Position numbers and translations under genes: made by a program. DNA of 64,000 nt. Source: Thalassovita litoralis (GTDB lineage: Bacteria > Pseudomonadota > Alphaproteobacteria > Rhodobacterales > Rhodobacteraceae). Below are positions 1 to 64,000 of this stretch, piece after piece (position 1 is the stretch's first letter; every line of letters starts with the position of its first letter). The notes under the pieces are model-generated. The model saw nothing but the letters and a program-made list of their open reading frames with translations, did not search any database and had not been told where the DNA came from. Location: the NCBI RefSeq assembly GCF_900182725.1, contig NZ_FXTO01000004.1, positions 1-64,000 on the forward strand, written 5' to 3'.

Positions 1-168
1 CTGATCCAGTGGTCGCCGGGCCTGCCGAAAACCCGCTCGGGCAAAATCATGCGCCGCATCCTGCGCAAAATCGCCGAAAACGACTTCGGCAGCCTAGGCG
101 ACACATCCACACTCGCAGACCCGTCCGTCGTGGAAGAACTGATCGAAAACCGCGCGAATAGGGGCTAA
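1..168 (+). CDS. acs: Acetyl-CoA synthetase, C-terminal fragment
   Basis: The window opens inside this gene; only the last 55 codons are present, in frame 1, ending in TAA. The visible part contains [16 protein letters not shown], the conserved C-terminal motif of AMP-forming acetyl-CoA synthetases. The lysine in SGK (15th visible residue) corresponds to the catalytic lysine that is acetylated in this family. The enzyme makes acetyl-CoA from acetate, ATP and CoA in the cytoplasm. It lies 5 bp before an adenylate kinase, which would recycle the AMP released, and shortly before an acetate-type symporter, so an acetate-use operon is likely. Confidence 0.9.
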
Positions 169-173
169 GGGAT

Positions 174-857
174 ATGGAAGCGACTGCAACTGTAACCCCC
201 GCCGTTCTGATCCTTCTTGGCCCTCCGGGGGCCGGGAAGGGGACGCAGGCCCGGATGCTGGAACAGCAATTCGGTCTGGTGCAACTGTCCACGGGCGATC
301 TGCTGCGGGCTGCCGTGGCTGCCGGGACCGAGGCCGGCAAAGCCGCCAAGGCCGTGATGGAAGCGGGCGATCTGGTCAGCGATGACATCGTGATTGCGAT
401 CCTGCGCGACCGTCTGGCCGAAGCCGATTGCGCCAAGGGTGTTATTCTGGATGGGTTCCCGCGCACCACGGTGCAGGCCGAAGCACTGGATGGGCTGCTG
501 GCGGAAAGCGGCCAGAAGATCAACGCCGCCGTCAGCCTGGAGGTGGATGACGCGGCGATGGTGACGCGGATTTCGGGCCGCTACACCTGTGCGGCATGTG
601 GCGAAGGCTATCACGACAGTTTCAAACAGCCCGCCACTGCTGGCGTTTGCGACAAATGCGGCGGCACGGACATGACGCGCCGAGCCGATGACAACGCGGA
701 TACCGTGGCCAGCCGTCTGGAGGCCTATCACGCGCAGACCGCGCCGCTGATTGCCTATTACCGCGATCAAGGAGTTTTGCAGGGGATCAACGCCATGGGC
801 GAGATTGATGCCATTGCAAAAGAGCTTGCGAGCATCGTGTCCAACGCGATGACGTGA
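174..857 (+). CDS. adk: Adenylate kinase with zinc-type LID
   Basis: A 227-residue protein that interconverts AMP + ATP and 2 ADP. The P-loop GPPGAGKGT is at residues 16-24, and DGFPRT lies in the AMP-binding region. The LID carries C139-x2-C142 and C159-x2-C162, the tetracysteine zinc site of long-type kinases. It is 5 bp after acs and before a symporter pair. Rhodobacterales usually also carry an adk in the ribosomal-protein operon (family knowledge), so this may be a second copy dedicated to AMP from acetyl-CoA synthetase. That dedication is inference. Confidence 0.95.
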   Translation: MEATATVTPAVLILLGPPGAGKGTQARMLEQQFGLVQLSTGDLLRAAVAAGTEAGKAAKAVMEAGDLVSDDIVIAILRDRLAEADCAKGVILDGFPRTTVQAEALDGLLAESGQKINAAVSLEVDDAAMVTRISGRYTCAACGEGYHDSFKQPATAGVCDKCGGTDMTRRADDNADTVASRLEAYHAQTAPLIAYYRDQGVLQGINAMGEIDAIAKELASIVSNAMT

Positions 858-867
858 GATTTACCGC

Positions 868-896
868 CCCCGCCGTCTCTCATCAATCCGGCGGGG
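868..896 (+). terminator. GC-rich hairpin between adk and the symporter genes
   Basis: CCCCGCCG (868-875) is repeated inverted as CGGCGGGG (889-896) around a 13-nt loop. Only CTTT follows, so this is a weak terminator or an mRNA-processing hairpin that sets the adk to symporter ratio. Confidence 0.35.
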
Positions 897-923
897 CTTT
901 GGAGGAAGAGGAGGACCCGCAGT

Positions 924-1196
924 ATGGCGGATCAAAACACTACAAGCGCATCGGACAAGGCCTATTGGGCTGCGAACGTGCGCACGATTGTGATCATTCT
1001 GGTGATCTGGGCAGTCATTTCGTTTGGCTTTGGCATTCTGCTGCGGCCCGCGCTGTCGGGGATTCAGGTCGGCGGAACCGATCTGGGTTTCTGGTTCGCA
1101 CAACAGGGCAGCATCATCGGCTTCCTGATCCTGATCTTTTTCTATGCGTGGCGCATGAACAAGCTGGATCGTGAATACGGCGTGGAAGAGGAATAA
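924..1196 (+). CDS. Sodium/substrate symporter small subunit (DUF4212)
   Basis: A 90-residue membrane protein with two predicted membrane segments (about residues 16-38 and 55-76), matching the DUF4212 / sodium-symporter small-subunit family. A strong ribosome site (GGAGGAAGAGGAGG, about 900-914) precedes the ATG. It sits 5 bp before the large permease, the usual arrangement of this two-part transporter. The partner is inferred to be the 1202-2929 product. Confidence 0.88.
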   Translation: MADQNTTSASDKAYWAANVRTIVIILVIWAVISFGFGILLRPALSGIQVGGTDLGFWFAQQGSIIGFLILIFFYAWRMNKLDREYGVEEE

Positions 1197-1201
1197 GCGA
1201 C

Positions 1202-2929
1202 ATGGATCAGTTTACCCTGAACCTGATTTTCGTGGGCGCGACCTTTGCGCTGTATATCGGGATTGCGATCTGGGCGCGGGCCGGATCGACCAGCGAATTC
1301 TACGCCGCAGGGCGTGGCGTTCACCCCATCCTGAACGGGATGGCCACCGGCGCTGACTGGATGTCGGCGGCGTCGTTCCTGTCGATGGCGGGGATCATTG
1401 CCTTTGGTGGCTATGATACTTCGGCCTATCTGATGGGCTGGACGGGTGGCTATGTGCTGCTGGCGATGCTGCTGGCGCCGTATCTGCGCAAGTTCGGCAA
1501 ATTCACCGTGCCGGAATTCATCGGCGATCGTTTCTATTCCAAGGGCGCGCGTATGGTGGCTGTGATCTGTCTGATCGTGGCATCCGTGACCTATGTGATC
1601 GGTCAGATGAAGGGTGTGGGCGTGGCTTTCTCGGGCTTCCTGAACATGTCTTATTCGGGCGGTTTGTGGCTGGGTGCTGCAATCGTGGCAATGTATGCGG
1701 TTCTGGGCGGCATGAAGGGCATCACCTATACGCAGGTGGCGCAATATGTCGTGCTGATCACCGCCTATACCATTCCGGCGATCTTTATCTCGCTGCAACT
1801 GACCGGCAACCCGATTCCGGCGCTGGGTCTGTTCGCGGACACCACCAGCGGCGTTCCGCTGCTGGAGCAGTTGGACAAGGTTGTGCAGGAACTGGGCTTC
1901 CGCAGCTACACCGCGCAAAGCGACACCACGCTGAACATTTTCCTGTTCACCCTGTCGCTGATGATCGGGACCGCGGGTCTGCCGCACGTGATCGTGCGCT
2001 TCTTCACCGTGCCCAAAGTGTCTGATGCGCGTTGGTCGGCTGGCTGGGCGCTGGTGTTCATTGCCCTGCTGTACCTGACCGCCCCGGCTGTTGGTGCAAT
2101 GGCGCGTATGAATTTCATCAACACCATTTACCCGAATGGCCTGACCGGCGAAACGCTGGCCGTTGATGAACAGCCCAACTGGATGCTGAACTGGGAACGC
2201 ACGGGCCTGTTGCAGATCGAAGACAAGAATGGCGACGGTCACATCCTGTATTCGGCGGACAAGGAAACCAACGAAGTGGTGAAACTGGACCGTGACATCA
2301 TGGTTCTGGCCAACCCGGAAATCGCAAATCTGCCGTCCTGGGTGATTGCGCTGGTGGTTGCCGGTGGTCTGGCGGCGGCATTGTCCACAGCGGCGGGGCT
2401 GCTGATGGCGATTTCGTCGGCTGTGTCGCACGACCTGATCAAAGGGATGCTGAACCCCGGTATTTCGGAAAAGGGCGAACTGATGGCGGCCCGTATTTCG
2501 ATGCTGGTGTCGATCCTGCTGGCAACGTGGCTGGGTCTGAACCCTCCCGGCTTTGCGGCGCAAACCGTGGCTTTGGCCTTTGGTCTGGCGGCGGCGTCGA
2601 TCTTCCCGGCGCTGATGATGGGTATCTTCTCGACCCGTGTGAACAACAAGGGTGCCGTGGCCGGGATGCTGGCCGGTCTGATCGTGACGCTGGTGTATAT
2701 CTTCCTGCACAAAGGCTGGTTCTTTGTTCCGGGGACCAACAGCTTCACCGATGCTGACCCGCTGCTGTTCTCGATCAAGTCGACCTCGTTCGGCGCGGTT
2801 GGGGCCTTGGTGAACTTTGCCGTGGCTTATGTGATTTCCTCAATGACCGAGGACACCCCGGCCGAGATCAAGGCACTGGTCGAAAGCGTCCGCGTTCCGC
2901 GTGGTGCTGGCGGGGCCGTGGATCACTAA
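1202..2929 (+). CDS. Sodium:solute (acetate-type) symporter, large subunit
   Basis: A 575-residue SSS-family permease with about 13 hydrophobic segments and typical early motifs (EFYAAGRGV, GADWMSAASFLSM). A polar stretch near residues 310-365, including EDKNGDGHI, lies between membrane segments and is typical of the ActP-like group paired with DUF4212 proteins. It probably imports acetate or a similar monocarboxylate with sodium, given acs upstream; the substrate is inferred from context. Tandem hairpins follow the stop. Confidence 0.88.
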   Translation: MDQFTLNLIFVGATFALYIGIAIWARAGSTSEFYAAGRGVHPILNGMATGADWMSAASFLSMAGIIAFGGYDTSAYLMGWTGGYVLLAMLLAPYLRKFGKFTVPEFIGDRFYSKGARMVAVICLIVASVTYVIGQMKGVGVAFSGFLNMSYSGGLWLGAAIVAMYAVLGGMKGITYTQVAQYVVLITAYTIPAIFISLQLTGNPIPALGLFADTTSGVPLLEQLDKVVQELGFRSYTAQSDTTLNIFLFTLSLMIGTAGLPHVIVRFFTVPKVSDARWSAGWALVFIALLYLTAPAVGAMARMNFINTIYPNGLTGETLAVDEQPNWMLNWERTGLLQIEDKNGDGHILYSADKETNEVVKLDRDIMVLANPEIANLPSWVIALVVAGGLAAALSTAAGLLMAISSAVSHDLIKGMLNPGISEKGELMAARISMLVSILLATWLGLNPPGFAAQTVALAFGLAAASIFPALMMGIFSTRVNNKGAVAGMLAGLIVTLVYIFLHKGWFFVPGTNSFTDADPLLFSIKSTSFGAVGALVNFAVAYVISSMTEDTPAEIKALVESVRVPRGAGGAVDH

Positions 2930-2941
2930 GACTTTGGGGCG

Positions 2942-3012
2942 GGATCGGCACCTCCTGCCGATCCTATCCTGACCTGATCCCGCCCGGCCTGTTCGGGCGG
3001 GATCGTTGTTTT
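2942..3012 (+). terminator. Tandem hairpins after the symporter
   Basis: The first hairpin is GGATCGGC (2942-2949) with GCCGATCC (2957-2964). The second is a perfect 11-bp stem, GATCCCGCCCG (2976-2986) with CGGGCGGGATC (2994-3004), followed by GTTGTTTT. The second looks like an intrinsic terminator for the acs-adk-symporter transcript. Confidence 0.75.
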
Positions 3013-3110
3013 AAAAGGGGCTGTCGCGCATGGGTTCCTGAGATGGATCAAGTCATCGCCCCCGTTGCCAGCGTATTGTGCGGCACGTTTGCCGCTTATC
3101 GGAGTTTTCC

Positions 3111-4934
3111 ATGCCCCAGCGTTTGCCTGACCTGCACCGTTTTCTGACCTCGGTTCATCCATATGATGCCCTGACGCCTGACGCGCTGGCGGCGCTGACC
3201 GCCCGGTTTGAACTGCGCGAATACGCCAAGGGACAAGAAGTTTACCACGCGGGCGATCTGCTGGAAGGGCTGTATCTGGTCTATCAGGGCCAGATCGAGG
3301 TGCGTGATGAAAACGATGTACCGGTGTCGCTGTTGGGGGTGCGTAATTCGTTCGGGGAACGCGGGCTGACACGGGATGGGCGGGCCGCGACCAGCGCCCG
3401 CGCGACGGAACCCAGCGTGCTGCTGATGTTGCCCGCCGAAGATTTCGCGCAGCTATTGGACAGCCACGAACCGGCGCGGCGGTTTTTCGACCGATCCCGC
3501 GCGGCCAAGCCACGGGGCAACGATCTGGCAACCAGCCGCGTCGATACGTTTATGGCGCGGCAGCCGGAAACATGCGCGCCCGACACGGATATTCAAACCG
3601 CCGCGCGTGTGATGCGGGACAAACGGATTTCGTCGCTTTGCGTGACCGAAGGCGCGGCGCTGTCTGGCATTCTGACGGTGCGCGACCTGTCCGGCAAAGC
3701 CTTGGCCGAGGCGCTGCCGCTGGATACCCCCGTGGCGCAGATCATGACGCGCGACCCGCTGACATTGGCACCGGGGGCGATTGGGTCGGATGTGCTTCAT
3801 GCGATGATGGAACACCGGATCGGCCATATTCCGATCTGCGAAAGCGGGCGTCTGGTGGGGATTGTCACCCAAACCGATCTGACCCGGTTTCAGGCGGTAT
3901 CTTCGGCTGAGCTGGTATCAGAAATCGCCCATGCCACCAGCGCGGCGGAAATGGCCGCCGTGACCGCGCGCATTCCGCAACTGTTGGTGCAACTGGTCGC
4001 GGGCGGCAACCGGCACGAGGTTGTCACCCGTCTGATCACCGATATCGCCGACACCGCCACCCGCCGCCTGTTGGCGCTGGCCGAACAAAAGCTGGGCAAG
4101 CCGCCGGTGCCGTATCTGTGGCTGGCCTGCGGATCACAGGGGCGGCAGGAACAAACCGGCGTCAGCGATCAGGACAATTGCCTGTTTCTGGACGATAGCG
4201 TGAGCGATGCGGATATGGGCTATTTCCGCGATCTGGCACAGTTCGTCTGCGATGGGTTGAACGAATGCGGCTATGTCTATTGTCCCGGCGATATGATGGC
4301 GACCAACCCGAAATGGTGCCAGCCTGTGCGGGTATGGAAGGACTATTTCCAAGGGTGGATACGCAAACCCGATCCGATGGCGCAGATGTTGGCCAGCGTG
4401 ATGTTCGATCTGCGCCCGATTGGCGGGGCGATATCCTTGTTCGCGTATTTGCAGGAGGCAACGCTGAAAGCCGCCCATGCCAATTCGATTTTCGTGGCGC
4501 ATATGATCGGCAACTCGCTGAAACATACGCCGCCGTTGGGGCTGTTGCGGGGCTTTGCAACGATCCGGTCGGGGGAACATAAAAACACGCTGGACATGAA
4601 ACATAATGGCGTGGTGCCGATTGTCGATCTGGGGCGGATTTATGCGCTTCAGGGGCAATTATCGGTGGTGAACACACGCGCCCGTCTGGAAGCCGCAGGT
4701 CAGGCCGGGGTGCTAAGCGTATCCGGGGCGCGGGATTTGCTGGATGCTTATGACCTGATCGCGGAAACCCGGCTGGCGCATCAGGCGCAGCAGGTCAAAC
4801 GGGGGACAGCACCGGATAATTACATGGAACTGGCCGAACTGTCCGATTTTGAACGCAGCCACCTGCGCAATGCGTTTGTGGTGGTAAAAACGTTGCAATC
4901 GGCTGTTGGACACGGCAAGGGCGCAGTCGGCTGA
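3111..4934 (+). CDS. cNMP-binding / CBS-pair / DUF294 nucleotidyltransferase-like protein
   Basis: 607 residues from the ATG at 3111, chosen because GGAG lies 6 nt upstream; a GTG at 3078 would add 11 residues. Domains in order: cyclic-nucleotide-binding fold (about 12-125), two CBS repeats (about 140-265), a nucleotidyltransferase-like domain with GSQGRQEQTGVSDQDN (about 341-356), and the DUF294 C-terminal domain (about 420-560). In this family the GS...D.D motif resembles GlnD-type nucleotidyl transfer; the substrate is unknown. Its position between an acetate-type symporter and a DnaQ-like gene is a common Rhodobacterales arrangement and suggests control of acetate uptake (inference). Confidence 0.88.
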   Translation: MPQRLPDLHRFLTSVHPYDALTPDALAALTARFELREYAKGQEVYHAGDLLEGLYLVYQGQIEVRDENDVPVSLLGVRNSFGERGLTRDGRAATSARATEPSVLLMLPAEDFAQLLDSHEPARRFFDRSRAAKPRGNDLATSRVDTFMARQPETCAPDTDIQTAARVMRDKRISSLCVTEGAALSGILTVRDLSGKALAEALPLDTPVAQIMTRDPLTLAPGAIGSDVLHAMMEHRIGHIPICESGRLVGIVTQTDLTRFQAVSSAELVSEIAHATSAAEMAAVTARIPQLLVQLVAGGNRHEVVTRLITDIADTATRRLLALAEQKLGKPPVPYLWLACGSQGRQEQTGVSDQDNCLFLDDSVSDADMGYFRDLAQFVCDGLNECGYVYCPGDMMATNPKWCQPVRVWKDYFQGWIRKPDPMAQMLASVMFDLRPIGGAISLFAYLQEATLKAAHANSIFVAHMIGNSLKHTPPLGLLRGFATIRSGEHKNTLDMKHNGVVPIVDLGRIYALQGQLSVVNTRARLEAAGQAGVLSVSGARDLLDAYDLIAETRLAHQAQQVKRGTAPDNYMELAELSDFERSHLRNAFVVVKTLQSAVGHGKGAVG

Positions 4935-4961
4935 CAGGGCTGCACAGAAGGGAGGAACGCA

Positions 4962-5465
4962 ATGCTGTTTGAACTGGTAGGAACCGCAGTGGCCGGTCTG
5001 GCGGCGGCGGGGCTGATGTGGGCGCTGAACCGGGGGCTGGGCGGGCGGCTGCCGCGCTGGCTGATCCCGGCCGCGGCGGGGTTGGCGATGCTGGCGGCCA
5101 CGATTTCCAGCGAATACAATTGGTATGACCGCACGCGCAGCAATCTGCCCGAAGGGTTAGAGGTGGCGCAAACCGTACAGAATCGGGCTTTTTTCCGGCC
5201 CTGGACCTATGTGCATCCGTTTGTGCATCGGTTCGTGGCGGTGGATGTGCCGACGATCAAAACCGTGGACGCGGCCAAAGGCGTGCAATCTGCCGATCTG
5301 TATTTCTTTAGCCGCTGGCAGGCACCGCAGGGGGTGCCGGTGTTGTTTGATTGTGTGGGCCATCGGCAGGCGCCGCTTCATGCGGGGCAGGGGTTTGAAA
5401 CCGCGCAATGGGCGGATGTGGCGGCGGACACGCCCGTGATGAAACGTATTTGCGGGGACGACTGA
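4962..5465 (+). CDS. Hypothetical membrane protein
   Basis: 167 residues with GGAGG just upstream of the ATG. Two hydrophobic segments (about residues 3-23 and 35-50) are followed by a soluble part that ends in CGDD. No family was recognised. Its stop codon shares one base with the start of the exonuclease gene, so the two are translationally coupled and probably act together. Confidence 0.75.
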   Translation: MLFELVGTAVAGLAAAGLMWALNRGLGGRLPRWLIPAAAGLAMLAATISSEYNWYDRTRSNLPEGLEVAQTVQNRAFFRPWTYVHPFVHRFVAVDVPTIKTVDAAKGVQSADLYFFSRWQAPQGVPVLFDCVGHRQAPLHAGQGFETAQWADVAADTPVMKRICGDD

Positions 5466-6874
5466 TGACACGGCTTAGCCTGCGTTTGCGAAATTTTCTG
5501 TTCTTTGTGTTGCTGGGTGGCGGCGGCGTGGTGCTGTTTTGCGTGGCGTTATTCGCGGGCTATCAAAAAGCGGCGGCGGGGCAGGTGGGGTCTGGTTTCA
5601 TCCTGTCCGGGGCGATTGGCGGGTTTGGCCTGTTGGGGCTAAGCGCGGGTATCTGGCTGCTGTTCGATGAAAACGTGGCCAAGCCGATCGAGCGTTTGGC
5701 AGCGGGCTTGCGCACCCGCGCCCATGCCGGGGCGGCGGGGGGCATGGATGCCAGCACGGCGAAATATCTGGGGGATCTGGCCCCCGCCGCAGCGGCCATG
5801 TCGCGCCAGTTGACGGATACCACGCTGAACACCGCCAGCCTGATCGCCAGTGAAACCGCGCGGATCGCGGCGGAACGGGATCGGCTGACGGCGCTGCTGA
5901 CGGAAATCCCAGTGGCGACGGTGCTGGTAAATCCGGCGCATCAGATCGTGTTATATGACGGGCAGGCGGCAGCGGTTCTGGCGCAGGTTCATACGCCACG
6001 GCTGAACGCGCCGATCTTTGATTATTTCGACCGTGCGGCGATTGAAACCGCGTGGAACAAGGCGGCGAAGCAGGGCAAGGAACAAAGCTTTGACGCCGAA
6101 GGGACCGAAGGGGCGCAGTGCTTTGCTTTGCGGATGAAGCCGCTGGAACAGGGCGCGGGCTATCTGCTGATCATTGACGCCGCCGAAACGCATATCCCCC
6201 CCGAGGCCGCCCGCCCGTTGATCTATGATTTCGATCTGCTGGAACAACGCGCTGGCACCCGTGCGGATGCGACACCGCTGTCCGATCTGACCTATGTGGT
6301 ATTCGATACCGAAACCACGGGGCTGTTGCCGCACAAGGACGAAATCGTGCAAATCGGTGCGGTGCGCGTGGTGCGGGGGCGGATCGTGCCGGGCGAACAG
6401 GTGGACACGCTGGTGAACCCGCAAATGCCGATCCCGCCGGGATCAACCAAGGTGCATGGGATCACTGATGCAATGGTTCGGGATGCGCCGCTGATCGACA
6501 GCGCGGCGCGGGATTTCCACCGTTTTGCCCGTGATGCGGTGATCGTGGCCCATAATGCGCCGTTCGACATGGCCTTTATGCACCGGCATGGCAAACGACT
6601 GGGGCTGGATTGGTCGCATCCGGTGCTGGATACGGTGCTGGTGTCGGCGGTGCTGTTCGGGGCCAGTCAGACGCATACGCTGGACGCGCTGTGTGACCGG
6701 CTGGGCGTCACCATCCCCGAGGCATTGCGCCATACGGCAATGGGCGACGCCTATGCTACCGCCGAGGTTCTGTGCAAGATGCTGCCGATGCTGAAGGCGC
6801 GGGGAATTGTGACCTTTGGCGATATGCTGGCGGAAACCCGCAAACATGGCAGGCTACTGGAAGATCTGAACTGA
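5465..6874 (+). CDS. Membrane-anchored DnaQ-like 3'-5' exonuclease
   Basis: 469 residues from the ATG at 5465, which overlaps the previous stop. Two N-terminal membrane segments (about 11-33 and 42-63) are followed by a helical and PAS-like region (about 70-270) and then an exonuclease domain (about 275-469). The DEDDh residues are visible: D281 and E283 in FDTETTG, D368 in HNAPFD, H423 and D428 in HTAMGD. It resembles the epsilon proofreading subunit but is too long and membrane bound, so it is not the replicative DnaQ. The layout is that of a sensor kinase with the kinase replaced by a nuclease. Substrate unknown. Confidence 0.88.
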   Translation: MTRLSLRLRNFLFFVLLGGGGVVLFCVALFAGYQKAAAGQVGSGFILSGAIGGFGLLGLSAGIWLLFDENVAKPIERLAAGLRTRAHAGAAGGMDASTAKYLGDLAPAAAAMSRQLTDTTLNTASLIASETARIAAERDRLTALLTEIPVATVLVNPAHQIVLYDGQAAAVLAQVHTPRLNAPIFDYFDRAAIETAWNKAAKQGKEQSFDAEGTEGAQCFALRMKPLEQGAGYLLIIDAAETHIPPEAARPLIYDFDLLEQRAGTRADATPLSDLTYVVFDTETTGLLPHKDEIVQIGAVRVVRGRIVPGEQVDTLVNPQMPIPPGSTKVHGITDAMVRDAPLIDSAARDFHRFARDAVIVAHNAPFDMAFMHRHGKRLGLDWSHPVLDTVLVSAVLFGASQTHTLDALCDRLGVTIPEALRHTAMGDAYATAEVLCKMLPMLKARGIVTFGDMLAETRKHGRLLEDLN

Positions 6875-6972
6875 TCCTTGCCCGCAGCGCCGTGGGATTT
6901 CCCCAAGGCCGCGCCAATTGCGCCGCATTCATGGGCCAACCTGTTCGGGAGATACCCCGAAGGAGAGGCCGA

Positions 6973-7167
6973 ATGCGCCGCAAGGAGATGCCGACCGCGA
7001 TCCGCACCAGTATGGACAGACATGCCCGCCTGTTTGAACTGATCCGGCAACAAAACCTTATTGCCACTCGCCGGGTGGGGCGCAAAATGCGCCCTATGGA
7101 GGCCGGGCACGAAGCCGCCTTTCTGGCTGCCGCCACGGCTTCGCTGACGAAAGCGGCGCAGGCGTAG
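6973..7167 (+). CDS. Small hypothetical protein
   Basis: 64 residues from the ATG at 6973, chosen for AGGAGAGG 5 nt upstream. The protein is basic (start MRRKEMPTAIRTSMDR) with an alanine-rich end. No family recognised. It ends 9 bp before the convergent rlmE. Confidence 0.5.
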   Translation: MRRKEMPTAIRTSMDRHARLFELIRQQNLIATRRVGRKMRPMEAGHEAAFLAAATASLTKAAQA

Positions 7168-7176
7168 CGCGCGCCG

Positions 7177-7887
7177 TTAGCCCCTGAACCCGGTGGCGAC
7201 CACGAATTTTTCGGAACTGTCCGCGCGTGACGCCGGGGGTTTCACGTTGATCACCTTGGTGAACTTCTGCTTCAGCAGCTTTTGCAGATCACCTTCGGCC
7301 CCGCCTGCCAGCACCTTGGCAACAAAGGTGCCGCCTTCTTCCAGAACGTCAAACGCGAAATAGGCGGCGGCCTCGCACAGGGCGATGATCCGCAGGTGGT
7401 CTGTCTGTTTATGGCCGGATGATGCGGCGGCCATATCCGACATCACCACATCGGCCATACCGCCCAGCCAATCCTTGACCTTTATATCGGCGTCGTCAGA
7501 CATGAAATCCAACTGGTGCGTTTCAGCCCCGGCGATGGGTTCGACCTCTTGCAGGTCCACCCCCAGCACGGTGCCGATCCGTTTACCGGATTTTTCCCCC
7601 AGCGCATTCACCCGCTGTACGGCGACCTGGCACCAGCCGCCGGGGGCACAGCCCAGATCGACCACACGCGCGCCGGGAACCAGAAAGCGGAACTTGTCGT
7701 CCAGTTCCAGAATCTTAAATGCCGCGCGTCCGCGATAGCCTTCGGCGCGGGCGCGTTTGACATAGGGATCGTTCAACTGGCGTTGCAGCCAGCGGGTAGA
7801 ACTGAGGCTGCGGCCACGGGCGGTTTTCACCTTGACCTTCAGATCCCGCTGTCCGCGCCCGGATGTGTTTTTCTTTTTTTCGCTCAT
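7177..7887 (-). CDS. rlmE: 23S rRNA 2'-O-methyltransferase RlmE/FtsJ
   Basis: 236 residues. FtsJ family: SAM-binding motif [23 protein letters not shown] for the catalytic aspartate region, FVAKVLAGG for the catalytic lysine, and a K in [10 protein letters not shown], giving the K-D-K-E set. It methylates the ribose of U2552 in 23S rRNA (E. coli numbering). The N-terminal 30 residues are lysine/arginine rich. Ppx/GppA lies upstream on the same strand. Confidence 0.95.
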
Positions 7888-7909
7888 CTTGCTTCGACCG
7901 ACATCATTT

Positions 7910-7928
7910 CATCTTGCCAAAAATACTC
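7910..7928 (-). repeat. Possible tail of a Rhodobacterales-type intergenic repeat
   Basis: On the minus strand the gap between the phosphatase gene and rlmE reads GAGTATTTTTGGCAAGATG. This resembles the tail GGAGTATTT that follows the palindromic repeat at 57961. Only the tail is present here, so the call is tentative. Confidence 0.3.
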
Positions 7929-7960
7929 AAATTCCGACCGCGCGACCAGTGTCACGCCGA

Positions 7961-9073
7961 TCAGAAAGGACCGTCTTCCAAAACGCCGTCCGCGCTCATC
8001 TGGGCGTACAGCAGCCCTTCGCGCAGACCCCGATCCGCAACAGACAGCCGATCCGTGGGCCAGCACCGCAACAGGGCCTGAAGGATCGCCGCGCCCGACA
8101 TGATCAGCGCGTGGCGATCCTGCCCGATCCGGGGATCGCGGCGGCGGCCCGTGGGGCCAAGGTCCAGATAGCCCCGGATCACCTTGTCGATCTGGTCCGA
8201 GGTCATGCGCAGCCCGTCCACCTTGGTCCGGTCATAGCGTTTCAGCCCCAGATGGGACGCGGCGACCGTTGTCACCGTGCCGCTGGTGCCGACGATCTGG
8301 AACCCTTCGCGGGTCTGTTCATCGGCATAGGGGGCAAATTCGGCCAGATGTTCCTCGAAATACCAGCTCATCAGGGCAAAGCGGGCGGCGTCATCATCCA
8401 CATCGTTGAAATGGTCGCGCAGCGTGGCCACGCCCAGCGGGACGCTGATCCAATCCACCACCTTGGCAGCGGGGAAGGGGCTGTTTTGCGGGTGAAACCC
8501 GGCGTGCAGCCGCATGATCGCACGGGGGCGGTCGCGGCGAGGGACCGAACTCAGGTCAATCCACACCAGTTCCGTTGACCCGCCACCGATATCCACCACC
8601 AGCAATTGTTCCGTGCGGGTACTGACCAGCGGCGCACAGGAAATCACGGCAAGGCGGGCTTCTTCCTCGGGTTGGATGATTTCCAATTGCAGGCCGGTTT
8701 CGCGGCGCACTTTTTTGATAAATTCCTGCGCATTGGTGGCGCGGCGGCAGGCTTCGGTTGCGACCAGGCGCATCCGTTCGACCTTGTGCCGTTTCAGTTT
8801 CTGCTGGCAGATGCGCAAAGCTTGCACCGTTCGCCCCATCGAGGCGCGGCCCAGCCGTCCCGTGCTCTCCAATCCAGCGCCAAGCTGGACGGATTTCGAG
8901 AAGCTGTCTACCACATGGAACTGGCTGCCCTTGGGTTGGGCAATCAGCATACGGCAGCTATTTGTCCCCAGATCCAGCGCAGCATACAGCTCCGCCGGGT
9001 CCGGTGGATTGGGCGCGGGGCTCTCAACCGGCTTCGGGAATGCGCCCGCACCTTTCGGACGCTTGGGCGCCAT
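7961..9073 (-). CDS. Ppx/GppA family exopolyphosphatase
   Basis: 370 residues. Sugar-kinase/actin-like fold: LDLGTNSCRMLIA (about 34-46) is phosphate loop 1, VVDIGGGSTELVW is loop 2, and GTSGTVTTVA lies in the adenosine region. Members hydrolyse polyphosphate and/or pppGpp. It is transcribed towards rlmE, and the Ppx/GppA-rlmE pair recurs in alphaproteobacteria. The residues before about 30 are proline rich and variable. Confidence 0.9.
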   Translation of the reverse strand: MAPKRPKGAGAFPKPVESPAPNPPDPAELYAALDLGTNSCRMLIAQPKGSQFHVVDSFSKSVQLGAGLESTGRLGRASMGRTVQALRICQQKLKRHKVERMRLVATEACRRATNAQEFIKKVRRETGLQLEIIQPEEEARLAVISCAPLVSTRTEQLLVVDIGGGSTELVWIDLSSVPRRDRPRAIMRLHAGFHPQNSPFPAAKVVDWISVPLGVATLRDHFNDVDDDAARFALMSWYFEEHLAEFAPYADEQTREGFQIVGTSGTVTTVAASHLGLKRYDRTKVDGLRMTSDQIDKVIRGYLDLGPTGRRRDPRIGQDRHALIMSGAAILQALLRCWPTDRLSVADRGLREGLLYAQMSADGVLEDGPF

Positions 9074-9312
9074 GACTTACGCCCTCCATATCAAGTTACC
9101 CCCAACGTAGTGAACTCCGATCATCCGCGCAAGGACTGCCGTGCGGCTCATCTTGATGTTTGGGATTTTTCCGACGCAGGGTTCTGGGCTTGGTCAAGAG
9201 GGATGGATAAAACGCAGAAGTCGCAGAGCGCGGCGTTTCTGTCGAAAACGGCCCATAGGTCGCATTCTGGCTGTTCTACAGATCGTTGCATGGAAATAGG
9301 GAATCAATCGCA

Positions 9313-9609
9313 ATGCCTGACGTCACCATTGTTTATTGGCGGGACATTCCGGCCCAAGTGATCGTAGGCAAGGGCCGCCGCGGCGCAAAAAAGCCGCTGT
9401 CGGAGCGGTTTGAACAGGCGATTGACCGGGCCGCCATGAAGGTGGGCGCGTCGGACACCGATGCGTATCTGGCTGAATGGCGCAAGGCTGCCCCTTATCC
9501 GGTCGAGGGTGAACCCTCGGACATTGTCGTGGCCGAGGCCGAAAGGCTGGAAGCTGAATATGATCAACAGCGCCTGAAGGCGCTGATCGCCAATGACGGA
9601 TGGGCATGA
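9313..9609 (+). CDS. Virulence-factor-family small protein
   Basis: 98 residues from the ATG at 9313. It begins PDVTIVYWRDIPAQVIVGKGRRGAK, the signature of a small family labelled 'virulence factor' (Pfam PF13769, from memory) that in Rhodobacterales sits beside folate C1 genes. Its biochemical role is not known. It ends 26 bp before the chosen start of the MTHFR-like gene, suggesting one operon. The ribosome site is weak. Confidence 0.75.
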   Translation: MPDVTIVYWRDIPAQVIVGKGRRGAKKPLSERFEQAIDRAAMKVGASDTDAYLAEWRKAAPYPVEGEPSDIVVAEAERLEAEYDQQRLKALIANDGWA

Positions 9610-9635
9610 CCCCCGCTGCGCTATGGGAGGCCGTG

Positions 9636-10562
9636 ATGGCTTTGCTGAATTTCAGGAAACGCGTCGATCAGGTGAAAACCGTTGATCCGCAGGTCGAAGC
9701 CTTTTTGCAAGGCTATTCCATCGAGGTGATGCCGCGCACCGCTGAAAAGGTTGAAAATTTCCGCGATTTGCTGCCCGCAGGCACCCGCGTTTATATCGCC
9801 CATATCGACGGCACCCCGATCGAAGACATGGTGGCGACAGCCGCCCGGCTGACCGACGACGGGTTCAATGTGATGCCGCATTTCCCGGCGCGGATCATCA
9901 AGGATGCCGCCATGCTGGAGGATTGGATCACCCGCTATCAGCATGATGCCGGGGTCAAGCAGGCATTGCTGCTGGCCGGTGGCGTGGCCAACCCGGTCGG
10001 AGAGTTCCATTCGTCGATGCAACTGCTGGAAACCGGGCTGTTCGACAAGGCGGGCTTTACCAATCTGCACGTCGCGGGCCACCCCGAGGGCAACAAAGAC
10101 ATCGACCCCGATGGCAGCGACAAAATGGTGATGGAGGCGCTGCGCTGGAAGCAGGCGTTTAACGACCGCACCGATGCAGACATTGCGCTGGCCACCCAGT
10201 TTTGTTTCGACGCCAAGCCGATCATCGACTGGGCCAACCGCCTGACCGCCGAAGGTATCACCCTGCCGATCCATATCGGGATCGCAGGTCCGGCCAAGCT
10301 GCAAACGCTGATCAAGTTTGCCATTGCCTGCGGGGTCGGCCCGTCGCTGAAAGTGTTGCAGAAACGCGCGATGGATGTCAGCAAGCTGCTGCTGCCGTAT
10401 GAACCGACTGACGTGATTGCGGAACTGGCGGCGCACAAGGCGGCCAACCCCGATTTCAACATCACCAACGTCCACTTCTTCCCGCTGGGCGGCATCAAGA
10501 CGAATGCGCAATGGGCCATTGATAATGGCGGCGCGTCTGCCCGCCCGGCGAATGCTGACTGA
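9636..10562 (+). CDS. Methylenetetrahydrofolate reductase-like protein
   Basis: 308 residues from the ATG at 9636, chosen for GGGAGG 5 nt upstream; in-frame starts at 9600 and 9606 are possible. The TIM-barrel fold shows family features (HIDGTPIEDM, HFPARII, HVAGHPEGNKDID). It likely reduces 5,10-methylene-THF to 5-methyl-THF using FAD. The C-terminal part (NVHFFPLGGIKTNAQWAI) is typical of the roseobacter type. The neighbouring methyltransferase would use the product. Confidence 0.87.
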   Translation: MALLNFRKRVDQVKTVDPQVEAFLQGYSIEVMPRTAEKVENFRDLLPAGTRVYIAHIDGTPIEDMVATAARLTDDGFNVMPHFPARIIKDAAMLEDWITRYQHDAGVKQALLLAGGVANPVGEFHSSMQLLETGLFDKAGFTNLHVAGHPEGNKDIDPDGSDKMVMEALRWKQAFNDRTDADIALATQFCFDAKPIIDWANRLTAEGITLPIHIGIAGPAKLQTLIKFAIACGVGPSLKVLQKRAMDVSKLLLPYEPTDVIAELAAHKAANPDFNITNVHFFPLGGIKTNAQWAIDNGGASARPANAD

Positions 10563-10671
10563 GTGATGAAGATGCTGCGTGGCCATAGCTGTTCCGTCGT
10601 TGTGACGTTTGGTGAATTGGCCGCGCGGCGTTATGATGCTCCTGTTCTTTATCGAGTTTCAGGAGAAAATC

Positions 10672-11100
10672 ATGACTTTCAGGCTGATCTTCGCCGTTCT
10701 GGCGCTTGTTGCCCTGCCTTCGGTTTCGATGGGGCAATCCCAGCAGACCTATCCGGTGCCCAATCTGGCCGGGGTCTGGCGCTGTGTGTCCAATTCGCCG
10801 GTTGTGTCGATAGATCTGTATCTTCAGGTCTATCCGAACCAGCAGCTTCAGGGGCAGGGCAGCATCGTCTATGCTGGCACCGGGCGCATTTACAACGTGC
10901 AAGGCGGCGGGGCGTGGTCTGTTTCGCCCCCCGATCCACAAGAAACGCAGTGGCTGATCCGGTTTCAGCTTATGCCGCAAAATCACGCCGTGTTCTCGAT
11001 CTTCGCGCGTCCCACGGGCGATCCGAACGGGCTGTACAATATGTTCTATCACCCTCAGACCGGCGAAACCGTGGAAACAAGCTGCGCCCGCATAGGCTGA
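10672..11100 (+). CDS. Secreted hypothetical protein
   Basis: 142 residues from the ATG at 10672, with AGGAG 6 nt upstream. The N-terminus is a clear signal peptide (TFRLIFAVLALVALPSVSMG, cleavage about residue 22). The mature part has WRC and a late cysteine (ETSCARIG), possibly a disulfide pair, and looks like a small beta-rich periplasmic protein. Function unknown. It splits the two folate genes and may be an insertion into the module. Confidence 0.7.
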   Translation: MTFRLIFAVLALVALPSVSMGQSQQTYPVPNLAGVWRCVSNSPVVSIDLYLQVYPNQQLQGQGSIVYAGTGRIYNVQGGGAWSVSPPDPQETQWLIRFQLMPQNHAVFSIFARPTGDPNGLYNMFYHPQTGETVETSCARIG

Positions 11101-11177
11101 GACTGTCTTAAATTCGGTCCTGACCCCGCCGTTGCCGCGAGCGGGAGGGCCTGTTGCATCCACAAAAAGGATAAGAA

Positions 11178-12251
11178 ATGACCCGCACTATCGTTGAATC
11201 CAAAACGAAAACCGCAATCATCGGATTTGATCAGCCGTTCTGTGTGATCGGCGAGCGGATCAACCCCACGGGCCGCAAGAAGCTGGCGGCCGAGCTGGAA
11301 ATGGACGATTTCACCACCGTCGAAGCGGATGCCGTGGCGCAGGTGTTGGCCGGGGCGACGGTATTGGACATCAATTCCGGTGCTGTGTTTTCCAATAAAA
11401 TGGCCGAAGACCCGCGCTATGCCGACAATAACTTTGTGGAGCCTGCGCTGATGAAGGCGCTGATCGAACGGGTTCAGGCGATTGTGGACGTGCCGTTGTG
11501 CATTGACAGCTCTGTTCCCGGTGCGCTGGAAGAAGGGCTGAAAGCCGCCGAGGGCCGCCCGCTGCTGAATTCCGTCACGGGCGAGGAAGAGCGGCTGGAT
11601 CTGGTTCTGCCGCTGGTCAAGAAATACAACGTGCCGGTTGTGGCGATCTCTAATGACGATACCGGCATTTCAGAAGACCCCGATGTGCGTTTTGCCGTGG
11701 CCAAGAAGATCGTGGAACGCGCCGCCGATTTCGGCATTCCGGCGCATGACATCGTGGTGGACCCGCTGGTGATGCCGATTGGGGCGATGGCAACCGCCGG
11801 GCAACAGGTGTTCGCGTTGGTGCGCCGCCTGCGCGAAGAGCTGGGCGTGAACACCACCTGCGGCGCGTCGAACATTTCGTTCGGACTGCCCAACCGGCAT
11901 GGGATCAACAACGCGTTCCTGCCGATGGCGATGGGTGCGGGGATGACCAGCGCCATCATGAACCCGGTGGCGCTGCCGGTGACGCAAAAAGCGATTGCCG
12001 AAAAGAAAGCGGCGGTGGAAGCGGCGGGCATTATTCTGCCTGCGGAAATTGACGACGAAACGTTTGTCACCCTGTTCGGGCTGGGCAGCACCAAACCGCG
12101 CCCCGGCAAGGAAATGGAAGCCATTCGCGCCGCCAACCTGCTGACCAACAACGACCCGCATGGCGGCGAATGGATCAGGTTCAACAAAGCCCCCGATGCC
12201 GCTGGCGAAACTGGCGGGCGTCGTGGTGGCGGGCGTCGTCGTCGCGGTTGA
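11178..12251 (+). CDS. Methyltetrahydrofolate:corrinoid methyltransferase
   Basis: 357 residues. Pterin-binding domain: CVIGERINPTGRKKLA near the N-terminus, LDINSG, ISNDDTGI, and GASNISFGLPNR. This matches the methyl-THF-binding module of methionine synthase (MetH) or AcsE/MtvA-type proteins. It transfers the methyl group of methyl-THF to a corrinoid protein. In roseobacters methionine synthase is known to be split over separate proteins, and this would be the folate component (inference). The C-terminus is an odd glycine/arginine tail (GGRRGGGRRRRG). AAGGATAAGAA precedes the start. Confidence 0.85.
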   Translation: MTRTIVESKTKTAIIGFDQPFCVIGERINPTGRKKLAAELEMDDFTTVEADAVAQVLAGATVLDINSGAVFSNKMAEDPRYADNNFVEPALMKALIERVQAIVDVPLCIDSSVPGALEEGLKAAEGRPLLNSVTGEEERLDLVLPLVKKYNVPVVAISNDDTGISEDPDVRFAVAKKIVERAADFGIPAHDIVVDPLVMPIGAMATAGQQVFALVRRLREELGVNTTCGASNISFGLPNRHGINNAFLPMAMGAGMTSAIMNPVALPVTQKAIAEKKAAVEAAGIILPAEIDDETFVTLFGLGSTKPRPGKEMEAIRAANLLTNNDPHGGEWIRFNKAPDAAGETGGRRGGGRRRRG

Positions 12252-12274
12252 GGCTGATACCGATATGATATGCG

Positions 12275-12302
12275 AAGGCCCTGCATCTGCGGGGCCTTTT
12301 CC
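12275..12302 (+). terminator. Intrinsic terminator after the corrinoid methyltransferase
   Basis: AAGGCCC (12275-12281) pairs with GGGCCTT (12292-12298), followed by T-rich sequence. Confidence 0.75.
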
Positions 12303-12346
12303 TTTGCTCTGAAGGCGATAGGATGCGGGCAGATAAAGGGGAAACG

Positions 12347-13279
12347 ATGCTGGATCTTGTCGGGGATATTGGGGGAACCAATTGTCGGTTTGCGCTGATG
12401 CGGGGCGGCGTACTGGATCACAGCAGTCAGCGTAGTTATGCCAATGCCGATTTTCCGGCCCCGACGGACGCCGTGCAGCATTACCTGTCAGAGATGCGGG
12501 TGACAAAGCTGCGGCGTGCCTGTTTGGGGGTGGCTGGCCCGGTTCAACAGGGGCGGGCGCGATTGACGAATTATCCCTGGACGATTTCGGAAATGGACCT
12601 GGCCACCTGTTGCGGGGCGGCGGATGTGCGGTTGATGAATGATCTGCAAGCACAGGGCTATGCGCTGCATGATCTGGTGGGCGGTGTTTCAATCGTGGAT
12701 GCCGTTGCTCACCCCGCGCCGAATGCGACACGAATGCTGGTGGCTATTGGCACCGGGATGAATGTTGCCGTGGCGCATTCGCTGGACGGGCGTGTGTTTG
12801 TTCCGCCTTCGGAAAGCGGCCATATTGCGCTGCCGGTGCAGGATGAAACCGATCTGGCCTTTGCCCGTTTTGTGCAGGCAGAACTGGGGCATTGCCCGGT
12901 CGAGGCGGCATTATCCGGGGCCGGGTTGGCGCGGTTGTGGCGGTTCTTTGGCGGGCCGGATCAAGCCGAAGGTACCGATGTTATTGCGGCCTGCGGGGCA
13001 GGGGATAAAGCGGCGGAACAGGCGGTGCAGCGTCAGGTTTTGGTGCTGGCGCGGTATTGCGCCGATCTGGGGCTGGTGCATCTGCCCTTTGGCGGGATTT
13101 ACCTGTCTGGCAGTGTGGGGTGGGCGCTGGCCCCGTGGCTGGAAACTTTTGGCTTTGTCAGCGCATTTCAGCGACCGGGACCGTATCAACCACTGCACCG
13201 CGCCATGCCTGTATCTATCGCGCCACGGATAGAGCTGGGCTTGGCGGGCTGCGCGGCGTGGATTGCGCAGGCGTGTTAG
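12347..13279 (+). CDS. glk: Glucokinase
   Basis: 310 residues from the ATG at 12347, preceded by GGGGAAA; an in-frame ATG at 12323 would add 8 residues. It phosphorylates glucose with ATP. The ATP-binding loop LVGDIGGTN is at residues 4-12, the second phosphate motif is AIGTGMNVA, and ESGHIALP carries the glucose-binding residues. The last 4 bp overlap the convergent regulator. Confidence 0.92.
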   Translation: MLDLVGDIGGTNCRFALMRGGVLDHSSQRSYANADFPAPTDAVQHYLSEMRVTKLRRACLGVAGPVQQGRARLTNYPWTISEMDLATCCGAADVRLMNDLQAQGYALHDLVGGVSIVDAVAHPAPNATRMLVAIGTGMNVAVAHSLDGRVFVPPSESGHIALPVQDETDLAFARFVQAELGHCPVEAALSGAGLARLWRFFGGPDQAEGTDVIAACGAGDKAAEQAVQRQVLVLARYCADLGLVHLPFGGIYLSGSVGWALAPWLETFGFVSAFQRPGPYQPLHRAMPVSIAPRIELGLAGCAAWIAQAC

Positions 13280-13884
13280 ATCAGGTCCAGATCGCGGCCC
13301 AGCATTGCGGCATGGGTGCGGTTGCGGGCATCCAGTTTCCGGCTGAGCGTTTTGACATGCAGCTTTACCGTGACTTCCTGTAAATCCAGATCGCGGGCGA
13401 TTTCCTTGTTGGACTTACCGTCGCACAACCCACGCAGAACATCGCGTTCCCGCGGGGTCAAATGCGGCGCGTCGGGGTGGCTGGCGGTGCTTTCCAAAAA
13501 CTGACGCGGCGTATAGGTGTCGCCCGCCAGAATATGCCGCACGGCGCTGATCAGCGTTTCCGAGGCCATAGTCTTCGGCAAGAACCCCTTGGCCCCGGCC
13601 TCGAGTACGCGGCGGGCAATGTCAGGGGACGCGGTGCCGGAAATCATCGCAACCGGCATCGGGGCGTTCGCTTCGATCACGGCATTTAGCCCATCCGGCA
13701 GGTTCATCCCCGGCATGGTATAGTCCAGCAATACCAGATCAAACGGACCAAGCGCCGCGATCTTGGCCAAGGCACCGTTCAGATCAGGGCATTGGAACAG
13801 CTGGAAACCAGCCGTGTTTTGTAAATAGGACGCGATGGTTTCGCGCACCAGTTCATGGTCGTCTGCAATCAGGATGCGTGTCAT
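13276..13884 (-). CDS. LuxR/NarL-type response regulator
   Basis: 202 residues. The receiver domain (1-120) has D8/D9, phospho-acceptor D54 (VLLDYTMPG) and K in FLPKTM. A LuxR-type helix-turn-helix follows (about 140-197, LTPRERDVLRGLCDGKSNKEIA). It is transcribed away from the periplasmic protein and hybrid kinase at 14.07-17.15 kb, which lack a separate output regulator, so it is probably the final acceptor of that phosphorelay. Confidence 0.9.
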   Translation of the reverse strand: MTRILIADDHELVRETIASYLQNTAGFQLFQCPDLNGALAKIAALGPFDLVLLDYTMPGMNLPDGLNAVIEANAPMPVAMISGTASPDIARRVLEAGAKGFLPKTMASETLISAVRHILAGDTYTPRQFLESTASHPDAPHLTPRERDVLRGLCDGKSNKEIARDLDLQEVTVKLHVKTLSRKLDARNRTHAAMLGRDLDLI

Positions 13885-13967
13885 ATCATCTATGTATCGG
13901 GCGGCCGCGGGGGCGAAAACATGAAAAACAGAACGCGAAAAAAAACAGGCTGCGCGTCCGAGTGAAT

Positions 13968-13983
13968 TTAGACCACCTTAGAC
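13968..13983. promoter_or_regulatory. TTAGAC direct repeat in divergent promoter region
   Basis: TTAGAC occurs at 13968-13973 and 13978-13983, exactly one helical turn apart, with a near copy TATAGAC at 14002. The gap separates the response regulator gene from the kinase pair, so this is a candidate binding site for the LuxR-type regulator. No binding evidence is possible from sequence alone. Confidence 0.4.
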
Positions 13984-14068
13984 TATCCTAACGAATAGGG
14001 CTATAGACCTGTGTCATTTCCAGCGCCAATAGTTGTGTCAGGGATCAAAAATCGGTGTCGGGTTGGGA

Positions 14069-14590
14069 ATGCTGCGGTTTGTTTTACTTTGGTTGATGGC
14101 GGTTACGGTAAGTTTTAGCGGTATAACCGCTGCGACCGTGGAAACAGAGCCAAAGCCAGCGCCAACACAGCCCCCGGTTCTGAATGTGGTGTTTCTGGAT
14201 CAGAACGAAGCACAGACAGCCGACCGCGTTCTGACAATGGCGGATATTCAGGCGCTGCCAGCCGCAGAATTTACCACCACGACGATCTGGACCGAAGGCG
14301 AACAACAGTTTCGCGGTGTTTGGCTCAGTGATCTGATGACCTATCTGGAGGTCAGCGACGGCACGATCTTTTTCAGCGCCCTGAACGAATATATGATCGA
14401 AATTACATTGGCAGAGATGGTGCCGGGAGGGCCGATGCTGGCCTATGAATGGAACGGAATCCCCATGAGTCCACGCGATAAGGGGCCGCTTTGGATCGTC
14501 TTTCCGTATGATTCCGACCAGAAATTCCAATCCGAATCCGTTTATGCCCAAAGCATCTGGCAGTTGGACCGGATCGAGGTTTCCCGCTAA
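14069..14590 (+). CDS. Periplasmic molybdopterin-oxidoreductase-like domain protein
   Basis: 173 residues from the ATG at 14069 (a TTG at 14033 is also in frame). It has a signal peptide of about 25 residues, a short proline-rich linker, then a domain resembling the oxidoreductase molybdopterin-binding fold (FRGVWLSDLM, GPLWIVFPYD). The cofactor-ligating cysteine region is not evident, so it is probably a non-catalytic sensor relative. It lies 33 bp before the hybrid kinase and may be its periplasmic signal-binding partner. Confidence 0.7.
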   Translation: MLRFVLLWLMAVTVSFSGITAATVETEPKPAPTQPPVLNVVFLDQNEAQTADRVLTMADIQALPAAEFTTTTIWTEGEQQFRGVWLSDLMTYLEVSDGTIFFSALNEYMIEITLAEMVPGGPMLAYEWNGIPMSPRDKGPLWIVFPYDSDQKFQSESVYAQSIWQLDRIEVSR

Positions 14591-14623
14591 GCTTCCCAAG
14601 GGGAAGGAAGGGAACCGCACACC

Positions 14624-17152
14624 ATGCTGACACAGAAATTGGGCCGAATGCGGGTGCGCAGCGTGCAGACTGCAATTCTGGCGGTGTTTGGGGTGCTGTC
14701 CCTGTCCTTGCTGATCCCGTTGTGGGTGATCGTGACGGATCGGCTGAATGAAATGCAATCGGCCCGCCGGGACAATGTGATCTGGACCATCACCCAGCTT
14801 GAAGTGGAATATCTGGAGCTGGAAAAAGCGATTCTGGTGTTGGAACTGAACGGGCCAGAGATGCTGCCGGAACTGCATCGTCGGTTTAACGTCTTTTACA
14901 GCCGGGTGGGGACGTTGCGCCAAAGCCCGCTTTATCGCACTGCAATTACCGAGGCAGGCGAGGCCGCTAATCTGGAACTGTTGCAGGTGCGGCTGGAACG
15001 GCTTTTGCCCTTGATGGATGGCCATGATGCCGAACTGATGAGCCAGTTGGGGGTGTTTCGGGCGCAGGTGGCCGCGATGCGTACGCCGATTCAGAGGATC
15101 GTAAAAAACGGCAATTTCGTGCTGGTCACACGTATCGAGGAGGCCCGCAAAGAGACAGCGGTTTTGGTGCGACGGTTGGGGGTGGCATCGCTGGTGCTGT
15201 TTGGGTCGCTGTTCGGCGCGGCTGTGCTATATGCGCGCCTGTTCGCTGTCTACAAACGCCGGGCCAAAGAAAACCTGCAAACCTCATTGCGCCTGTCTAC
15301 GGTGATTTCTACCTCGCCTGATGCCATTATCGTTGCCGATAGTGCCGGGGGGATATTGGATTTCAACGATGCCGCAGAACGGTTGTTCGGGGTGGAACAC
15401 AGCCATGCCATAGGACAGCGCATAGCCGAATTGGTTCGCCCTGATACCGACGAAGCCGATGTCCTGCCAGAACGTGAGAAAAACTTTTTCCGACGGCGAA
15501 TGGCGGGGCAGCGGCAGGATGGCAGTACTGTGCCGCTGGAAGTGTCGCAGGGGTCAACCGCGTTCGAGCGGCGGCGGGTCTATGTCTATTTCCTGCGCGA
15601 TATTACGGAACGTCTGCAATCCGAGGCGGCCTTGCAGGCATCATTGGATAAGGCGCGGGCGGGGGAACGGGCCAAGGCGCATTTTCTGGCAGTGATGAGC
15701 CATGAAATGCGCACGCCGCTGAATGGTATTCTGGGGGTGGTGGATTTGATGCGTGACAGCGTTACCACTGAAAAGGACCGTCACTATCTGGCGCTATTGG
15801 AAAAATCCGGTCAGGTATTGTTGGAACATGTCAACGAAGTGCTGGACATCACGGCCATCGAAGCTCAGGGCATTACCCTGAACGTCGCGCCCTTCCATCT
15901 GGACCCGTTGCTGGAAGAACTGATAAGCACCTTTACCCCTGTGGCCAAGGCACGGGGGAACCGGCTGGAGCTGTCCTGTTCGCCAGAGGTTCTGGGGTAT
16001 TTTCAGGGCGATCTGATGCGGTTGCGCCAGATCATCGCCAATCTGCTGAGCAATGCGATCAAATTCACGGAAAACGGTCGGATTGATTTGGTCGTATCTG
16101 CCTGTCCCGTGAACGGGGGGCAAGAGATCGAAATTCAGGTGGCAGATACGGGCGTCGGCATTCCCGAAGAAAATCAGGCGTATGTTTTCGACGATTTTGT
16201 ACGCGTGGGGCGGGGGCGGGCGTCGCAGGTCGAAGGTACGGGGCTGGGGCTGGGGATCGTGCGCCGGATCGTCACTGCAATGGGCGGGCAAGTCGGTCTG
16301 GATAGTATCAAGGGCGAAGGCAGCCTGTTTTGGGTGCGGTTGGTCCTGCCCGAAGCGCAGGTGCAGGCGGTGGAAACGGTGATCGAAACGGATCAGAACA
16401 AAGACCTGCGCCCGATGGAAATTCTGATGGTCGAAGACAATCCGACCAATCGTTTCGTGTTGCGGGAAATGCTGGAACAGGACGGCCATTTCGTGACCGA
16501 AGCAGAGAATGGCAAGATCGGAGCAGAACTGGCGCAGGACCGGCATTTTGATACGATCCTGATGGACATCAATATGCCGGTTATGGGGGGCGTCGAAGCG
16601 ACGCGCCTGATCCGTGCCGGGGGGGCGTCTAAGGGCGTGCGCATTATTGCGCTGACAGCACATGTGTTGGATCAGGATACGCAGTTCTATCGCGAAGTGG
16701 GGATGAACGGGGTGGTGTCCAAACCGATCAGCCGCCGGAATATTCGCCGGGTTCTGGGCGGCAAGACGGCGCGCACCGAAGACGGACGCCGCAGCCGGAC
16801 ACTGGACCGGGTGGTGCTGTCGCAGCTTTGCAAGACCCTGCCGTCGGACCGGATGGCGCATACGATCTCGGGCGTGTTGACCGAAGGGGATGATTATATT
16901 GCCGCGCTCGAAGGGCGCTCTGCTTTGACGCAAGAAGAGGTGCTGGATATGACCCACACCTTTGCGGGGTCTTGCGCGATCATGGGCGCGACCCGGCTAC
17001 GTAATACGCTTGCACGGCTAGAGGAAACCCTGCGCCGACAGCAGGATGTGGACCTGAACCCGTGGATTGCCCCGCTACAAACGCTGTGGCGCGAAACACG
17101 GGCCGAGTTGGAGGATTTTACCGCAGAAATCAGGGGGAACCGAAAGGGGTGA
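14624..17152 (+). CDS. Hybrid sensor histidine kinase with PAS, receiver and Hpt domains
   Basis: 842 residues. Two membrane segments (about 17-38 and 184-205) bound a periplasmic helical domain. They are followed by PAS (about 220-335), HisKA with H360 (MSHEMRTPLNG), an ATPase with N-box (LLSNAIKFTE) and G boxes (DTGVGIP, GTGLGLGIV), a receiver with D648 (LMDINMPVMGG), and an Hpt domain with H778 (THTFAGSCAIMGA). This is a complete multistep phosphorelay, whose likely last acceptor is the divergent LuxR-type regulator. Confidence 0.92.
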   Translation: MLTQKLGRMRVRSVQTAILAVFGVLSLSLLIPLWVIVTDRLNEMQSARRDNVIWTITQLEVEYLELEKAILVLELNGPEMLPELHRRFNVFYSRVGTLRQSPLYRTAITEAGEAANLELLQVRLERLLPLMDGHDAELMSQLGVFRAQVAAMRTPIQRIVKNGNFVLVTRIEEARKETAVLVRRLGVASLVLFGSLFGAAVLYARLFAVYKRRAKENLQTSLRLSTVISTSPDAIIVADSAGGILDFNDAAERLFGVEHSHAIGQRIAELVRPDTDEADVLPEREKNFFRRRMAGQRQDGSTVPLEVSQGSTAFERRRVYVYFLRDITERLQSEAALQASLDKARAGERAKAHFLAVMSHEMRTPLNGILGVVDLMRDSVTTEKDRHYLALLEKSGQVLLEHVNEVLDITAIEAQGITLNVAPFHLDPLLEELISTFTPVAKARGNRLELSCSPEVLGYFQGDLMRLRQIIANLLSNAIKFTENGRIDLVVSACPVNGGQEIEIQVADTGVGIPEENQAYVFDDFVRVGRGRASQVEGTGLGLGIVRRIVTAMGGQVGLDSIKGEGSLFWVRLVLPEAQVQAVETVIETDQNKDLRPMEILMVEDNPTNRFVLREMLEQDGHFVTEAENGKIGAELAQDRHFDTILMDINMPVMGGVEATRLIRAGGASKGVRIIALTAHVLDQDTQFYREVGMNGVVSKPISRRNIRRVLGGKTARTEDGRRSRTLDRVVLSQLCKTLPSDRMAHTISGVLTEGDDYIAALEGRSALTQEEVLDMTHTFAGSCAIMGATRLRNTLARLEETLRRQQDVDLNPWIAPLQTLWRETRAELEDFTAEIRGNRKG

Positions 17153-17160
17153 TTGGCGGT

Positions 17161-17181
17161 GGTCCGGGATTGCCCCGGACC
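17161..17181. terminator. Hairpin between kinase and convergent CoA-transferase gene
   Basis: GGTCCGGG (17161-17168) pairs perfectly with CCCGGACC (17174-17181) around a 5-nt loop. No long T tract follows on either strand, so efficiency is uncertain. Confidence 0.5.
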
Positions 17182-17213
17182 TCCAGTGTTTATCGACTGA
17201 CATATCGTAGGTG

Positions 17214-18272
17214 TTATTCGCGGACCCCGTCGAAAGCAGCCGGGTAGGTTGGAATATCAAACGCCCCATGTTCATCGCAGCCTTGGCGAACCAATTGTCT
17301 GGCTTGCATTTGCGGGTCTGATAACAGCTCTTTGCCGCGCCACATCGGGGTAATGGGCAGGGTATGCTGATCCGCCAGTTCCGCCCAATATTCGCGCGGT
17401 TTGGTCAGGAACAGATCAGCCAACAAGCGGGCCAAGCCGGGTTTGTCCGCATCCCGCCCGGCGCGGGTGCGGTATGCCGGATCGCGCAGGGGGCTGTCCG
17501 CGGGCGTGGCGCAGTCGACGAAACCGGCCCAATATTTGTCCTCCAGCGTGGCGATACAGACATATCCGCTTCCGGCGCAGCGATATGGCGCACTGTCAGC
17601 CATCACCAGCCCAATCTGTTCTGGCGGGGCATCAGCATCATCGCGGGCCAGCAGCGACAGCAATACCGGGGCGGCGGTGGCCTCGAAGATCGAGGTGTCC
17701 ACAACACAGCCCTGTCCGGTTTTGTCTGCCTGCACCATTGCCGCAAGGATCGACAGTGCCGCGCTTTGGGCGCACAGCACATCGGCAAGGCGGATATTGG
17801 GCCGGGCAATCGGGTCGGACAATTCAGAGGGCAGCGAAAAATATCCCGCAACCCCCAGCACGGACATGTCATGTGCCGGGTGATCCCGATAGGGTCCCGT
17901 CGCGCCATAGCCGCTGATCGACGCAATCACCAACCCCGGATACTCGCGCCGCAGCCGCTCTGGGGTAAAGCCCAGCCGTGCCAGCACACCGGGGCGGAAC
18001 CCTTCGATCAGCGCATCCGCCCCGTCCAGTAAAGAGGCAAGCCGCGCTTGCCCCTGTGGTGTTTTCAGATCAACCCGTTCGATGGTTTTGCCCCGGTGCA
18101 GGATGCGGTGCAGGTCGGGTGACATACGCAGCACCGGATCGCCGTCTGGGGGTTCCAATCGGATGATTTCAGCCCCGAAACTGTGCAGCAACATCCCCGC
18201 ATAAGGGCCGGGCAGAAACAGCGACAGGTCGATGATCCGCTTGCCTGCTAACGGCTTGGGAAAGGCGGTCAT
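17214..18272 (-). CDS. CaiB/BaiF-family CoA-transferase
   Basis: 352 residues. Type III CoA-transferase/racemase fold: RIIDLSLFLPGPYAGMLL, FGAEIIRLEPPDGD, DLKTPQGQARL, and ISGYGATGPYRDHPAHDM. It would move CoA between acids or racemise an acyl-CoA. The start overlaps the acyl-CoA dehydrogenase stop by 4 bp (ATGA), giving the operon ligase, dehydrogenase, transferase. The substrate is unknown; alpha-methylacyl-CoA racemase-like or a CoA donor role are both possible. Confidence 0.87.
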   Translation of the reverse strand: MTAFPKPLAGKRIIDLSLFLPGPYAGMLLHSFGAEIIRLEPPDGDPVLRMSPDLHRILHRGKTIERVDLKTPQGQARLASLLDGADALIEGFRPGVLARLGFTPERLRREYPGLVIASISGYGATGPYRDHPAHDMSVLGVAGYFSLPSELSDPIARPNIRLADVLCAQSAALSILAAMVQADKTGQGCVVDTSIFEATAAPVLLSLLARDDADAPPEQIGLVMADSAPYRCAGSGYVCIATLEDKYWAGFVDCATPADSPLRDPAYRTRAGRDADKPGLARLLADLFLTKPREYWAELADQHTLPITPMWRGKELLSDPQMQARQLVRQGCDEHGAFDIPTYPAAFDGVRE

Positions 18273-19483
18273 TTTCCGGCCCCTCCAAGGATGCCCTTGG
18301 CAATCGTGTTGCGCTGAATCTCGCTGGTGCCGGTGACGATGCGGAACATGCGCAGCCTGCGGAAAATCGCCTCGATCGGGTTGCCTTTCAGCGTGCCAAC
18401 CCCGCCATGCACCTGCATTGCCAGATCGGCCACGTTGAAGCCCTTTTCACCGGCATATAGCTTGCACATTGATGCTTCGGTGCGAATGTCCTGCCCGGCC
18501 TCCAACCGGGTTGCGGCGTCATACATCATGGACCGTCCGGCATAGACCTCGGTGGCCATGTCAGCCAGCATATGCTGGATTGCCTGAAACGCCCCAATGG
18601 GTTTGCCAAACTGTTTGCGCGCGCCCGCACGGTCCTGCGACAGGGACAGCGCCAGCCGGGCCGATCCCCAGATGGTCGAGCAATGGATCAGGCGGTTCAC
18701 ATTGATCCGCGCCATCCCAAGCCCAAACCCCGCACCCTCCTGTCCGATCAGGTTTTCCGGCGGAATATGCACGTTGTCAAAGTGCAGATTGGCATGATCG
18801 CCCTTGCCGGTCAGAACCTCGTAATCGGTTTGCTTGGACGCACCTTCTGCGTGCAGATCGACAAAGAAGGCGGAAATCCCGCGCGGTCCTGCATCCGGGT
18901 CTGTCACCGCCAGAACAATTGCCAGATCGGCATAAGCCCCACCCGAGATAAACCATTTTACCCCGTTCAAAACCCAGCCGTTCCCGGATTTTTCCGCGCG
19001 TGTTTGAATCGCTGTTGCATCCGATCCGGCCCCCTGTTCGGTCAGGGCAAAACAGATGGCCTTATCCGCGGTACACACCGGGTTCAGAAAGGTTTCGACC
19101 TGATGGGGGCTGGCCACCTTGAACATGTGACCGATCCGGGGCGGGCCGGACAGATCGCCCATGACATGCGGCGCCATTGAAACGCCGGTCATGATTGCAG
19201 CCTCGCGGACGGCCAGCATATCAGGCAGGGATAGCCCTTGCCCGCCCAGCTTTTCGGGCAGCAGGTAGTTATAAAATCCCCGCTCGGCTGACAGTTTCCA
19301 GATTTTGCGCAGCAGCGTTTCGCTGCCGTGATCGCCCCAACCGGACCCTTCGGCCTGTTCCATCGCGGCGATATCCGTCAGCAGGAAATCCACCAGCGGT
19401 TCGGCTGCGGCAAGAGCCTTGGCAGAGCCGCGAAAATCGCTCAGCGCACGGGTGCGGGCGTGGTCATATGCGGATTGCGTCAT
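18269..19483 (-). CDS. Acyl-CoA dehydrogenase
   Basis: 404 residues from the ATG at 19483, with AAAGGAAAG upstream; the start overlaps the ligase stop. FAD-dependent family: CFALTEQGAGSDATAI, GVKWFISGGAYAD, and the C-terminal VHGGVGTLKGNPIEAIFRR (glycine-rich FAD site). It introduces a 2,3 double bond into an acyl-CoA and passes electrons to ETF. With the ligase and CoA-transferase it forms a carboxylate degradation pathway. Confidence 0.92.
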   Translation of the reverse strand: MTQSAYDHARTRALSDFRGSAKALAAAEPLVDFLLTDIAAMEQAEGSGWGDHGSETLLRKIWKLSAERGFYNYLLPEKLGGQGLSLPDMLAVREAAIMTGVSMAPHVMGDLSGPPRIGHMFKVASPHQVETFLNPVCTADKAICFALTEQGAGSDATAIQTRAEKSGNGWVLNGVKWFISGGAYADLAIVLAVTDPDAGPRGISAFFVDLHAEGASKQTDYEVLTGKGDHANLHFDNVHIPPENLIGQEGAGFGLGMARINVNRLIHCSTIWGSARLALSLSQDRAGARKQFGKPIGAFQAIQHMLADMATEVYAGRSMMYDAATRLEAGQDIRTEASMCKLYAGEKGFNVADLAMQVHGGVGTLKGNPIEAIFRRLRMFRIVTGTSEIQRNTIAKGILGGAGK

Positions 19484-21036
19484 CACACTTTCCTTTCGGC
19501 ATCTTTCCAATATGCATCGCGCAACTGACGGCGCACGATTTTACCATTCGGGTTACGGGGCAGTTCGGTTGCGAAATCCACGCTGCGCGGGCGTTTGAAG
19601 CCGGGCAGATGCTCGCGGCAATAGTCCAAGACCTGCGCTTCGCTCAGATCGTGGCCTTTGCGGGTGACAACCACGGCCTTCACGGCCTCGCCCCATTCGT
19701 CATCGGGAACGCCGATCACGGCGGCCTCGAATACGGCGGGGTGGGTGTACAGCACTTTTTCCACCTCGGATGGATAGACGTTAAACCCGCCCGAGATGAT
19801 CATCTCTTTTTTGCGGTCGACGATGAAAACATAGCCTTCGTCATCCGTTACGGCGATGTCCCCGGTGTGGTACAGCCCGTCCTGCAACACTTCGGCGGTC
19901 AGGTCGGGGGCATTCCAGTAGCCTTGCATGATTTCCGGGCCACGAATGCAAATCTCGCCCAGCTCGCCGGGTTTGGCCTCTGTGCCGTCCTCTTTCAGAA
20001 CCAGCACTTCGTTTTCAAAATAGCTGCGCCCGCAACTGGCCAGTCGCTTGCCGTCGCCTGCCAGCGCGTCGATGTGATCGTCCGAGGTCAGGATTGTCAC
20101 GGTCGAAGTGGTTTCCCCCGCGCCATAGCCCTGTGACAGGATCGGACCGAAGGTTTCCATCGCCTGCCGCACCACCGCCGGGGGCATCGGCGCCGCGCCA
20201 TAGGTCAGGGACGTCAGGCTGGACAGGTCATATTTACCCACTAATCCCGATGCCAGGATGCGTGTCACCATCGTGGGCACGAAAAAAATGCGGTTGATGC
20301 GCTCTTTCTCGATGGTGCTTAGCACCTCTTCGACATCGAAACGGTCAAACAAGACGTTCGAGCCACCCATATAAATATTGGGCAGGATCATCATGCCGCT
20401 GGCATGGGTGATCGGGCCGACGTGCCCCAGCACGGTGTTGAATGCCTTGCCGGTGCCGCGTGGGTTGATCAGGTTCTTACGCAGCAATGCCCGGCGGTTG
20501 CCGTAGCTTTGCATCGCAGCTTTCAACACCCCTGACGACCCCGAGGTATAATGCAGCACCGCCAGATCATCGTCGGCGGGGTCCAACGGTTCAAAATCGT
20601 CCGTCCCCTTGGCCAGCAGATCGTCATAGGTCAGATCGCCGGGACCGTCGCCAATCACGATGATGGTTTTCAGGCGTGGCATCTCGGACCGGCGGCTTTC
20701 CAGCGCGGCGGCGTGTTGGGCCGAAGCAATCAGCGCAACGGCGTGTGAATCGTTGATCACATGCACGGTTTCTTCGCCCGAAAGACGGGCGTTGATCGGC
20801 ACCTTGACCATCGCACCCTTGTAAAAAGCCAGTTCTGCCGACACCAGTTCGGTGCAGTTCGGGGCCTGAATCGCCACATGGTTGCCCGCCTGAAATCCCA
20901 GCGCCATCAGGCCGCTGACCAAGCGGTTCGTTTCGGTTTCAAGCTGGCGATACGTCAAACGCCGCCGTTTATCGACGGCTGCCTCTTGATCCGGCCAATA
21001 GGTTGCGGACCGTCGCAGGATACGGCCAAAATTCAT
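19483..21036 (-). CDS. AMP-forming acyl-CoA ligase
   Basis: 517 residues from the ATG at 21036, which has a near-perfect GGAGGAGG ribosome site; the frame is open upstream without such a site. Motifs: LHYTSGSSGVLKAAM (P-loop), QGYGAGETTS, YHTGDIAVTDDEGYVFIVDRKKEMIISGG, and LPRNPNGKIVRR with the catalytic lysine. It activates a carboxylic acid to its CoA ester. It is first in the operon and divergent from a LysR regulator and TctCBA, so the imported acid is its likely substrate. Confidence 0.93.
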   Translation of the reverse strand: MNFGRILRRSATYWPDQEAAVDKRRRLTYRQLETETNRLVSGLMALGFQAGNHVAIQAPNCTELVSAELAFYKGAMVKVPINARLSGEETVHVINDSHAVALIASAQHAAALESRRSEMPRLKTIIVIGDGPGDLTYDDLLAKGTDDFEPLDPADDDLAVLHYTSGSSGVLKAAMQSYGNRRALLRKNLINPRGTGKAFNTVLGHVGPITHASGMMILPNIYMGGSNVLFDRFDVEEVLSTIEKERINRIFFVPTMVTRILASGLVGKYDLSSLTSLTYGAAPMPPAVVRQAMETFGPILSQGYGAGETTSTVTILTSDDHIDALAGDGKRLASCGRSYFENEVLVLKEDGTEAKPGELGEICIRGPEIMQGYWNAPDLTAEVLQDGLYHTGDIAVTDDEGYVFIVDRKKEMIISGGFNVYPSEVEKVLYTHPAVFEAAVIGVPDDEWGEAVKAVVVTRKGHDLSEAQVLDYCREHLPGFKRPRSVDFATELPRNPNGKIVRRQLRDAYWKDAERKV

Positions 21037-21146
21037 TTGTTTCCTCCTCCTAACACCATTGCGATCAGAGTTAGAGAAGTGTTGGCTATTGTGGAAAAAC
21101 AGAATAGCTTTGGCTTGTATAAAAAAATCAGATAGCAAGGTGGCCA
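21037..21146. promoter_or_regulatory. Divergent promoter region, acyl-CoA ligase / LysR
   Basis: This 110-bp, AT-richer gap separates divergently transcribed ligase and LysR genes. This is the usual place for a LysR-type operator. No single T-N11-A site stood out convincingly. Confidence 0.45.
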
Positions 21147-22094
21147 ATGAATTCCCGGCAACTTCGGTATTTTCAGGAAGTCCTGAAACAACAAAGCTTT
21201 TCCGGCGCGGCCCGCAGCCTGCACATCGCACAGCCTGCGCTGTCCGGACATGTGGCCGATCTGGAGGCGGAACTGGGTGTCAAATTGTTCGAGCGCACCA
21301 ACCGGGGGGTGGTTGCAACGTCGGCGGGATTGCGGTTGGGGCAACATGCTCAAACCATTTTGCGCCAGATGGATATTGCGAAATCCGATGTCAGCAGCGG
21401 CGGCACGGACCCCAGCGGCGAGGTTCTGGTCGCGCTGCCGCTGACGGCGGCGCAACTGTTGGCGGGGCCGCTGATGCACCGGGTTCAAACCCATTTCCCA
21501 AAGATCCAGCTACACATCATCGAAGGGCTTAGCTTTCAAAGCGGCGATGTGATGCGATCAGGGCGGGGGGATTTGGGGCTGATCCCCAACGCGTCCGAGG
21601 TCAGTAATCTGGAGGCAGTTCCCTTGTTTTGGGAAAATCTGTACCTTGTGGGGCGCTGGGATGGCCGCCGTGATCGTACTGGCGAAATAGATTTCAGCAA
21701 TGTCGCCAACTATCCGCTGGTGCTAAGTGGACGTCAGGTTCAGCTACGTCGCGCCATTGAAGAAGCGGCATTGCTGAACGGTGTCCACCTGCAAAAGAAA
21801 TATGACTCGCCCGGCCTGAATTCGATGTTTTCGATGATCGAAGAAGGGTTGTGCCATACGATTTTCAACTGGGCCTTGATCCAGCCGCATTGGGAATATT
21901 CCCGCCTGTCCGCATGGAAAATCGTATCCCCGGAAATTCGACGCACCATTTCAATCGTATGGCCCAAGGACAGGCCAATGACAGATGCGGTGGTGTCGGT
22001 CAGACGCGTCATGATTGAATTGCTGCGCGAGGTCGTCGCCAGTGGTAAATGGCCCGGTGATCCGATCGGGTTGTATAACGATGGGTTGCTATAG
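21147..22094 (+). CDS. LysR-family transcriptional regulator
   Basis: 315 residues. Winged HTH at residues 1-60 (MNSRQLRYFQEVLKQQSFSGAARSLHIAQPALS) and a type 2 periplasmic-binding-like effector domain. It lies between the catabolic operon (minus strand) and the TctCBA transporter (plus strand), so it probably controls both in response to the imported acid or its CoA ester. Confidence 0.92.
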   Translation: MNSRQLRYFQEVLKQQSFSGAARSLHIAQPALSGHVADLEAELGVKLFERTNRGVVATSAGLRLGQHAQTILRQMDIAKSDVSSGGTDPSGEVLVALPLTAAQLLAGPLMHRVQTHFPKIQLHIIEGLSFQSGDVMRSGRGDLGLIPNASEVSNLEAVPLFWENLYLVGRWDGRRDRTGEIDFSNVANYPLVLSGRQVQLRRAIEEAALLNGVHLQKKYDSPGLNSMFSMIEEGLCHTIFNWALIQPHWEYSRLSAWKIVSPEIRRTISIVWPKDRPMTDAVVSVRRVMIELLREVVASGKWPGDPIGLYNDGLL

Positions 22095-22182
22095 GATTTT
22101 CAGATAGTCAAAATTCCGAACATGTATTTCCAGACTAACGATTTGCGTTTTAGCGTCAGCCCATGTTTTTGGGAGGAGACAC

Positions 22183-23148
22183 ATGAAAAATCTGCAATCG
22201 CGCAAGACCATTGTCGCTCATCTGGCCGTGGCCGGTATTGCCACACTGGGTTTTGCTACCCCCGCTTTGGCTGACTTTCCTGAAAAACCCATCACGATCA
22301 TGGTGGGGTTTGGGGCTGGTGGTGGCACTGACACATTGGCCCGACTGGTCGCCAAGAATGCCGAAGCCGCGTTGGGCCAGCCCATCGTTGTGGAAAACGT
22401 CCCCGGTGGCGGCGGTATCGTTGCCGCGACCAAGTTGATGAACGCTGACCCGGATGGCTACACCATCGGCATGGCTGTGACGTCTACATTTTCTTATGCG
22501 CCGCAGGCGTCAGATACCGTGAAATACAATGTCGGCAACTTCGATTATGTGACGTCGGTCGCGGGGCTGCAAAACTGTGTTGTCGCCAGCAAAGATGCGC
22601 CGTTTAACACATGGGAGGACGTTGTTCGCCTGTCCAAAGAAGGTAAGAAGCTTTCCTTCGGCACGCCTTCACCCTCGGCATCGCTTGCGATTGATTATGC
22701 CAACCGTGAATCCGGGATCGAGATGAAAATGGTCCCCGTCAAAGGCGGGGCGCAGATCATGAAGGATGTGATGGGCGGCCATCTGGACATGGGCTGGAGC
22801 GCCGGGATTCACCAGAAATTCGGCGATCAACTGAAAGTTATCGTGACCACTGACTCGGCCCGCCTGAAGTCCGCGCCTGATGTTCAAACGCTGCGGGAAT
22901 TGGGGATTGAAGTGGGGTCAAAGAACTATTTCATGATGTTCGCCCCCAAAGGTATCCCGGCGGATCGTCTGGAAAAGCTGATCAATGCGCTGTCAACGGC
23001 TGCCCGCTCGGATGACGTGAAATCGCTGGCCGAAGACAAAATGGGCTTTCCCATCGAAGTCGTCACCGGCGAAGACCTGCGCGCCCATGTTCAGGAAAGC
23101 GAAGCAGACTATAAACGGCTGATCGACCTTTCCAAGGCTGCCAAATAA
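22183..23148 (+). CDS. tctC: Tripartite tricarboxylate transporter, substrate-binding protein (TctC)
   Basis: 321 residues with a Sec signal peptide (about 1-30, ending ATPALA). The mature start FPEKPITIMVGFGAGGGTDTLARL is the Bug/TctC signature. It acts in the periplasm. GGGAGGAG precedes the ATG. The ligand cannot be told from sequence; the neighbouring acyl-CoA genes suggest a mono- or dicarboxylate. Confidence 0.92.
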   Translation: MKNLQSRKTIVAHLAVAGIATLGFATPALADFPEKPITIMVGFGAGGGTDTLARLVAKNAEAALGQPIVVENVPGGGGIVAATKLMNADPDGYTIGMAVTSTFSYAPQASDTVKYNVGNFDYVTSVAGLQNCVVASKDAPFNTWEDVVRLSKEGKKLSFGTPSPSASLAIDYANRESGIEMKMVPVKGGAQIMKDVMGGHLDMGWSAGIHQKFGDQLKVIVTTDSARLKSAPDVQTLRELGIEVGSKNYFMMFAPKGIPADRLEKLINALSTAARSDDVKSLAEDKMGFPIEVVTGEDLRAHVQESEADYKRLIDLSKAAK

Positions 23149-23150
23149 CA

Positions 23151-23597
23151 ATGGCCAATCGTTTCACCGAAGCCACCTTGGGCGCTGGAATTTTCGTTCT
23201 GGCGCTTGGGGTTTATGTCTGGGGCATTCCGGCGTGGGTTGAACCCAGCGACTTTGCCATGATCCCCCCCGATCTGCTGCCACGGGTTTGCGTTGGCACG
23301 ATTGCGGTCCTTGGCGGCTGGATGGTTTTGCATCGTCTGTTTTTGGATCGCAGCACGGGCGGCGCGGGCGTCGACTGGCCGCGTTTGGCCAAGGCGGCGG
23401 TACTGATCCTTGTGTTCGCCTGTGGCGTGGGCCTGATCCTGTGGCAAGGCTATCTGATCGGTGGCCCGTTTGTCGTGGCATCGCTGATGCTGTTCATGGG
23501 CACCCGTAACATTGGGGTCATTGCGGCAACGGCCTTGGGCGCGCCCTTTGCCCTGTTTGGGTTGTTCGACCTGTTGCTGGGCATTCCTTTGCCCTGA
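23151..23597 (+). CDS. tctB: Tripartite tricarboxylate transporter, small permease (TctB)
   Basis: 148 residues with about four membrane segments, 2 bp after tctC. It is a typical TctB small membrane subunit that pairs with TctA. Sequence conservation in this family is low, so the call rests on size, hydrophobicity and position. Confidence 0.87.
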   Translation: MANRFTEATLGAGIFVLALGVYVWGIPAWVEPSDFAMIPPDLLPRVCVGTIAVLGGWMVLHRLFLDRSTGGAGVDWPRLAKAAVLILVFACGVGLILWQGYLIGGPFVVASLMLFMGTRNIGVIAATALGAPFALFGLFDLLLGIPLP

Positions 23598-23636
23598 TCC
23601 CGAACCTGACCGCCACATTGCGGAAAGTAAGACTTC

Positions 23637-25130
23637 ATGCTGGATATCATCATCACCGCCTTTCAGGATGCTTTGACGGTTCAGACCGTTGTCCTGATCA
23701 TTCTGGGCGTTTTCATCGGTCAGCTTTTCGGTGCGATACCGGGGCTAAGCGCGCTGACCGCCATAGCGATTGCCGTACCGATGACCTATTACTTCACCCC
23801 GGTGGGGGCGCTGGCCTTTCTTGTGGCAATGAACAAGGGCGGCACGGTGGGCGGGTCGATCTCGGCCATATTGCTGAATACCCCCGGTTCCCCCGAGGCG
23901 GCAGCGACAGCCTTTGACGGGCATCCCCTGGCCAAGCAGGGCAAAGGGCTGAAAGCGATGCGCATGGCGCTGTTTTCTTCGGTTTCGGGCGATTTGCTAA
24001 GCGATCTTGTTCTGTTCGCTGTGTCTGCTCCGCTGGCGGTTCTGGCGTTGCGGATGGGACCAACGGAAATGTTGGCGGTGATCCTGTTCGCCATGACGAT
24101 CATCGCCGGGCTGGTTGGGAAATCCATGCTCAAAGGGCTGATCGCGGCGTTTTTCGGAATCTTGCTGGCCACAGTCGGGCTGGATCCGGAATCCGGGACC
24201 GGGCGGTTTTTATTCGACTCGCCCGACCTGATGGATGGCCTGCCGATTTCGGCGGTGGGTATCGGTATTCTGGCGATGGGCGAGGTGTTGCGCCAGTTGA
24301 TCCTGATGCGCAATCAGGGCAACGTCAGCCATTTGCCAATGGGCAGCGGCCGGAAAGAGGACGAAACCGTTTCATGGGCGGAATACCGTAGCAATATCCC
24401 CACCATCCTGCGTTCTGCCGGGATTGGCACCTTTATCGGGGCTTTGCCGGGGATCGGTTCCAGCGCGGCGGGGTTCATCGGATATAACACGGCGATGCGC
24501 AGATCGAAAAAACCCGAAAGCTTTGGCAAGGGGAACATCACCGGGGTTGCCGCAACCGAAGCTGCCAATTCAGCCGTGGTTGGGTCGAATTTCATCCCGT
24601 TGCTGTCGCTGGGCATTCCGGGCAATGTTGCTGCCGCGCTAATCCTTGGGGCGTTTGTGGTGCATGGGATCACTCCCGGCCCGAACCTGATGCAGGAACA
24701 GGGGCGTCTGGTCTATGCCGTATTCGCCGCGATGATGCTGGCGAACGCGACCAACCTGATTTTGGGGTATGTCGGGATGCGGTTCTTTGCGCTGATCGCC
24801 CGCACCCCCGCGCAGATCATTTTCCCGGTGATCGGTTTGCTGTGTCTGACCGGAGCATTCATCACAACGGGCGAATTCGGTATGAAACTGGTGGTCGGCT
24901 TTGCCGCGCTTGGGTTCCTGTTCCGTATCTTCGACTTTTCCTTTGTGACTTTTATCATCGGCTTTGTGCTTGGTCCGATTTTTGAACTGGCGTTTCGGCA
25001 AACCTATATTCTGGCGGATGGGGATATTTCGTATCTGCTGGATCGTCCTGTGGCGTTGATCATTTTCGGGTTTTCTATCGTCACCCTGTTGCGCACGATG
25101 TATCGGCACATGAAACGCCGGGCAGGGTAG
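23637..25130 (+). CDS. tctA: Tripartite tricarboxylate transporter, large permease (TctA)
   Basis: 497 residues with about 11-12 membrane segments. Family motifs: GQLFGAIPGLSALTAIA, NKGGTVGGSISAILLNTPGSPEAAATAFDG, and GALPGIGSSAAGFIGY. It is the ion-driven translocation subunit working with TctB and TctC. Confidence 0.94.
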   Translation: MLDIIITAFQDALTVQTVVLIILGVFIGQLFGAIPGLSALTAIAIAVPMTYYFTPVGALAFLVAMNKGGTVGGSISAILLNTPGSPEAAATAFDGHPLAKQGKGLKAMRMALFSSVSGDLLSDLVLFAVSAPLAVLALRMGPTEMLAVILFAMTIIAGLVGKSMLKGLIAAFFGILLATVGLDPESGTGRFLFDSPDLMDGLPISAVGIGILAMGEVLRQLILMRNQGNVSHLPMGSGRKEDETVSWAEYRSNIPTILRSAGIGTFIGALPGIGSSAAGFIGYNTAMRRSKKPESFGKGNITGVAATEAANSAVVGSNFIPLLSLGIPGNVAAALILGAFVVHGITPGPNLMQEQGRLVYAVFAAMMLANATNLILGYVGMRFFALIARTPAQIIFPVIGLLCLTGAFITTGEFGMKLVVGFAALGFLFRIFDFSFVTFIIGFVLGPIFELAFRQTYILADGDISYLLDRPVALIIFGFSIVTLLRTMYRHMKRRAG

Positions 25131-25219
25131 GTCAGGGGGCATTCTGCCGCCCTTGGACTGGACCGATGGCGATACGCTTGGTAACATCCTGCCGATGATA
25201 TAGGTCAGCCTTGCCCACC

Positions 25220-25462
25220 ATGTCCCGGAGTTTCAACGTGCGCGATACGACTTCCAAACGAGAACCTTCCGAACTGGTGAAGGCCAGCCCCTTACTGATG
25301 GAATGTTACGCTCTTGGTGAGGACATCGACGAATTAGAGCGGCAGGCGCGGGGGGCCGAACGCTTAAAAGAGGTATACTCCTCGATACCGTGGCACGCGC
25401 AACGCGCGGCGAAAGACCCGGATTACTGGAACGATCTCTACGGCAGTCGGATTAACTGGTAA
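25220..25462 (+). CDS. Small hypothetical protein
   Basis: About 80 residues from the ATG at 25220 (TTG at 25211 and GTG at 25238 are also in frame). Charged, with a helical middle (LMECYALGEDIDELERQ) and an aromatic end (DPDYWNDLYGSRINW). No family recognised and no strong ribosome site. The start is uncertain, but the composition looks coding. Confidence 0.45.
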   Translation: MSRSFNVRDTTSKREPSELVKASPLLMECYALGEDIDELERQARGAERLKEVYSSIPWHAQRAAKDPDYWNDLYGSRINW

Positions 25463-25510
25463 GCGGCCTGACCGATACCTTCAATCAACACGATCTGACC
25501 GACCTGAAAT

Positions 25511-25538
25511 CCCGCCTGTAACGAATGCGGGTTTTCTT
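25511..25538 (+). terminator. Intrinsic terminator
   Basis: CCCGC (25511-25515) pairs with GCGGG (25527-25531), directly followed by TTTTCTT. It would end transcription from tctCBA and the small gene at 25220. Confidence 0.6.
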
Positions 25539-25632
25539 GCCTTTGCAAATCAAGGCTGGGGGCCGCCATTTGGGAACGGCCAGTATGAGAGAGGGGCAGC
25601 ATATTGCTGCCCCTGCCATGAAGCACGGCACA

Positions 25633-26979
25633 TCACCGCATTTCAAAAAGCTCCTGATGAAAGCGGTTTTCCATATCCATACCCTGTTTGGTGAAATCGG
25701 TGCGCAGAGCTTGACCAAAGGCGCTGGGGCCGCAGAACCACAGACTTGCCTTGCGCCATTCCGGTACGGTTTCGCGAATGCGATCCGCGCTCAGGGTGCC
25801 GTCTTGTGCGTCAATCAATACGTGCAGGCGGACATTCGCCGCGCGTGCATCTGCGGCAAGGCGGCTTAGGGCGGCCTCGTCGACCTCTCGTGTGGAATGG
25901 AACAGGTCGATTTCCGGCGTTGGCGTATCGGGGTCAGCGGCGGCCATCTCTTTCAGGCGGGCAATGAATGGCGTGATGCCGATACCCGCACCCACCCAGA
26001 TTTGATGTGACAATCCATCGTCGAACGTGAAGCAGCCATACGGCCCTTCGACGGTTACTTTCTGTCCGGTCTTTAGCTTTTCAGAAAGCTTTGACGTGTG
26101 ATCCCCTAATCCTTTTGTAATAAATGTTATTTTTGGATTATCCGCGCGCCATGCCGAGGCGATGGTATAGGGGTGCGCCCCTTCGATCCGGTTCGAGGTC
26201 ACAAAGGCAAACTGTCCGGATTTGTGGCCGGGCCACCCGGCAGCAAGCTGTATTTCGGTTTCCAGCGAATGTACGCCCGGATATTTCCGCATGGTGACGA
26301 TCTCGCCGGAAACCCGGCGGTTTCCACCGATCGCCCCCAACAGGGACAGAACCGCCGCATAGCTGCCACCCAGCAACAGAAGCGCAAGGATCGGGCCAAG
26401 CGGGGTAAACCACATGTCATAATCAATCAGCACGACCGAGTGAAACACCAGCACAAGATAGGCCACCGGAAAAATGCGGTGCGTTTGCCGAAACAGATGA
26501 TAGGGAACAAGCTTCACCAAGGCGATGACAAGCAAAACGACAGAGGCGTAAAAGGCCCATTCCCCGATGCCCTCGGCTGTGCCGCGCAGCGAGCCGAAAA
26601 GAGCGCGCACCGGATCGGTGATTTCCGGGCGCGGGCCGCGTACCGGCGGGGAAAGCCAACCGGCACCCACGGCCCATTTGGGGCCTTGGGACCAGAGCCA
26701 GTGAAATACCGACACCCCCAAAGCCCCGATCCCGAGCCACTTGTGAATGCGATACATTTTATCCAGCCCGTCGATACGCTTTTCCAGCCAACGCGGGCGC
26801 AGTGACAGGATCATTGCAACGCTCATTGCGGCCATCGCCAGAAGACCCGACAATTGCACGATATGGCCCCGAATGGCGAACAGACCACTGGCCGAGAAGA
26901 TTTCGGGATTCAGCAGCAGCCAGCCCGCGCTGACAATGAGCCAGAAGCCCCAGAATAGTCGTATGTTAAACCGCGACAT
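25633..26979 (-). CDS. Ferric-reductase-like transmembrane flavocytochrome
   Basis: 448 residues. An N-terminal bundle of about six membrane segments has histidines suited to haem (HKWLG, HWLWS, YLVLVFHSVV). It is followed by an FAD domain (HPYTIAS) and an NAD(P)H domain (GAGIGITPFI, LWFCGPSAFG). This is the ferric reductase / NADPH oxidase architecture, passing electrons from NAD(P)H across the membrane. Whether the acceptor is ferric iron, oxygen or another metal is unknown. Its position next to the arsenic genes may be accidental. Confidence 0.87.
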   Translation of the reverse strand: MSRFNIRLFWGFWLIVSAGWLLLNPEIFSASGLFAIRGHIVQLSGLLAMAAMSVAMILSLRPRWLEKRIDGLDKMYRIHKWLGIGALGVSVFHWLWSQGPKWAVGAGWLSPPVRGPRPEITDPVRALFGSLRGTAEGIGEWAFYASVVLLVIALVKLVPYHLFRQTHRIFPVAYLVLVFHSVVLIDYDMWFTPLGPILALLLLGGSYAAVLSLLGAIGGNRRVSGEIVTMRKYPGVHSLETEIQLAAGWPGHKSGQFAFVTSNRIEGAHPYTIASAWRADNPKITFITKGLGDHTSKLSEKLKTGQKVTVEGPYGCFTFDDGLSHQIWVGAGIGITPFIARLKEMAAADPDTPTPEIDLFHSTREVDEAALSRLAADARAANVRLHVLIDAQDGTLSADRIRETVPEWRKASLWFCGPSAFGQALRTDFTKQGMDMENRFHQELFEMR

Positions 26980-27145
26980 TTTTAAAAATCCTGTCTTTTA
27001 CACCACGCAGAAAGGCGTTGACCGTCTGAAACGACAACACCGTCCTGCACATACCGGAACCTTATACGTACATACTGTCCTTTTCCGTCGCGTTGGTGCG
27101 GACAAACCGCATTCAGGACGCGGGCAAAGGGCGCATTTCCGGCGA

Positions 27146-28405
27146 TCAAACCACTCGGAGCCGCTTGGCAGCCAGCCAGCTTGCCAGTGCCATCGCCCCG
27201 GCGGTAGCAAGGCAGAGCGGTAGCCCCCCCAATTGGAAGCTCGCGCCAGAGAGTAGCGTGCCGATCAGACGACCTGCCGCGTTGGCCATGTAGTAGAAGC
27301 CCACATCGCGGGTGATCCGCTCGGCCGATCCGAAGGCAAGGATCAGATAGGAATGGACGGACGAGTTCACCGCGAAGATGAAACCGAAGACCAGAAGCCC
27401 CGCAACCAGCAGGATTGTGAGCCAAAGCGCGGTGCCACCGGCCACCCAGGCCGCAAGCGCCAGCACGAAAGGCACAGGCACAAGAAGCCCGGACCAGAAC
27501 ACTGCTTTATGGACTGTTTCGGCCTCGGGCTGGCCTTTTCGCCCCAGCAGGCGCGGTGCGAACCCCTGCACCACGCCATAGGCAATGATCCAGAGCGCCA
27601 TGAAACCGCCCACAAGAAAGAAGGCCTCGCGTCGCCCCCCGGCGGTGCCATCCGACAGTACCGCCTGAAAGTAGACCGGGATACCGACAACGAACCACAC
27701 GTCCCGCGCCCCAAAAAGGAACATCCGCGCCAGAGACAGACGGTTCACGCGGATGTCCTTTGATCTCCAACCGGACCAGCTTTCTTCGGATTTCATCCGT
27801 CCGGGCAGTCCCGCAGGCAGGAACAGCATTACCGCGATCAGGATCACCGCCAGAACGACCGCCATGCCCCAGACAGCCGCTTTGAACCCGGCAAGGCCCA
27901 GCAGCGCCGCGCCGAGAAAGAAGCCGAAGCCCTTCACGGCATTTTTCGATCCGGTGAGTGCCGCCACCCAGCGGAAAAGCCCGCCGTCCTCGGTTGGTGC
28001 AAGCAGCTTTACCGCTGATTTCGATGACATCTTGGCCAGATCCTTGGCCACGCCCGACATGCCCTGAACCGCCATGACGAAGGCGACTGACGCCGCGACG
28101 GACCAAGCCGGATCAAGCTGCGCCAAAGCGACCAGTGCGCCGATTTGCAGGGCCAGCCCACCGTAAAGGGTGGCGGCCAGTCCGAACCGCGCCGCAAGCC
28201 AGCCTGCCGCTAGGTTGGTGATGATGCCCGCGACCTCGTAGAGCAGGAAAAGCCATGCCAGTTGCACGGGTGAAAAGCCAAGGGCGTTGAAGTGCAACAG
28301 CACCAGCATCCTGAGCGCACCATCCGACAGCATGAACGCCCAATAGGCCGCCGTCACTGCCGCATAGGCGCGCAAAGGGTTGGGCAGAACGGTTCCGTCG
28401 CTCAC
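27146..28405 (-). CDS. arsJ: ArsJ organoarsenical efflux MFS transporter
   Basis: 419 residues from a GTG at 28405 that overlaps the GAPDH stop (GTGA). About 12 membrane segments. The N-terminal [20 protein letters not shown] and [16 protein letters not shown] are typical of ArsJ. Known role: exports 1-arseno-3-phosphoglycerate made by the linked GAPDH. The adjacency and coupling to an ArsJ-type GAPDH supports the call strongly. Confidence 0.92.
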
Positions 28406-29409
28406 ATCGACCCCGCGACCATGCGGGTGATGTCGGCCAGACGGCACGCATAACCCCATTCGTTGTCGTACCACGCGTAGATTTTCACCTGCGTGCCATT
28501 GATCACCATTGTTGACGGCCCATCAATGATGGATGAGCGCGGATCGTTGGTGAAATCGCACGACACCAGCGGTCGTGCCTCGAAACCCAGAATATCCTTG
28601 AGCGATCCCTCGGCGGCGGCCTTGAACAGGGCGTTGACCTCTTCGGCAGTGGTTTCGCGCTCTACCTCGAACACGCAATCGGTCAGAGAAGCGTTGAGCA
28701 ACGGCACGCGCACGGCATGGCCGTTCAATCGGCCCTTGAGTTCCGGATAGATCAACGTGATCGCAGTGGCCGAGCCTGTAGTCGTCGGGATCAGGTTCAT
28801 CAGCGCCGAACGGGCGCGGCGCATGTCCTTGGCTGGGCGGTCGAAGATGGTCTGGGTGTTGGTCACGTCATGGATTGTGGTGATGGAGCCGTGCTTGATC
28901 CCTAGGTTTTCGTGGATCACCTTTACGACCGGCGCGAGGCAGTTTGTCGTGCAAGACGCCGCGGTGACAAGGTTTTGCGATCCGTCGTACAGGTCATGGT
29001 TCACGCCATAGACGATGTTCAGCGCCCCACCGTCTTTTACGGGTGCGCTGACCACCACTTTTGCTACTCCGGCCGCATAATAGGGGGCGACTTTTGCGGC
29101 GGTTTTGAAGACACCTGTACAGTCAATCACCAGATCAACGCCCAATTCCTTGAGGGGCAGGGCTTCGATGGTTTTCTCATGCGTCAGGCGGATGCGTTGG
29201 CCGTTCAGGTCCAGTGCGCCATCGGCTGCGGCCACCGGCGTGCGCCAGCGGCCATGAACCGAGTCGAACTCTATCAAGAGTGCGTGCTGCTCGGGATCAC
29301 CGACAGGGTCGTTGAGCAGAACGATGTCACCCCCCGCGCCAGTGTCGATAAGGTCGCGCAGGACGAGTTTGCCAATCCGACCGAGGCCGTTAATAGCGAT
29401 ACGAGGCAT
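28402..29409 (-). CDS. ArsJ-associated glyceraldehyde-3-phosphate dehydrogenase
   Basis: 335 residues. NAD-binding [10 protein letters not shown] at the N-terminus and the catalytic cysteine in [13 protein letters not shown]. In arsenic loci this enzyme uses arsenate in place of phosphate to form 1-arseno-3-phosphoglycerate, which ArsJ extrudes. It lies 3 bp downstream of the ArsR-ArsC fusion and is coupled to arsJ. It is unlikely to be the glycolytic copy, given the operon. Confidence 0.93.
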
Positions 29410-29412
29410 GGA

Positions 29413-30255
29413 TCAGTCTTTCGCTAGGGCGTCAGCATCAATGGCATCGACGCGGGTTTGCAGGGCCAGCCGGTCGAGGCTGCTAAAGGGAAGTTCGACA
29501 AATGCCGAGATACGACGGCGCAGAGCGCCGTAGGTTTGCGCAAAGACCAAAGCCTTTTCAGAGTCGGTGCCGGTGGCCTTTACCGGGTCTGGCAAACCCC
29601 AATGGCCGGTGAATGGCTGACCCGGCCACGGAGGGCATTCTTCGGCTGCTGCCGTGTCGCAGACGGTAAAGACAAAATCCATCACCGGGGCGCCGGGCTG
29701 TTGAAATTCGGAGATGTCCTTGGCGTGCAGGGTCGCGGTGTCATGCCCGTTTCGCTCTAGCACTTCCAGCGCGAAGGGGTTCGGGGCGGTGCCGGGGCGG
29801 GTGCCGGCAGAGAAGGCGTTGAACTTGTCTTTCCCCAGATCGCGCAACAGCGCCTCGGCAAAGAGCGAACGGGCCGAGTTGCCCGAGCAGATGAAGAGGA
29901 CGTTCCAGATCTTGTCACCCATGATCAGGGTCTCCTTGGCGGTCGTGGTGAGCGATGAGAGCAGTTCTGGCCGTGCGCGCCCGACATCAAGCGCCAGATA
30001 GCCGATCAGCCCCTCGGTTGTATCAAGGTTCACGGAATAGAAGAGTGAGCGCCCCTGTCGTTCGACCTGCACAAGCCCTGCGGATGTCAGGTCCGAGAGG
30101 TGGTGCGAGAGCGTATTGGCCTTTAACCCAAGCGCCCCGGCGATTTCGGTCGGACGCACGCCCCGAGGGGCAAAACGCATCAGCAGCCGAAACACGGTGA
30201 GGCGGTCGGGATGACCGAGGATTGCGAAAGCATGGGCGGCATTAATCTTTTCCAT
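29413..30255 (-). CDS. ArsR-ArsC fusion: HTH repressor plus LMW arsenate reductase
   Basis: 280 residues. Residues 1-105 are an ArsR-type winged helix (PTEIAGALGLKANTLSHHLSDLTSAGLV). Residues about 117-260 are a low-molecular-weight phosphatase/arsenate reductase with the CX5R loop C123-R129 (FICSGNSARS), resolving-type cysteines C199 and C207 (VCDTAAAEECP), and D in DPVKATG. The ArsR half contains no cysteine, so the usual arsenite-binding site is missing. It is first gene of the arsJ operon. A 6-bp palindrome lies directly upstream of its ATG. Confidence 0.92.
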   Translation of the reverse strand: MEKINAAHAFAILGHPDRLTVFRLLMRFAPRGVRPTEIAGALGLKANTLSHHLSDLTSAGLVQVERQGRSLFYSVNLDTTEGLIGYLALDVGRARPELLSSLTTTAKETLIMGDKIWNVLFICSGNSARSLFAEALLRDLGKDKFNAFSAGTRPGTAPNPFALEVLERNGHDTATLHAKDISEFQQPGAPVMDFVFTVCDTAAAEECPPWPGQPFTGHWGLPDPVKATGTDSEKALVFAQTYGALRRRISAFVELPFSSLDRLALQTRVDAIDADALAKD

Positions 30256-30275
30256 AATTCCGGAAAATAGGAATT
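30256..30275. promoter_or_regulatory. Palindrome at the ArsR-ArsC start, likely operator
   Basis: AATTCC (30256-30261) is repeated inverted as GGAATT (30270-30275) with 8 bp between, ending one base before the ATG of the fusion gene. Size and symmetry suit an ArsR-family dimer, so autoregulation is likely. Confidence 0.5.
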
Positions 30276-30333
30276 AGTAAGCCTGTAGTCCAGTGAAAGT
30301 TTTATGACAAAGAAGGGGTGGGCCGTGCCTATC

Positions 30334-30380
30334 TGATTCAAATCAAGGCCGCCGTCCCCGCATATGCGCAAATGCGCATA
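30334..30380. promoter_or_regulatory. Two palindromes upstream of the second arsR
   Basis: TGATT-CA-AATCA lies at 30334-30345. A perfect TATGCGCA-AA-TGCGCATA lies at 30363-30380, ending just before the GGGAG ribosome site of the plus-strand arsR. The second is well placed to block transcription or translation start and differs from the palindrome at 30256, suggesting that the two repressors have separate operators. Confidence 0.55.
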
Positions 30381-30394
30381 AAGGGAGTATGACA

Positions 30395-30691
30395 ATGATT
30401 CTGCCTGTTCTTCTGGCGATAGCAGAGCCAACCCGTCTTCAGGCGCTGCGCTTGCTGGCCGATGGCTCCGAGCATTGCGTGTGCGAGTTGATGTGCAAAC
30501 TTGATGCTACGCAAAGCCGTATGTCCCGGCACATGCAAACTCTGAAACAGGCAGGGCTGGTGGTGGATCGACGCGATGCGCAATGGGTCCGCTATCGCTT
30601 GAATTCGGACATGGCACCGGACGTTCGTACCGTGATCGACGCGGTCCTTGCTGCTGGCGCAGGTGAAGCTGACGAAAGGAAAGTCGCATGA
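30395..30691 (+). CDS. arsR: ArsR-family arsenic-responsive repressor
   Basis: 98 residues from the ATG at 30395, because GGGAG (30383-30387) is 7 nt away; the ATG at 30389 is too close. The winged HTH contains HCVCELM, a form of the ELCVCDL As(III)-binding motif in the recognition helix region, then QSRMSRHMQTLKQAGLV. It should leave DNA when arsenite binds. It is translationally coupled (ATGA) to the permease. Confidence 0.92.
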   Translation: MILPVLLAIAEPTRLQALRLLADGSEHCVCELMCKLDATQSRMSRHMQTLKQAGLVVDRRDAQWVRYRLNSDMAPDVRTVIDAVLAAGAGEADERKVA

Positions 30692-31749
30692 GCGCCGATG
30701 TTTCTCATCCCGTCCGTCCGGTCCGCCGCGACTGGCTTTGGCACGCTGGCGTTGCCGCCTTGCTGGCGGCGTGGTGGGTGATCTATCACCAGCTCATTCC
30801 CGTTTCGGAATGGGTGACGACCCTGTTCCCGGTCGACAGGCACAGCCACACCGGCGAGGCCATCGCGTTTTTCTTTTATGACGTGCCTAAAGTGATGCTG
30901 CTGCTGACGCTCATCGTGTTTGCGATGGGGATTGTGCGTAGTTTCTTTAGTCCTGAAAAGACTCGGGTGCTGCTATCGGGCAAGCGTGAGGGCGTTGGGA
31001 ATGTCCTGTCTGCCGGGCTTGGTGTGCTGACGCCGTTTTGCTCTTGCTCGGCAGTGCCGCTTTTCATCGGGTTCGTTTCGGCGGGGGTGCCGCTTGGCGT
31101 GACCTTTTCGTTTCTGATCGCTGCGCCAATGGTGAACGAAGTGGCGCTCGTGCTGCTTTTTGGCCTTGTTGGCTGGCAGGTGGCGCTGACCTATCTGGCC
31201 TTTGGCCTTGGGATTGCCATCGCGGCGGGCTTCATCATCGGCAAACTGCGGCTTGAAGGCTGGCTTCAGGATTGGGTGCGCGACATTCATTCCGGGGCGA
31301 ACGCACCTGTCATGATGGACGACGAACGCCTGACGATGGTGGACCGCTACAAGCTTGGTATCGAGGCGGTACGAGAGATATTCGGTAAGGTCTGGATCTG
31401 GATTATCCTGGGTATCGGTATGGGGGCGCTGATACATGGCTATGTCCCCGAGGATCTGATGGTGCGGATCATGGGGGCTGATGCCTGGTGGTCGGTGCCT
31501 GCTGCCGTGATCATGGGCATTCCCATGTACACAAACGCGGCTGGTGTGATCCCGATCATCGAGGCGCTCTTGGGCAAGGGCGCGGCGCTTGGCACTGTGC
31601 TTGCCTTCATGATGAGCGTGATCGCCCTCAGCCTGCCTGAAATGATCATCCTGCGGCAAGTCCTGACGTTGCGCCTGATCGCCGTCTTTATCGGCGTTGT
31701 GGCAAGTGGCATTCTTGCCGTTGGATTCCTCTTCAACGTGATCTTTTGA
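30688..31749 (+). CDS. ArsP/DUF318-type permease
   Basis: 353 residues with about 8-10 membrane segments. TPFCSCSAVPLFIGF and the repeat-like SLPEMIILRQVL are signatures of the DUF318 permease family, whose ArsP members export trivalent organoarsenicals. The paired cysteines in FCSCS fit a thiol-metalloid role. It lies between arsR and a CxxC protein. The exact cargo (methylarsenite, arsenite, other) cannot be set from sequence. Confidence 0.87.
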   Translation: MSADVSHPVRPVRRDWLWHAGVAALLAAWWVIYHQLIPVSEWVTTLFPVDRHSHTGEAIAFFFYDVPKVMLLLTLIVFAMGIVRSFFSPEKTRVLLSGKREGVGNVLSAGLGVLTPFCSCSAVPLFIGFVSAGVPLGVTFSFLIAAPMVNEVALVLLFGLVGWQVALTYLAFGLGIAIAAGFIIGKLRLEGWLQDWVRDIHSGANAPVMMDDERLTMVDRYKLGIEAVREIFGKVWIWIILGIGMGALIHGYVPEDLMVRIMGADAWWSVPAAVIMGIPMYTNAAGVIPIIEALLGKGAALGTVLAFMMSVIALSLPEMIILRQVLTLRLIAVFIGVVASGILAVGFLFNVIF

Positions 31750-31761
31750 AAGGATAACCCT

Positions 31762-31998
31762 ATGAAAACCGTCAAAGTTTACGGTCCCGGCTGCAAACGC
31801 TGCGAAACCACCGAACTCATGGTAAGGGAGGCGGCTGCGAAACTGGGCATTGAGGTCGAGATCGAAAAGGTATTCGACCCCAAGTCGATCGCCATCGCGG
31901 GCGTCATGTCTACCCCCGGCATTTCGATCGACGGGAAGCTGGTTCATGCTGGCGGCCTGCCGGATGCAGAGAAGCTGGACAGATGGCTTTCGGCATGA
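31762..31998 (+). CDS. Thioredoxin-family small disulfide protein
   Basis: 78 residues. YGPGCKRCETT gives C11-x2-C14, and MSTPGISIDGKLVHAG has the cis-proline of thioredoxin folds. This small 'redox-active disulfide protein' type commonly follows DUF318 permeases. It could reduce or hand over the metalloid substrate. Confidence 0.9.
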   Translation: MKTVKVYGPGCKRCETTELMVREAAAKLGIEVEIEKVFDPKSIAIAGVMSTPGISIDGKLVHAGGLPDAEKLDRWLSA

Positions 31999-32136
31999 TC
32001 GGCGCAGTTCTTGCGCCAAGCCTCCGCCGCCGCTGGCGTTGTCCCTGACACCGACCGGGCCGTGATCTGCCTTTCGCTTTACATCATGCCGCCCGGCGTG
32101 GCGCTGAATCTGCGCCCGCTGTTGCTGGTGCGCTGA
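31999..32136 (+). pseudogene. Start-less coding-like remnant
   Basis: Directly after the TGA of the thioredoxin-like gene, and in the same frame, 45 codons stay open to a TGA at 32134-32136 (FLRQASAAAGVVPDTDRA and a hydrophobic end). No start or ribosome site is seen. It may be the tail of a deleted gene or a former extension of the preceding one. Family not recognised. Confidence 0.3.
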
Positions 32137-32165
32137 CCCCATCCGTCAGGGCCGTGGATAACCTG

Positions 32166-32200
32166 AAAGGCCCCGGTGCCTTCGGGGGCGGGGCTTTTTT
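32166..32200 (+). terminator. Intrinsic terminator of the arsR-permease operon
   Basis: GCCCC (32170-32174) pairs with GGGGC (32190-32194); the interior is GC-rich around a TTCG loop, and TTTTTT follows immediately. Confidence 0.65.
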
Positions 32201-32255
32201 CGTTGTGATTATCCAGATATGATCGAAGCAGAAACTGCAATTCGGGAAGTCTTCG

Positions 32256-32606
32256 TTGAATATTCTATCGCTACTTACTGCGTTCGGGCTTGGGTCAATC
32301 GTTACGGCGCTTGTTCAGGCGTGGCTGTCGAACAGGTCTAAGCGCGATGAACGAAGCTTCCGCGAAAAGCAGGCAGCATACATCGGGTTGCTGGAAGCTT
32401 ATCACCGTGCCGCTGTGGAAGGGACAGATGAGGCGGCGAAAAACTTTGCGTATTGGCAAATGCGTTGTGAGTTGGTCGCGTCGGAAGCTGTTCGCAAAGC
32501 AATCGAACGGATTATCGATACGAACGATGATAAGGTCGGTCGCTCGCAAGCCCACGAAGCACTGAAAATTGCTCTGCGCACCGATTTGGGTATCACGAAA
32601 GTGTGA
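32256..32606 (+). CDS. Hypothetical protein with N-terminal membrane anchor
   Basis: 116 residues from a TTG at 32256 (GGAAG 7 nt upstream). One N-terminal membrane segment (about 4-23), then a charged helical cytoplasmic part (RSKRDERSFREKQAAYIGLLEAYHRA). Similar small proteins occur in accessory regions. No function assigned. Codon use looks less biased than in the core genes. Confidence 0.55.
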   Translation: MNILSLLTAFGLGSIVTALVQAWLSNRSKRDERSFREKQAAYIGLLEAYHRAAVEGTDEAAKNFAYWQMRCELVASEAVRKAIERIIDTNDDKVGRSQAHEALKIALRTDLGITKV

Positions 32607-32865
32607 CGCGAGGCGAGGCTGGCTTGAAAAGGGTGTGTCCCGATACTAGCGAACACAGCCTAAATATGCACTGTAATATGCAAATCTCATGTATAACAAT
32701 AAATTATTTATAGAAACAGTCACTTACAAGAGTAAGTGGCGGAGGGAATGGGTCTGGGATCGGATCCTCTCTACCACCTAAGTCATTGTAATTATTGATA
32801 CAGGTCTGAGTTCGAAGGTCATCCGGTTCGAATGCCACCGGGAACAAACTCTATGATCAAGATTG
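32607..32865. other. Gene-free AT-rich stretch with tRNA-like debris
   Basis: There is no supported gene. A perfect hairpin CACTTAC-AAGA-GTAAGTG lies at 32722-32739. At 32737-32753, GTGGCGGAG followed by GGAATGGG resembles, on the minus strand, the 3' end of a serine tRNA. Further on, CTCTACCACCTAAG (minus-strand D-arm-like) and GGTTCGAATGCC (T-arm-like) appear, but no foldable tRNA is formed. 32655-32720 is clearly AT-rich against its surroundings, which suggests imported or decayed DNA. Confidence 0.4.
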
Positions 32866-32901
32866 GTAGCCGTTGACTACACTGTTGCCACAGGCTACAT
32901 A
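32866..32901 (+). promoter_or_regulatory. Promoter and inverted-repeat operator of the toxin-antitoxin pair
   Basis: TTGACT (32873-32878) and TACATA (32896-32901) with 17 bp between form a plausible sigma-70 promoter. GTAGCC (32866-32871) and GGCTAC (32893-32898) form a perfect inverted repeat across it. This fits autorepression by the antitoxin. Confidence 0.5.
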
Positions 32902-32906
32902 AGGCT

Positions 32907-33161
32907 ATGAAGGAAATCGTCTACTCGAAAACCGCCCAGAAGGCGCTTGTGCGAATGCCTCGGAACTGGGCCATTCGAATTCGCGATAAGATCAGCGCGT
33001 ACGCCGACGACCCGGCTTCGCAGGCGAATAATGTCAAAGCGCTGCAGGGCATGGATGGAATGCTTCGGTTGCGGGTGGGCGATTGGCGAATTGTGATGTG
33101 CGATGGTGTTGTCCTCGAGATCTTGGACATCAAGGCACGCGGCAGTGCCTACAAGGAGTGA
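32907..33161 (+). CDS. RelE/HigB-type toxin
   Basis: 84 residues. RelE/ParE fold features: YSKTAQKALVRMPRNWAIRIRDKI helix pair, then LQGMDGMLRLRVGDWRIV and a late beta-strand. Such toxins usually cut mRNA on the ribosome. It is 5 bp upstream of an HTH antitoxin, the toxin-first order of higBA loci. AAGG is the ribosome site. Confidence 0.87.
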   Translation: MKEIVYSKTAQKALVRMPRNWAIRIRDKISAYADDPASQANNVKALQGMDGMLRLRVGDWRIVMCDGVVLEILDIKARGSAYKE

Positions 33162-33166
33162 GCGAA

Positions 33167-33523
33167 ATGAATGAAATGGTGACCATTCCCAAAGACGAAT
33201 ACCTCCGCCTCAAGGCGATCGAAGAGGATATGGCCGATCTGACTAGTGCAGCCGACATCTTGTCTCGGATCAAAGCTGGAACTGAAGAGCTGATCCCCTC
33301 CGCTGTTGTCGACCGTTTACTGGCCGGTGATCCGCCCCTGTCCGTTTGGCGCGAGCACCGCAGGCTGTCTCAAGCAGAATTGGCGCGCCAGTCAGGTGTT
33401 AACCGCATCCAGATCATCGACATCGAGGCGGGGCGTAAGACCGGGTCTGCTGCCACCCTAAAGAAACTGGCCACCGCGCTGCAGGTTGACATGGATGACC
33501 TGTTCGATGACCAAGACCAGTGA
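33167..33523 (+). CDS. HTH antitoxin (HigA/XRE-like)
   Basis: 118 residues from the ATG at 33167, with AAGGAG 8 nt upstream, partly inside the toxin end. The N-terminal part (DEYLRLKAIEEDMADL) probably binds the toxin. The C-terminal XRE helix-turn-helix (about 65-115, LSQAELARQSGVNRIQIIDIE) would bind the inverted repeat at the promoter. Confidence 0.88.
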   Translation: MNEMVTIPKDEYLRLKAIEEDMADLTSAADILSRIKAGTEELIPSAVVDRLLAGDPPLSVWREHRRLSQAELARQSGVNRIQIIDIEAGRKTGSAATLKKLATALQVDMDDLFDDQDQ

Positions 33524-33575
33524 CATGCTGAGCAAGGGCACCGCTTCACCACCTCAAGGTAAGACTTAAAGCTCG

Positions 33576-34358
33576 ATGGACACCCTTTTCTTCATCATTT
33601 CCAAGCTAGTCGGACTATGTCTTCAAGTCGAAACTTGGCTTGTAGTTACTCTGGCGCTTGCTGCTCTAACCGGTTTTCTAGGCCGTAAACGTCTTTCAGC
33701 TTCACTCTCAGCAGCAGCGTTTCTTGCCGTCACCTTGATCAGCATTTTCCCGATTGGCGAAGTTCTCCTCGCTCCGCTTGAAGCTGAGTATGCGAACCGA
33801 AACATTCCCGAGCAGGTCAATGGGATCATCGTTCTTGGCGGCGCCGAGTCCCCTCGGAAAACTCTGCGATGGAACCAGCCACAACTGAATGATGCATCCG
33901 AGCGCCTGATCGCGACGGCGAGCTTGGCCATCGCGCACCCTGAATCCAGGATTGTCTATGCCGGCAGAAGCGGCAGATTGCTTGATACTGTTTCAGGGCG
34001 CGCACCTCTTCCGCCAATTGCGATTGAAGTCTTCAGTTCGCTCGGGATCGATCCAGAGCGTATCATTTGGGAAGATCAGTCGCGGAATACAGCGGAAAAT
34101 GCTCAGCTTTCATTCGACTTGGTCCAGCCTGCGCCGGGTGAAATTTGGGTCCTGGTCACAAGCGCTTTTCACATGGGCAGAGCCATGGAGAGCTTCGGGG
34201 CCGCAGGCTGGCGTAACGTCGTTCCCTATCCCGTCGATTACAGAACCGGCAGTTTCACGGGCGGGGTCGGTTGGGATTTCTCATCCAACCTGGAAGACCT
34301 GAACACTGCCATCAAGGAATGGGTGGGGCGACTGGCCTATCGCTTGACGGGCCGTTGA
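33576..34358 (+). CDS. YdcF/ElyC-family DUF218 protein
   Basis: 260 residues. Two N-terminal membrane segments (about 5-45), then a DUF218 domain with GIIVLGGAESPR, IVYAGRSG, EDQSRNTAENA, and VTSAFHMGRAMESF. ElyC and SanA relatives act in envelope polymer metabolism. It lies convergent to galU and galE, which fits a surface polysaccharide locus. The precise reaction is unknown. Confidence 0.87.
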   Translation: MDTLFFIISKLVGLCLQVETWLVVTLALAALTGFLGRKRLSASLSAAAFLAVTLISIFPIGEVLLAPLEAEYANRNIPEQVNGIIVLGGAESPRKTLRWNQPQLNDASERLIATASLAIAHPESRIVYAGRSGRLLDTVSGRAPLPPIAIEVFSSLGIDPERIIWEDQSRNTAENAQLSFDLVQPAPGEIWVLVTSAFHMGRAMESFGAAGWRNVVPYPVDYRTGSFTGGVGWDFSSNLEDLNTAIKEWVGRLAYRLTGR

Positions 34359-34361
34359 AGA

Positions 34362-35186
34362 TCAAACCAAGCCGTCCCGCTCTGCCACATGCATGATGGC
34401 CTGCAAAAACCCTTTCACAGACCCGCAGTCGAACCGCTGGCCATTCAGCGTTACGGCCTCCACCTGTCCGGCAGCGGCTTGGGTGTTGATCGCGTCTGCC
34501 AATTGGATTTCACCGCCCGCACCGGGCGCTTGACCACGCAGGATCTCGAAAATGTCAGGCGTCAGGACATAGCGGCCGATTGAAGCCAGATTTGACGGCG
34601 CCTGCTCAAAGGCGGGCTTTTCCACGAGGCCCGCGACACTGCCAGCGGCCGCGCCGGGCTGCACCACACCGTATTTCGAGATGTCCGGTCCATTGACCTC
34701 CATGACCGACAGTTGCGTGCGGCCTGAGGCCTCGTAGCTTTTTACAAGACCAGCGGTCACACTCGCCCCCTCGTAGGTCAAGAAGTCGTCGGCCAAGAGC
34801 ACCGCAAAGGGATGATCCCCCACAGCGCGCTCGGCACACAAGACGGCATGCCCCAAACCCAACTGCTCCGGCTGACGAACAAAGATGCATTCTACGCCAG
34901 ACGGCAGGATGTTGCGCACCATGTCTGCTTGGTCCATCTTGCCCTTGACTCGTAGTGCGGCCTCAAGCTCCTGATTGCTGTCAAAATGATCCTCGATCGC
35001 CCGCTTGTTGCGCCCCGTCACAAAGATCAGCGTGTCGATCCCTGCCGCGATGGCCTCTTCGGCCGCATATTGGATGAGCGGCTTGTCGACGATCGGCAGC
35101 AGCTCCTTCGGCATAGCCTTGGTGGCCGGCAAGAAACGGGTGCCGAAACCGGCAACGGGAAACACAGCTTTGCGAACGGGTTTCAT
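34362..35186 (-). CDS. galU: UTP-glucose-1-phosphate uridylyltransferase
   Basis: 274 residues from the ATG at 35186; a TTG at 35201, right after the galE stop, would add 5. Nucleotidyltransferase signature FPVAGFGTRFLPATK at the N-terminus and LIQYAAEEAIAAGID. It makes UDP-glucose from UTP and glucose-1-phosphate for polysaccharide and lipid synthesis. It is 15 bp after galE, in the operon antiterminator, galE, galU. Confidence 0.94.
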   Translation of the reverse strand: MKPVRKAVFPVAGFGTRFLPATKAMPKELLPIVDKPLIQYAAEEAIAAGIDTLIFVTGRNKRAIEDHFDSNQELEAALRVKGKMDQADMVRNILPSGVECIFVRQPEQLGLGHAVLCAERAVGDHPFAVLLADDFLTYEGASVTAGLVKSYEASGRTQLSVMEVNGPDISKYGVVQPGAAAGSVAGLVEKPAFEQAPSNLASIGRYVLTPDIFEILRGQAPGAGGEIQLADAINTQAAAGQVEAVTLNGQRFDCGSVKGFLQAIMHVAERDGLV

Positions 35187-35201
35187 AATAAGGGTTCTCA
35201 A

Positions 35202-36218
35202 TTATTTCTGGGTGTAGCCATTGGGATTGGTGGATTGCCAGTTCCAGGTGGTCCTGCACATGTCGGCAACGTCCAGCTTGGCTTTCCACCCGAGAAGGCG
35301 CTCGGCTTTGTCTACCGCCGCTAAACTGCGCGCCACATCGCCTGCTCGGCGTGGCCCAATCTTATAGGGCACCGCGCGCCCGGAGGCATGCTCAAACGCT
35401 TTCACCATCTCAAGCACCGTGGCGCCGTGGCCCGTGCCAACATTTATGGCCTCGCACCCCGTGGCGGTCGCAGAAAAATCAATAGCGGCCAAATGGGCCC
35501 GCGCCAGATCTTCGACATGGATGTAATCGCGCTCCCCGGTTCCATCTCGAGTTGCATAATCCGCGCCAAAAACATTCAGGTACTTCAAACGCCCAACCGC
35601 GACCTGCGAGATGTACGGAACGAGATTGTTCGGAATGCCATTGGGATCTTCACCGATGCGGCCCGAAGCATCCGCTCCCACCGGATTGAAATACCGCAGC
35701 AACACTGCACTTGCGTCTTTCCAGGATGCAGCCCAATCGCGAATAATTTCCTCGATAAAATACTTGGTGCGACCGTAAGGGTTCGTCGGCTGCAGCGGGT
35801 GTTGCTCGTCGTAAGGTAAATATTTTGCCTCCCCATAGACTGTCGCTGACGAGGAAAAGACGATCCGGCGACAATCGTGCCGTTGCATGGCTTTCAACAA
35901 CTCAATCGAACCAGAAACATTCTGCGCATAATATTCGAGCGGCCTTTCGTTGGATTCCCCGACAGCCTTTAGACCCGCGAAATGAATAACAGCCTCAGGT
36001 CTGAAGCTTCCAAATGCTTCGCACAGTTTATAAGCGTCCTGAATATCACCTTCACAGATTTCGAAGTCGGCATTTGCCAGCTGTTTAACGCGACTCAACG
36101 CCTCTGGGGAGCTGTTCGAATAGTTATCGTACACGAGAACGTCATGGCGCTCCCGCAGGAGCTGCAGCAACGTGTGGCTTCCAATATAGCCTGCTCCGCC
36201 AGTGACCAAGATTTTCAT
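35202..36218 (-). CDS. galE: UDP-glucose 4-epimerase
   Basis: 338 residues. Short-chain dehydrogenase fold: GGAGYIGSHTLLQL for NAD, FSSSATVYG, and catalytic Y-x3-K in YGRTKYFIEE. It interconverts UDP-glucose and UDP-galactose. With galU downstream it supplies sugars for a surface polymer. Confidence 0.94.
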   Translation of the reverse strand: MKILVTGGAGYIGSHTLLQLLRERHDVLVYDNYSNSSPEALSRVKQLANADFEICEGDIQDAYKLCEAFGSFRPEAVIHFAGLKAVGESNERPLEYYAQNVSGSIELLKAMQRHDCRRIVFSSSATVYGEAKYLPYDEQHPLQPTNPYGRTKYFIEEIIRDWAASWKDASAVLLRYFNPVGADASGRIGEDPNGIPNNLVPYISQVAVGRLKYLNVFGADYATRDGTGERDYIHVEDLARAHLAAIDFSATATGCEAINVGTGHGATVLEMVKAFEHASGRAVPYKIGPRRAGDVARSLAAVDKAERLLGWKAKLDVADMCRTTWNWQSTNPNGYTQK

Positions 36219-36287
36219 TTGAGCTCTGCCAATATTTTCAATGTTATGTGCCGTTAGCGTGGGAGGCTCCAGCAGTTCAATGCTTTG

Positions 36288-36800
36288 TTACACGGACCGC
36301 AACTGATCCGCACCGACGGCCACGCGGGTCTGACCGCCCATGATCTCCATCAGCACCCAAACGCGCCGGTCTGGAGCGATCTTTTCCACCTCTGCCACAA
36401 AATTGGCAAAGGGTCCCTTGGTCAGCGTCACCTGGTCACCCGGCTTGAGGAGCTTCGGCGGCAGCAGCTTGCCCTTCGCATCGCAGCGAAGCATCAGCTG
36501 CGAGACAAGATCCAGCGGCACGGCCGTCGGCTCTTTCCCGAAGCTCACCAGCCGGGTGATGCCGTAGGTTGAGTTGACCGTCCGCCAGAACCCGCGGGCC
36601 GCATCGAAGGCCACAAAGATGTAGCCCGGGAACAGTGGCCGCATGGCGGTGACGAACTTGCCATTGCGCTGGCGTGTCTCCTCTTCCATCGGCAGGAAGG
36701 TTTGGAAGCCTTGGCGCTTGAGGTTCTTGTCCGCGATGTTGGCGCAGTTCGGCTTCAGCTGCGCCAGAAACCAGCTTGTGCCGCGATCATGGAATGTCAT
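36288..36800 (-). CDS. NusG/RfaH-like transcription antiterminator
   Basis: 170 residues. NGN domain (about 9-110: WFLAQLKPNCANIADKNLKRQGF, RPLFPGYIFVAFD) and a C-terminal KOW domain (about 118-165: LKPGDQVTLTKGPFANF). It is a specialised NusG paralogue of the RfaH type, located before galE-galU. RfaH proteins help RNA polymerase through long polysaccharide operons after recruitment at ops sites. An ops-like 8-mer lies in its own leader. Confidence 0.9.
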   Translation of the reverse strand: MTFHDRGTSWFLAQLKPNCANIADKNLKRQGFQTFLPMEEETRQRNGKFVTAMRPLFPGYIFVAFDAARGFWRTVNSTYGITRLVSFGKEPTAVPLDLVSQLMLRCDAKGKLLPPKLLKPGDQVTLTKGPFANFVAEVEKIAPDRRVWVLMEIMGGQTRVAVGADQLRSV

Positions 36801-36820
36801 CTCGAACCCTCATTAAAACT

Positions 36821-36828
36821 CTACCGCC
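36821..36828 (-). promoter_or_regulatory. ops-like element upstream of the RfaH-like gene
   Basis: On the minus strand this reads GGCGGTAG followed by AGTTTT, 20 bp upstream of the antiterminator start. The E. coli ops element begins GGCGGTAG. The same 8-mer also occurs by chance inside genes near 6756 and 27200, so location is the main support. Confidence 0.4.
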
Positions 36829-37016
36829 CACATATCGCTCGAACTTGAACAGATGCAAGTATGGTTTTCCGGGTGTGATGTGACATTTTGATGAAGATAA
36901 TGGCGCCTTCACCGCGCAGGACGTTGATATAATGGAATAATCCAGCACTATCAGCTTGATACGCTTTGAAGCCCGAGCAAACGTCCGACCGACTTGACGA
37001 CGGATCGGAGGCTGAG

Positions 37017-38567
37017 TTGGACGGAAGCGGCGAGATTACCGAGTTTCGGGCGGCGCAATATGTGCGCATGTCGACGGAGCACCAGCAGTATTCAACGCAC
37101 AACCAGTCCGACAAGATCCGCGAATATGCCGAAAAGCGCGGCATCGAGATCATCAAGACCTACGCCGATGACGGCAAGAGCGGTCTTTCCATCGGCGGGC
37201 GCGCTGCCCTGCAGCAGCTGATTGCGGATGTAGAATCCGGCGCGGCCGACTTCAACGTGATCCTGGTCTATGACGTCAGCCGCTGGGGCCGGTTTCAGGA
37301 CGCCGATGAAAGCGCCTATTACGAATACATCTGCAAGCGCGCCGGGATAAACGTCGCCTATTGCGCCGAGCAGTTCGAGAATGACGGCTCGCCCGTTTCG
37401 ACGATCGTCAAAGGCGTCAAACGCGCCATGGCGGGAGAATACAGCCGGGAGCTTTCGGTCAAGGTCTTCGCCGGCCAGTGCCGTCTGATTGAGCTGGGCT
37501 TCCGCCAGGGCGGCGCAGCCGGGTTCGGGTTGCGCCGGGTGCTTGTGAACGAGCGCGGCGAGATCAAGGGCGAGTTGAAGCGCGGCGAGCATAAATCGCT
37601 GCAGACCGACCGCGTCATCCTGATGCCCGGGCCCGACGAAGAAGTGGCCTGGGTCAACAAGATATATCGCTGGCTGATCGAGGAGGACCTGTCCTTCCGC
37701 GAGATCGCCGACCGCCTGAATGAGGAAGGTGTGACCACCGATCTGGATCGGCCTTGGAATTCCGGCACGGTGCGCACGGTTTTGACCAATGAAAAATACA
37801 TCGGCAACAACGTCTACAACCGGTCCTCCTTCAAGCTGAAGAAGCTGCATGTGGAAAACCCGCCCGACATGTGGGTGCGCAAGGAAGGCGCGTTCGAGGG
37901 GATTGTGCCTCTCGAGTTCTTCCTAACCGCCCAGGAAATCATCACGGCGCGATCTGCCCGCCTGTCAGACGAAGAACTGCTGGATCACCTGAAACGGCTT
38001 TATGCGGACGCGGGTCAGCTTTCTGGGGTACTGATCGACCAGACACCGGACATGCCCTCCTCTTCAGCCTATCGAAACCGGTTTGGCTCGCTCGCCCGAG
38101 CCTATGAGATGATTGGCTATCGCTCGGATCGGGATCAGGAGCGGATCGCGCTGAACAAGCGCTTGCGCGGGATGCATCCGGAGATCATCGCCCGCACGGA
38201 GGCGGCGATCGCGGAGGTGGGCGGAACGGTGGTGCGTGATCCCAAGACCGACCTGCTGATCATCAACGATGAAATGGTCGTCAGCCTGGTTCTGGCGCGT
38301 TGCCAGCCTCAGGGCGACGGCCGCCTGCGCTGGCGGATCCGGTTTGATCCGATGCGCTATCAGGCTGACGTCACACTGGCGGTGCGGCTCGATCCCAACA
38401 ACCGCGAGGAGCTCGATTACTACCTGCTGCCTTGGCTCGATCTGCCCCGGCAGGAAATCCGCCTCTGCAATCGCACCAGCATCGCCTTCGAGGCATTCCG
38501 GTTTGAGGACCTCGGCTTTTTCTACGGCATGGCCGAACGGGTCGGCATACGTCGGAAATGGGGGTGA
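37017..38567 (+). CDS. Large serine recombinase
   Basis: About 516 residues from a TTG at 37017, chosen because GGAGG (37007-37011) lies 5 nt upstream; a TTG at 36966 would add 17 residues without a ribosome site. The catalytic region YVRMSTEHQQYSTHNQ starts the resolvase domain, followed by YDVSRWGRFQD and EYSRELSVKV. The recombinase domain (FREIADRLNEEGVTT, WNSGTVRTVLTNEKYIGN) follows. No cysteine zinc ribbon is visible, unlike many phage integrases. It is likely the mobility gene of the accessory region. Confidence 0.87.
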   Translation: MDGSGEITEFRAAQYVRMSTEHQQYSTHNQSDKIREYAEKRGIEIIKTYADDGKSGLSIGGRAALQQLIADVESGAADFNVILVYDVSRWGRFQDADESAYYEYICKRAGINVAYCAEQFENDGSPVSTIVKGVKRAMAGEYSRELSVKVFAGQCRLIELGFRQGGAAGFGLRRVLVNERGEIKGELKRGEHKSLQTDRVILMPGPDEEVAWVNKIYRWLIEEDLSFREIADRLNEEGVTTDLDRPWNSGTVRTVLTNEKYIGNNVYNRSSFKLKKLHVENPPDMWVRKEGAFEGIVPLEFFLTAQEIITARSARLSDEELLDHLKRLYADAGQLSGVLIDQTPDMPSSSAYRNRFGSLARAYEMIGYRSDRDQERIALNKRLRGMHPEIIARTEAAIAEVGGTVVRDPKTDLLIINDEMVVSLVLARCQPQGDGRLRWRIRFDPMRYQADVTLAVRLDPNNREELDYYLLPWLDLPRQEIRLCNRTSIAFEAFRFEDLGFFYGMAERVGIRRKWG

Positions 38568-38637
38568 GGATTGGGATGATGAAAATCAACAAGAGCACAA
38601 ATCATGAACAATTGCGCAAGAAAAGGAAACCACACCC

Positions 38638-39051
38638 ATGATGACAGACACACCCGAGAGCGTCACACTGGTCCCCATCGACCGGATCGAGGTCCTGAAT
38701 TCGCGGGACCGCAACATGAAGGTCTTCGAGGAGATCGTCGAAAACATCCGCTCCATCGGCCTCAAAAAGCCGATCACCGTTACCGAGCGCGAAGGCGCCG
38801 ATGGGGCGCCCGCCTATTTGCTGGTCTGCGGCGAAGGGCGATTGAACGCCTTCCGGCTGCTGGGCGAAAGCCACATCCCGGCGTTGGTGGTCAATGTCAG
38901 CGATGAAGACGCCTTCATCATGTCGCTGGCCGAAAACATCGCCCGGCGGGGCCACCGCCCGCTAGAGATCCTGGCCGACATCGAGCTTTTGCTGGCGCGG
39001 GACTACACCATCGATGACATCATCACCCGCACGGGGCTTCTCGCGACATAA
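38638..39051 (+). CDS. ParB/RepB-like protein, truncated
   Basis: 137 residues. ParB N-terminal nuclease-like domain: VPIDRIEVLNSRDRNMK, LVCGEGRLNAFRLLG, SLAENIARRGHRPLE. It stops abruptly in the helix-turn-helix region (DYTIDDIITRTGLLAT), where full-length relatives continue with a RepB-type domain. The following sequence is the tail of another recombinase, so the gene was cut by recombination. It sits 70 bp after the serine recombinase, a common pairing. Confidence 0.75.
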   Translation: MMTDTPESVTLVPIDRIEVLNSRDRNMKVFEEIVENIRSIGLKKPITVTEREGADGAPAYLLVCGEGRLNAFRLLGESHIPALVVNVSDEDAFIMSLAENIARRGHRPLEILADIELLLARDYTIDDIITRTGLLAT

Positions 39052-39260
39052 CTCTAGACGATGCGCGCATGGCGCTACAGCAATTCGATCCGTTGTGGGA
39101 TGAACTCTTCCCGGCCGAGCAGACACGCATCATCGCCCTGAGCGTTAAGCGAGTCGACATTGGCACCGATGCCATCAGCGTCCGGATGCGCATCGATGGG
39201 CTCGCGGAGTTGGCCCAAGAACTGATGCAAAGCGCTGAAGATAAGGATGCTGCTGCATGA
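39045..39260 (+). pseudogene. C-terminal remnant of a second serine recombinase
   Basis: The frame reads DITLDDARMALQQFDPLWDELFPAEQ and on to IDGLAELAQELM, a typical end of alphaproteobacterial large serine recombinases (FDPLW..LFPAEQ). No N-terminal or catalytic part exists upstream; it starts at the breakpoint within the ParB-like gene, in a different frame. An ATG at 39069 could still make a 63-residue peptide. Confidence 0.7.
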
Positions 39261-39646
39261 GCAAGAAACCCATTATCCCCGAAACTGTGACCGTCACCAT
39301 TCCATTCCGCGTGGCAAAGCGCGGTGGTCGCAAGGAGGTCCAACTTCCGGCAGGTACGAACAATCGCAGCCCTGACTACACACTGATCAAGGCGGTGGCG
39401 CGCGCCTATCGGTGGCGCCAAATCCTTGAGGATGGCGACATGGGAACGATCGCCGAATTGGCGAAGTACGAGAAGATCTCACCATCATATCTAACGCGTG
39501 TGATGCGGCTCACTTTGCTGGCACCGGACATCATCGAAGCGATCCTGGACGGAAACCCGCCGTCAATAGGCATGACGGAACTGCTTGATCCGATGACGCA
39601 CGTTTGGGCCGAGCAACGGTCGGCGCTTGGCTACAAAGGCAGATAG
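39257..39646 (+). CDS. Small DNA-binding-type protein of recombinase loci
   Basis: 129 residues; the start overlaps the recombinase remnant stop (ATGA). Contains KRGGRKEVQLPAG and a helix-turn-helix-like region TIAELAKYEKISPSYLTRVMRLTLLAPDII. Proteins of this kind follow serine recombinases in alphaproteobacterial islands and may be accessory DNA-binding factors. Coupling to the remnant shows it was once part of the intact second recombinase operon. Confidence 0.7.
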   Translation: MSKKPIIPETVTVTIPFRVAKRGGRKEVQLPAGTNNRSPDYTLIKAVARAYRWRQILEDGDMGTIAELAKYEKISPSYLTRVMRLTLLAPDIIEAILDGNPPSIGMTELLDPMTHVWAEQRSALGYKGR

Positions 39647-39666
39647 CAATCGGCAAACCCTCACCA

Positions 39667-39711
39667 AAAAGCCGTTTCAAGTCGATGATTTGGAACGGCT
39701 TTTGTATTTTC
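39667..39711 (+). terminator. Intrinsic terminator after the island operon
   Basis: AAAAGCCGTT (39667-39676) pairs with AACGGCTTTT (39694-39703) and is followed by GTATTTT. Confidence 0.75.
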
Positions 39712-40018
39712 ACGAAAGCAAAATAGGCGCTGCGTGATCAAAGATTTGGACGCGAGTCGCTGGGGCCATTCGCATGACTCTGCTCGGAGCCCGCGAAAGT
39801 GGGACATTTTTTTGATTCAGTTCCAGCAAGTTACTGAAACCGTATTGAAAAATGTGTGGTGAACAGGTCCGGAGAAAATAGGGGGGAGAGAGCGCTTATG
39901 TGGGGTCGCCAAGGGGATTTCGGTGTATTATCCACCACCACCCAAGCGCCATAACCCTTTAATATAAGGGAAAATTTTGGAGTCTGGACCGCCTGGAGAA
40001 AGGGTCCCATAAGCAGGG
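39712..40018. other. Gene-free junction between island and tRNA-Ser
   Basis: About 300 bp without a supported gene. It contains GTGGGACATTTTTTT (about 39800), which resembles an insertion-sequence end, but no transposase or matching second end was found. The AT content is higher than in the flanking core genes. The last base adjoins the CCA end of tRNA-Ser. Confidence 0.5.
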
Positions 40019-40108
40019 TGGCGGAGAGACAGGGATTCGAACCCTGGGTACCCTTGCAGGTACAACGGTTTTCGAGACCGCCCCGTTCGACCACTCCGGC
40101 ACCTCTCC
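40019..40108 (-). tRNA. tRNA-Ser (anticodon CGA)
   Basis: 90 nt with an encoded CCA. The acceptor stem GGAGAGG pairs with TCTCTCC (one G-T pair). The anticodon stem GCGGT/ACCGT encloses CTCGAAA, giving CGA for UCG codons. A long variable arm (TACCTGCAAGGGTA region) is typical of serine tRNAs, and GGGTTCGAATCCC is the T arm. Its 3' end faces the accessory region at 32.7-39.7 kb, the usual side for island insertion. Confidence 0.95.
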
Positions 40109-40233
40109 GCGGGGGTCTGTGGAAGGTGCGTTTAATGGCTCTTTCTGGTGGTGGCAAGGCGATTTGCATTGTTTCCGCAAAGTTTTTTTCTAACTCTGTT
40201 TTATGAGGCGAAAAAAGCGAAGGAAAACAGCGG

Positions 40234-41079
40234 GTGGCGGCTATGATACAAAGGGTTTTTGCGGGGTTCGTCCTGTGTTTGGTGCTGTTGGCGGGCAATG
40301 GGGCCGTTGCGGCGGATCGGGCGGCGGTTCTGACCTTTCTAAAGGTGACTGGCTTTGATGCGGCTTTGGATTCGATTGGTATCGGGGCGGAAAACGCCCC
40401 GGCGATTCTGGGGCAGGAACCGGGTGAGTTCGGTATCGTCTGGCAAAAGATGGTGGCCGAGGTGATGGACCCGCAGGATATTCAGGACACCGCCGTGTCG
40501 ATGTTGGAACAAACGCTGGACCCTGGGTTACTGGATCATGCAATGGCGTTTTACGGGTCCGATCTGGGGCAACGGCTGGTGGCGGCAGAAAACGCCGCCC
40601 ATCTGGAGAAAGGTGAGGATGGCAAGGACGAGGCGGGCGCGGCCTTGGTTGCGGCCTTGATGCGGGCCGGAGAGGCGGGGCGGGCGCGGCTGGAGTATTT
40701 TCAGCGCATGAACGATGCGATCGATTCCAGCGATATGGCCCTGAAGGCCATGCAGGAAATCCAGATACGGTTTTTGATGGCGGCGGCTGCGCATGGGGTG
40801 ATCGAATTGCGCATGGACGAGGCTGATATGCGCGAATTGTTTCACCGGCAAGAACCGCAGATGCGGGCCACGATGAAGGCGTCGGCGCTGGTAAATGCGG
40901 CCTATACCTATCAGGCGTTTTCAGATGATGAGGTGCGGCGCTATACCGACGCGCTGGAAACCGCCGACATGCAGCGCGTCTATGAGTTGATGAATTCCGT
41001 GCATTACGAGATTATGGCATCGCGGTTTGAAATGCTTGCGGCGCGGATGGCGGGGCTTCGGCCCTCGCAGGAACTGTGA
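40234..41079 (+). CDS. Secreted DUF2059 protein
   Basis: 281 residues from the GTG at 40234 (AGGA 9 nt upstream); the ATG at 40243 would remove 3. Signal peptide about residues 4-27 (FAGFVLCLVLLAGNGAVAA). The helical DUF2059 domain shows LDHAMAFYGSDLGQRLVAAE (about 104-123). Periplasmic, function unknown. It is the first of two tandem paralogues. Confidence 0.8.
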   Translation: MAAMIQRVFAGFVLCLVLLAGNGAVAADRAAVLTFLKVTGFDAALDSIGIGAENAPAILGQEPGEFGIVWQKMVAEVMDPQDIQDTAVSMLEQTLDPGLLDHAMAFYGSDLGQRLVAAENAAHLEKGEDGKDEAGAALVAALMRAGEAGRARLEYFQRMNDAIDSSDMALKAMQEIQIRFLMAAAAHGVIELRMDEADMRELFHRQEPQMRATMKASALVNAAYTYQAFSDDEVRRYTDALETADMQRVYELMNSVHYEIMASRFEMLAARMAGLRPSQEL

Positions 41080-41104
41080 CGACGCGGGTCTTGGTTCGGG
41101 GTGA

Positions 41105-41926
41105 ATGGTGCGAAGGTTGCTATTGGGGATCATGGTCTGGCTGGCGTGGGGGCCGGTTGGGTATGCGGATGATGTGACCGGGGTTGCCCGGCTGATGCAG
41201 CTTTTGCGGATGGACGAAACCGTCGAAGTCATGCGGCTGGAGGGGCTGAAGTTCGGTCACGATCTGGGGCGGGACATGCTGCCGGGCGGCGGCGGGACAG
41301 TCTGGGCCACGCAGGTCGAGCGGCTGTATGATGTGGATAGAATGCAGCGTCTGGTCGAAACGACCTTTGCCGCGGCGCTGGACGGGGTGGATACCGCGCC
41401 GCTGACTATGTTTTTCGCCAGCGATTTGGGGCAGCGTATCATCGAGGGCGAGTTATCGACCCGGCGCTTGTTCCTGTCCCCGGAAGAAGAGCAGGTCGCG
41501 CGCGAGGCGTTTTCACAACTGGACCCCGACACAACCCCGATGATTGCGGCGATTGCCGCGTATATGCGGACGAACGATCTGGTGGATTATAATGTCGTCG
41601 GGGTAATGAATGCCAATTACGCCTTCTATCGCGGTTTGGCGGATGGCGGGATGATACAGATGAGCGAGGATGAAATCCTGTCCGAGGCCTGGGCGTCCGA
41701 GGCTGAAACCCGCACCGATACCCGCGAATGGCTGTTTGCGTATCTGCTGCAATCCTATTCCGGTCTGACGCCCGAAGACATGACGCGGTACACCGAATTG
41801 TCCGCCACACCCGAAGGGCAGGCGTTGAACCGGGCCTTGTTCGCCGGGTTCGATCAGATGTATGGCGAATTGTCATTCGGCTTGGGGCTGGCCATATCCG
41901 CACAAGGGCAGGGCGAAGAACTGTGA
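41105..41926 (+). CDS. Secreted DUF2059-like protein, second copy
   Basis: 273 residues with a short signal peptide (RRLLLGIMVWLAWGPVGYA). It shares with its neighbour the layout and the motif FFASDLGQRIIEGE against FYGSDLGQRLVAAE, so it is a diverged duplicate. It lies 25 bp downstream, probably in the same operon. Confidence 0.75.
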   Translation: MVRRLLLGIMVWLAWGPVGYADDVTGVARLMQLLRMDETVEVMRLEGLKFGHDLGRDMLPGGGGTVWATQVERLYDVDRMQRLVETTFAAALDGVDTAPLTMFFASDLGQRIIEGELSTRRLFLSPEEEQVAREAFSQLDPDTTPMIAAIAAYMRTNDLVDYNVVGVMNANYAFYRGLADGGMIQMSEDEILSEAWASEAETRTDTREWLFAYLLQSYSGLTPEDMTRYTELSATPEGQALNRALFAGFDQMYGELSFGLGLAISAQGQGEEL

Positions 41927-41998
41927 TTGGTGGAAATCGCGTTGTTTTTCAGGCGCAGGCTTGACTTGTGGGGCAATCCTGTGGATAAGCGCACATCT

Positions 41999-42050
41999 CG
42001 GGCAGGGGATTCCTTGCCCGTATTTATTGTCAATGACGCCCTAAAGGGCG
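41999..42050 (+). promoter_or_regulatory. Hairpins in the rplU leader
   Basis: CGGGCA (41999-42004) pairs with TGCCCG (42015-42020), and CGCCCT (42037-42042) with AGGGCG (42045-42050), upstream of rplU. They may be part of a ribosomal-protein autoregulatory leader or simply end the DUF2059 transcript; TATTTATTGT follows the first. Confidence 0.4.
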
Positions 42051-42125
42051 CGCTGTTCGAGGTGGCTTTGGCCGGAAATTCCCCAAAAGGGAAACCACAG
42101 AACGCGGGAAATGAAGGAAAAGCAA

Positions 42126-42503
42126 ATGTTTGCGGTCCTCAAAACCGGCGGCAAGCAGTACAAGGTTCAGGCGGGCGATGTGCTGCGCGTTGAAAAATTG
42201 GCTGCCGACGCAGGTGAAAAAATCCAGTTCAACGAGATTCTGATGCTGGGCGGCGATAACCTCGTCGTTGGCGCGCCTCTGGTTGATGACGCTGCCGTGC
42301 AGGCCGAAGTCGTGGATCAGATCAAGGGTGAGAAAGTCATCCATTTTGTGAAGCGTCGCCGGAAGCACAGCTCGAAGCGTACCAAGGGTCATCGTCAGCA
42401 ACTGACGCTGATCAAAGTCACCGATATCCTGGCCTCGGGCGCAGGTGCATCGGGTGTCAAAGCTGCTGTTGGTGCGGGTTCCGCGCCCGTAGCCGCAGAA
42501 TAA
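42126..42503 (+). CDS. rplU: 50S ribosomal protein L21
   Basis: 125 residues from the ATG at 42126 (AAGGAAAA upstream), giving the standard MFAVLKTGGKQYKVQAGD start. The body matches L21 (KRRRKHSSKRTKGHRQQLTLIKVTDI). A C-terminal alanine/glycine extension of about 20 residues is common in alphaproteobacteria. Binds 23S rRNA. Confidence 0.97.
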   Translation: MFAVLKTGGKQYKVQAGDVLRVEKLAADAGEKIQFNEILMLGGDNLVVGAPLVDDAAVQAEVVDQIKGEKVIHFVKRRRKHSSKRTKGHRQQLTLIKVTDILASGAGASGVKAAVGAGSAPVAAE

Positions 42504-42516
42504 GGAGTAACGAAAG

Positions 42517-42786
42517 ATGGCACATAAGAAAGCTGGCGGTTCATCCCGGAACGGTCGCGACTCTGACGGTCGCCGCCTTGGCGTGAAACTGTATGGCGGT
42601 CAGGCCGCTATCCCCGGTAACATCATCGCTCGTCAGCGCGGCACCAAATGGTGGCCGGGCGAGGGCGTTGGCATGGGTCGTGACCACACGATCTTTGCAA
42701 CGACCGAGGGTAAAGTGACCTTCCACAAGGGCCTGAAAGGCCGCACCTTTATTTCGGTCCTGCCAGTGGCGGAGGCCGCTGAGTAA
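42517..42786 (+). CDS. rpmA: 50S ribosomal protein L27
   Basis: 89 residues: [20 protein letters not shown] and [20 protein letters not shown]. Its N-terminal tail reaches the peptidyl-transferase centre. It is 13 bp after rplU and ends at a strong terminator. Confidence 0.97.
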
Positions 42787-42810
42787 GCCGAACCTAAGGG
42801 CTAAATGCAT

Positions 42811-42842
42811 AAGGGGATCGGCAAAACGCCGATCCCCTTTTT
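42811..42842 (+). terminator. Intrinsic terminator of rplU-rpmA
   Basis: A perfect 12-bp stem AAGGGGATCGGC (42811-42822) with GCCGATCCCCTT (42828-42839), a 5-nt loop and a T run. Confidence 0.92.
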
Positions 42843-42860
42843 CGTTCAAGGAGGCAACCC

Positions 42861-43109
42861 ATGCACGTTGCCGGACTGTTTGACAATCTGACCTGCCCCC
42901 GGCGCGCCGCATTCGGCGCGGGCTGGTATGGGATTGCGCCCTTGGACCTTTTGGATATGGCGATGGGGCGGGGGCTTGTTTCCCGCGCAAAAATAGCCAT
43001 CTGTTTGACATTCTTTGGTTTTACCCTTGGTGCGGGCACTGTTGGAGGAGCAACGGCACGGACCGACGGGACATTTTCCTCAGTGCTTTTAAGAGGAGTA
43101 AGAGCATGA
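42861..43109 (+). CDS. Small hypothetical membrane protein
   Basis: 82 residues. AAGGAGG stands 6 nt before the ATG, and the stop overlaps the acetyltransferase start as ATGA, both signs of real translation. One possible membrane segment (AKIAICLTFFGFTLGAG, about 43-60). No family recognised. Confidence 0.5.
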   Translation: MHVAGLFDNLTCPRRAAFGAGWYGIAPLDLLDMAMGRGLVSRAKIAICLTFFGFTLGAGTVGGATARTDGTFSSVLLRGVRA

Positions 43110-43645
43110 TGCTGGACAAGATCACCAATCAGGCCGTGATTGAAACGGAACGGTTCGACCTGCGCCCGTTGCGCAAATCGGATCAGGGATTGATTTCGAT
43201 GTATGGCGGCGATGCACGCGTGGCGAAAAACACGCGTTCCATCCCGCATCCCCTGCCACCGGGCGCGACCGAGGCGTTTATCACCCGTGCGCAGGCCGAT
43301 GACCGGACCGCCGATGTCTGGGCGATAGACGGCACGAAATCCGGCGACCCCGAGGTGATGGGCCTGATTGAACTGGAACGTATGGACCGCGACCAGTCGG
43401 AAATCGGCTATTGGGTGGCACCGGCCTTTTGGAATACGGGGCTTGCCTCTCGGGCGGTGGCGGCGCTGATCGACGCCAATCCGCAATCGTGCAAAACCAT
43501 CTTTGCCGAGGTGTTTCAGGAAAACGCCGCCTCGGCGCGGGTGCTGACGAATTGCGGCTTTGAATATCTGGGCGACGCTGAAACCTTTTCGGTTGCCCGC
43601 AATGGCAAGGTGCCGACCTGGACCTACAGCCGAAAACTGGATTGA
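43106..43645 (+). CDS. GNAT acetyltransferase (RimJ/RimL type)
   Basis: 179 residues. ETERFDLRPLRKSDQ start, EIGYWVAPAFWNTGLASRAV (acetyl-CoA loop region), and NAASARVLTNCGFEYLGD, typical of N-acetyltransferases of the RimJ/RimL group. Placed between rpmA and obgE, a usual Rhodobacterales position. Substrate unknown. Confidence 0.9.
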   Translation: MMLDKITNQAVIETERFDLRPLRKSDQGLISMYGGDARVAKNTRSIPHPLPPGATEAFITRAQADDRTADVWAIDGTKSGDPEVMGLIELERMDRDQSEIGYWVAPAFWNTGLASRAVAALIDANPQSCKTIFAEVFQENAASARVLTNCGFEYLGDAETFSVARNGKVPTWTYSRKLD

Positions 43646-43684
43646 GCAAAGACCGGATTGCGGAATGCCGGGCCTTTGCGATAG

Positions 43685-45828
<2,144 letters not shown>

Positions 45829-45863
45829 CGCCGTTTACTGACAGGGAAACCGGAGGTCAGATT

Positions 45864-47123
45864 ATGAAAGACGCAACCGATATTCACGCGCTGATGACCG
45901 ATCTGGGCAAGCGCGCCAAAGCCGCCGCTGCCGAATTGGGCTATGCCAGCGCGGAACGTAAACATGCGGCCCTGATCGCGGCCGCCGATGCGGTTTGGGC
46001 GAACCGCGCCGCAATCATTGCCGCCAATGCCAAGGATCTGGAGTATGGCCGCGATAAGGGGTTAAGCCCCGCCATGATGGACCGTTTGATGCTGGACGAG
46101 GACCGCATTCAGGGGATCGTCAACGGGCTGCGGGCCGTGGCAGAGCAGGCCGATCCGGTGGGCGCGGTGATGGCGGAATGGGACATGCCCTCGGGGTTGC
46201 ATATCCGCCGGGTGCGCACGCCGTTGGGGGTGATTGGCGTGATCTATGAAAGCCGCCCCAACGTGACCGCCGATGCCGGGGCACTGTGCCTGAAAGCGGG
46301 GAATGCGGTGATCCTGCGCGGCGGATCGGAAAGTTTCCATTCTTCGGGGGCGATTCACGCCTGTCTGGTCGAAGGACTGAAAGCCGCCAATCTGCCCGAG
46401 GATGCAATTCAACTGGTCCCCACCCGTGACCGGGCGGCGGTGCAGGAATTGCTGACCATGACGGATTATGTGGACGTGATCGTGCCGCGTGGCGGCAAGG
46501 GGCTGGTGGGGCTGGTTCAGCGCGAAGCGCGGGTGCCGGTTTTTGCCCATTTGGAAGGTATCGTTCATATTTTCGTGGACAAGGACGCCGACCCGGAAAA
46601 AGCGCTGCGCGTGGTTCTGAACGCTAAAACCCGCCGGACGGGGATTTGCGGGGCGGCGGAATGTCTTCTGATTCACAAGGACATAGCCGACACGCTGGGC
46701 GCGGATCTGCTGCGTGCATTGGTGCAGGCCGGGGTCGAGGTGCGGGCCGAAGGGCTGTCTGTGGACGGCACCGTTCCCGCCAGCGCTGATGACTGGGGCA
46801 AGGAATATCTGGATTCGATCATCGCCGCGAAGCTGGTGGATGATGTGGATGGGGCGATTGCCCACATCCGCCGCTACAGTTCCAGCCACACGGATTGCGT
46901 GATCACCGAAAACGATGCCGTCGCAGCGAAGTTTTTTGAACGGTTGGACAGCGCGATCCTGATGCGCAATGCCTCGACCCAGTTCGCGGATGGCGGCGAA
47001 TTCGGGATGGGCGCGGAAATCGGCATTGCCACCGGCAAAATGCACGCGCGTGGCCCGGTTGGGGCCGAACAACTGACCAGTTTCAAGTATCTGGTCGAAG
47101 GGGACGGATCGGTTCGCCCCTGA
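45864..47123 (+). CDS. proA: Gamma-glutamyl phosphate reductase
   Basis: 419 residues. Aldehyde dehydrogenase fold: [31 protein letters not shown], and the catalytic cysteine in [14 protein letters not shown]. Second step of proline synthesis, making glutamate semialdehyde with NADPH. 35 bp after proB. Confidence 0.97.
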
Positions 47124-47125
47124 GC

Positions 47126-47728
47126 CTAAAACTGAATCGTGGCCAAGGTGTCGGTAAACGTTACCTTGGCCTGTTTTCCCAGTTCCGCCAGCAACCCCGG
47201 CAGGATTGCGAACTGTACCTGCCCGGCGGTCAGGCCTGTTGGCGTGTGGGGGGCTTGCAGATGCGCCCATAAGTCCGGCTGTGGAGTTATGCGCCGTCCG
47301 GTGGCGTGCAGGGTCCAGTGATCACCGCTATGGGACAGCGCGATTTCCCCGCCCAACGGCAGGGCCGTTTCCAGACACATCGCTGCCAGAAATGCTGCCC
47401 GTGCCGTAGCGCGGTTTGGGGCGTCGGTGCCGGTCCAACGCATTGCAATACGTCCACCGCGCGACACATCGTTCAGAATTTTTTCGATTTCAGAAGGGGT
47501 TACATGCTGGCCCTGCGATGCCTTGCCAAAGGCCACCCGAAAGAACTGCACCCGCGCATTGGCATTGTCGACGCTTTCGGCGATCAGGGACAATTCCGGT
47601 GATGCGGGCAACTCCATCAAAAGCAATTCCAACCCGTTCCCAATCGCCCCAATGGGGCTGATCAGATCGTGACAGATGCGCGACCCTATCAATGCCCCCA
47701 GATCAAGGTTATCGTGTGGCAAAACCAA
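47126..47728 (-). CDS. chpT: ChpT-like histidine phosphotransferase
   Basis: 200 residues. H20 in RICHDLISPIGAIGNGLELL is the phospho-acceptor; the C-terminal part resembles a degenerate histidine-kinase ATPase fold. In Caulobacter ChpT passes phosphate from CckA to CtrA. CtrA and SciP are encoded about 4 kb away here. It is convergent with proA (2-bp gap). Confidence 0.9.
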   Translation of the reverse strand: MVLPHDNLDLGALIGSRICHDLISPIGAIGNGLELLLMELPASPELSLIAESVDNANARVQFFRVAFGKASQGQHVTPSEIEKILNDVSRGGRIAMRWTGTDAPNRATARAAFLAAMCLETALPLGGEIALSHSGDHWTLHATGRRITPQPDLWAHLQAPHTPTGLTAGQVQFAILPGLLAELGKQAKVTFTDTLATIQF

Positions 47729-47748
47729 CCCTCCGAAAGTGGACCCTT

Positions 47749-47931
47749 ATGGACGATCTGAACGCCTTCTTGGAACCCGGTATGCGCGTCTTGCACCCCG
47801 AATGCCCCGAATGGGGGATCGGGCAGGTACAATCCAACATCCACGGAAAAATCACCGTGAACTTCCCCGAGGCCGGTAAGGTCGTGATCAACGGATCGCG
47901 TATATTACTGACTCCGGTGTTTGATGACTGA
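47749..47931 (+). CDS. DUF3553 small protein
   Basis: 60 residues from the ATG at 47749. FLEPGMRVLHPECPEWGIGQVQS and NFPEAGKVVI form a small SH3-like beta fold of the DUF3553 family; similar domains occur in helicases (UvrD-type tails). It is divergent from chpT with 20 bp between starts. Function unknown. Confidence 0.8.
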   Translation: MDDLNAFLEPGMRVLHPECPEWGIGQVQSNIHGKITVNFPEAGKVVINGSRILLTPVFDD

Positions 47932-48046
47932 TTGTGGTTTACGAAAGGTTAACACAACCAAGGGTTTGGTAAACCCCCGCCGGTGTCTGTTGCTTTTCTG
48001 CCCCGGCTTTTCTACAAGCGAGTAAAGCTTTCCGGGATCAGGACGC

Positions 48047-48826
48047 ATGACGGAACAGGCGCCGCAATTCATTGTAAAACTTGCACAATCCTCAGAGGAG
48101 TTGCAGGCCGCACAACGCCTGCGCTACGAGGTTTTCGTGGCCGAACTGGGGGGCGGCGGTCCGTTGGTGGATCACGCGGCACGGTTGGAAAAGGATCATT
48201 TCGATCCGTTTTTCGATCACTTGATCCTGTTGGATCAGGCACGGGCCGGGGATGTCGCGGATCAGATTGTTGGGGTTTACCGGGTGTTGCGCGACGACCA
48301 AGCCGCACAGGCGGGGCAGTTTTATTCCGAAGATGAATATGACCTGACCATGCTAAAATCCAGTGGGCGGAAGCTGCTGGAACTGGGACGGTCCTGCCTG
48401 CACAAAGATTATCGCGGCGGTGCGGCGATGTTCCACCTGTGGAATGCTTTGGCGGCCTATGTCCTTGAACATGAAATCGAAATTCTGTTTGGCGTAGCCA
48501 GCTTTCATGGCACCGATCCGGCGGAATTGGCGCAACCGCTTTCCATGCTGTATCACAACCATCTGGCCCCCGCCGATCTGCGCGTGACTGTGCGGCCTGA
48601 ACATGGGGCGCGGATGGACCTGATCCCGCGGGATCAACTGGACCGTAAGGCCGCGATGCTGGAAGTTCCCGCGCTGATCAAGGCCTATCTGCGGCTGGGG
48701 GGCTGTGTTGGCGACGGCGCTTTCGTTGACCGGGCATTCAACACCATTGACGTCTGTCTGATCATGGATACGAAACAGTTGAACGAAAAGCAGAAAAACA
48801 TTTATTCCAAGGGTCTTATGGCGTGA
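48047..48826 (+). CDS. olsB: Ornithine N-acyltransferase
   Basis: 259 residues. GNAT-like hemolysin-type acyltransferase: QRLRYEVFVAELGG, ELGRSCLHKDYRGGAAMFHLW, GVASFHGTDP. It moves a 3-hydroxyacyl group from ACP to ornithine, giving lyso-ornithine lipid. The stop overlaps olsA (GTGA). Confidence 0.92.
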   Translation: MTEQAPQFIVKLAQSSEELQAAQRLRYEVFVAELGGGGPLVDHAARLEKDHFDPFFDHLILLDQARAGDVADQIVGVYRVLRDDQAAQAGQFYSEDEYDLTMLKSSGRKLLELGRSCLHKDYRGGAAMFHLWNALAAYVLEHEIEILFGVASFHGTDPAELAQPLSMLYHNHLAPADLRVTVRPEHGARMDLIPRDQLDRKAAMLEVPALIKAYLRLGGCVGDGAFVDRAFNTIDVCLIMDTKQLNEKQKNIYSKGLMA

Positions 48827-49650
48827 ACCTAAGTTGGGATATGCCGCCGGAACCGAAGATGCCCCCAATTGGGGCTATGGGCTGGGTGCGGGCCTTGGCA
48901 CGGGGGATTCCCTTGGCGTTTCTGGTGTTCGGCGGGCTGTTCATCCTGTTGTTGGTGCGGTTGGCAGAGCAGCCGATTTACGGTCTGCATCGTCCGATCA
49001 CGCCCTTCATTACGCAATTTGTCTGCCGCAATGCGTTTCGCATTTTAGGGATCAGATTTGAAAGCCAAGGCCAAGTCATGAAAGAACGCGGCGCTGTGGT
49101 CGCTAACCATTCGTCGTGGCTGGATATTTTTACGTTGAACGCCCGGAAGCGGATTTATTTCGTGTCCAAGGCCGAGGTGGCAAAATGGCCCTTTATCGGC
49201 TGGCTGGCGCGGGCAACGGGGACGGTGTTTATCAACCGCGACCCGAAAGAGGCAAAGGCCCACCAAGACCTGTTTGAAAATCGGCTGCTGGCGGGACATA
49301 AACTGCTGTTTTTTCCCGAAGGGACATCAACGGATGGTGTTGTGGTTTTGCCTTTTAAATCAACGCTTTTTCAGGCGTTCTTCACTGATCACTTGCGGCA
49401 TGAATTGCATATCCAACCCGTTTCGGTGATCTATCGTGCACCCGTCGGGGCGGACCAGCGGTTTTATGGCTGGTGGGGAAATATGGAATTCGGCCCGCAT
49501 CTGCTGAAGGTGCTGGCGGCTCCGAAACAGGGGTCGGTTCTGGTGAAATATCACGCGCCTGTGCGGGTGGATGATTTTCCGAACCGCAAAACATTGGCCG
49601 CGTATTCAGAAAAAACTGTGCGCGATGGGGTGGAAACCGCCGCCCGTTAA
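48823..49650 (+). CDS. olsA: 1-acyl-glycerol-3-phosphate / lyso-ornithine-lipid acyltransferase
   Basis: 275 residues from a GTG coupled to olsB. One membrane segment (about 20-42), acyltransferase motifs NHSSWLD (H-x4-D), FINRDP and FFPEGTSTDG. It completes ornithine lipid in the inner membrane, a phosphorus-free membrane lipid. Confidence 0.92.
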   Translation: MNLSWDMPPEPKMPPIGAMGWVRALARGIPLAFLVFGGLFILLLVRLAEQPIYGLHRPITPFITQFVCRNAFRILGIRFESQGQVMKERGAVVANHSSWLDIFTLNARKRIYFVSKAEVAKWPFIGWLARATGTVFINRDPKEAKAHQDLFENRLLAGHKLLFFPEGTSTDGVVVLPFKSTLFQAFFTDHLRHELHIQPVSVIYRAPVGADQRFYGWWGNMEFGPHLLKVLAAPKQGSVLVKYHAPVRVDDFPNRKTLAAYSEKTVRDGVETAAR

Positions 49651-49661
49651 CGGATTGGTAA

Positions 49662-49686
49662 GGGGCGAACCGGCATGATCCGCCCC
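49662..49686. terminator. Hairpin between convergent olsA and mnmA
   Basis: GGGGCG (49662-49667) pairs with CGCCCC (49681-49686). The stem is short, the loop is 13 nt and T tracts are poor, so this is only a candidate bidirectional terminator. Confidence 0.4.
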
Positions 49687-49706
49687 ATGTACCATTTATC
49701 CTGTTT

Positions 49707-50861
49707 TCAGCCCTTCCAGATCCAGCCTCCGCCCAGAATCCGCGATCCTTCGGTTTCATAGAATACGCAGGCCTGTCCGGGGGATACGCCTTCCTCGGCG
49801 GTCAGCAACTCAACCTGGGCGGTGGTGTCGGTTAGCGGGCGAATGATCGCATCACGCGGGGGGCGCGTTGACCGGACCTTGACCCGCACATGCCATTCGG
49901 GCTGTGACGTCAGCGGGGCATCGCCCAGCCAGTTGATTTCCCGCACAGGGATGGTGCGGGTGGCCAGCAGTTCCTTGGGGCCAACGACAACCTGCTTGGC
50001 GTCAACGTCCAGCTTGACCACATAAAGCGGCTCGGACAGCCCGCCAATGCCCAGACCGCGGCGTTGCCCGATCGTGTAATGGATCACACCGTTATGGTCG
50101 CCCAGCACCCGGCCATCGGCGTGAACGATCTGACCGGGTTCCGCCGCGCCGGGGCGCAGCTTTTCGATGACCGAGGCATAGTTGCCGTTCGGCACAAAAC
50201 AAATGTCCTGACTGTCGGGTTTATCCGCCACGGCCAGCCCATATTTAGCAGCCAATGCGCGGGTGGCGTCCTTGGATGGCAGATGCCCCAGCGGGAAGCG
50301 CAAAAACGCCAGTTGTTCCGGCGTGGTAGAGAACAGGAAATAGCTTTGATCGCGGTTGGCATCCGCCGCGCAATGCAGTTCCGGCCCATTTTCGCCCATC
50401 TTGCGCTGGATATAATGGCCGGTGGCCATGCAATCGGCCTCCAGATCCTTGGCGGTTTCCAGCAGATCCTTGAATTTCACGCGCTCATTGCAGCGGATAC
50501 AGGGCACCGGGGTCGCGCCTGCCAGATAGCTGTCTGCGAATTCGTCAATCACGGCTTCCTGAAAAATGTTTTCATAATCCAGAACGTAATGGGGGAAACC
50601 CATTTCCTCGGCCACGCGGCGGGCATCGTGGATGTCGATCCCGGCACAGCACGCGCCCTTTTTCGCCAGCGCGGCCCCATGATCATACAGTTGTAGCGTG
50701 ACGCCAACTACATCATAGCCTTCTTCGGCCAGCATCGCTGCCACCACGGAACTGTCCACACCGCCGGACATCGCCACGACAACGCGCGTTTCCGATGGCG
50801 GTTTGGCAAAGCCCAAAGAGTTCAGTTTGGTCGTATCATCCAGCATTGGCGGCATCCCCAT
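49707..50861 (-). CDS. mnmA: tRNA-specific 2-thiouridylase MnmA
   Basis: 384 residues from the ATG at 50861; further in-frame ATGs at 50855 and 50846 make the exact start uncertain. PP-loop [15 protein letters not shown], first catalytic cysteine in [13 protein letters not shown], second in [12 protein letters not shown], and [10 protein letters not shown]. It thiolates U34 of Lys, Glu and Gln tRNAs. Confidence 0.95.
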
Positions 50862-50967
50862 CAAAGTACGCGAGAATATAGGAAAATCCTAATTACTCTC
50901 AAGCCCCGGTTTCACCTGCTGTTAAACCCTGCGGCCCAATTTGGCCGAAAGAACAAGGAAAACCGAC

Positions 50968-51246
50968 ATGTATCTGAAAAAAGTCGATGGGTTGCGGGCG
51001 GTGACGCTGCCCGATGGTACGGTGATGACGCAGGCGGATTTGCCCCCGGCGGAAACCCGGCGCTGGGTGGCGCGGCGCAAGGCGGCGGTTGTGCGTGGGG
51101 TTTTATACGGGCTGATCACACAAGAGGAGGCGCTGAAACGCTATGCGCTGAGCGAAGAGGAGTTTTATGAATGGTGTCAGGCAATTGCCAACCACGGAGA
51201 GGAGGCGCTGAAGACGACATCTATTCAAAAGTATAGACAACTTTAG
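50968..51246 (+). CDS. sciP: SciP-type CtrA inhibitor (DUF1153)
   Basis: 92 residues from the ATG at 50968. DUF1153 helix-turn-helix: LPPAETRRWVARRKAAVVRGVLYGLITQEEALKRYALSEEEFYEW. In Caulobacter SciP binds CtrA and blocks transcription of CtrA targets. It is 97 bp upstream of ctrA on the same strand. Confidence 0.92.
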   Translation: MYLKKVDGLRAVTLPDGTVMTQADLPPAETRRWVARRKAAVVRGVLYGLITQEEALKRYALSEEEFYEWCQAIANHGEEALKTTSIQKYRQL

Positions 51247-51343
51247 CGATAGTGTTGTAATTAATATCCGACGATAACGAGTGATTAACCTTTATTGGTC
51301 AAGGTTGAATCGAATTAACGGGCAATTTGCGGAGAAATTAACA

Positions 51344-52063
51344 ATGCGCGTGCTGCTGGTAGAGGATGATCCGACAACCTCGAAAAGTATCGAAATGATG
51401 CTGACCCATGCCAATCTGAATGTGTACACCACGGACCTTGGGGAAGAGGGAATCGACCTGGCGCGGTTGTATGATTACGATCTGATCCTGCTGGATCTGG
51501 GGCTACCGGATATGCACGGGCACGAGGTTTTGCGCCAGATTCGCCTGTCCCGCGTGGATACCCCCATCCTGATCCTGTCCGGTTCAGATGATGCCGACAA
51601 CAAGATCAAGGGCTTTGGATTCGGGGCAGACGATTACCTGACCAAACCGTTCCACCGCGAAGAACTGGTGGCGCGTATTCATGCGATCATTCGACGGTCC
51701 AAGGGACATGCGCAATCAGTAATCCGGACCGGCAAAATCAACGTGAACTTGGATGCCAAAACGGTGGATGTAGGCGGCAAGGCGGTACATCTGACCGGCA
51801 AGGAATATCAGATGCTGGAACTGCTGAGCCTGCGCAAGGGTACCACGCTGACCAAGGAAATGTTCCTGAACCACCTGTACGGCGGTATGGATGAACCGGA
51901 ACTGAAAATCATCGACGTCTTTATTTGCAAGCTGCGCAAGAAGCTAAGCCAGGCCACCGATGGGGAAAACTACATCGAAACGGTATGGGGGCGGGGCTAT
52001 GTGCTGCGCGATCCGGTGCCGATGGCAATGGCGGGCGGGGATCGTCTGGCAATCGGGGCCTGA
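51344..52063 (+). CDS. ctrA: Cell-cycle response regulator CtrA
   Basis: 239 residues from the ATG at 51344 with GGAG (51331) upstream; standard [20 protein letters not shown] start. Receiver with D51 (LLDLGLPD) and an OmpR-type winged helix ([31 protein letters not shown]). In Rhodobacterales it is usually non-essential and governs motility, quorum sensing and gene-transfer-agent genes. Three TTAAC half sites (51285, 51315, 51338) and a GANTC (51307) lie upstream. Confidence 0.96.
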
Positions 52064-52129
52064 GGCGCGAAAATCCTGCGCGGCGTCTGGACCTTGGCCC
52101 AGTGCGCCCCTATCACTTTGGGCAAGTGA

Positions 52130-56643
<4,514 letters not shown>

Positions 56644-56670
56644 GTTTAGTGTTCCACTTTGTTCGCAAAT

Positions 56671-56685
56671 GTTCTCAAAAAGTTC
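56671..56685 (+). promoter_or_regulatory. LexA (SOS) box
   Basis: GTTC-TCAAAAA-GTTC exactly matches the alphaproteobacterial GTTC-N7-GTTC LexA site. Two further GTTC copies precede it at 56651 and 56661. It lies between recG and the small gene at 56748, 62 bp before that start. Confidence 0.75.
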
Positions 56686-56747
56686 TTGATCCGACTCGGT
56701 GGATATGAGAACAAATGAGCAACAAAGGTTAACAAGGAGTTGCCGCC

Positions 56748-56870
56748 ATGATCCGCCAGATTGCAGATATCGTGACCCGCGCCGAAGATACCCTGTTGGG
56801 GGATGTTCTGGGGCTGGCGTCGCTGGTTGTGATGACCGTGGCCGCGCTTCACCTGCCTGCGTTGTTCTGA
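56748..56870 (+). CDS. Small single-pass membrane protein, probable SOS gene
   Basis: 40 residues. AAGGAG lies 8 nt before the ATG, and a strong terminator follows about 140 bp later. The N-terminal half is amphipathic and charged (IRQIADIVTRAEDTLLGD); residues about 20-40 form one membrane segment (VLGLASLVVMTVAALHLPAL). A LexA box lies upstream. Caulobacter SidA, a 29-residue SOS-induced inner-membrane division inhibitor, is the nearest functional model by size, topology and control, but no sequence homology is claimed. Confidence 0.75.
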   Translation: MIRQIADIVTRAEDTLLGDVLGLASLVVMTVAALHLPALF

Positions 56871-57012
56871 GTTTCTGCCTGCGGTCTGACCTGTTCCGCC
56901 TGACGCGCCAACATGTCCCAAGTTTCGGCGCTGACTTTACTGCCTGTCCCAAGTCCTCGGTTGTTGCCTCTTCCGATGTCGGTGGGCGTCCCCGGTCAGA
57001 CACGCGACTTTG

Positions 57013-57049
57013 CCGCCGCCTTCCATATCGGAAGTGCGGCGGTTTTTTT
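57013..57049 (+). terminator. Intrinsic terminator after the small SOS-type gene
   Basis: CCGCCGC (57013-57019) pairs with GCGGCGG (57036-57042), the inner TTCC pairs with GGAA, and TTTTTTT follows. Confidence 0.9.
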
Positions 57050-57074
57050 ATTCACGGTAAACGAAACAGGAAAA

Positions 57075-57527
57075 TCAGGCGCAGGCGGTTTCGGCAGCCT
57101 TGTCCATCGCTTCCAGCGTGGCTTCGATTGCCAGCATGATTGACGCGTGGCGGTTTTTGTAATCACGGGCGGGGCGCAGCACCTCGAACCCGTCAAATGG
57201 CGCGTCGGGGGTGGGGCCGTCCTGTTTCAGCAAGGCTTTGAGCTGATCGCGGGCCGTGGCGATCTGTTCACGGGTACAGCCCGGCGCAGAAGCCCCCACA
57301 ACGGCAGCGGCAGCCTGTCCCAAAGCGCAGGCTTTGACATCCTGCCCATAGCGGTCAATCTTGCCGTCCTTCACGGTGATATCCACGGTCACGGTTGACC
57401 CGCAAAGCGGCGAGCGTTTCTTGACCGTTGCATCGGGATGATCCAGCCGTTCATCATTGGGAATATCCGCCGCAAGCGCCAGAATCCGGCTGGAATAAAG
57501 TTTGATCAGGTCTGTTTCGCCGCTCAT
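57075..57527 (-). CDS. NifU/IscU-like Fe-S cluster scaffold
   Basis: 150 residues from the ATG at 57527 (AAGGA upstream). The three conserved cysteines are in SPLCGSTV, KACALGQAA and APGCTREQ, giving the cluster-building site. It probably assembles or carries Fe-S clusters. It is divergent from hisI, with 66 bp between starts. Confidence 0.88.
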   Translation of the reverse strand: MSGETDLIKLYSSRILALAADIPNDERLDHPDATVKKRSPLCGSTVTVDITVKDGKIDRYGQDVKACALGQAAAAVVGASAPGCTREQIATARDQLKALLKQDGPTPDAPFDGFEVLRPARDYKNRHASIMLAIEATLEAMDKAAETACA

Positions 57528-57593
57528 GGCTTTTCCTTCGTGGTTCTGTGGCATAGATAGGGGGCCAAACCGCAGATGCAAAAGGTTTATCCC

Positions 57594-57953
57594 ATGTCAT
57601 TCGATCCCGCCACGCTGAAATATACCGACCAAGGTCTGATCCCCGCCATCGCGCAGGATCACGAAACCGGCGAAGTGCTGATGATGGCGTGGATGAATGC
57701 CGAATCCGTGGCGCGGACGCTGGACACCGGGCGCGTGACCTATTGGAGCCGGTCGCGGCAATCGTTCTGGGTGAAGGGCGAAAGCAGCGGGCATGTGCAG
57801 GAATTGGTGGATTTTCGCGTTGATTGTGATCGCGATTGTCTGCTGGTCGTGGTGAAGCAAAACGGCCCTGCCTGCCACACCAATCGGCGCACCTGTTTTT
57901 ATACCGCCGTGCGGGACGGGGCCGAAGTGGAGCTGATGAAGCCCGAGGTGTGA
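57594..57953 (+). CDS. hisI: Phosphoribosyl-AMP cyclohydrolase
   Basis: 119 residues from the ATG at 57594 (family-standard length; an ATG at 57576 adds 6). Metal-binding DCDRDCLLV and the cysteines in [13 protein letters not shown]. Third step of histidine synthesis, opening the purine ring of PR-AMP. Confidence 0.95.
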
Positions 57954-57960
57954 CCGCAAT

Positions 57961-58008
57961 CGGGGGTGGGGGCGCTGCCCCCGGCCTGCGGCCTCCCCCG
58001 GAGTATTT
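57961..58008 (+). repeat. Palindromic intergenic repeat folding as a three-way junction
   Basis: The outer stem is CGGGGG (57961-57966) with CCCCCG (57995-58000). Inside are hairpin GGGGGC/GCCCCC (57968-57973, 57977-57982) and hairpin GGCC/GGCC (57983-57986, 57990-57993). GAGTATTT follows. Sequences of this form recur between genes in Rhodobacteraceae, often after stop codons; here it may also end hisI transcription. Confidence 0.7.
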
Positions 58009-58065
58009 CAGATCAGAAAGAAGCGGCAGGGGCGTGAGCTGCGTTAAGGTTAATCTGTGGACAGG

Positions 58066-58944
58066 TTAATCAAGGCCAACCATTTTTCGGATGTCATGGG
58101 GGCTTGCGCCCTCGGCCCGGTATTTGGCGATGGCGCGGGCATCATCGCGTTTGGCCAGCCGTTTGCCCGTATCATCCCGGATCAGCCGGTGGTGGTGATA
58201 GGTTGGGGTTGGCAGGTCCAGAAAATGTTGTAGCACCACATGGATTTGTGTAGCTTCAAACAGATCCCGCCCGCGTGGCACCAGCGTGACGCCCTGTGCC
58301 GCGTCATCCAGCACGACGGACAGGTGATACGACGTTCCAATATCGCGCCGCGCCAGAATGATATCGCCGACCCCGTTCAGCAGGGTTTCCGGGGATAGGG
58401 GGATCAGGCCGGTTTCCCCCGCCGGGCCAGCGCCGGTTTCTGTGAAACACAACGGACGGCGCAGGGGGCGGTTGCGCAACACGGCCAGCGCCCGCGCCAT
58501 GTTCAGACGCAGCGCGCTGTCGGGCAGCGGTTGGCGTGGATCGGGGATATGGCGGCAGGTGCCGGGATAGACGATCCCATCGGGACCATGCAGCGGCGCG
58601 CCTTCTTGGGGCGCGGAGGCGGCTGCCAGAATATCCCGCCTGTTGCAGATGCAGGGGTATAACAGCCCTCGTGTCCACAAATAACGCAGCGCCGTGCGAT
58701 AGATCGGCAGTCGGTCAGATTGACGCAGCACCGGGCGGGGCCAGTTCAGCCCCAGCCAATGCAGATCGTCATAGATGTGTTGTTCCCATTCCGGGCGGGC
58801 GCGGCTTTGGTCGATGTCTTCGATCCGCAGCAGGAAACTGCCGTTTTGTGCCTTGGCCATGTCATGGGCCAGCAGTGCGGAATAGGCGTGACCCAGATGC
58901 AGCGGCCCGGTGGGGCTGGGTGCAAAACGGGTCACGTAATGCAT
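58066..58944 (-). CDS. gluQ: Glutamyl-Q tRNA(Asp) synthetase
   Basis: 292 residues. RFAPSPTGPLHLGHAYSAL (HIGH motif), zinc ligands in YPCICNRR and PGTCR, and KRLAKRDDA in place of KMSKS. It lacks the anticodon-binding domain of full GluRS, so it is the short paralogue that glutamylates queuosine in tRNA-Asp. The start shares one base with the trmFO stop. Confidence 0.93.
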   Translation of the reverse strand: MHYVTRFAPSPTGPLHLGHAYSALLAHDMAKAQNGSFLLRIEDIDQSRARPEWEQHIYDDLHWLGLNWPRPVLRQSDRLPIYRTALRYLWTRGLLYPCICNRRDILAAASAPQEGAPLHGPDGIVYPGTCRHIPDPRQPLPDSALRLNMARALAVLRNRPLRRPLCFTETGAGPAGETGLIPLSPETLLNGVGDIILARRDIGTSYHLSVVLDDAAQGVTLVPRGRDLFEATQIHVVLQHFLDLPTPTYHHHRLIRDDTGKRLAKRDDARAIAKYRAEGASPHDIRKMVGLD

Positions 58945-60287
58945 TAGATTTGCGCCTCAAGCCATTGATTAAATTCTTCTTTGGCGCGATCTGTGTAGGC
59001 TTTGTAGCGGTCTTTGCGTCCACGCCGCCCGCCCTTTAGTCCATCCACCGGACGGAACAGGCCGAAATTCACGTTCATCGGCTGAAAGGTCTTTGCCTCG
59101 GCCCCGCCGGTGATGTGGTGGATCAGTGCGCCCATAGCGGTGTCCTGCGGGGCGGTGGGCAGCGGTTTGCCCAGAATTTCAGCCGCCGCCAGGCGCCCGG
59201 CCAGCAGGCCCATCGCGGCGGATTCCACGTAACCTTCGACGCCCGTAACCTGACCGGCAAAGCGGATATTGGGGCGCGATTTCAGGCGCATCTGATCGTC
59301 CAGCAAAGTGGGGGAGTTCAGGAATGTATTGCGATGAATCCCGCCCAGACGCGCGAAAGAGGCATTTTCCAGACCGGGGATCATTTTGAACACCTCGGTC
59401 TGTGCACCGTATTTCATTTTTGTCTGGAAACCCACGATGTTATAAAGCGTTCCTAATGCGTTGTCGCGGCGCAGTTGCACCACGGCATAGGGCTTGTTTT
59501 CCGGGGTGTGGGCATTGGTCAGGCCAACGGGTTTCATCGGCCCGTGGCGCAGGGTTTCGCGGCCACGTTCGGCCATCACCTCGATTGGCAGGCAGCCATC
59601 GAAATAGCCTGCGGTTTCGCCTTCGTGGAATTCTGTCTTATCGGCGGCCAGCAGCGCATCAATAAACGCTTCGTACTGGTCTTTGGTCATAGGGCAGTTC
59701 AAATAGGCTTTCTGCTCCGCCTCGGTTTCGCCCTTGTCATAGCGCGATTGCAGCCACGCCACATCCATGTTCACGGTGTCTGCATAGACGATGGGGGCGA
59801 TAGCATCGAAAAACGCCAGACGTTCGGCCCCGGTTTCGCGCTGGATCGCCGCGCCCAACGCCGAAGACGTCAGCGGCCCCGTGGCAATGATCCAATGGCC
59901 ATCACTGGGCAATTCGGTGATTTCGCCCGGTTCAACGCTGATATTGGGGTGTGCCAGCAGCGCCTGTGTCACGCTTTCCGAAAACGGATCACGGTCCACC
60001 GCCAACGCCCCGCCCGCAGGCAGCCGGTGGCGTTGCGCCATTTGCATAATCAACCCGTTCGCGGCCCGCATTTCCCAATGCAACAAGCCCACGGCATTCT
60101 GTTCGTCATCGTCCGACCGGAACGAATTGGAGCAAACCATTTCGGCCAGATTGCCGGTGCGATGCGCAAAGGTTTCCACCTGTGGCCGCATTTCGTGAAT
60201 GATGACGCGGACGCCCATATTGGCGGCCTGCCAGGCGGCCTCGGACCCGGCCATGCCGCCGCCGACGATATGAAGTGTGTTTTCCAT
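58944..60287 (-). CDS. trmFO: Folate-dependent tRNA m5U54 methyltransferase TrmFO
   Basis: 447 residues. FAD-binding [16 protein letters not shown] at the N-terminus; [26 protein letters not shown] and PMKPVGLTN are family hallmarks. It uses methylene-THF and FADH2 to make ribothymidine-54 in tRNAs. It pairs with the tRNA gene gluQ downstream. Confidence 0.95.
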
Positions 60288-60395
60288 GCGCCGCGATGTA
60301 GGGCAGGCGAGGCCGTTTGGAAAGGGGTTTCATCTGCGTGCATTTGGCGATTTTGCTAAGTCAGTGAGCCTGCCTCCAAAGAAAGGAGGCCCAAA

Positions 60396-60581
60396 ATGGC
60401 AGATGGATTATTTCAATATGGGGCGGCTCGGCAGCTAGCAATTGCGGGGGTGCCCGCGAATCTTGCGTTTGGGATAATGAAGCAATTTCTGGTGTCGATT
60501 GATCCCGAGCTAGCGGTCGACGAGTATCGTTTGAGGGCGTTGCTTCATAGGGCCTATGATCCAAGAAGTGTCGGCTACTGA
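60396..60581 (+). CDS. Small hypothetical protein
   Basis: 61 residues with AAGGAGG 6 nt upstream of the ATG. MADGLFQYGAARQLAIAGVPANLAFGIMKQFLV then a charged end. No family recognised. Its end overlaps the convergent peroxidase stop by 7 bp. Confidence 0.55.
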   Translation: MADGLFQYGAARQLAIAGVPANLAFGIMKQFLVSIDPELAVDEYRLRALLHRAYDPRSVGY

Positions 60582-61885
60582 TCCACTGGCAGTCCCGATG
60601 GCACGGTTTTTGGCACACCCAGCCGCCCCTTGGCGGCGGTGGTGTCGGTCAGCGCGGACAGGAAGGCCACCAGATCGTTGATTTCTGCATCGCTGAGCGG
60701 GGTGTCGGGCAATTCATTTCCTGCGGCAATGTCCAGCAGTTCGTTCTGATCGTCCAGCGCCTGCCAGTCCGCAAAGGGATAATCCGTCAGGATTGCCTGC
60801 GTTCGGTCATAGCGCAGCAGCGATCCGACGGGTGCGGCATGGTGGCGGATGATGGCTGGCAGCGTGGCAAACGCCCCGCTATGGCCGTAGGGCGCGGTTT
60901 GCGTGACATTGCGCAGCGATGGCGTGCGGAACCGATACAGGTCGTCGGGATCGCCCGTCACATATGCGCGCCCCCGGTCGATATAATCGCCCGGTTCCTT
61001 GCCGGGGCCGATTTGCGGCATGGCGATGGCGTGAAATCCGTGATCGGTTTGGAATGGGCCAGAATGGCAGGTGTTGCACCCGGCGGGACCATAAAACAGC
61101 GCCATGCCACGGGTTTGCGCGGCATTCAGCGCCGTCGTGTCGCCGTTCAGATAGGCATCAAGCGGGGCGTTGATGGCCTGAAACTCAAAGGTGATGAATT
61201 CGGCCAATGCGGTGGCAATATCGGTGAAATGCACCGGCGCGTCAGGCCCGATCATGGCATCAAACCGGCTGCGATAGGCGGGGATGTTGTTCACGCGGGC
61301 CGCCAGATGCGCCCAAGCGGCGGGGGCATCGCCCCGCGCCACGGCATCGGCCACCGGGTTTTCGCCCAGTTGCCCGGCCATTTCATCCGCAGACAACGGC
61401 GGCAACATCGCCTGCGCCGACAAGGGCGAGGGCAGGGCGCGTTCCAGTGGGCGATCAGCGGGCATCCGCAGCCCAAAATCGGCATCGTCGCTCAGCTCCA
61501 CCCGGCCATCGTGGAACATCACCGCATATTCATAGGCCCCGGTATTCCACAGCGCGGGGGCATTGCGGGGGATGCGGGCTTGCGGTTCCTGCCCGGCGAT
61601 TATGCTGCGATCCGGGCCAAGCCCCGTGCCGCCTTCGCCGACGGACAATGACATGCCGTCAGACGTGCCCAATCGCGGGTGGTGGCAGGTGGCGCAGGAA
61701 ATGTTCAGATTGCCGGACAGGATCGGATCGTAAAACAAATCCCGGCCCAGCAGGGCCAATTCCATATCCGTGTCAGGGAAGGACGAGAGGGTCGCCCGTT
61801 CGGGCAGTTCAGCGGCCAGAGAGAGATTGGCCGAGAGAGAAAGAACGCCAAGGGCGACCCACACTCGCATGATCAAGAGGTTCAT
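60575..61885 (-). CDS. Di-haem cytochrome c peroxidase / MauG-like protein
   Basis: 436 residues from the ATG at 61885 (AGAGGAAG upstream). Signal peptide about 1-25 (VWVALGVLSLSANLSLA). Two haem c sites: C64-x2-C67-H68 (CATCH) and C270-x2-C273-H274 (CNTCH). Periplasmic; reduces peroxide with electrons from cytochrome c, or has a MauG-like oxidative role. Confidence 0.93.
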   Translation of the reverse strand: MNLLIMRVWVALGVLSLSANLSLAAELPERATLSSFPDTDMELALLGRDLFYDPILSGNLNISCATCHHPRLGTSDGMSLSVGEGGTGLGPDRSIIAGQEPQARIPRNAPALWNTGAYEYAVMFHDGRVELSDDADFGLRMPADRPLERALPSPLSAQAMLPPLSADEMAGQLGENPVADAVARGDAPAAWAHLAARVNNIPAYRSRFDAMIGPDAPVHFTDIATALAEFITFEFQAINAPLDAYLNGDTTALNAAQTRGMALFYGPAGCNTCHSGPFQTDHGFHAIAMPQIGPGKEPGDYIDRGRAYVTGDPDDLYRFRTPSLRNVTQTAPYGHSGAFATLPAIIRHHAAPVGSLLRYDRTQAILTDYPFADWQALDDQNELLDIAAGNELPDTPLSDAEINDLVAFLSALTDTTAAKGRLGVPKTVPSGLPVDQ

Positions 61886-61992
61886 CACTTCCTCTTCTCG
61901 TTCTGTCTAACAAAAGCATTTACGGCAGAAAAGTGGCAAATGCGAAAACAATAAGGCACGTTTTGGAAACGACGTGGTTTTTTACCGTAAAA

Positions 61993-62032
61993 CCCCTGAA
62001 AACCCTACCGAAATTGGCAGGGTTTTCGGGGG
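61993..62032 (-). terminator. Terminator of the enoyl-CoA hydratase gene
   Basis: A 14-bp stem with one wobble pair, 61993-62006 against 62019-62032 (CCCCTGAAAACCCT with AGGGTTTTCGGGGG), directly downstream of the minus-strand hydratase stop. The following minus-strand sequence is T/A-rich. Confidence 0.7.
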
Positions 62033-62039
62033 TGTGGCA

Positions 62040-62825
62040 TTATTGTTGCCAGTTGGGCGGGCGCTTTTCCAAAAAGGCGGCGATTCCTTCGGCGGTGTCG
62101 CGGTACAGCATGTTTTCCACCATCACATCGCCGGTATATGCATAGGCTTGATCCTGCGGCATCTGGATTTGGTTGTAAAACGCCTCTTTGCCGATTTTGA
62201 CGGCAGCCCCCAATTTGTTGGCGACTGTTTCGGCCAGATCTTGCGTGGCGGCGGCCAGTTGGTCATGCGGTACAACCCGGTTGATCAGCCCCAGAGTTTC
62301 GGCTTTCTCTGCGGCGATAAATGCGCCGGTGCTGAGCATTTCAAACGCTTGTTTGCGTGGAATATTACGCGACAGCGCCACCATTGGCGTGGAGCAAAAC
62401 AGGCCGATATTCACGCCATTGACGCCGAATTTCGTGCCTTCTGCCGCGACCGCCATATCGCAAGAGGCCACCATCTGACAGCCTGCGGCGGTGGCAATGC
62501 CATGCACCTGCGCAATCACCGGCTGCGGCAATTTCTGGATCGACATCATCATCCGGGCGCAACGGTCGAACAGGTCTTTGAAATAGGCCTTGCCGCCGTC
62601 TTCGGCCTGACGACCGGCGGTCATTTCCTTCAGGTCGTGGCCTGCGCAGAATACTTTGCCTTCGCCGGACAGGATCACCGCGCGAATCGTGCTGTCCGTG
62701 GCCAGCCGGTCAAATTCGGTTTGCAGTGCTTCCAGCATCGCGTCTGACAGGGCGTTCAGCGATTGGGGGGCGTTCAGTTTCAGGTGGGCAATCGCGCCCG
62801 TGTCGTGACGTTCCAGTAATGCCAT
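62040..62825 (-). CDS. Enoyl-CoA hydratase/isomerase family protein
   Basis: 261 residues. Crotonase fold: ILSGEGKVFCAGHDLKEM (oxyanion hole), VHGIATAAGCQMVASCDMAVA, and LGLINRVVP. It resembles the ECHDC3-like group. Likely hydrates or isomerises acyl-CoAs; substrate unknown. Divergent from the thioesterase. Confidence 0.92.
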   Translation of the reverse strand: MALLERHDTGAIAHLKLNAPQSLNALSDAMLEALQTEFDRLATDSTIRAVILSGEGKVFCAGHDLKEMTAGRQAEDGGKAYFKDLFDRCARMMMSIQKLPQPVIAQVHGIATAAGCQMVASCDMAVAAEGTKFGVNGVNIGLFCSTPMVALSRNIPRKQAFEMLSTGAFIAAEKAETLGLINRVVPHDQLAAATQDLAETVANKLGAAVKIGKEAFYNQIQMPQDQAYAYTGDVMVENMLYRDTAEGIAAFLEKRPPNWQQ

Positions 62826-62882
62826 CTTGTTCTTCTCCTCTTTCCCGGCAACTTTAGGGGGAACAGGAAAGGGAGGGAAGCG

Positions 62883-63302
62883 ATGGCTGTGAAAATGTCA
62901 GCGCAGGAATTGATGGACTTCATGGCGCGGGAATTTCCGCAGGTGAAGAACGATTTTATCGTCGAAGATGTGCGCGATATGGGGGTCACTGTGCGGATGC
63001 CCGTGGCGGATCGTCATTTGCGGCCGGGGGGGACGGTATCGGGGCCAAGCATGTTTGGGCTGGCCGATTGTTCCATTTACTTTGCGGTGCTGGCGATGAT
63101 CGGTCCCAAGGGGCTGGCGGTGACGACCAATTGTTCGCTGGATTTCATGCGCAAACCCGAAGCAGGGCGCGACCTGATCGCGGAATGTAAGCTGTTGAAA
63201 CTGGGCCGTGTTTTGGCCGTGGGCGATGTGCTGATCTATTCCGAGGGCAAGCCGGAACCGGTGGCCCGCGCCACCATGACCTATTCGATTCCGCCGAATT
63301 GA
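62883..63302 (+). CDS. PaaI-family hotdog thioesterase
   Basis: 139 residues. LRPGGTVSGPSMFGLADCSIYFAVLAM and the strand pattern of hotdog thioesterases. Hydrolyses an acyl-CoA thioester. AGGAAAGGGAGG lies before the start. Its divergent partner is an enoyl-CoA hydratase. Confidence 0.88.
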   Translation: MAVKMSAQELMDFMAREFPQVKNDFIVEDVRDMGVTVRMPVADRHLRPGGTVSGPSMFGLADCSIYFAVLAMIGPKGLAVTTNCSLDFMRKPEAGRDLIAECKLLKLGRVLAVGDVLIYSEGKPEPVARATMTYSIPPN

Positions 63303-63336
63303 TGCGGGGCGCACGGGGCGCAACGGATAAGAAAAA

Positions 63337-63359
63337 AAGCCGGGGACAGGCCCCGGCTT
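63337..63359. terminator. Bidirectional terminator
   Basis: AAGCCGGGG (63337-63345) pairs with CCCCGGCTT (63351-63359). An A7 run on the left serves as the U tract for the minus-strand DUF1127 gene. Confidence 0.8.
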
Positions 63360-63387
63360 CCAGTACATTCCAACGCGGACGGGGTCG

Positions 63388-63621
63388 TTACGCGCGCCAG
63401 AATGGGCGACGGGCCTCCGTATAAGCCACGTCGCGTTCCACGCCGATGTCCCGCAGTTGCGCGTTCGTTAGTTTCGACAGCGCCTTTCGGGTGCGGTATC
63501 GGCTGTCCCATTTCGTCACAGTCACCGCAAATGCCACCGCCCAACGGGCCACGACAGGGGCCGGATGCCCCAGATCGTAGGTGATGACTTGTGCGGCAAG
63601 CAGGGCTGGCTGCTGTGACAT
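63388..63621 (-). CDS. DUF1127 small protein
   Basis: 77 residues from the ATG at 63621 (AAAGGA upstream). The C-terminal arginine-rich YRTRKALSKLTNAQLRDIGVERDV is the DUF1127 motif. Family members are linked to RNA turnover and phosphate or stress adaptation in alphaproteobacteria. Confidence 0.9.
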   Translation of the reverse strand: MSQQPALLAAQVITYDLGHPAPVVARWAVAFAVTVTKWDSRYRTRKALSKLTNAQLRDIGVERDVAYTEARRPFWRA

Positions 63622-63637
63622 AGGACAAATCCTTTGA

Positions 63638-63696
63638 TTGTATTGACACAATGTAGCGTGATTGCTACGTCATTATAGATACAATTCCGGATACAA
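63638..63696. promoter_or_regulatory. ATACAA repeats before the MocR-type regulator
   Basis: GATACAA is directly repeated (ATACAA at 63679-63684 and 63691-63696, 12-bp period), and an inverted TTGTAT stands at 63638-63643. GTAGC/GCTAC (about 63653-63668) adds a small palindrome. MocR regulators often bind such direct repeats near their own start. Confidence 0.45.
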
Positions 63697-63717
63697 AGCG
63701 TCTAGGAAAACATTGTT

Positions 63718-64000
63718 ATGGGTACAAATTGGCGCCCTGAGCTGTCGATGGCGGGTCGGTCGAAATACAAGACCTTGGCGGATGAAATCCGTAGCGCGGT
63801 TGCTGATCAGCGTCTTGGGGCGGGGGAACAATTGCCGCCTGTGCGGGAACTGGCCTATCAATTGTCGGTCACGCCGGGGACTGTGGCGCGGGCTTATTCG
63901 CTACTGACCGAAGAAGGTGTGCTTCAGGCCGGTGTTGGGCGTGGCACCTTCGTGGCCGAGGCGACGACACAGGCAGACGATGCTATTGCTTGGCCGCAGG
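63718..64000 (+). CDS. GntR/MocR-family regulator, N-terminal part
   Basis: The window ends within this gene (94 codons visible). GntR winged HTH: YKTLADEIRSAVADQRLGAGEQLPPVRELAYQLSVTPGTVARAYSLL and GVGRGTFVAE. The linker and first residues fit MocR proteins, which carry a PLP aminotransferase-like domain after the HTH; that part lies outside the window, so plain GntR is also possible. Confidence 0.8.
   Translation, partial: MGTNWRPELSMAGRSKYKTLADEIRSAVADQRLGAGEQLPPVRELAYQLSVTPGTVARAYSLLTEEGVLQAGVGRGTFVAEATTQADDAIAWPQ

Follow-up and report, generated by a model that had tools for sequence, protein, structure and literature searches.

What does the short gene behind recG in Thalassovita litoralis make, and what switches it on? 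The original prediction was of a gene under the control of an SOS box that encodes a 40-residue membrane protein, a candidate division inhibitor similar to SidA of Caulobacter. We examined this locus in the window (the whole stretch of 64,000 nucleotides that was analysed) and in relatives of T. litoralis. The features on which the argument draws are the following.

52145-54556, plus strand: ligA, which precedes recG; named by an NCBIfam equivalog match over the cut-off
54553-56643, plus strand: recG, the conserved upstream neighbour; NCBIfam equivalog match over the cut-off
56651-56674, plus strand: three GTTC units at 10-bp spacing, beginning at 56651, 56661 and 56671, the third being the first half of O2
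56682, plus strand: fourth GTTC unit, which forms GTTC-N7-GTTC with the unit at 56671
56671-56685, plus strand: O2, GTTC-N7-GTTC, a candidate LexA operator, from its sequence and its conservation in relatives
56686-56691, plus strand: TTGATC, a possible -35 element (consensus TTTACA in 62 anchored loci; putative assignment)
56709-56723, minus strand: O3, GAAC-N7-CAAC (GTTG-N7-GTTC on the minus strand), a candidate second LexA operator
56734-56739, plus strand: AAGGAG, the ribosome binding site in the sequence, 8 nt before the ATG
56748-56870, plus strand: 40-codon frame for a predicted single-helix membrane peptide, from conservation, hydropathy and a helix model
56871-57011, plus strand: conserved multibranch 3' RNA of 141 nt, from a covariance model match, covariation and fold
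56875-56881 (CTGCCTG), 56914-56919 (TGTCCC), 56940-56950 (CTGCCTGTCCC) and 56965-56970 (TGCCTC), plus strand: C-rich stretches of the 3' RNA
57012-57049, plus strand: intrinsic terminator, a GC-rich stem and seven T, from the sequence and from relatives

The convergent neighbour on the minus strand (57075-57581) resembles SufU in a weak NCBIfam match that scores below the cut-off (39 of 92.5 bits). The GTTC-N7-GTTC site and the two extra GTTC units upstream of it were found where the original prediction had placed them, and the 40-codon frame does have the strong ribosome site ascribed to it. The terminator that had been assigned to the gene also exists, but not directly behind the ORF, from which it is separated by the structured RNA.

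A search with the single protein gave matches in 80 of 147 relatives (E ≤ 1). We examined 70 loci, of which 30 came from the search and 40 were hand-picked from the other places listed, with matches inside long frames excluded. In 67 of the 70 the small ORF has the end of recG upstream of it in the same orientation, so the predicted frame is retained behind recG in relatives. The promoter counts that follow leave out the loci L061, L095 and L096, where recG was not detected (L096 looks spurious).

Taken alone, GTTC-N7-GTTC is at chance level in the 64-kb window, with 2 occurrences against a shuffled mean of 1.69; genome-wide there are 148, against 84 for the reversed pattern. A chance box, as the count in the window would suggest, is ruled out at this gene because the pattern is conserved in 65 of the 67 recG-linked relatives, where mononucleotide shuffles give a mean of 0.16 of 67. 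The same loci carry GTTC-N6-GTTC in 57 cases (shuffles, 0.19 of 67) and GAAC-N7-CAAC in 56 (shuffles, 0.28 of 67), and the relaxed form GAAC-N7-[CGT]AAC is found in 65. The distance from the second GTTC of O2 to the GAAC of O3 is 27 bp in 61 of the 67. Comparison thus shows, at the level of sequence, that a promoter with facing 11-bp repeats is conserved. Its consensus in the 62 anchored loci, which leaves out 8 of the 70 loci because they lack the 27-bp layout, is tttGTTC.CaaaTGTTCT.AaAAAGTTCTTtACa-N11-AtaTGAGAACAAA-N3-gCAACA.

A scan of named genomes for the promoter core gave at least 119 stretches, 80 of which were examined; these 80 loci were selected by their promoter and say nothing independent about its conservation. 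All 80 extended-core loci sit at this one gene, and the full element therefore appears to be specific to the locus. The small ORF is present in 79 of them (L168 ends too soon), and 79 have recG 13-553 bp upstream in the same orientation (L170 begins after recG). Among the genera represented are Ruegeria, Sulfitobacter, Roseovarius, Yoonia, Thioclava, Paracoccus, Rhodovulum and Rhodobacter.

The T. litoralis genome encodes LexA and RecA, and GTTC-N7-GTTC boxes precede its lexA, recA, UvrD-like, dinB-like (IMS), SRAP and MmcB-like genes. One box-preceded gene we take to be a probable uvrA; its Pfam match is just below the cut-off. The accessible part of a published account gives GTTC-N7-GTTC, an 11-bp repeat, as the form of alphaproteobacterial LexA sites (PMC12700426). 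The best reading of O2 and O3, judged by their sequence, is that they are two candidate LexA operators on one promoter, and SOS control of the small gene is well supported by comparison. In the same genome, GTTCTT stands 28 bp before GAAC-N7-GAAC upstream of recA (L220, G000:C4:135870-135912), near the 27-bp layout of the small gene. The pattern GTTCTT-N18-ATGAGAAC, with spacing one longer than that of the small-gene promoter (N17), did match the recA promoter and, with up to 3 mismatches, occurs 102 times in the T. litoralis genome against 97 for the reversed pattern, which is no excess.

An alternative is that the promoter is not controlled by LexA and that some other factor acts at the facing GTTC/GAAC repeats, in a different stress response or in a cell-cycle response. 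The restriction of the full element to one gene in all 80 examined loci (of at least 119) would fit such a factor. So would the fact that O2 and O3 each deviate at one position from the other SOS boxes of the genome: the spacer of O2 ends in A where those of seven others end in T, and GTTG replaces GTTC in one half of O3. Against this, the 11-bp repeat is of the LexA type known from the same account of Alphaproteobacteria, O3 resembles the dinB box, with which it has the flank ATGAGAACA in common, and the layout at recA is similar. We consider a factor other than LexA unlikely, and go on with SOS control as the preferred reading.

The peptide family is present in 255 of 295 Rhodobacteraceae genomes (profile from a 30-row alignment, E ≤ 0.001). 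Four of the 255 (G169, G251, G279 and G311) have a second match to the profile, and the remainder have one match each. Across a sample of the class, the profile matched 7 of 240 genomes (E ≤ 0.05), 3 of them Rhodobacteraceae; outside this family the sample held no credible member, the other 4 matches being partial and inside frames of 174-290 residues.

The closest pairs of ORFs show the pattern of purifying selection, with synonymous change far above replacement (for example pN 0.01 with pS 0.17, 0.04 with 0.58, and 0.06 with 0.78). When all pairs are taken together the mean pN is 0.42 and the mean pS 0.66, and the mean pN/pS is 0.79 over the 692 pairs with pS below 0.6; saturation of synonymous sites makes this coding signal weak. 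A spurious ORF is ruled out by how widely the gene occurs in the family and by the coding pattern that the closest pairs show, and on this comparative evidence the 40-codon frame is a real gene. Residues D19, G22 and L34 are invariant in the 30-row alignment; the D and G served as an anchor in one set of column counts, of which the invariance in the 30 rows is independent.

The single membrane segment that had been proposed for the peptide is borne out by two predictions. Hydropathy reaches a maximum of 2.16 over residues 16-34, and AlphaFold2 models one helix at residues 2-39 with a mean pLDDT of 87.4. The peptide is thus predicted to be a very small single-pass membrane protein. Searches of Pfam, NCBIfam and PHROGs with 30 members matched 0 families, and the window peptide alone had a single Pfam match, below threshold (E 0.16).

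The conserved 3' RNA, which lies beyond the span originally noted, is a more unusual part of the locus than the peptide. Behind the stop codon, relatives share the stretches CTGCCTG, TGTCCC and TGCCTC, and then a GC-rich terminator. In 61 UTRs (9 of the 70 loci were left out of these counts) CTGCCTG occurs 79 times against 2.5 in shuffles, and CTGTCC 76 times against 6.7. Single folds of 26 UTRs mostly have a long closing stem and several arms, with the C-rich stretches in loops. Taken alone, the window RNA has a fold that is moderately better than those of shuffles, with a z of -2.26, and 4 of 200 shuffles were equally good.

Because plain MAFFT alignments of the UTRs contained too many gaps, covariance models were used instead, a first built from 9 sequences and a second from 30 rows. 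At E ≤ 1 the first recovered 54 of the 70 loci and the second 69 of the 80 named loci; at E ≤ 0.01 they recovered 44 and 62. The counts for the first model include the 9 sequences from which it was built. In the first set 92.2% of cells were paired, compared with 68.9% in shuffles and 36-48% in slid controls; in the second the values were 91.5%, 64.6% and 36-49%. Since alignments made by a covariance model lean towards its own structure, the fairer comparison is with the slid controls. Covariation is strong: double-sided cells numbered 207 against 49 in shuffles in the first set and 339 against 79 in the second, where 2 of 500 shuffles had at least as many pairs with a double-sided change. Of the 69 rows of the second set, 3 are identical to model-building sequences and one more duplicates a row of the first set.

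In the window the covariance model match covers 56866-57012 (E 9.9e-15). All 123 matches in the two sets lie on the strand of the ORF and begin between -10 and +87 nt relative to its stop. There are more G-U than A-C cells (52 to 15 and 68 to 25), as would be expected of a plus-strand transcript, although the fit itself leans that way. The T run of the terminator is also on the plus strand.

With strict filters the RNA model gave one match each in 146 of the 295 Rhodobacteraceae genomes (E ≤ 0.01) and missed 149, and in the class sample it matched 2 of 142 genomes, both Rhodobacteraceae. No match was seen in 16 of the 70 loci, even at E ≤ 1. These misses in loci and genomes imply that the RNA is either not as constant as the peptide or diverges more quickly. 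In one relative (locus L028, genome G034) the ORF, the promoter boxes and recG are present, the C-rich RNA and the terminator were not seen and the model gave no match; the 3' RNA can apparently be lost alone. In two others (L011 and L015) the 3' UTR measures 213 nt as far as the terminator stem, compared with 141 nt in the window, and has an extra C-rich stretch.

A known RNA family was considered and rejected. For the window stretch Rfam gave 5 matches (E ≤ 5), none of which came near the gathering score; a search with 20 loci gave a single match (E ≤ 0.01), which was likewise well short of the gathering score and lay away from the 3' RNA. No such motif appears in the accessible parts of papers on structured-RNA candidates (one with 104 candidates, one a 26-genome study).

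The coding frame with its membrane-type helix, the promoter, the RNA fold and the terminator are conserved, as the comparison shows on the side of sequence. A conserved ORF and a conserved RNA structure thus stand in one unit with a terminator, as in a coding (dual-function) sRNA; that they share a transcript we infer. We put at about even the chance that this is an SOS-induced transcription unit with two products, a membrane peptide and a base-pairing 3' RNA. In the undamaged cell LexA would sit on O2 and O3, flanking or overlapping the core promoter, and keep the promoter off. DNA damage would lead to cleavage of LexA and to a short transcript of roughly 340 nt. Its 5' half would encode the 40-residue single-helix peptide of the inner membrane, which may restrain growth or division during repair. 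Its 3' half would be a folded RNA with exposed C-rich loops that may regulate other mRNAs by base pairing, either inside the whole transcript or after processing. Throughout this scheme we infer LexA binding, induction, the transcript ends, the action of the peptide and base pairing by the RNA.

Two other schemes leave the RNA a minor part or make the peptide a toxin. In the first, the peptide is a SidA-like inhibitor and nothing more, stopping septation via FtsW/FtsI/FtsN, and the 3' fold would serve only to stabilise the mRNA. The accessible part of its description (PMC4211646) presents SidA of Caulobacter crescentus as a division inhibitor of 29 residues in the inner membrane, induced in the SOS response, and size, single helix and likely control all agree with it: SidA is a very small single-pass protein of the inner membrane, as the peptide here is predicted to be, with SidA under LexA control and the peptide behind LexA-type boxes. 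The peptide here is longer, at 40 residues, and the same part of that description mentions no structured 3' RNA for SidA. This scheme also leaves the conserved loop sequences of the RNA without account, and the partial matches inside long frames were all that the peptide profile gave outside Rhodobacteraceae, so that we think it improbable.

In the second scheme the SOS peptide depolarises the membrane and slows the cell, and its mRNA is kept in check by its structure or an antitoxin RNA. TisB (29 residues) and DinQ (27 residues) of Escherichia coli are LexA-controlled inner-membrane peptides of type I toxin systems, as described in the accessible part of PMC8309996, and the hydrophobic peptide here is of the same size class and topology, with LexA control likely; it differs in its 40 residues, compared with 27-29, and TisB and DinQ have known RNA antitoxins. 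In the one pairing examined here, the 3' RNA pairs with its own ribosome site no better than with mismatched ones (-25.84 against -26.29 kcal/mol), so that neither a signal of pairing in cis nor an antitoxin RNA was found, and we doubt the toxin scheme as well. As analogies, SidA and TisB/DinQ seem to us to be equal. Of the original prediction of an SOS-controlled division inhibitor, the SOS control is supported by comparison; the conserved 3' RNA had been missed, and a toxin like TisB or DinQ fits the same facts.

The preferred reading, with two products, has counterparts closer to T. litoralis. In the accessible parts of the literature on Rhodobacter sphaeroides, of the same bacterial family, a small protein gene and a regulatory RNA are joined on a short transcript in Pos19 (PMC5036791), RSP_7527-UdsC (PMC9779115) and ccaF1-CcsR1-4 (PMC8625941, PMC10253847). 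Those sources give control by RpoHI/RpoHII or RpoE, unlike the SOS control proposed here, and CcaF1 is described as a DUF1127 protein of 71 residues. UdsC was rejected as the same RNA: in the available text it is 67 nt long, with a terminator at nt 39-67, and both its length and its RpoHII promoter differ. Our search of the accessible parts of the open-licence literature found no description of the peptide, the RNA or the locus, and the main texts of a LexA paper on Dinoroseobacter shibae and of sRNA papers on Ruegeria and Paracoccus do not contain recG. A master list of 79 sRNAs of R. sphaeroides may already hold a transcript from this locus.

With its conserved unpaired C-rich loops, the 3' RNA looks like a base-pairing regulator. 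Sites for the one perfect trans partner examined, GGGACAGGCAG, number 27 in 9 genomes, a total that includes the copies in the RNA itself; the reversed pattern gives 29, so there is no enrichment. RNAIII of Staphylococcus aureus combines in a single molecule the coding sequence of a small membrane-active peptide and exposed C-rich loops that pair with mRNAs; it is longer, is under quorum control and belongs to an unrelated organism.

Tentatively, and with less assurance than for the two products themselves, we suggest that the locus may be a family-wide SOS effector, in which a membrane peptide that arrests growth or division and a three-armed riboregulator with C-rich loops share one transcript. 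It would be a DNA-damage counterpart of RNAIII, whose RNA half would reprogram translation and whose peptide half would act on the envelope. If this is right, a large family of marine and soil bacteria would have an SOS effector, and a conserved regulatory RNA would be added to the SOS response within the peptide's own transcript.
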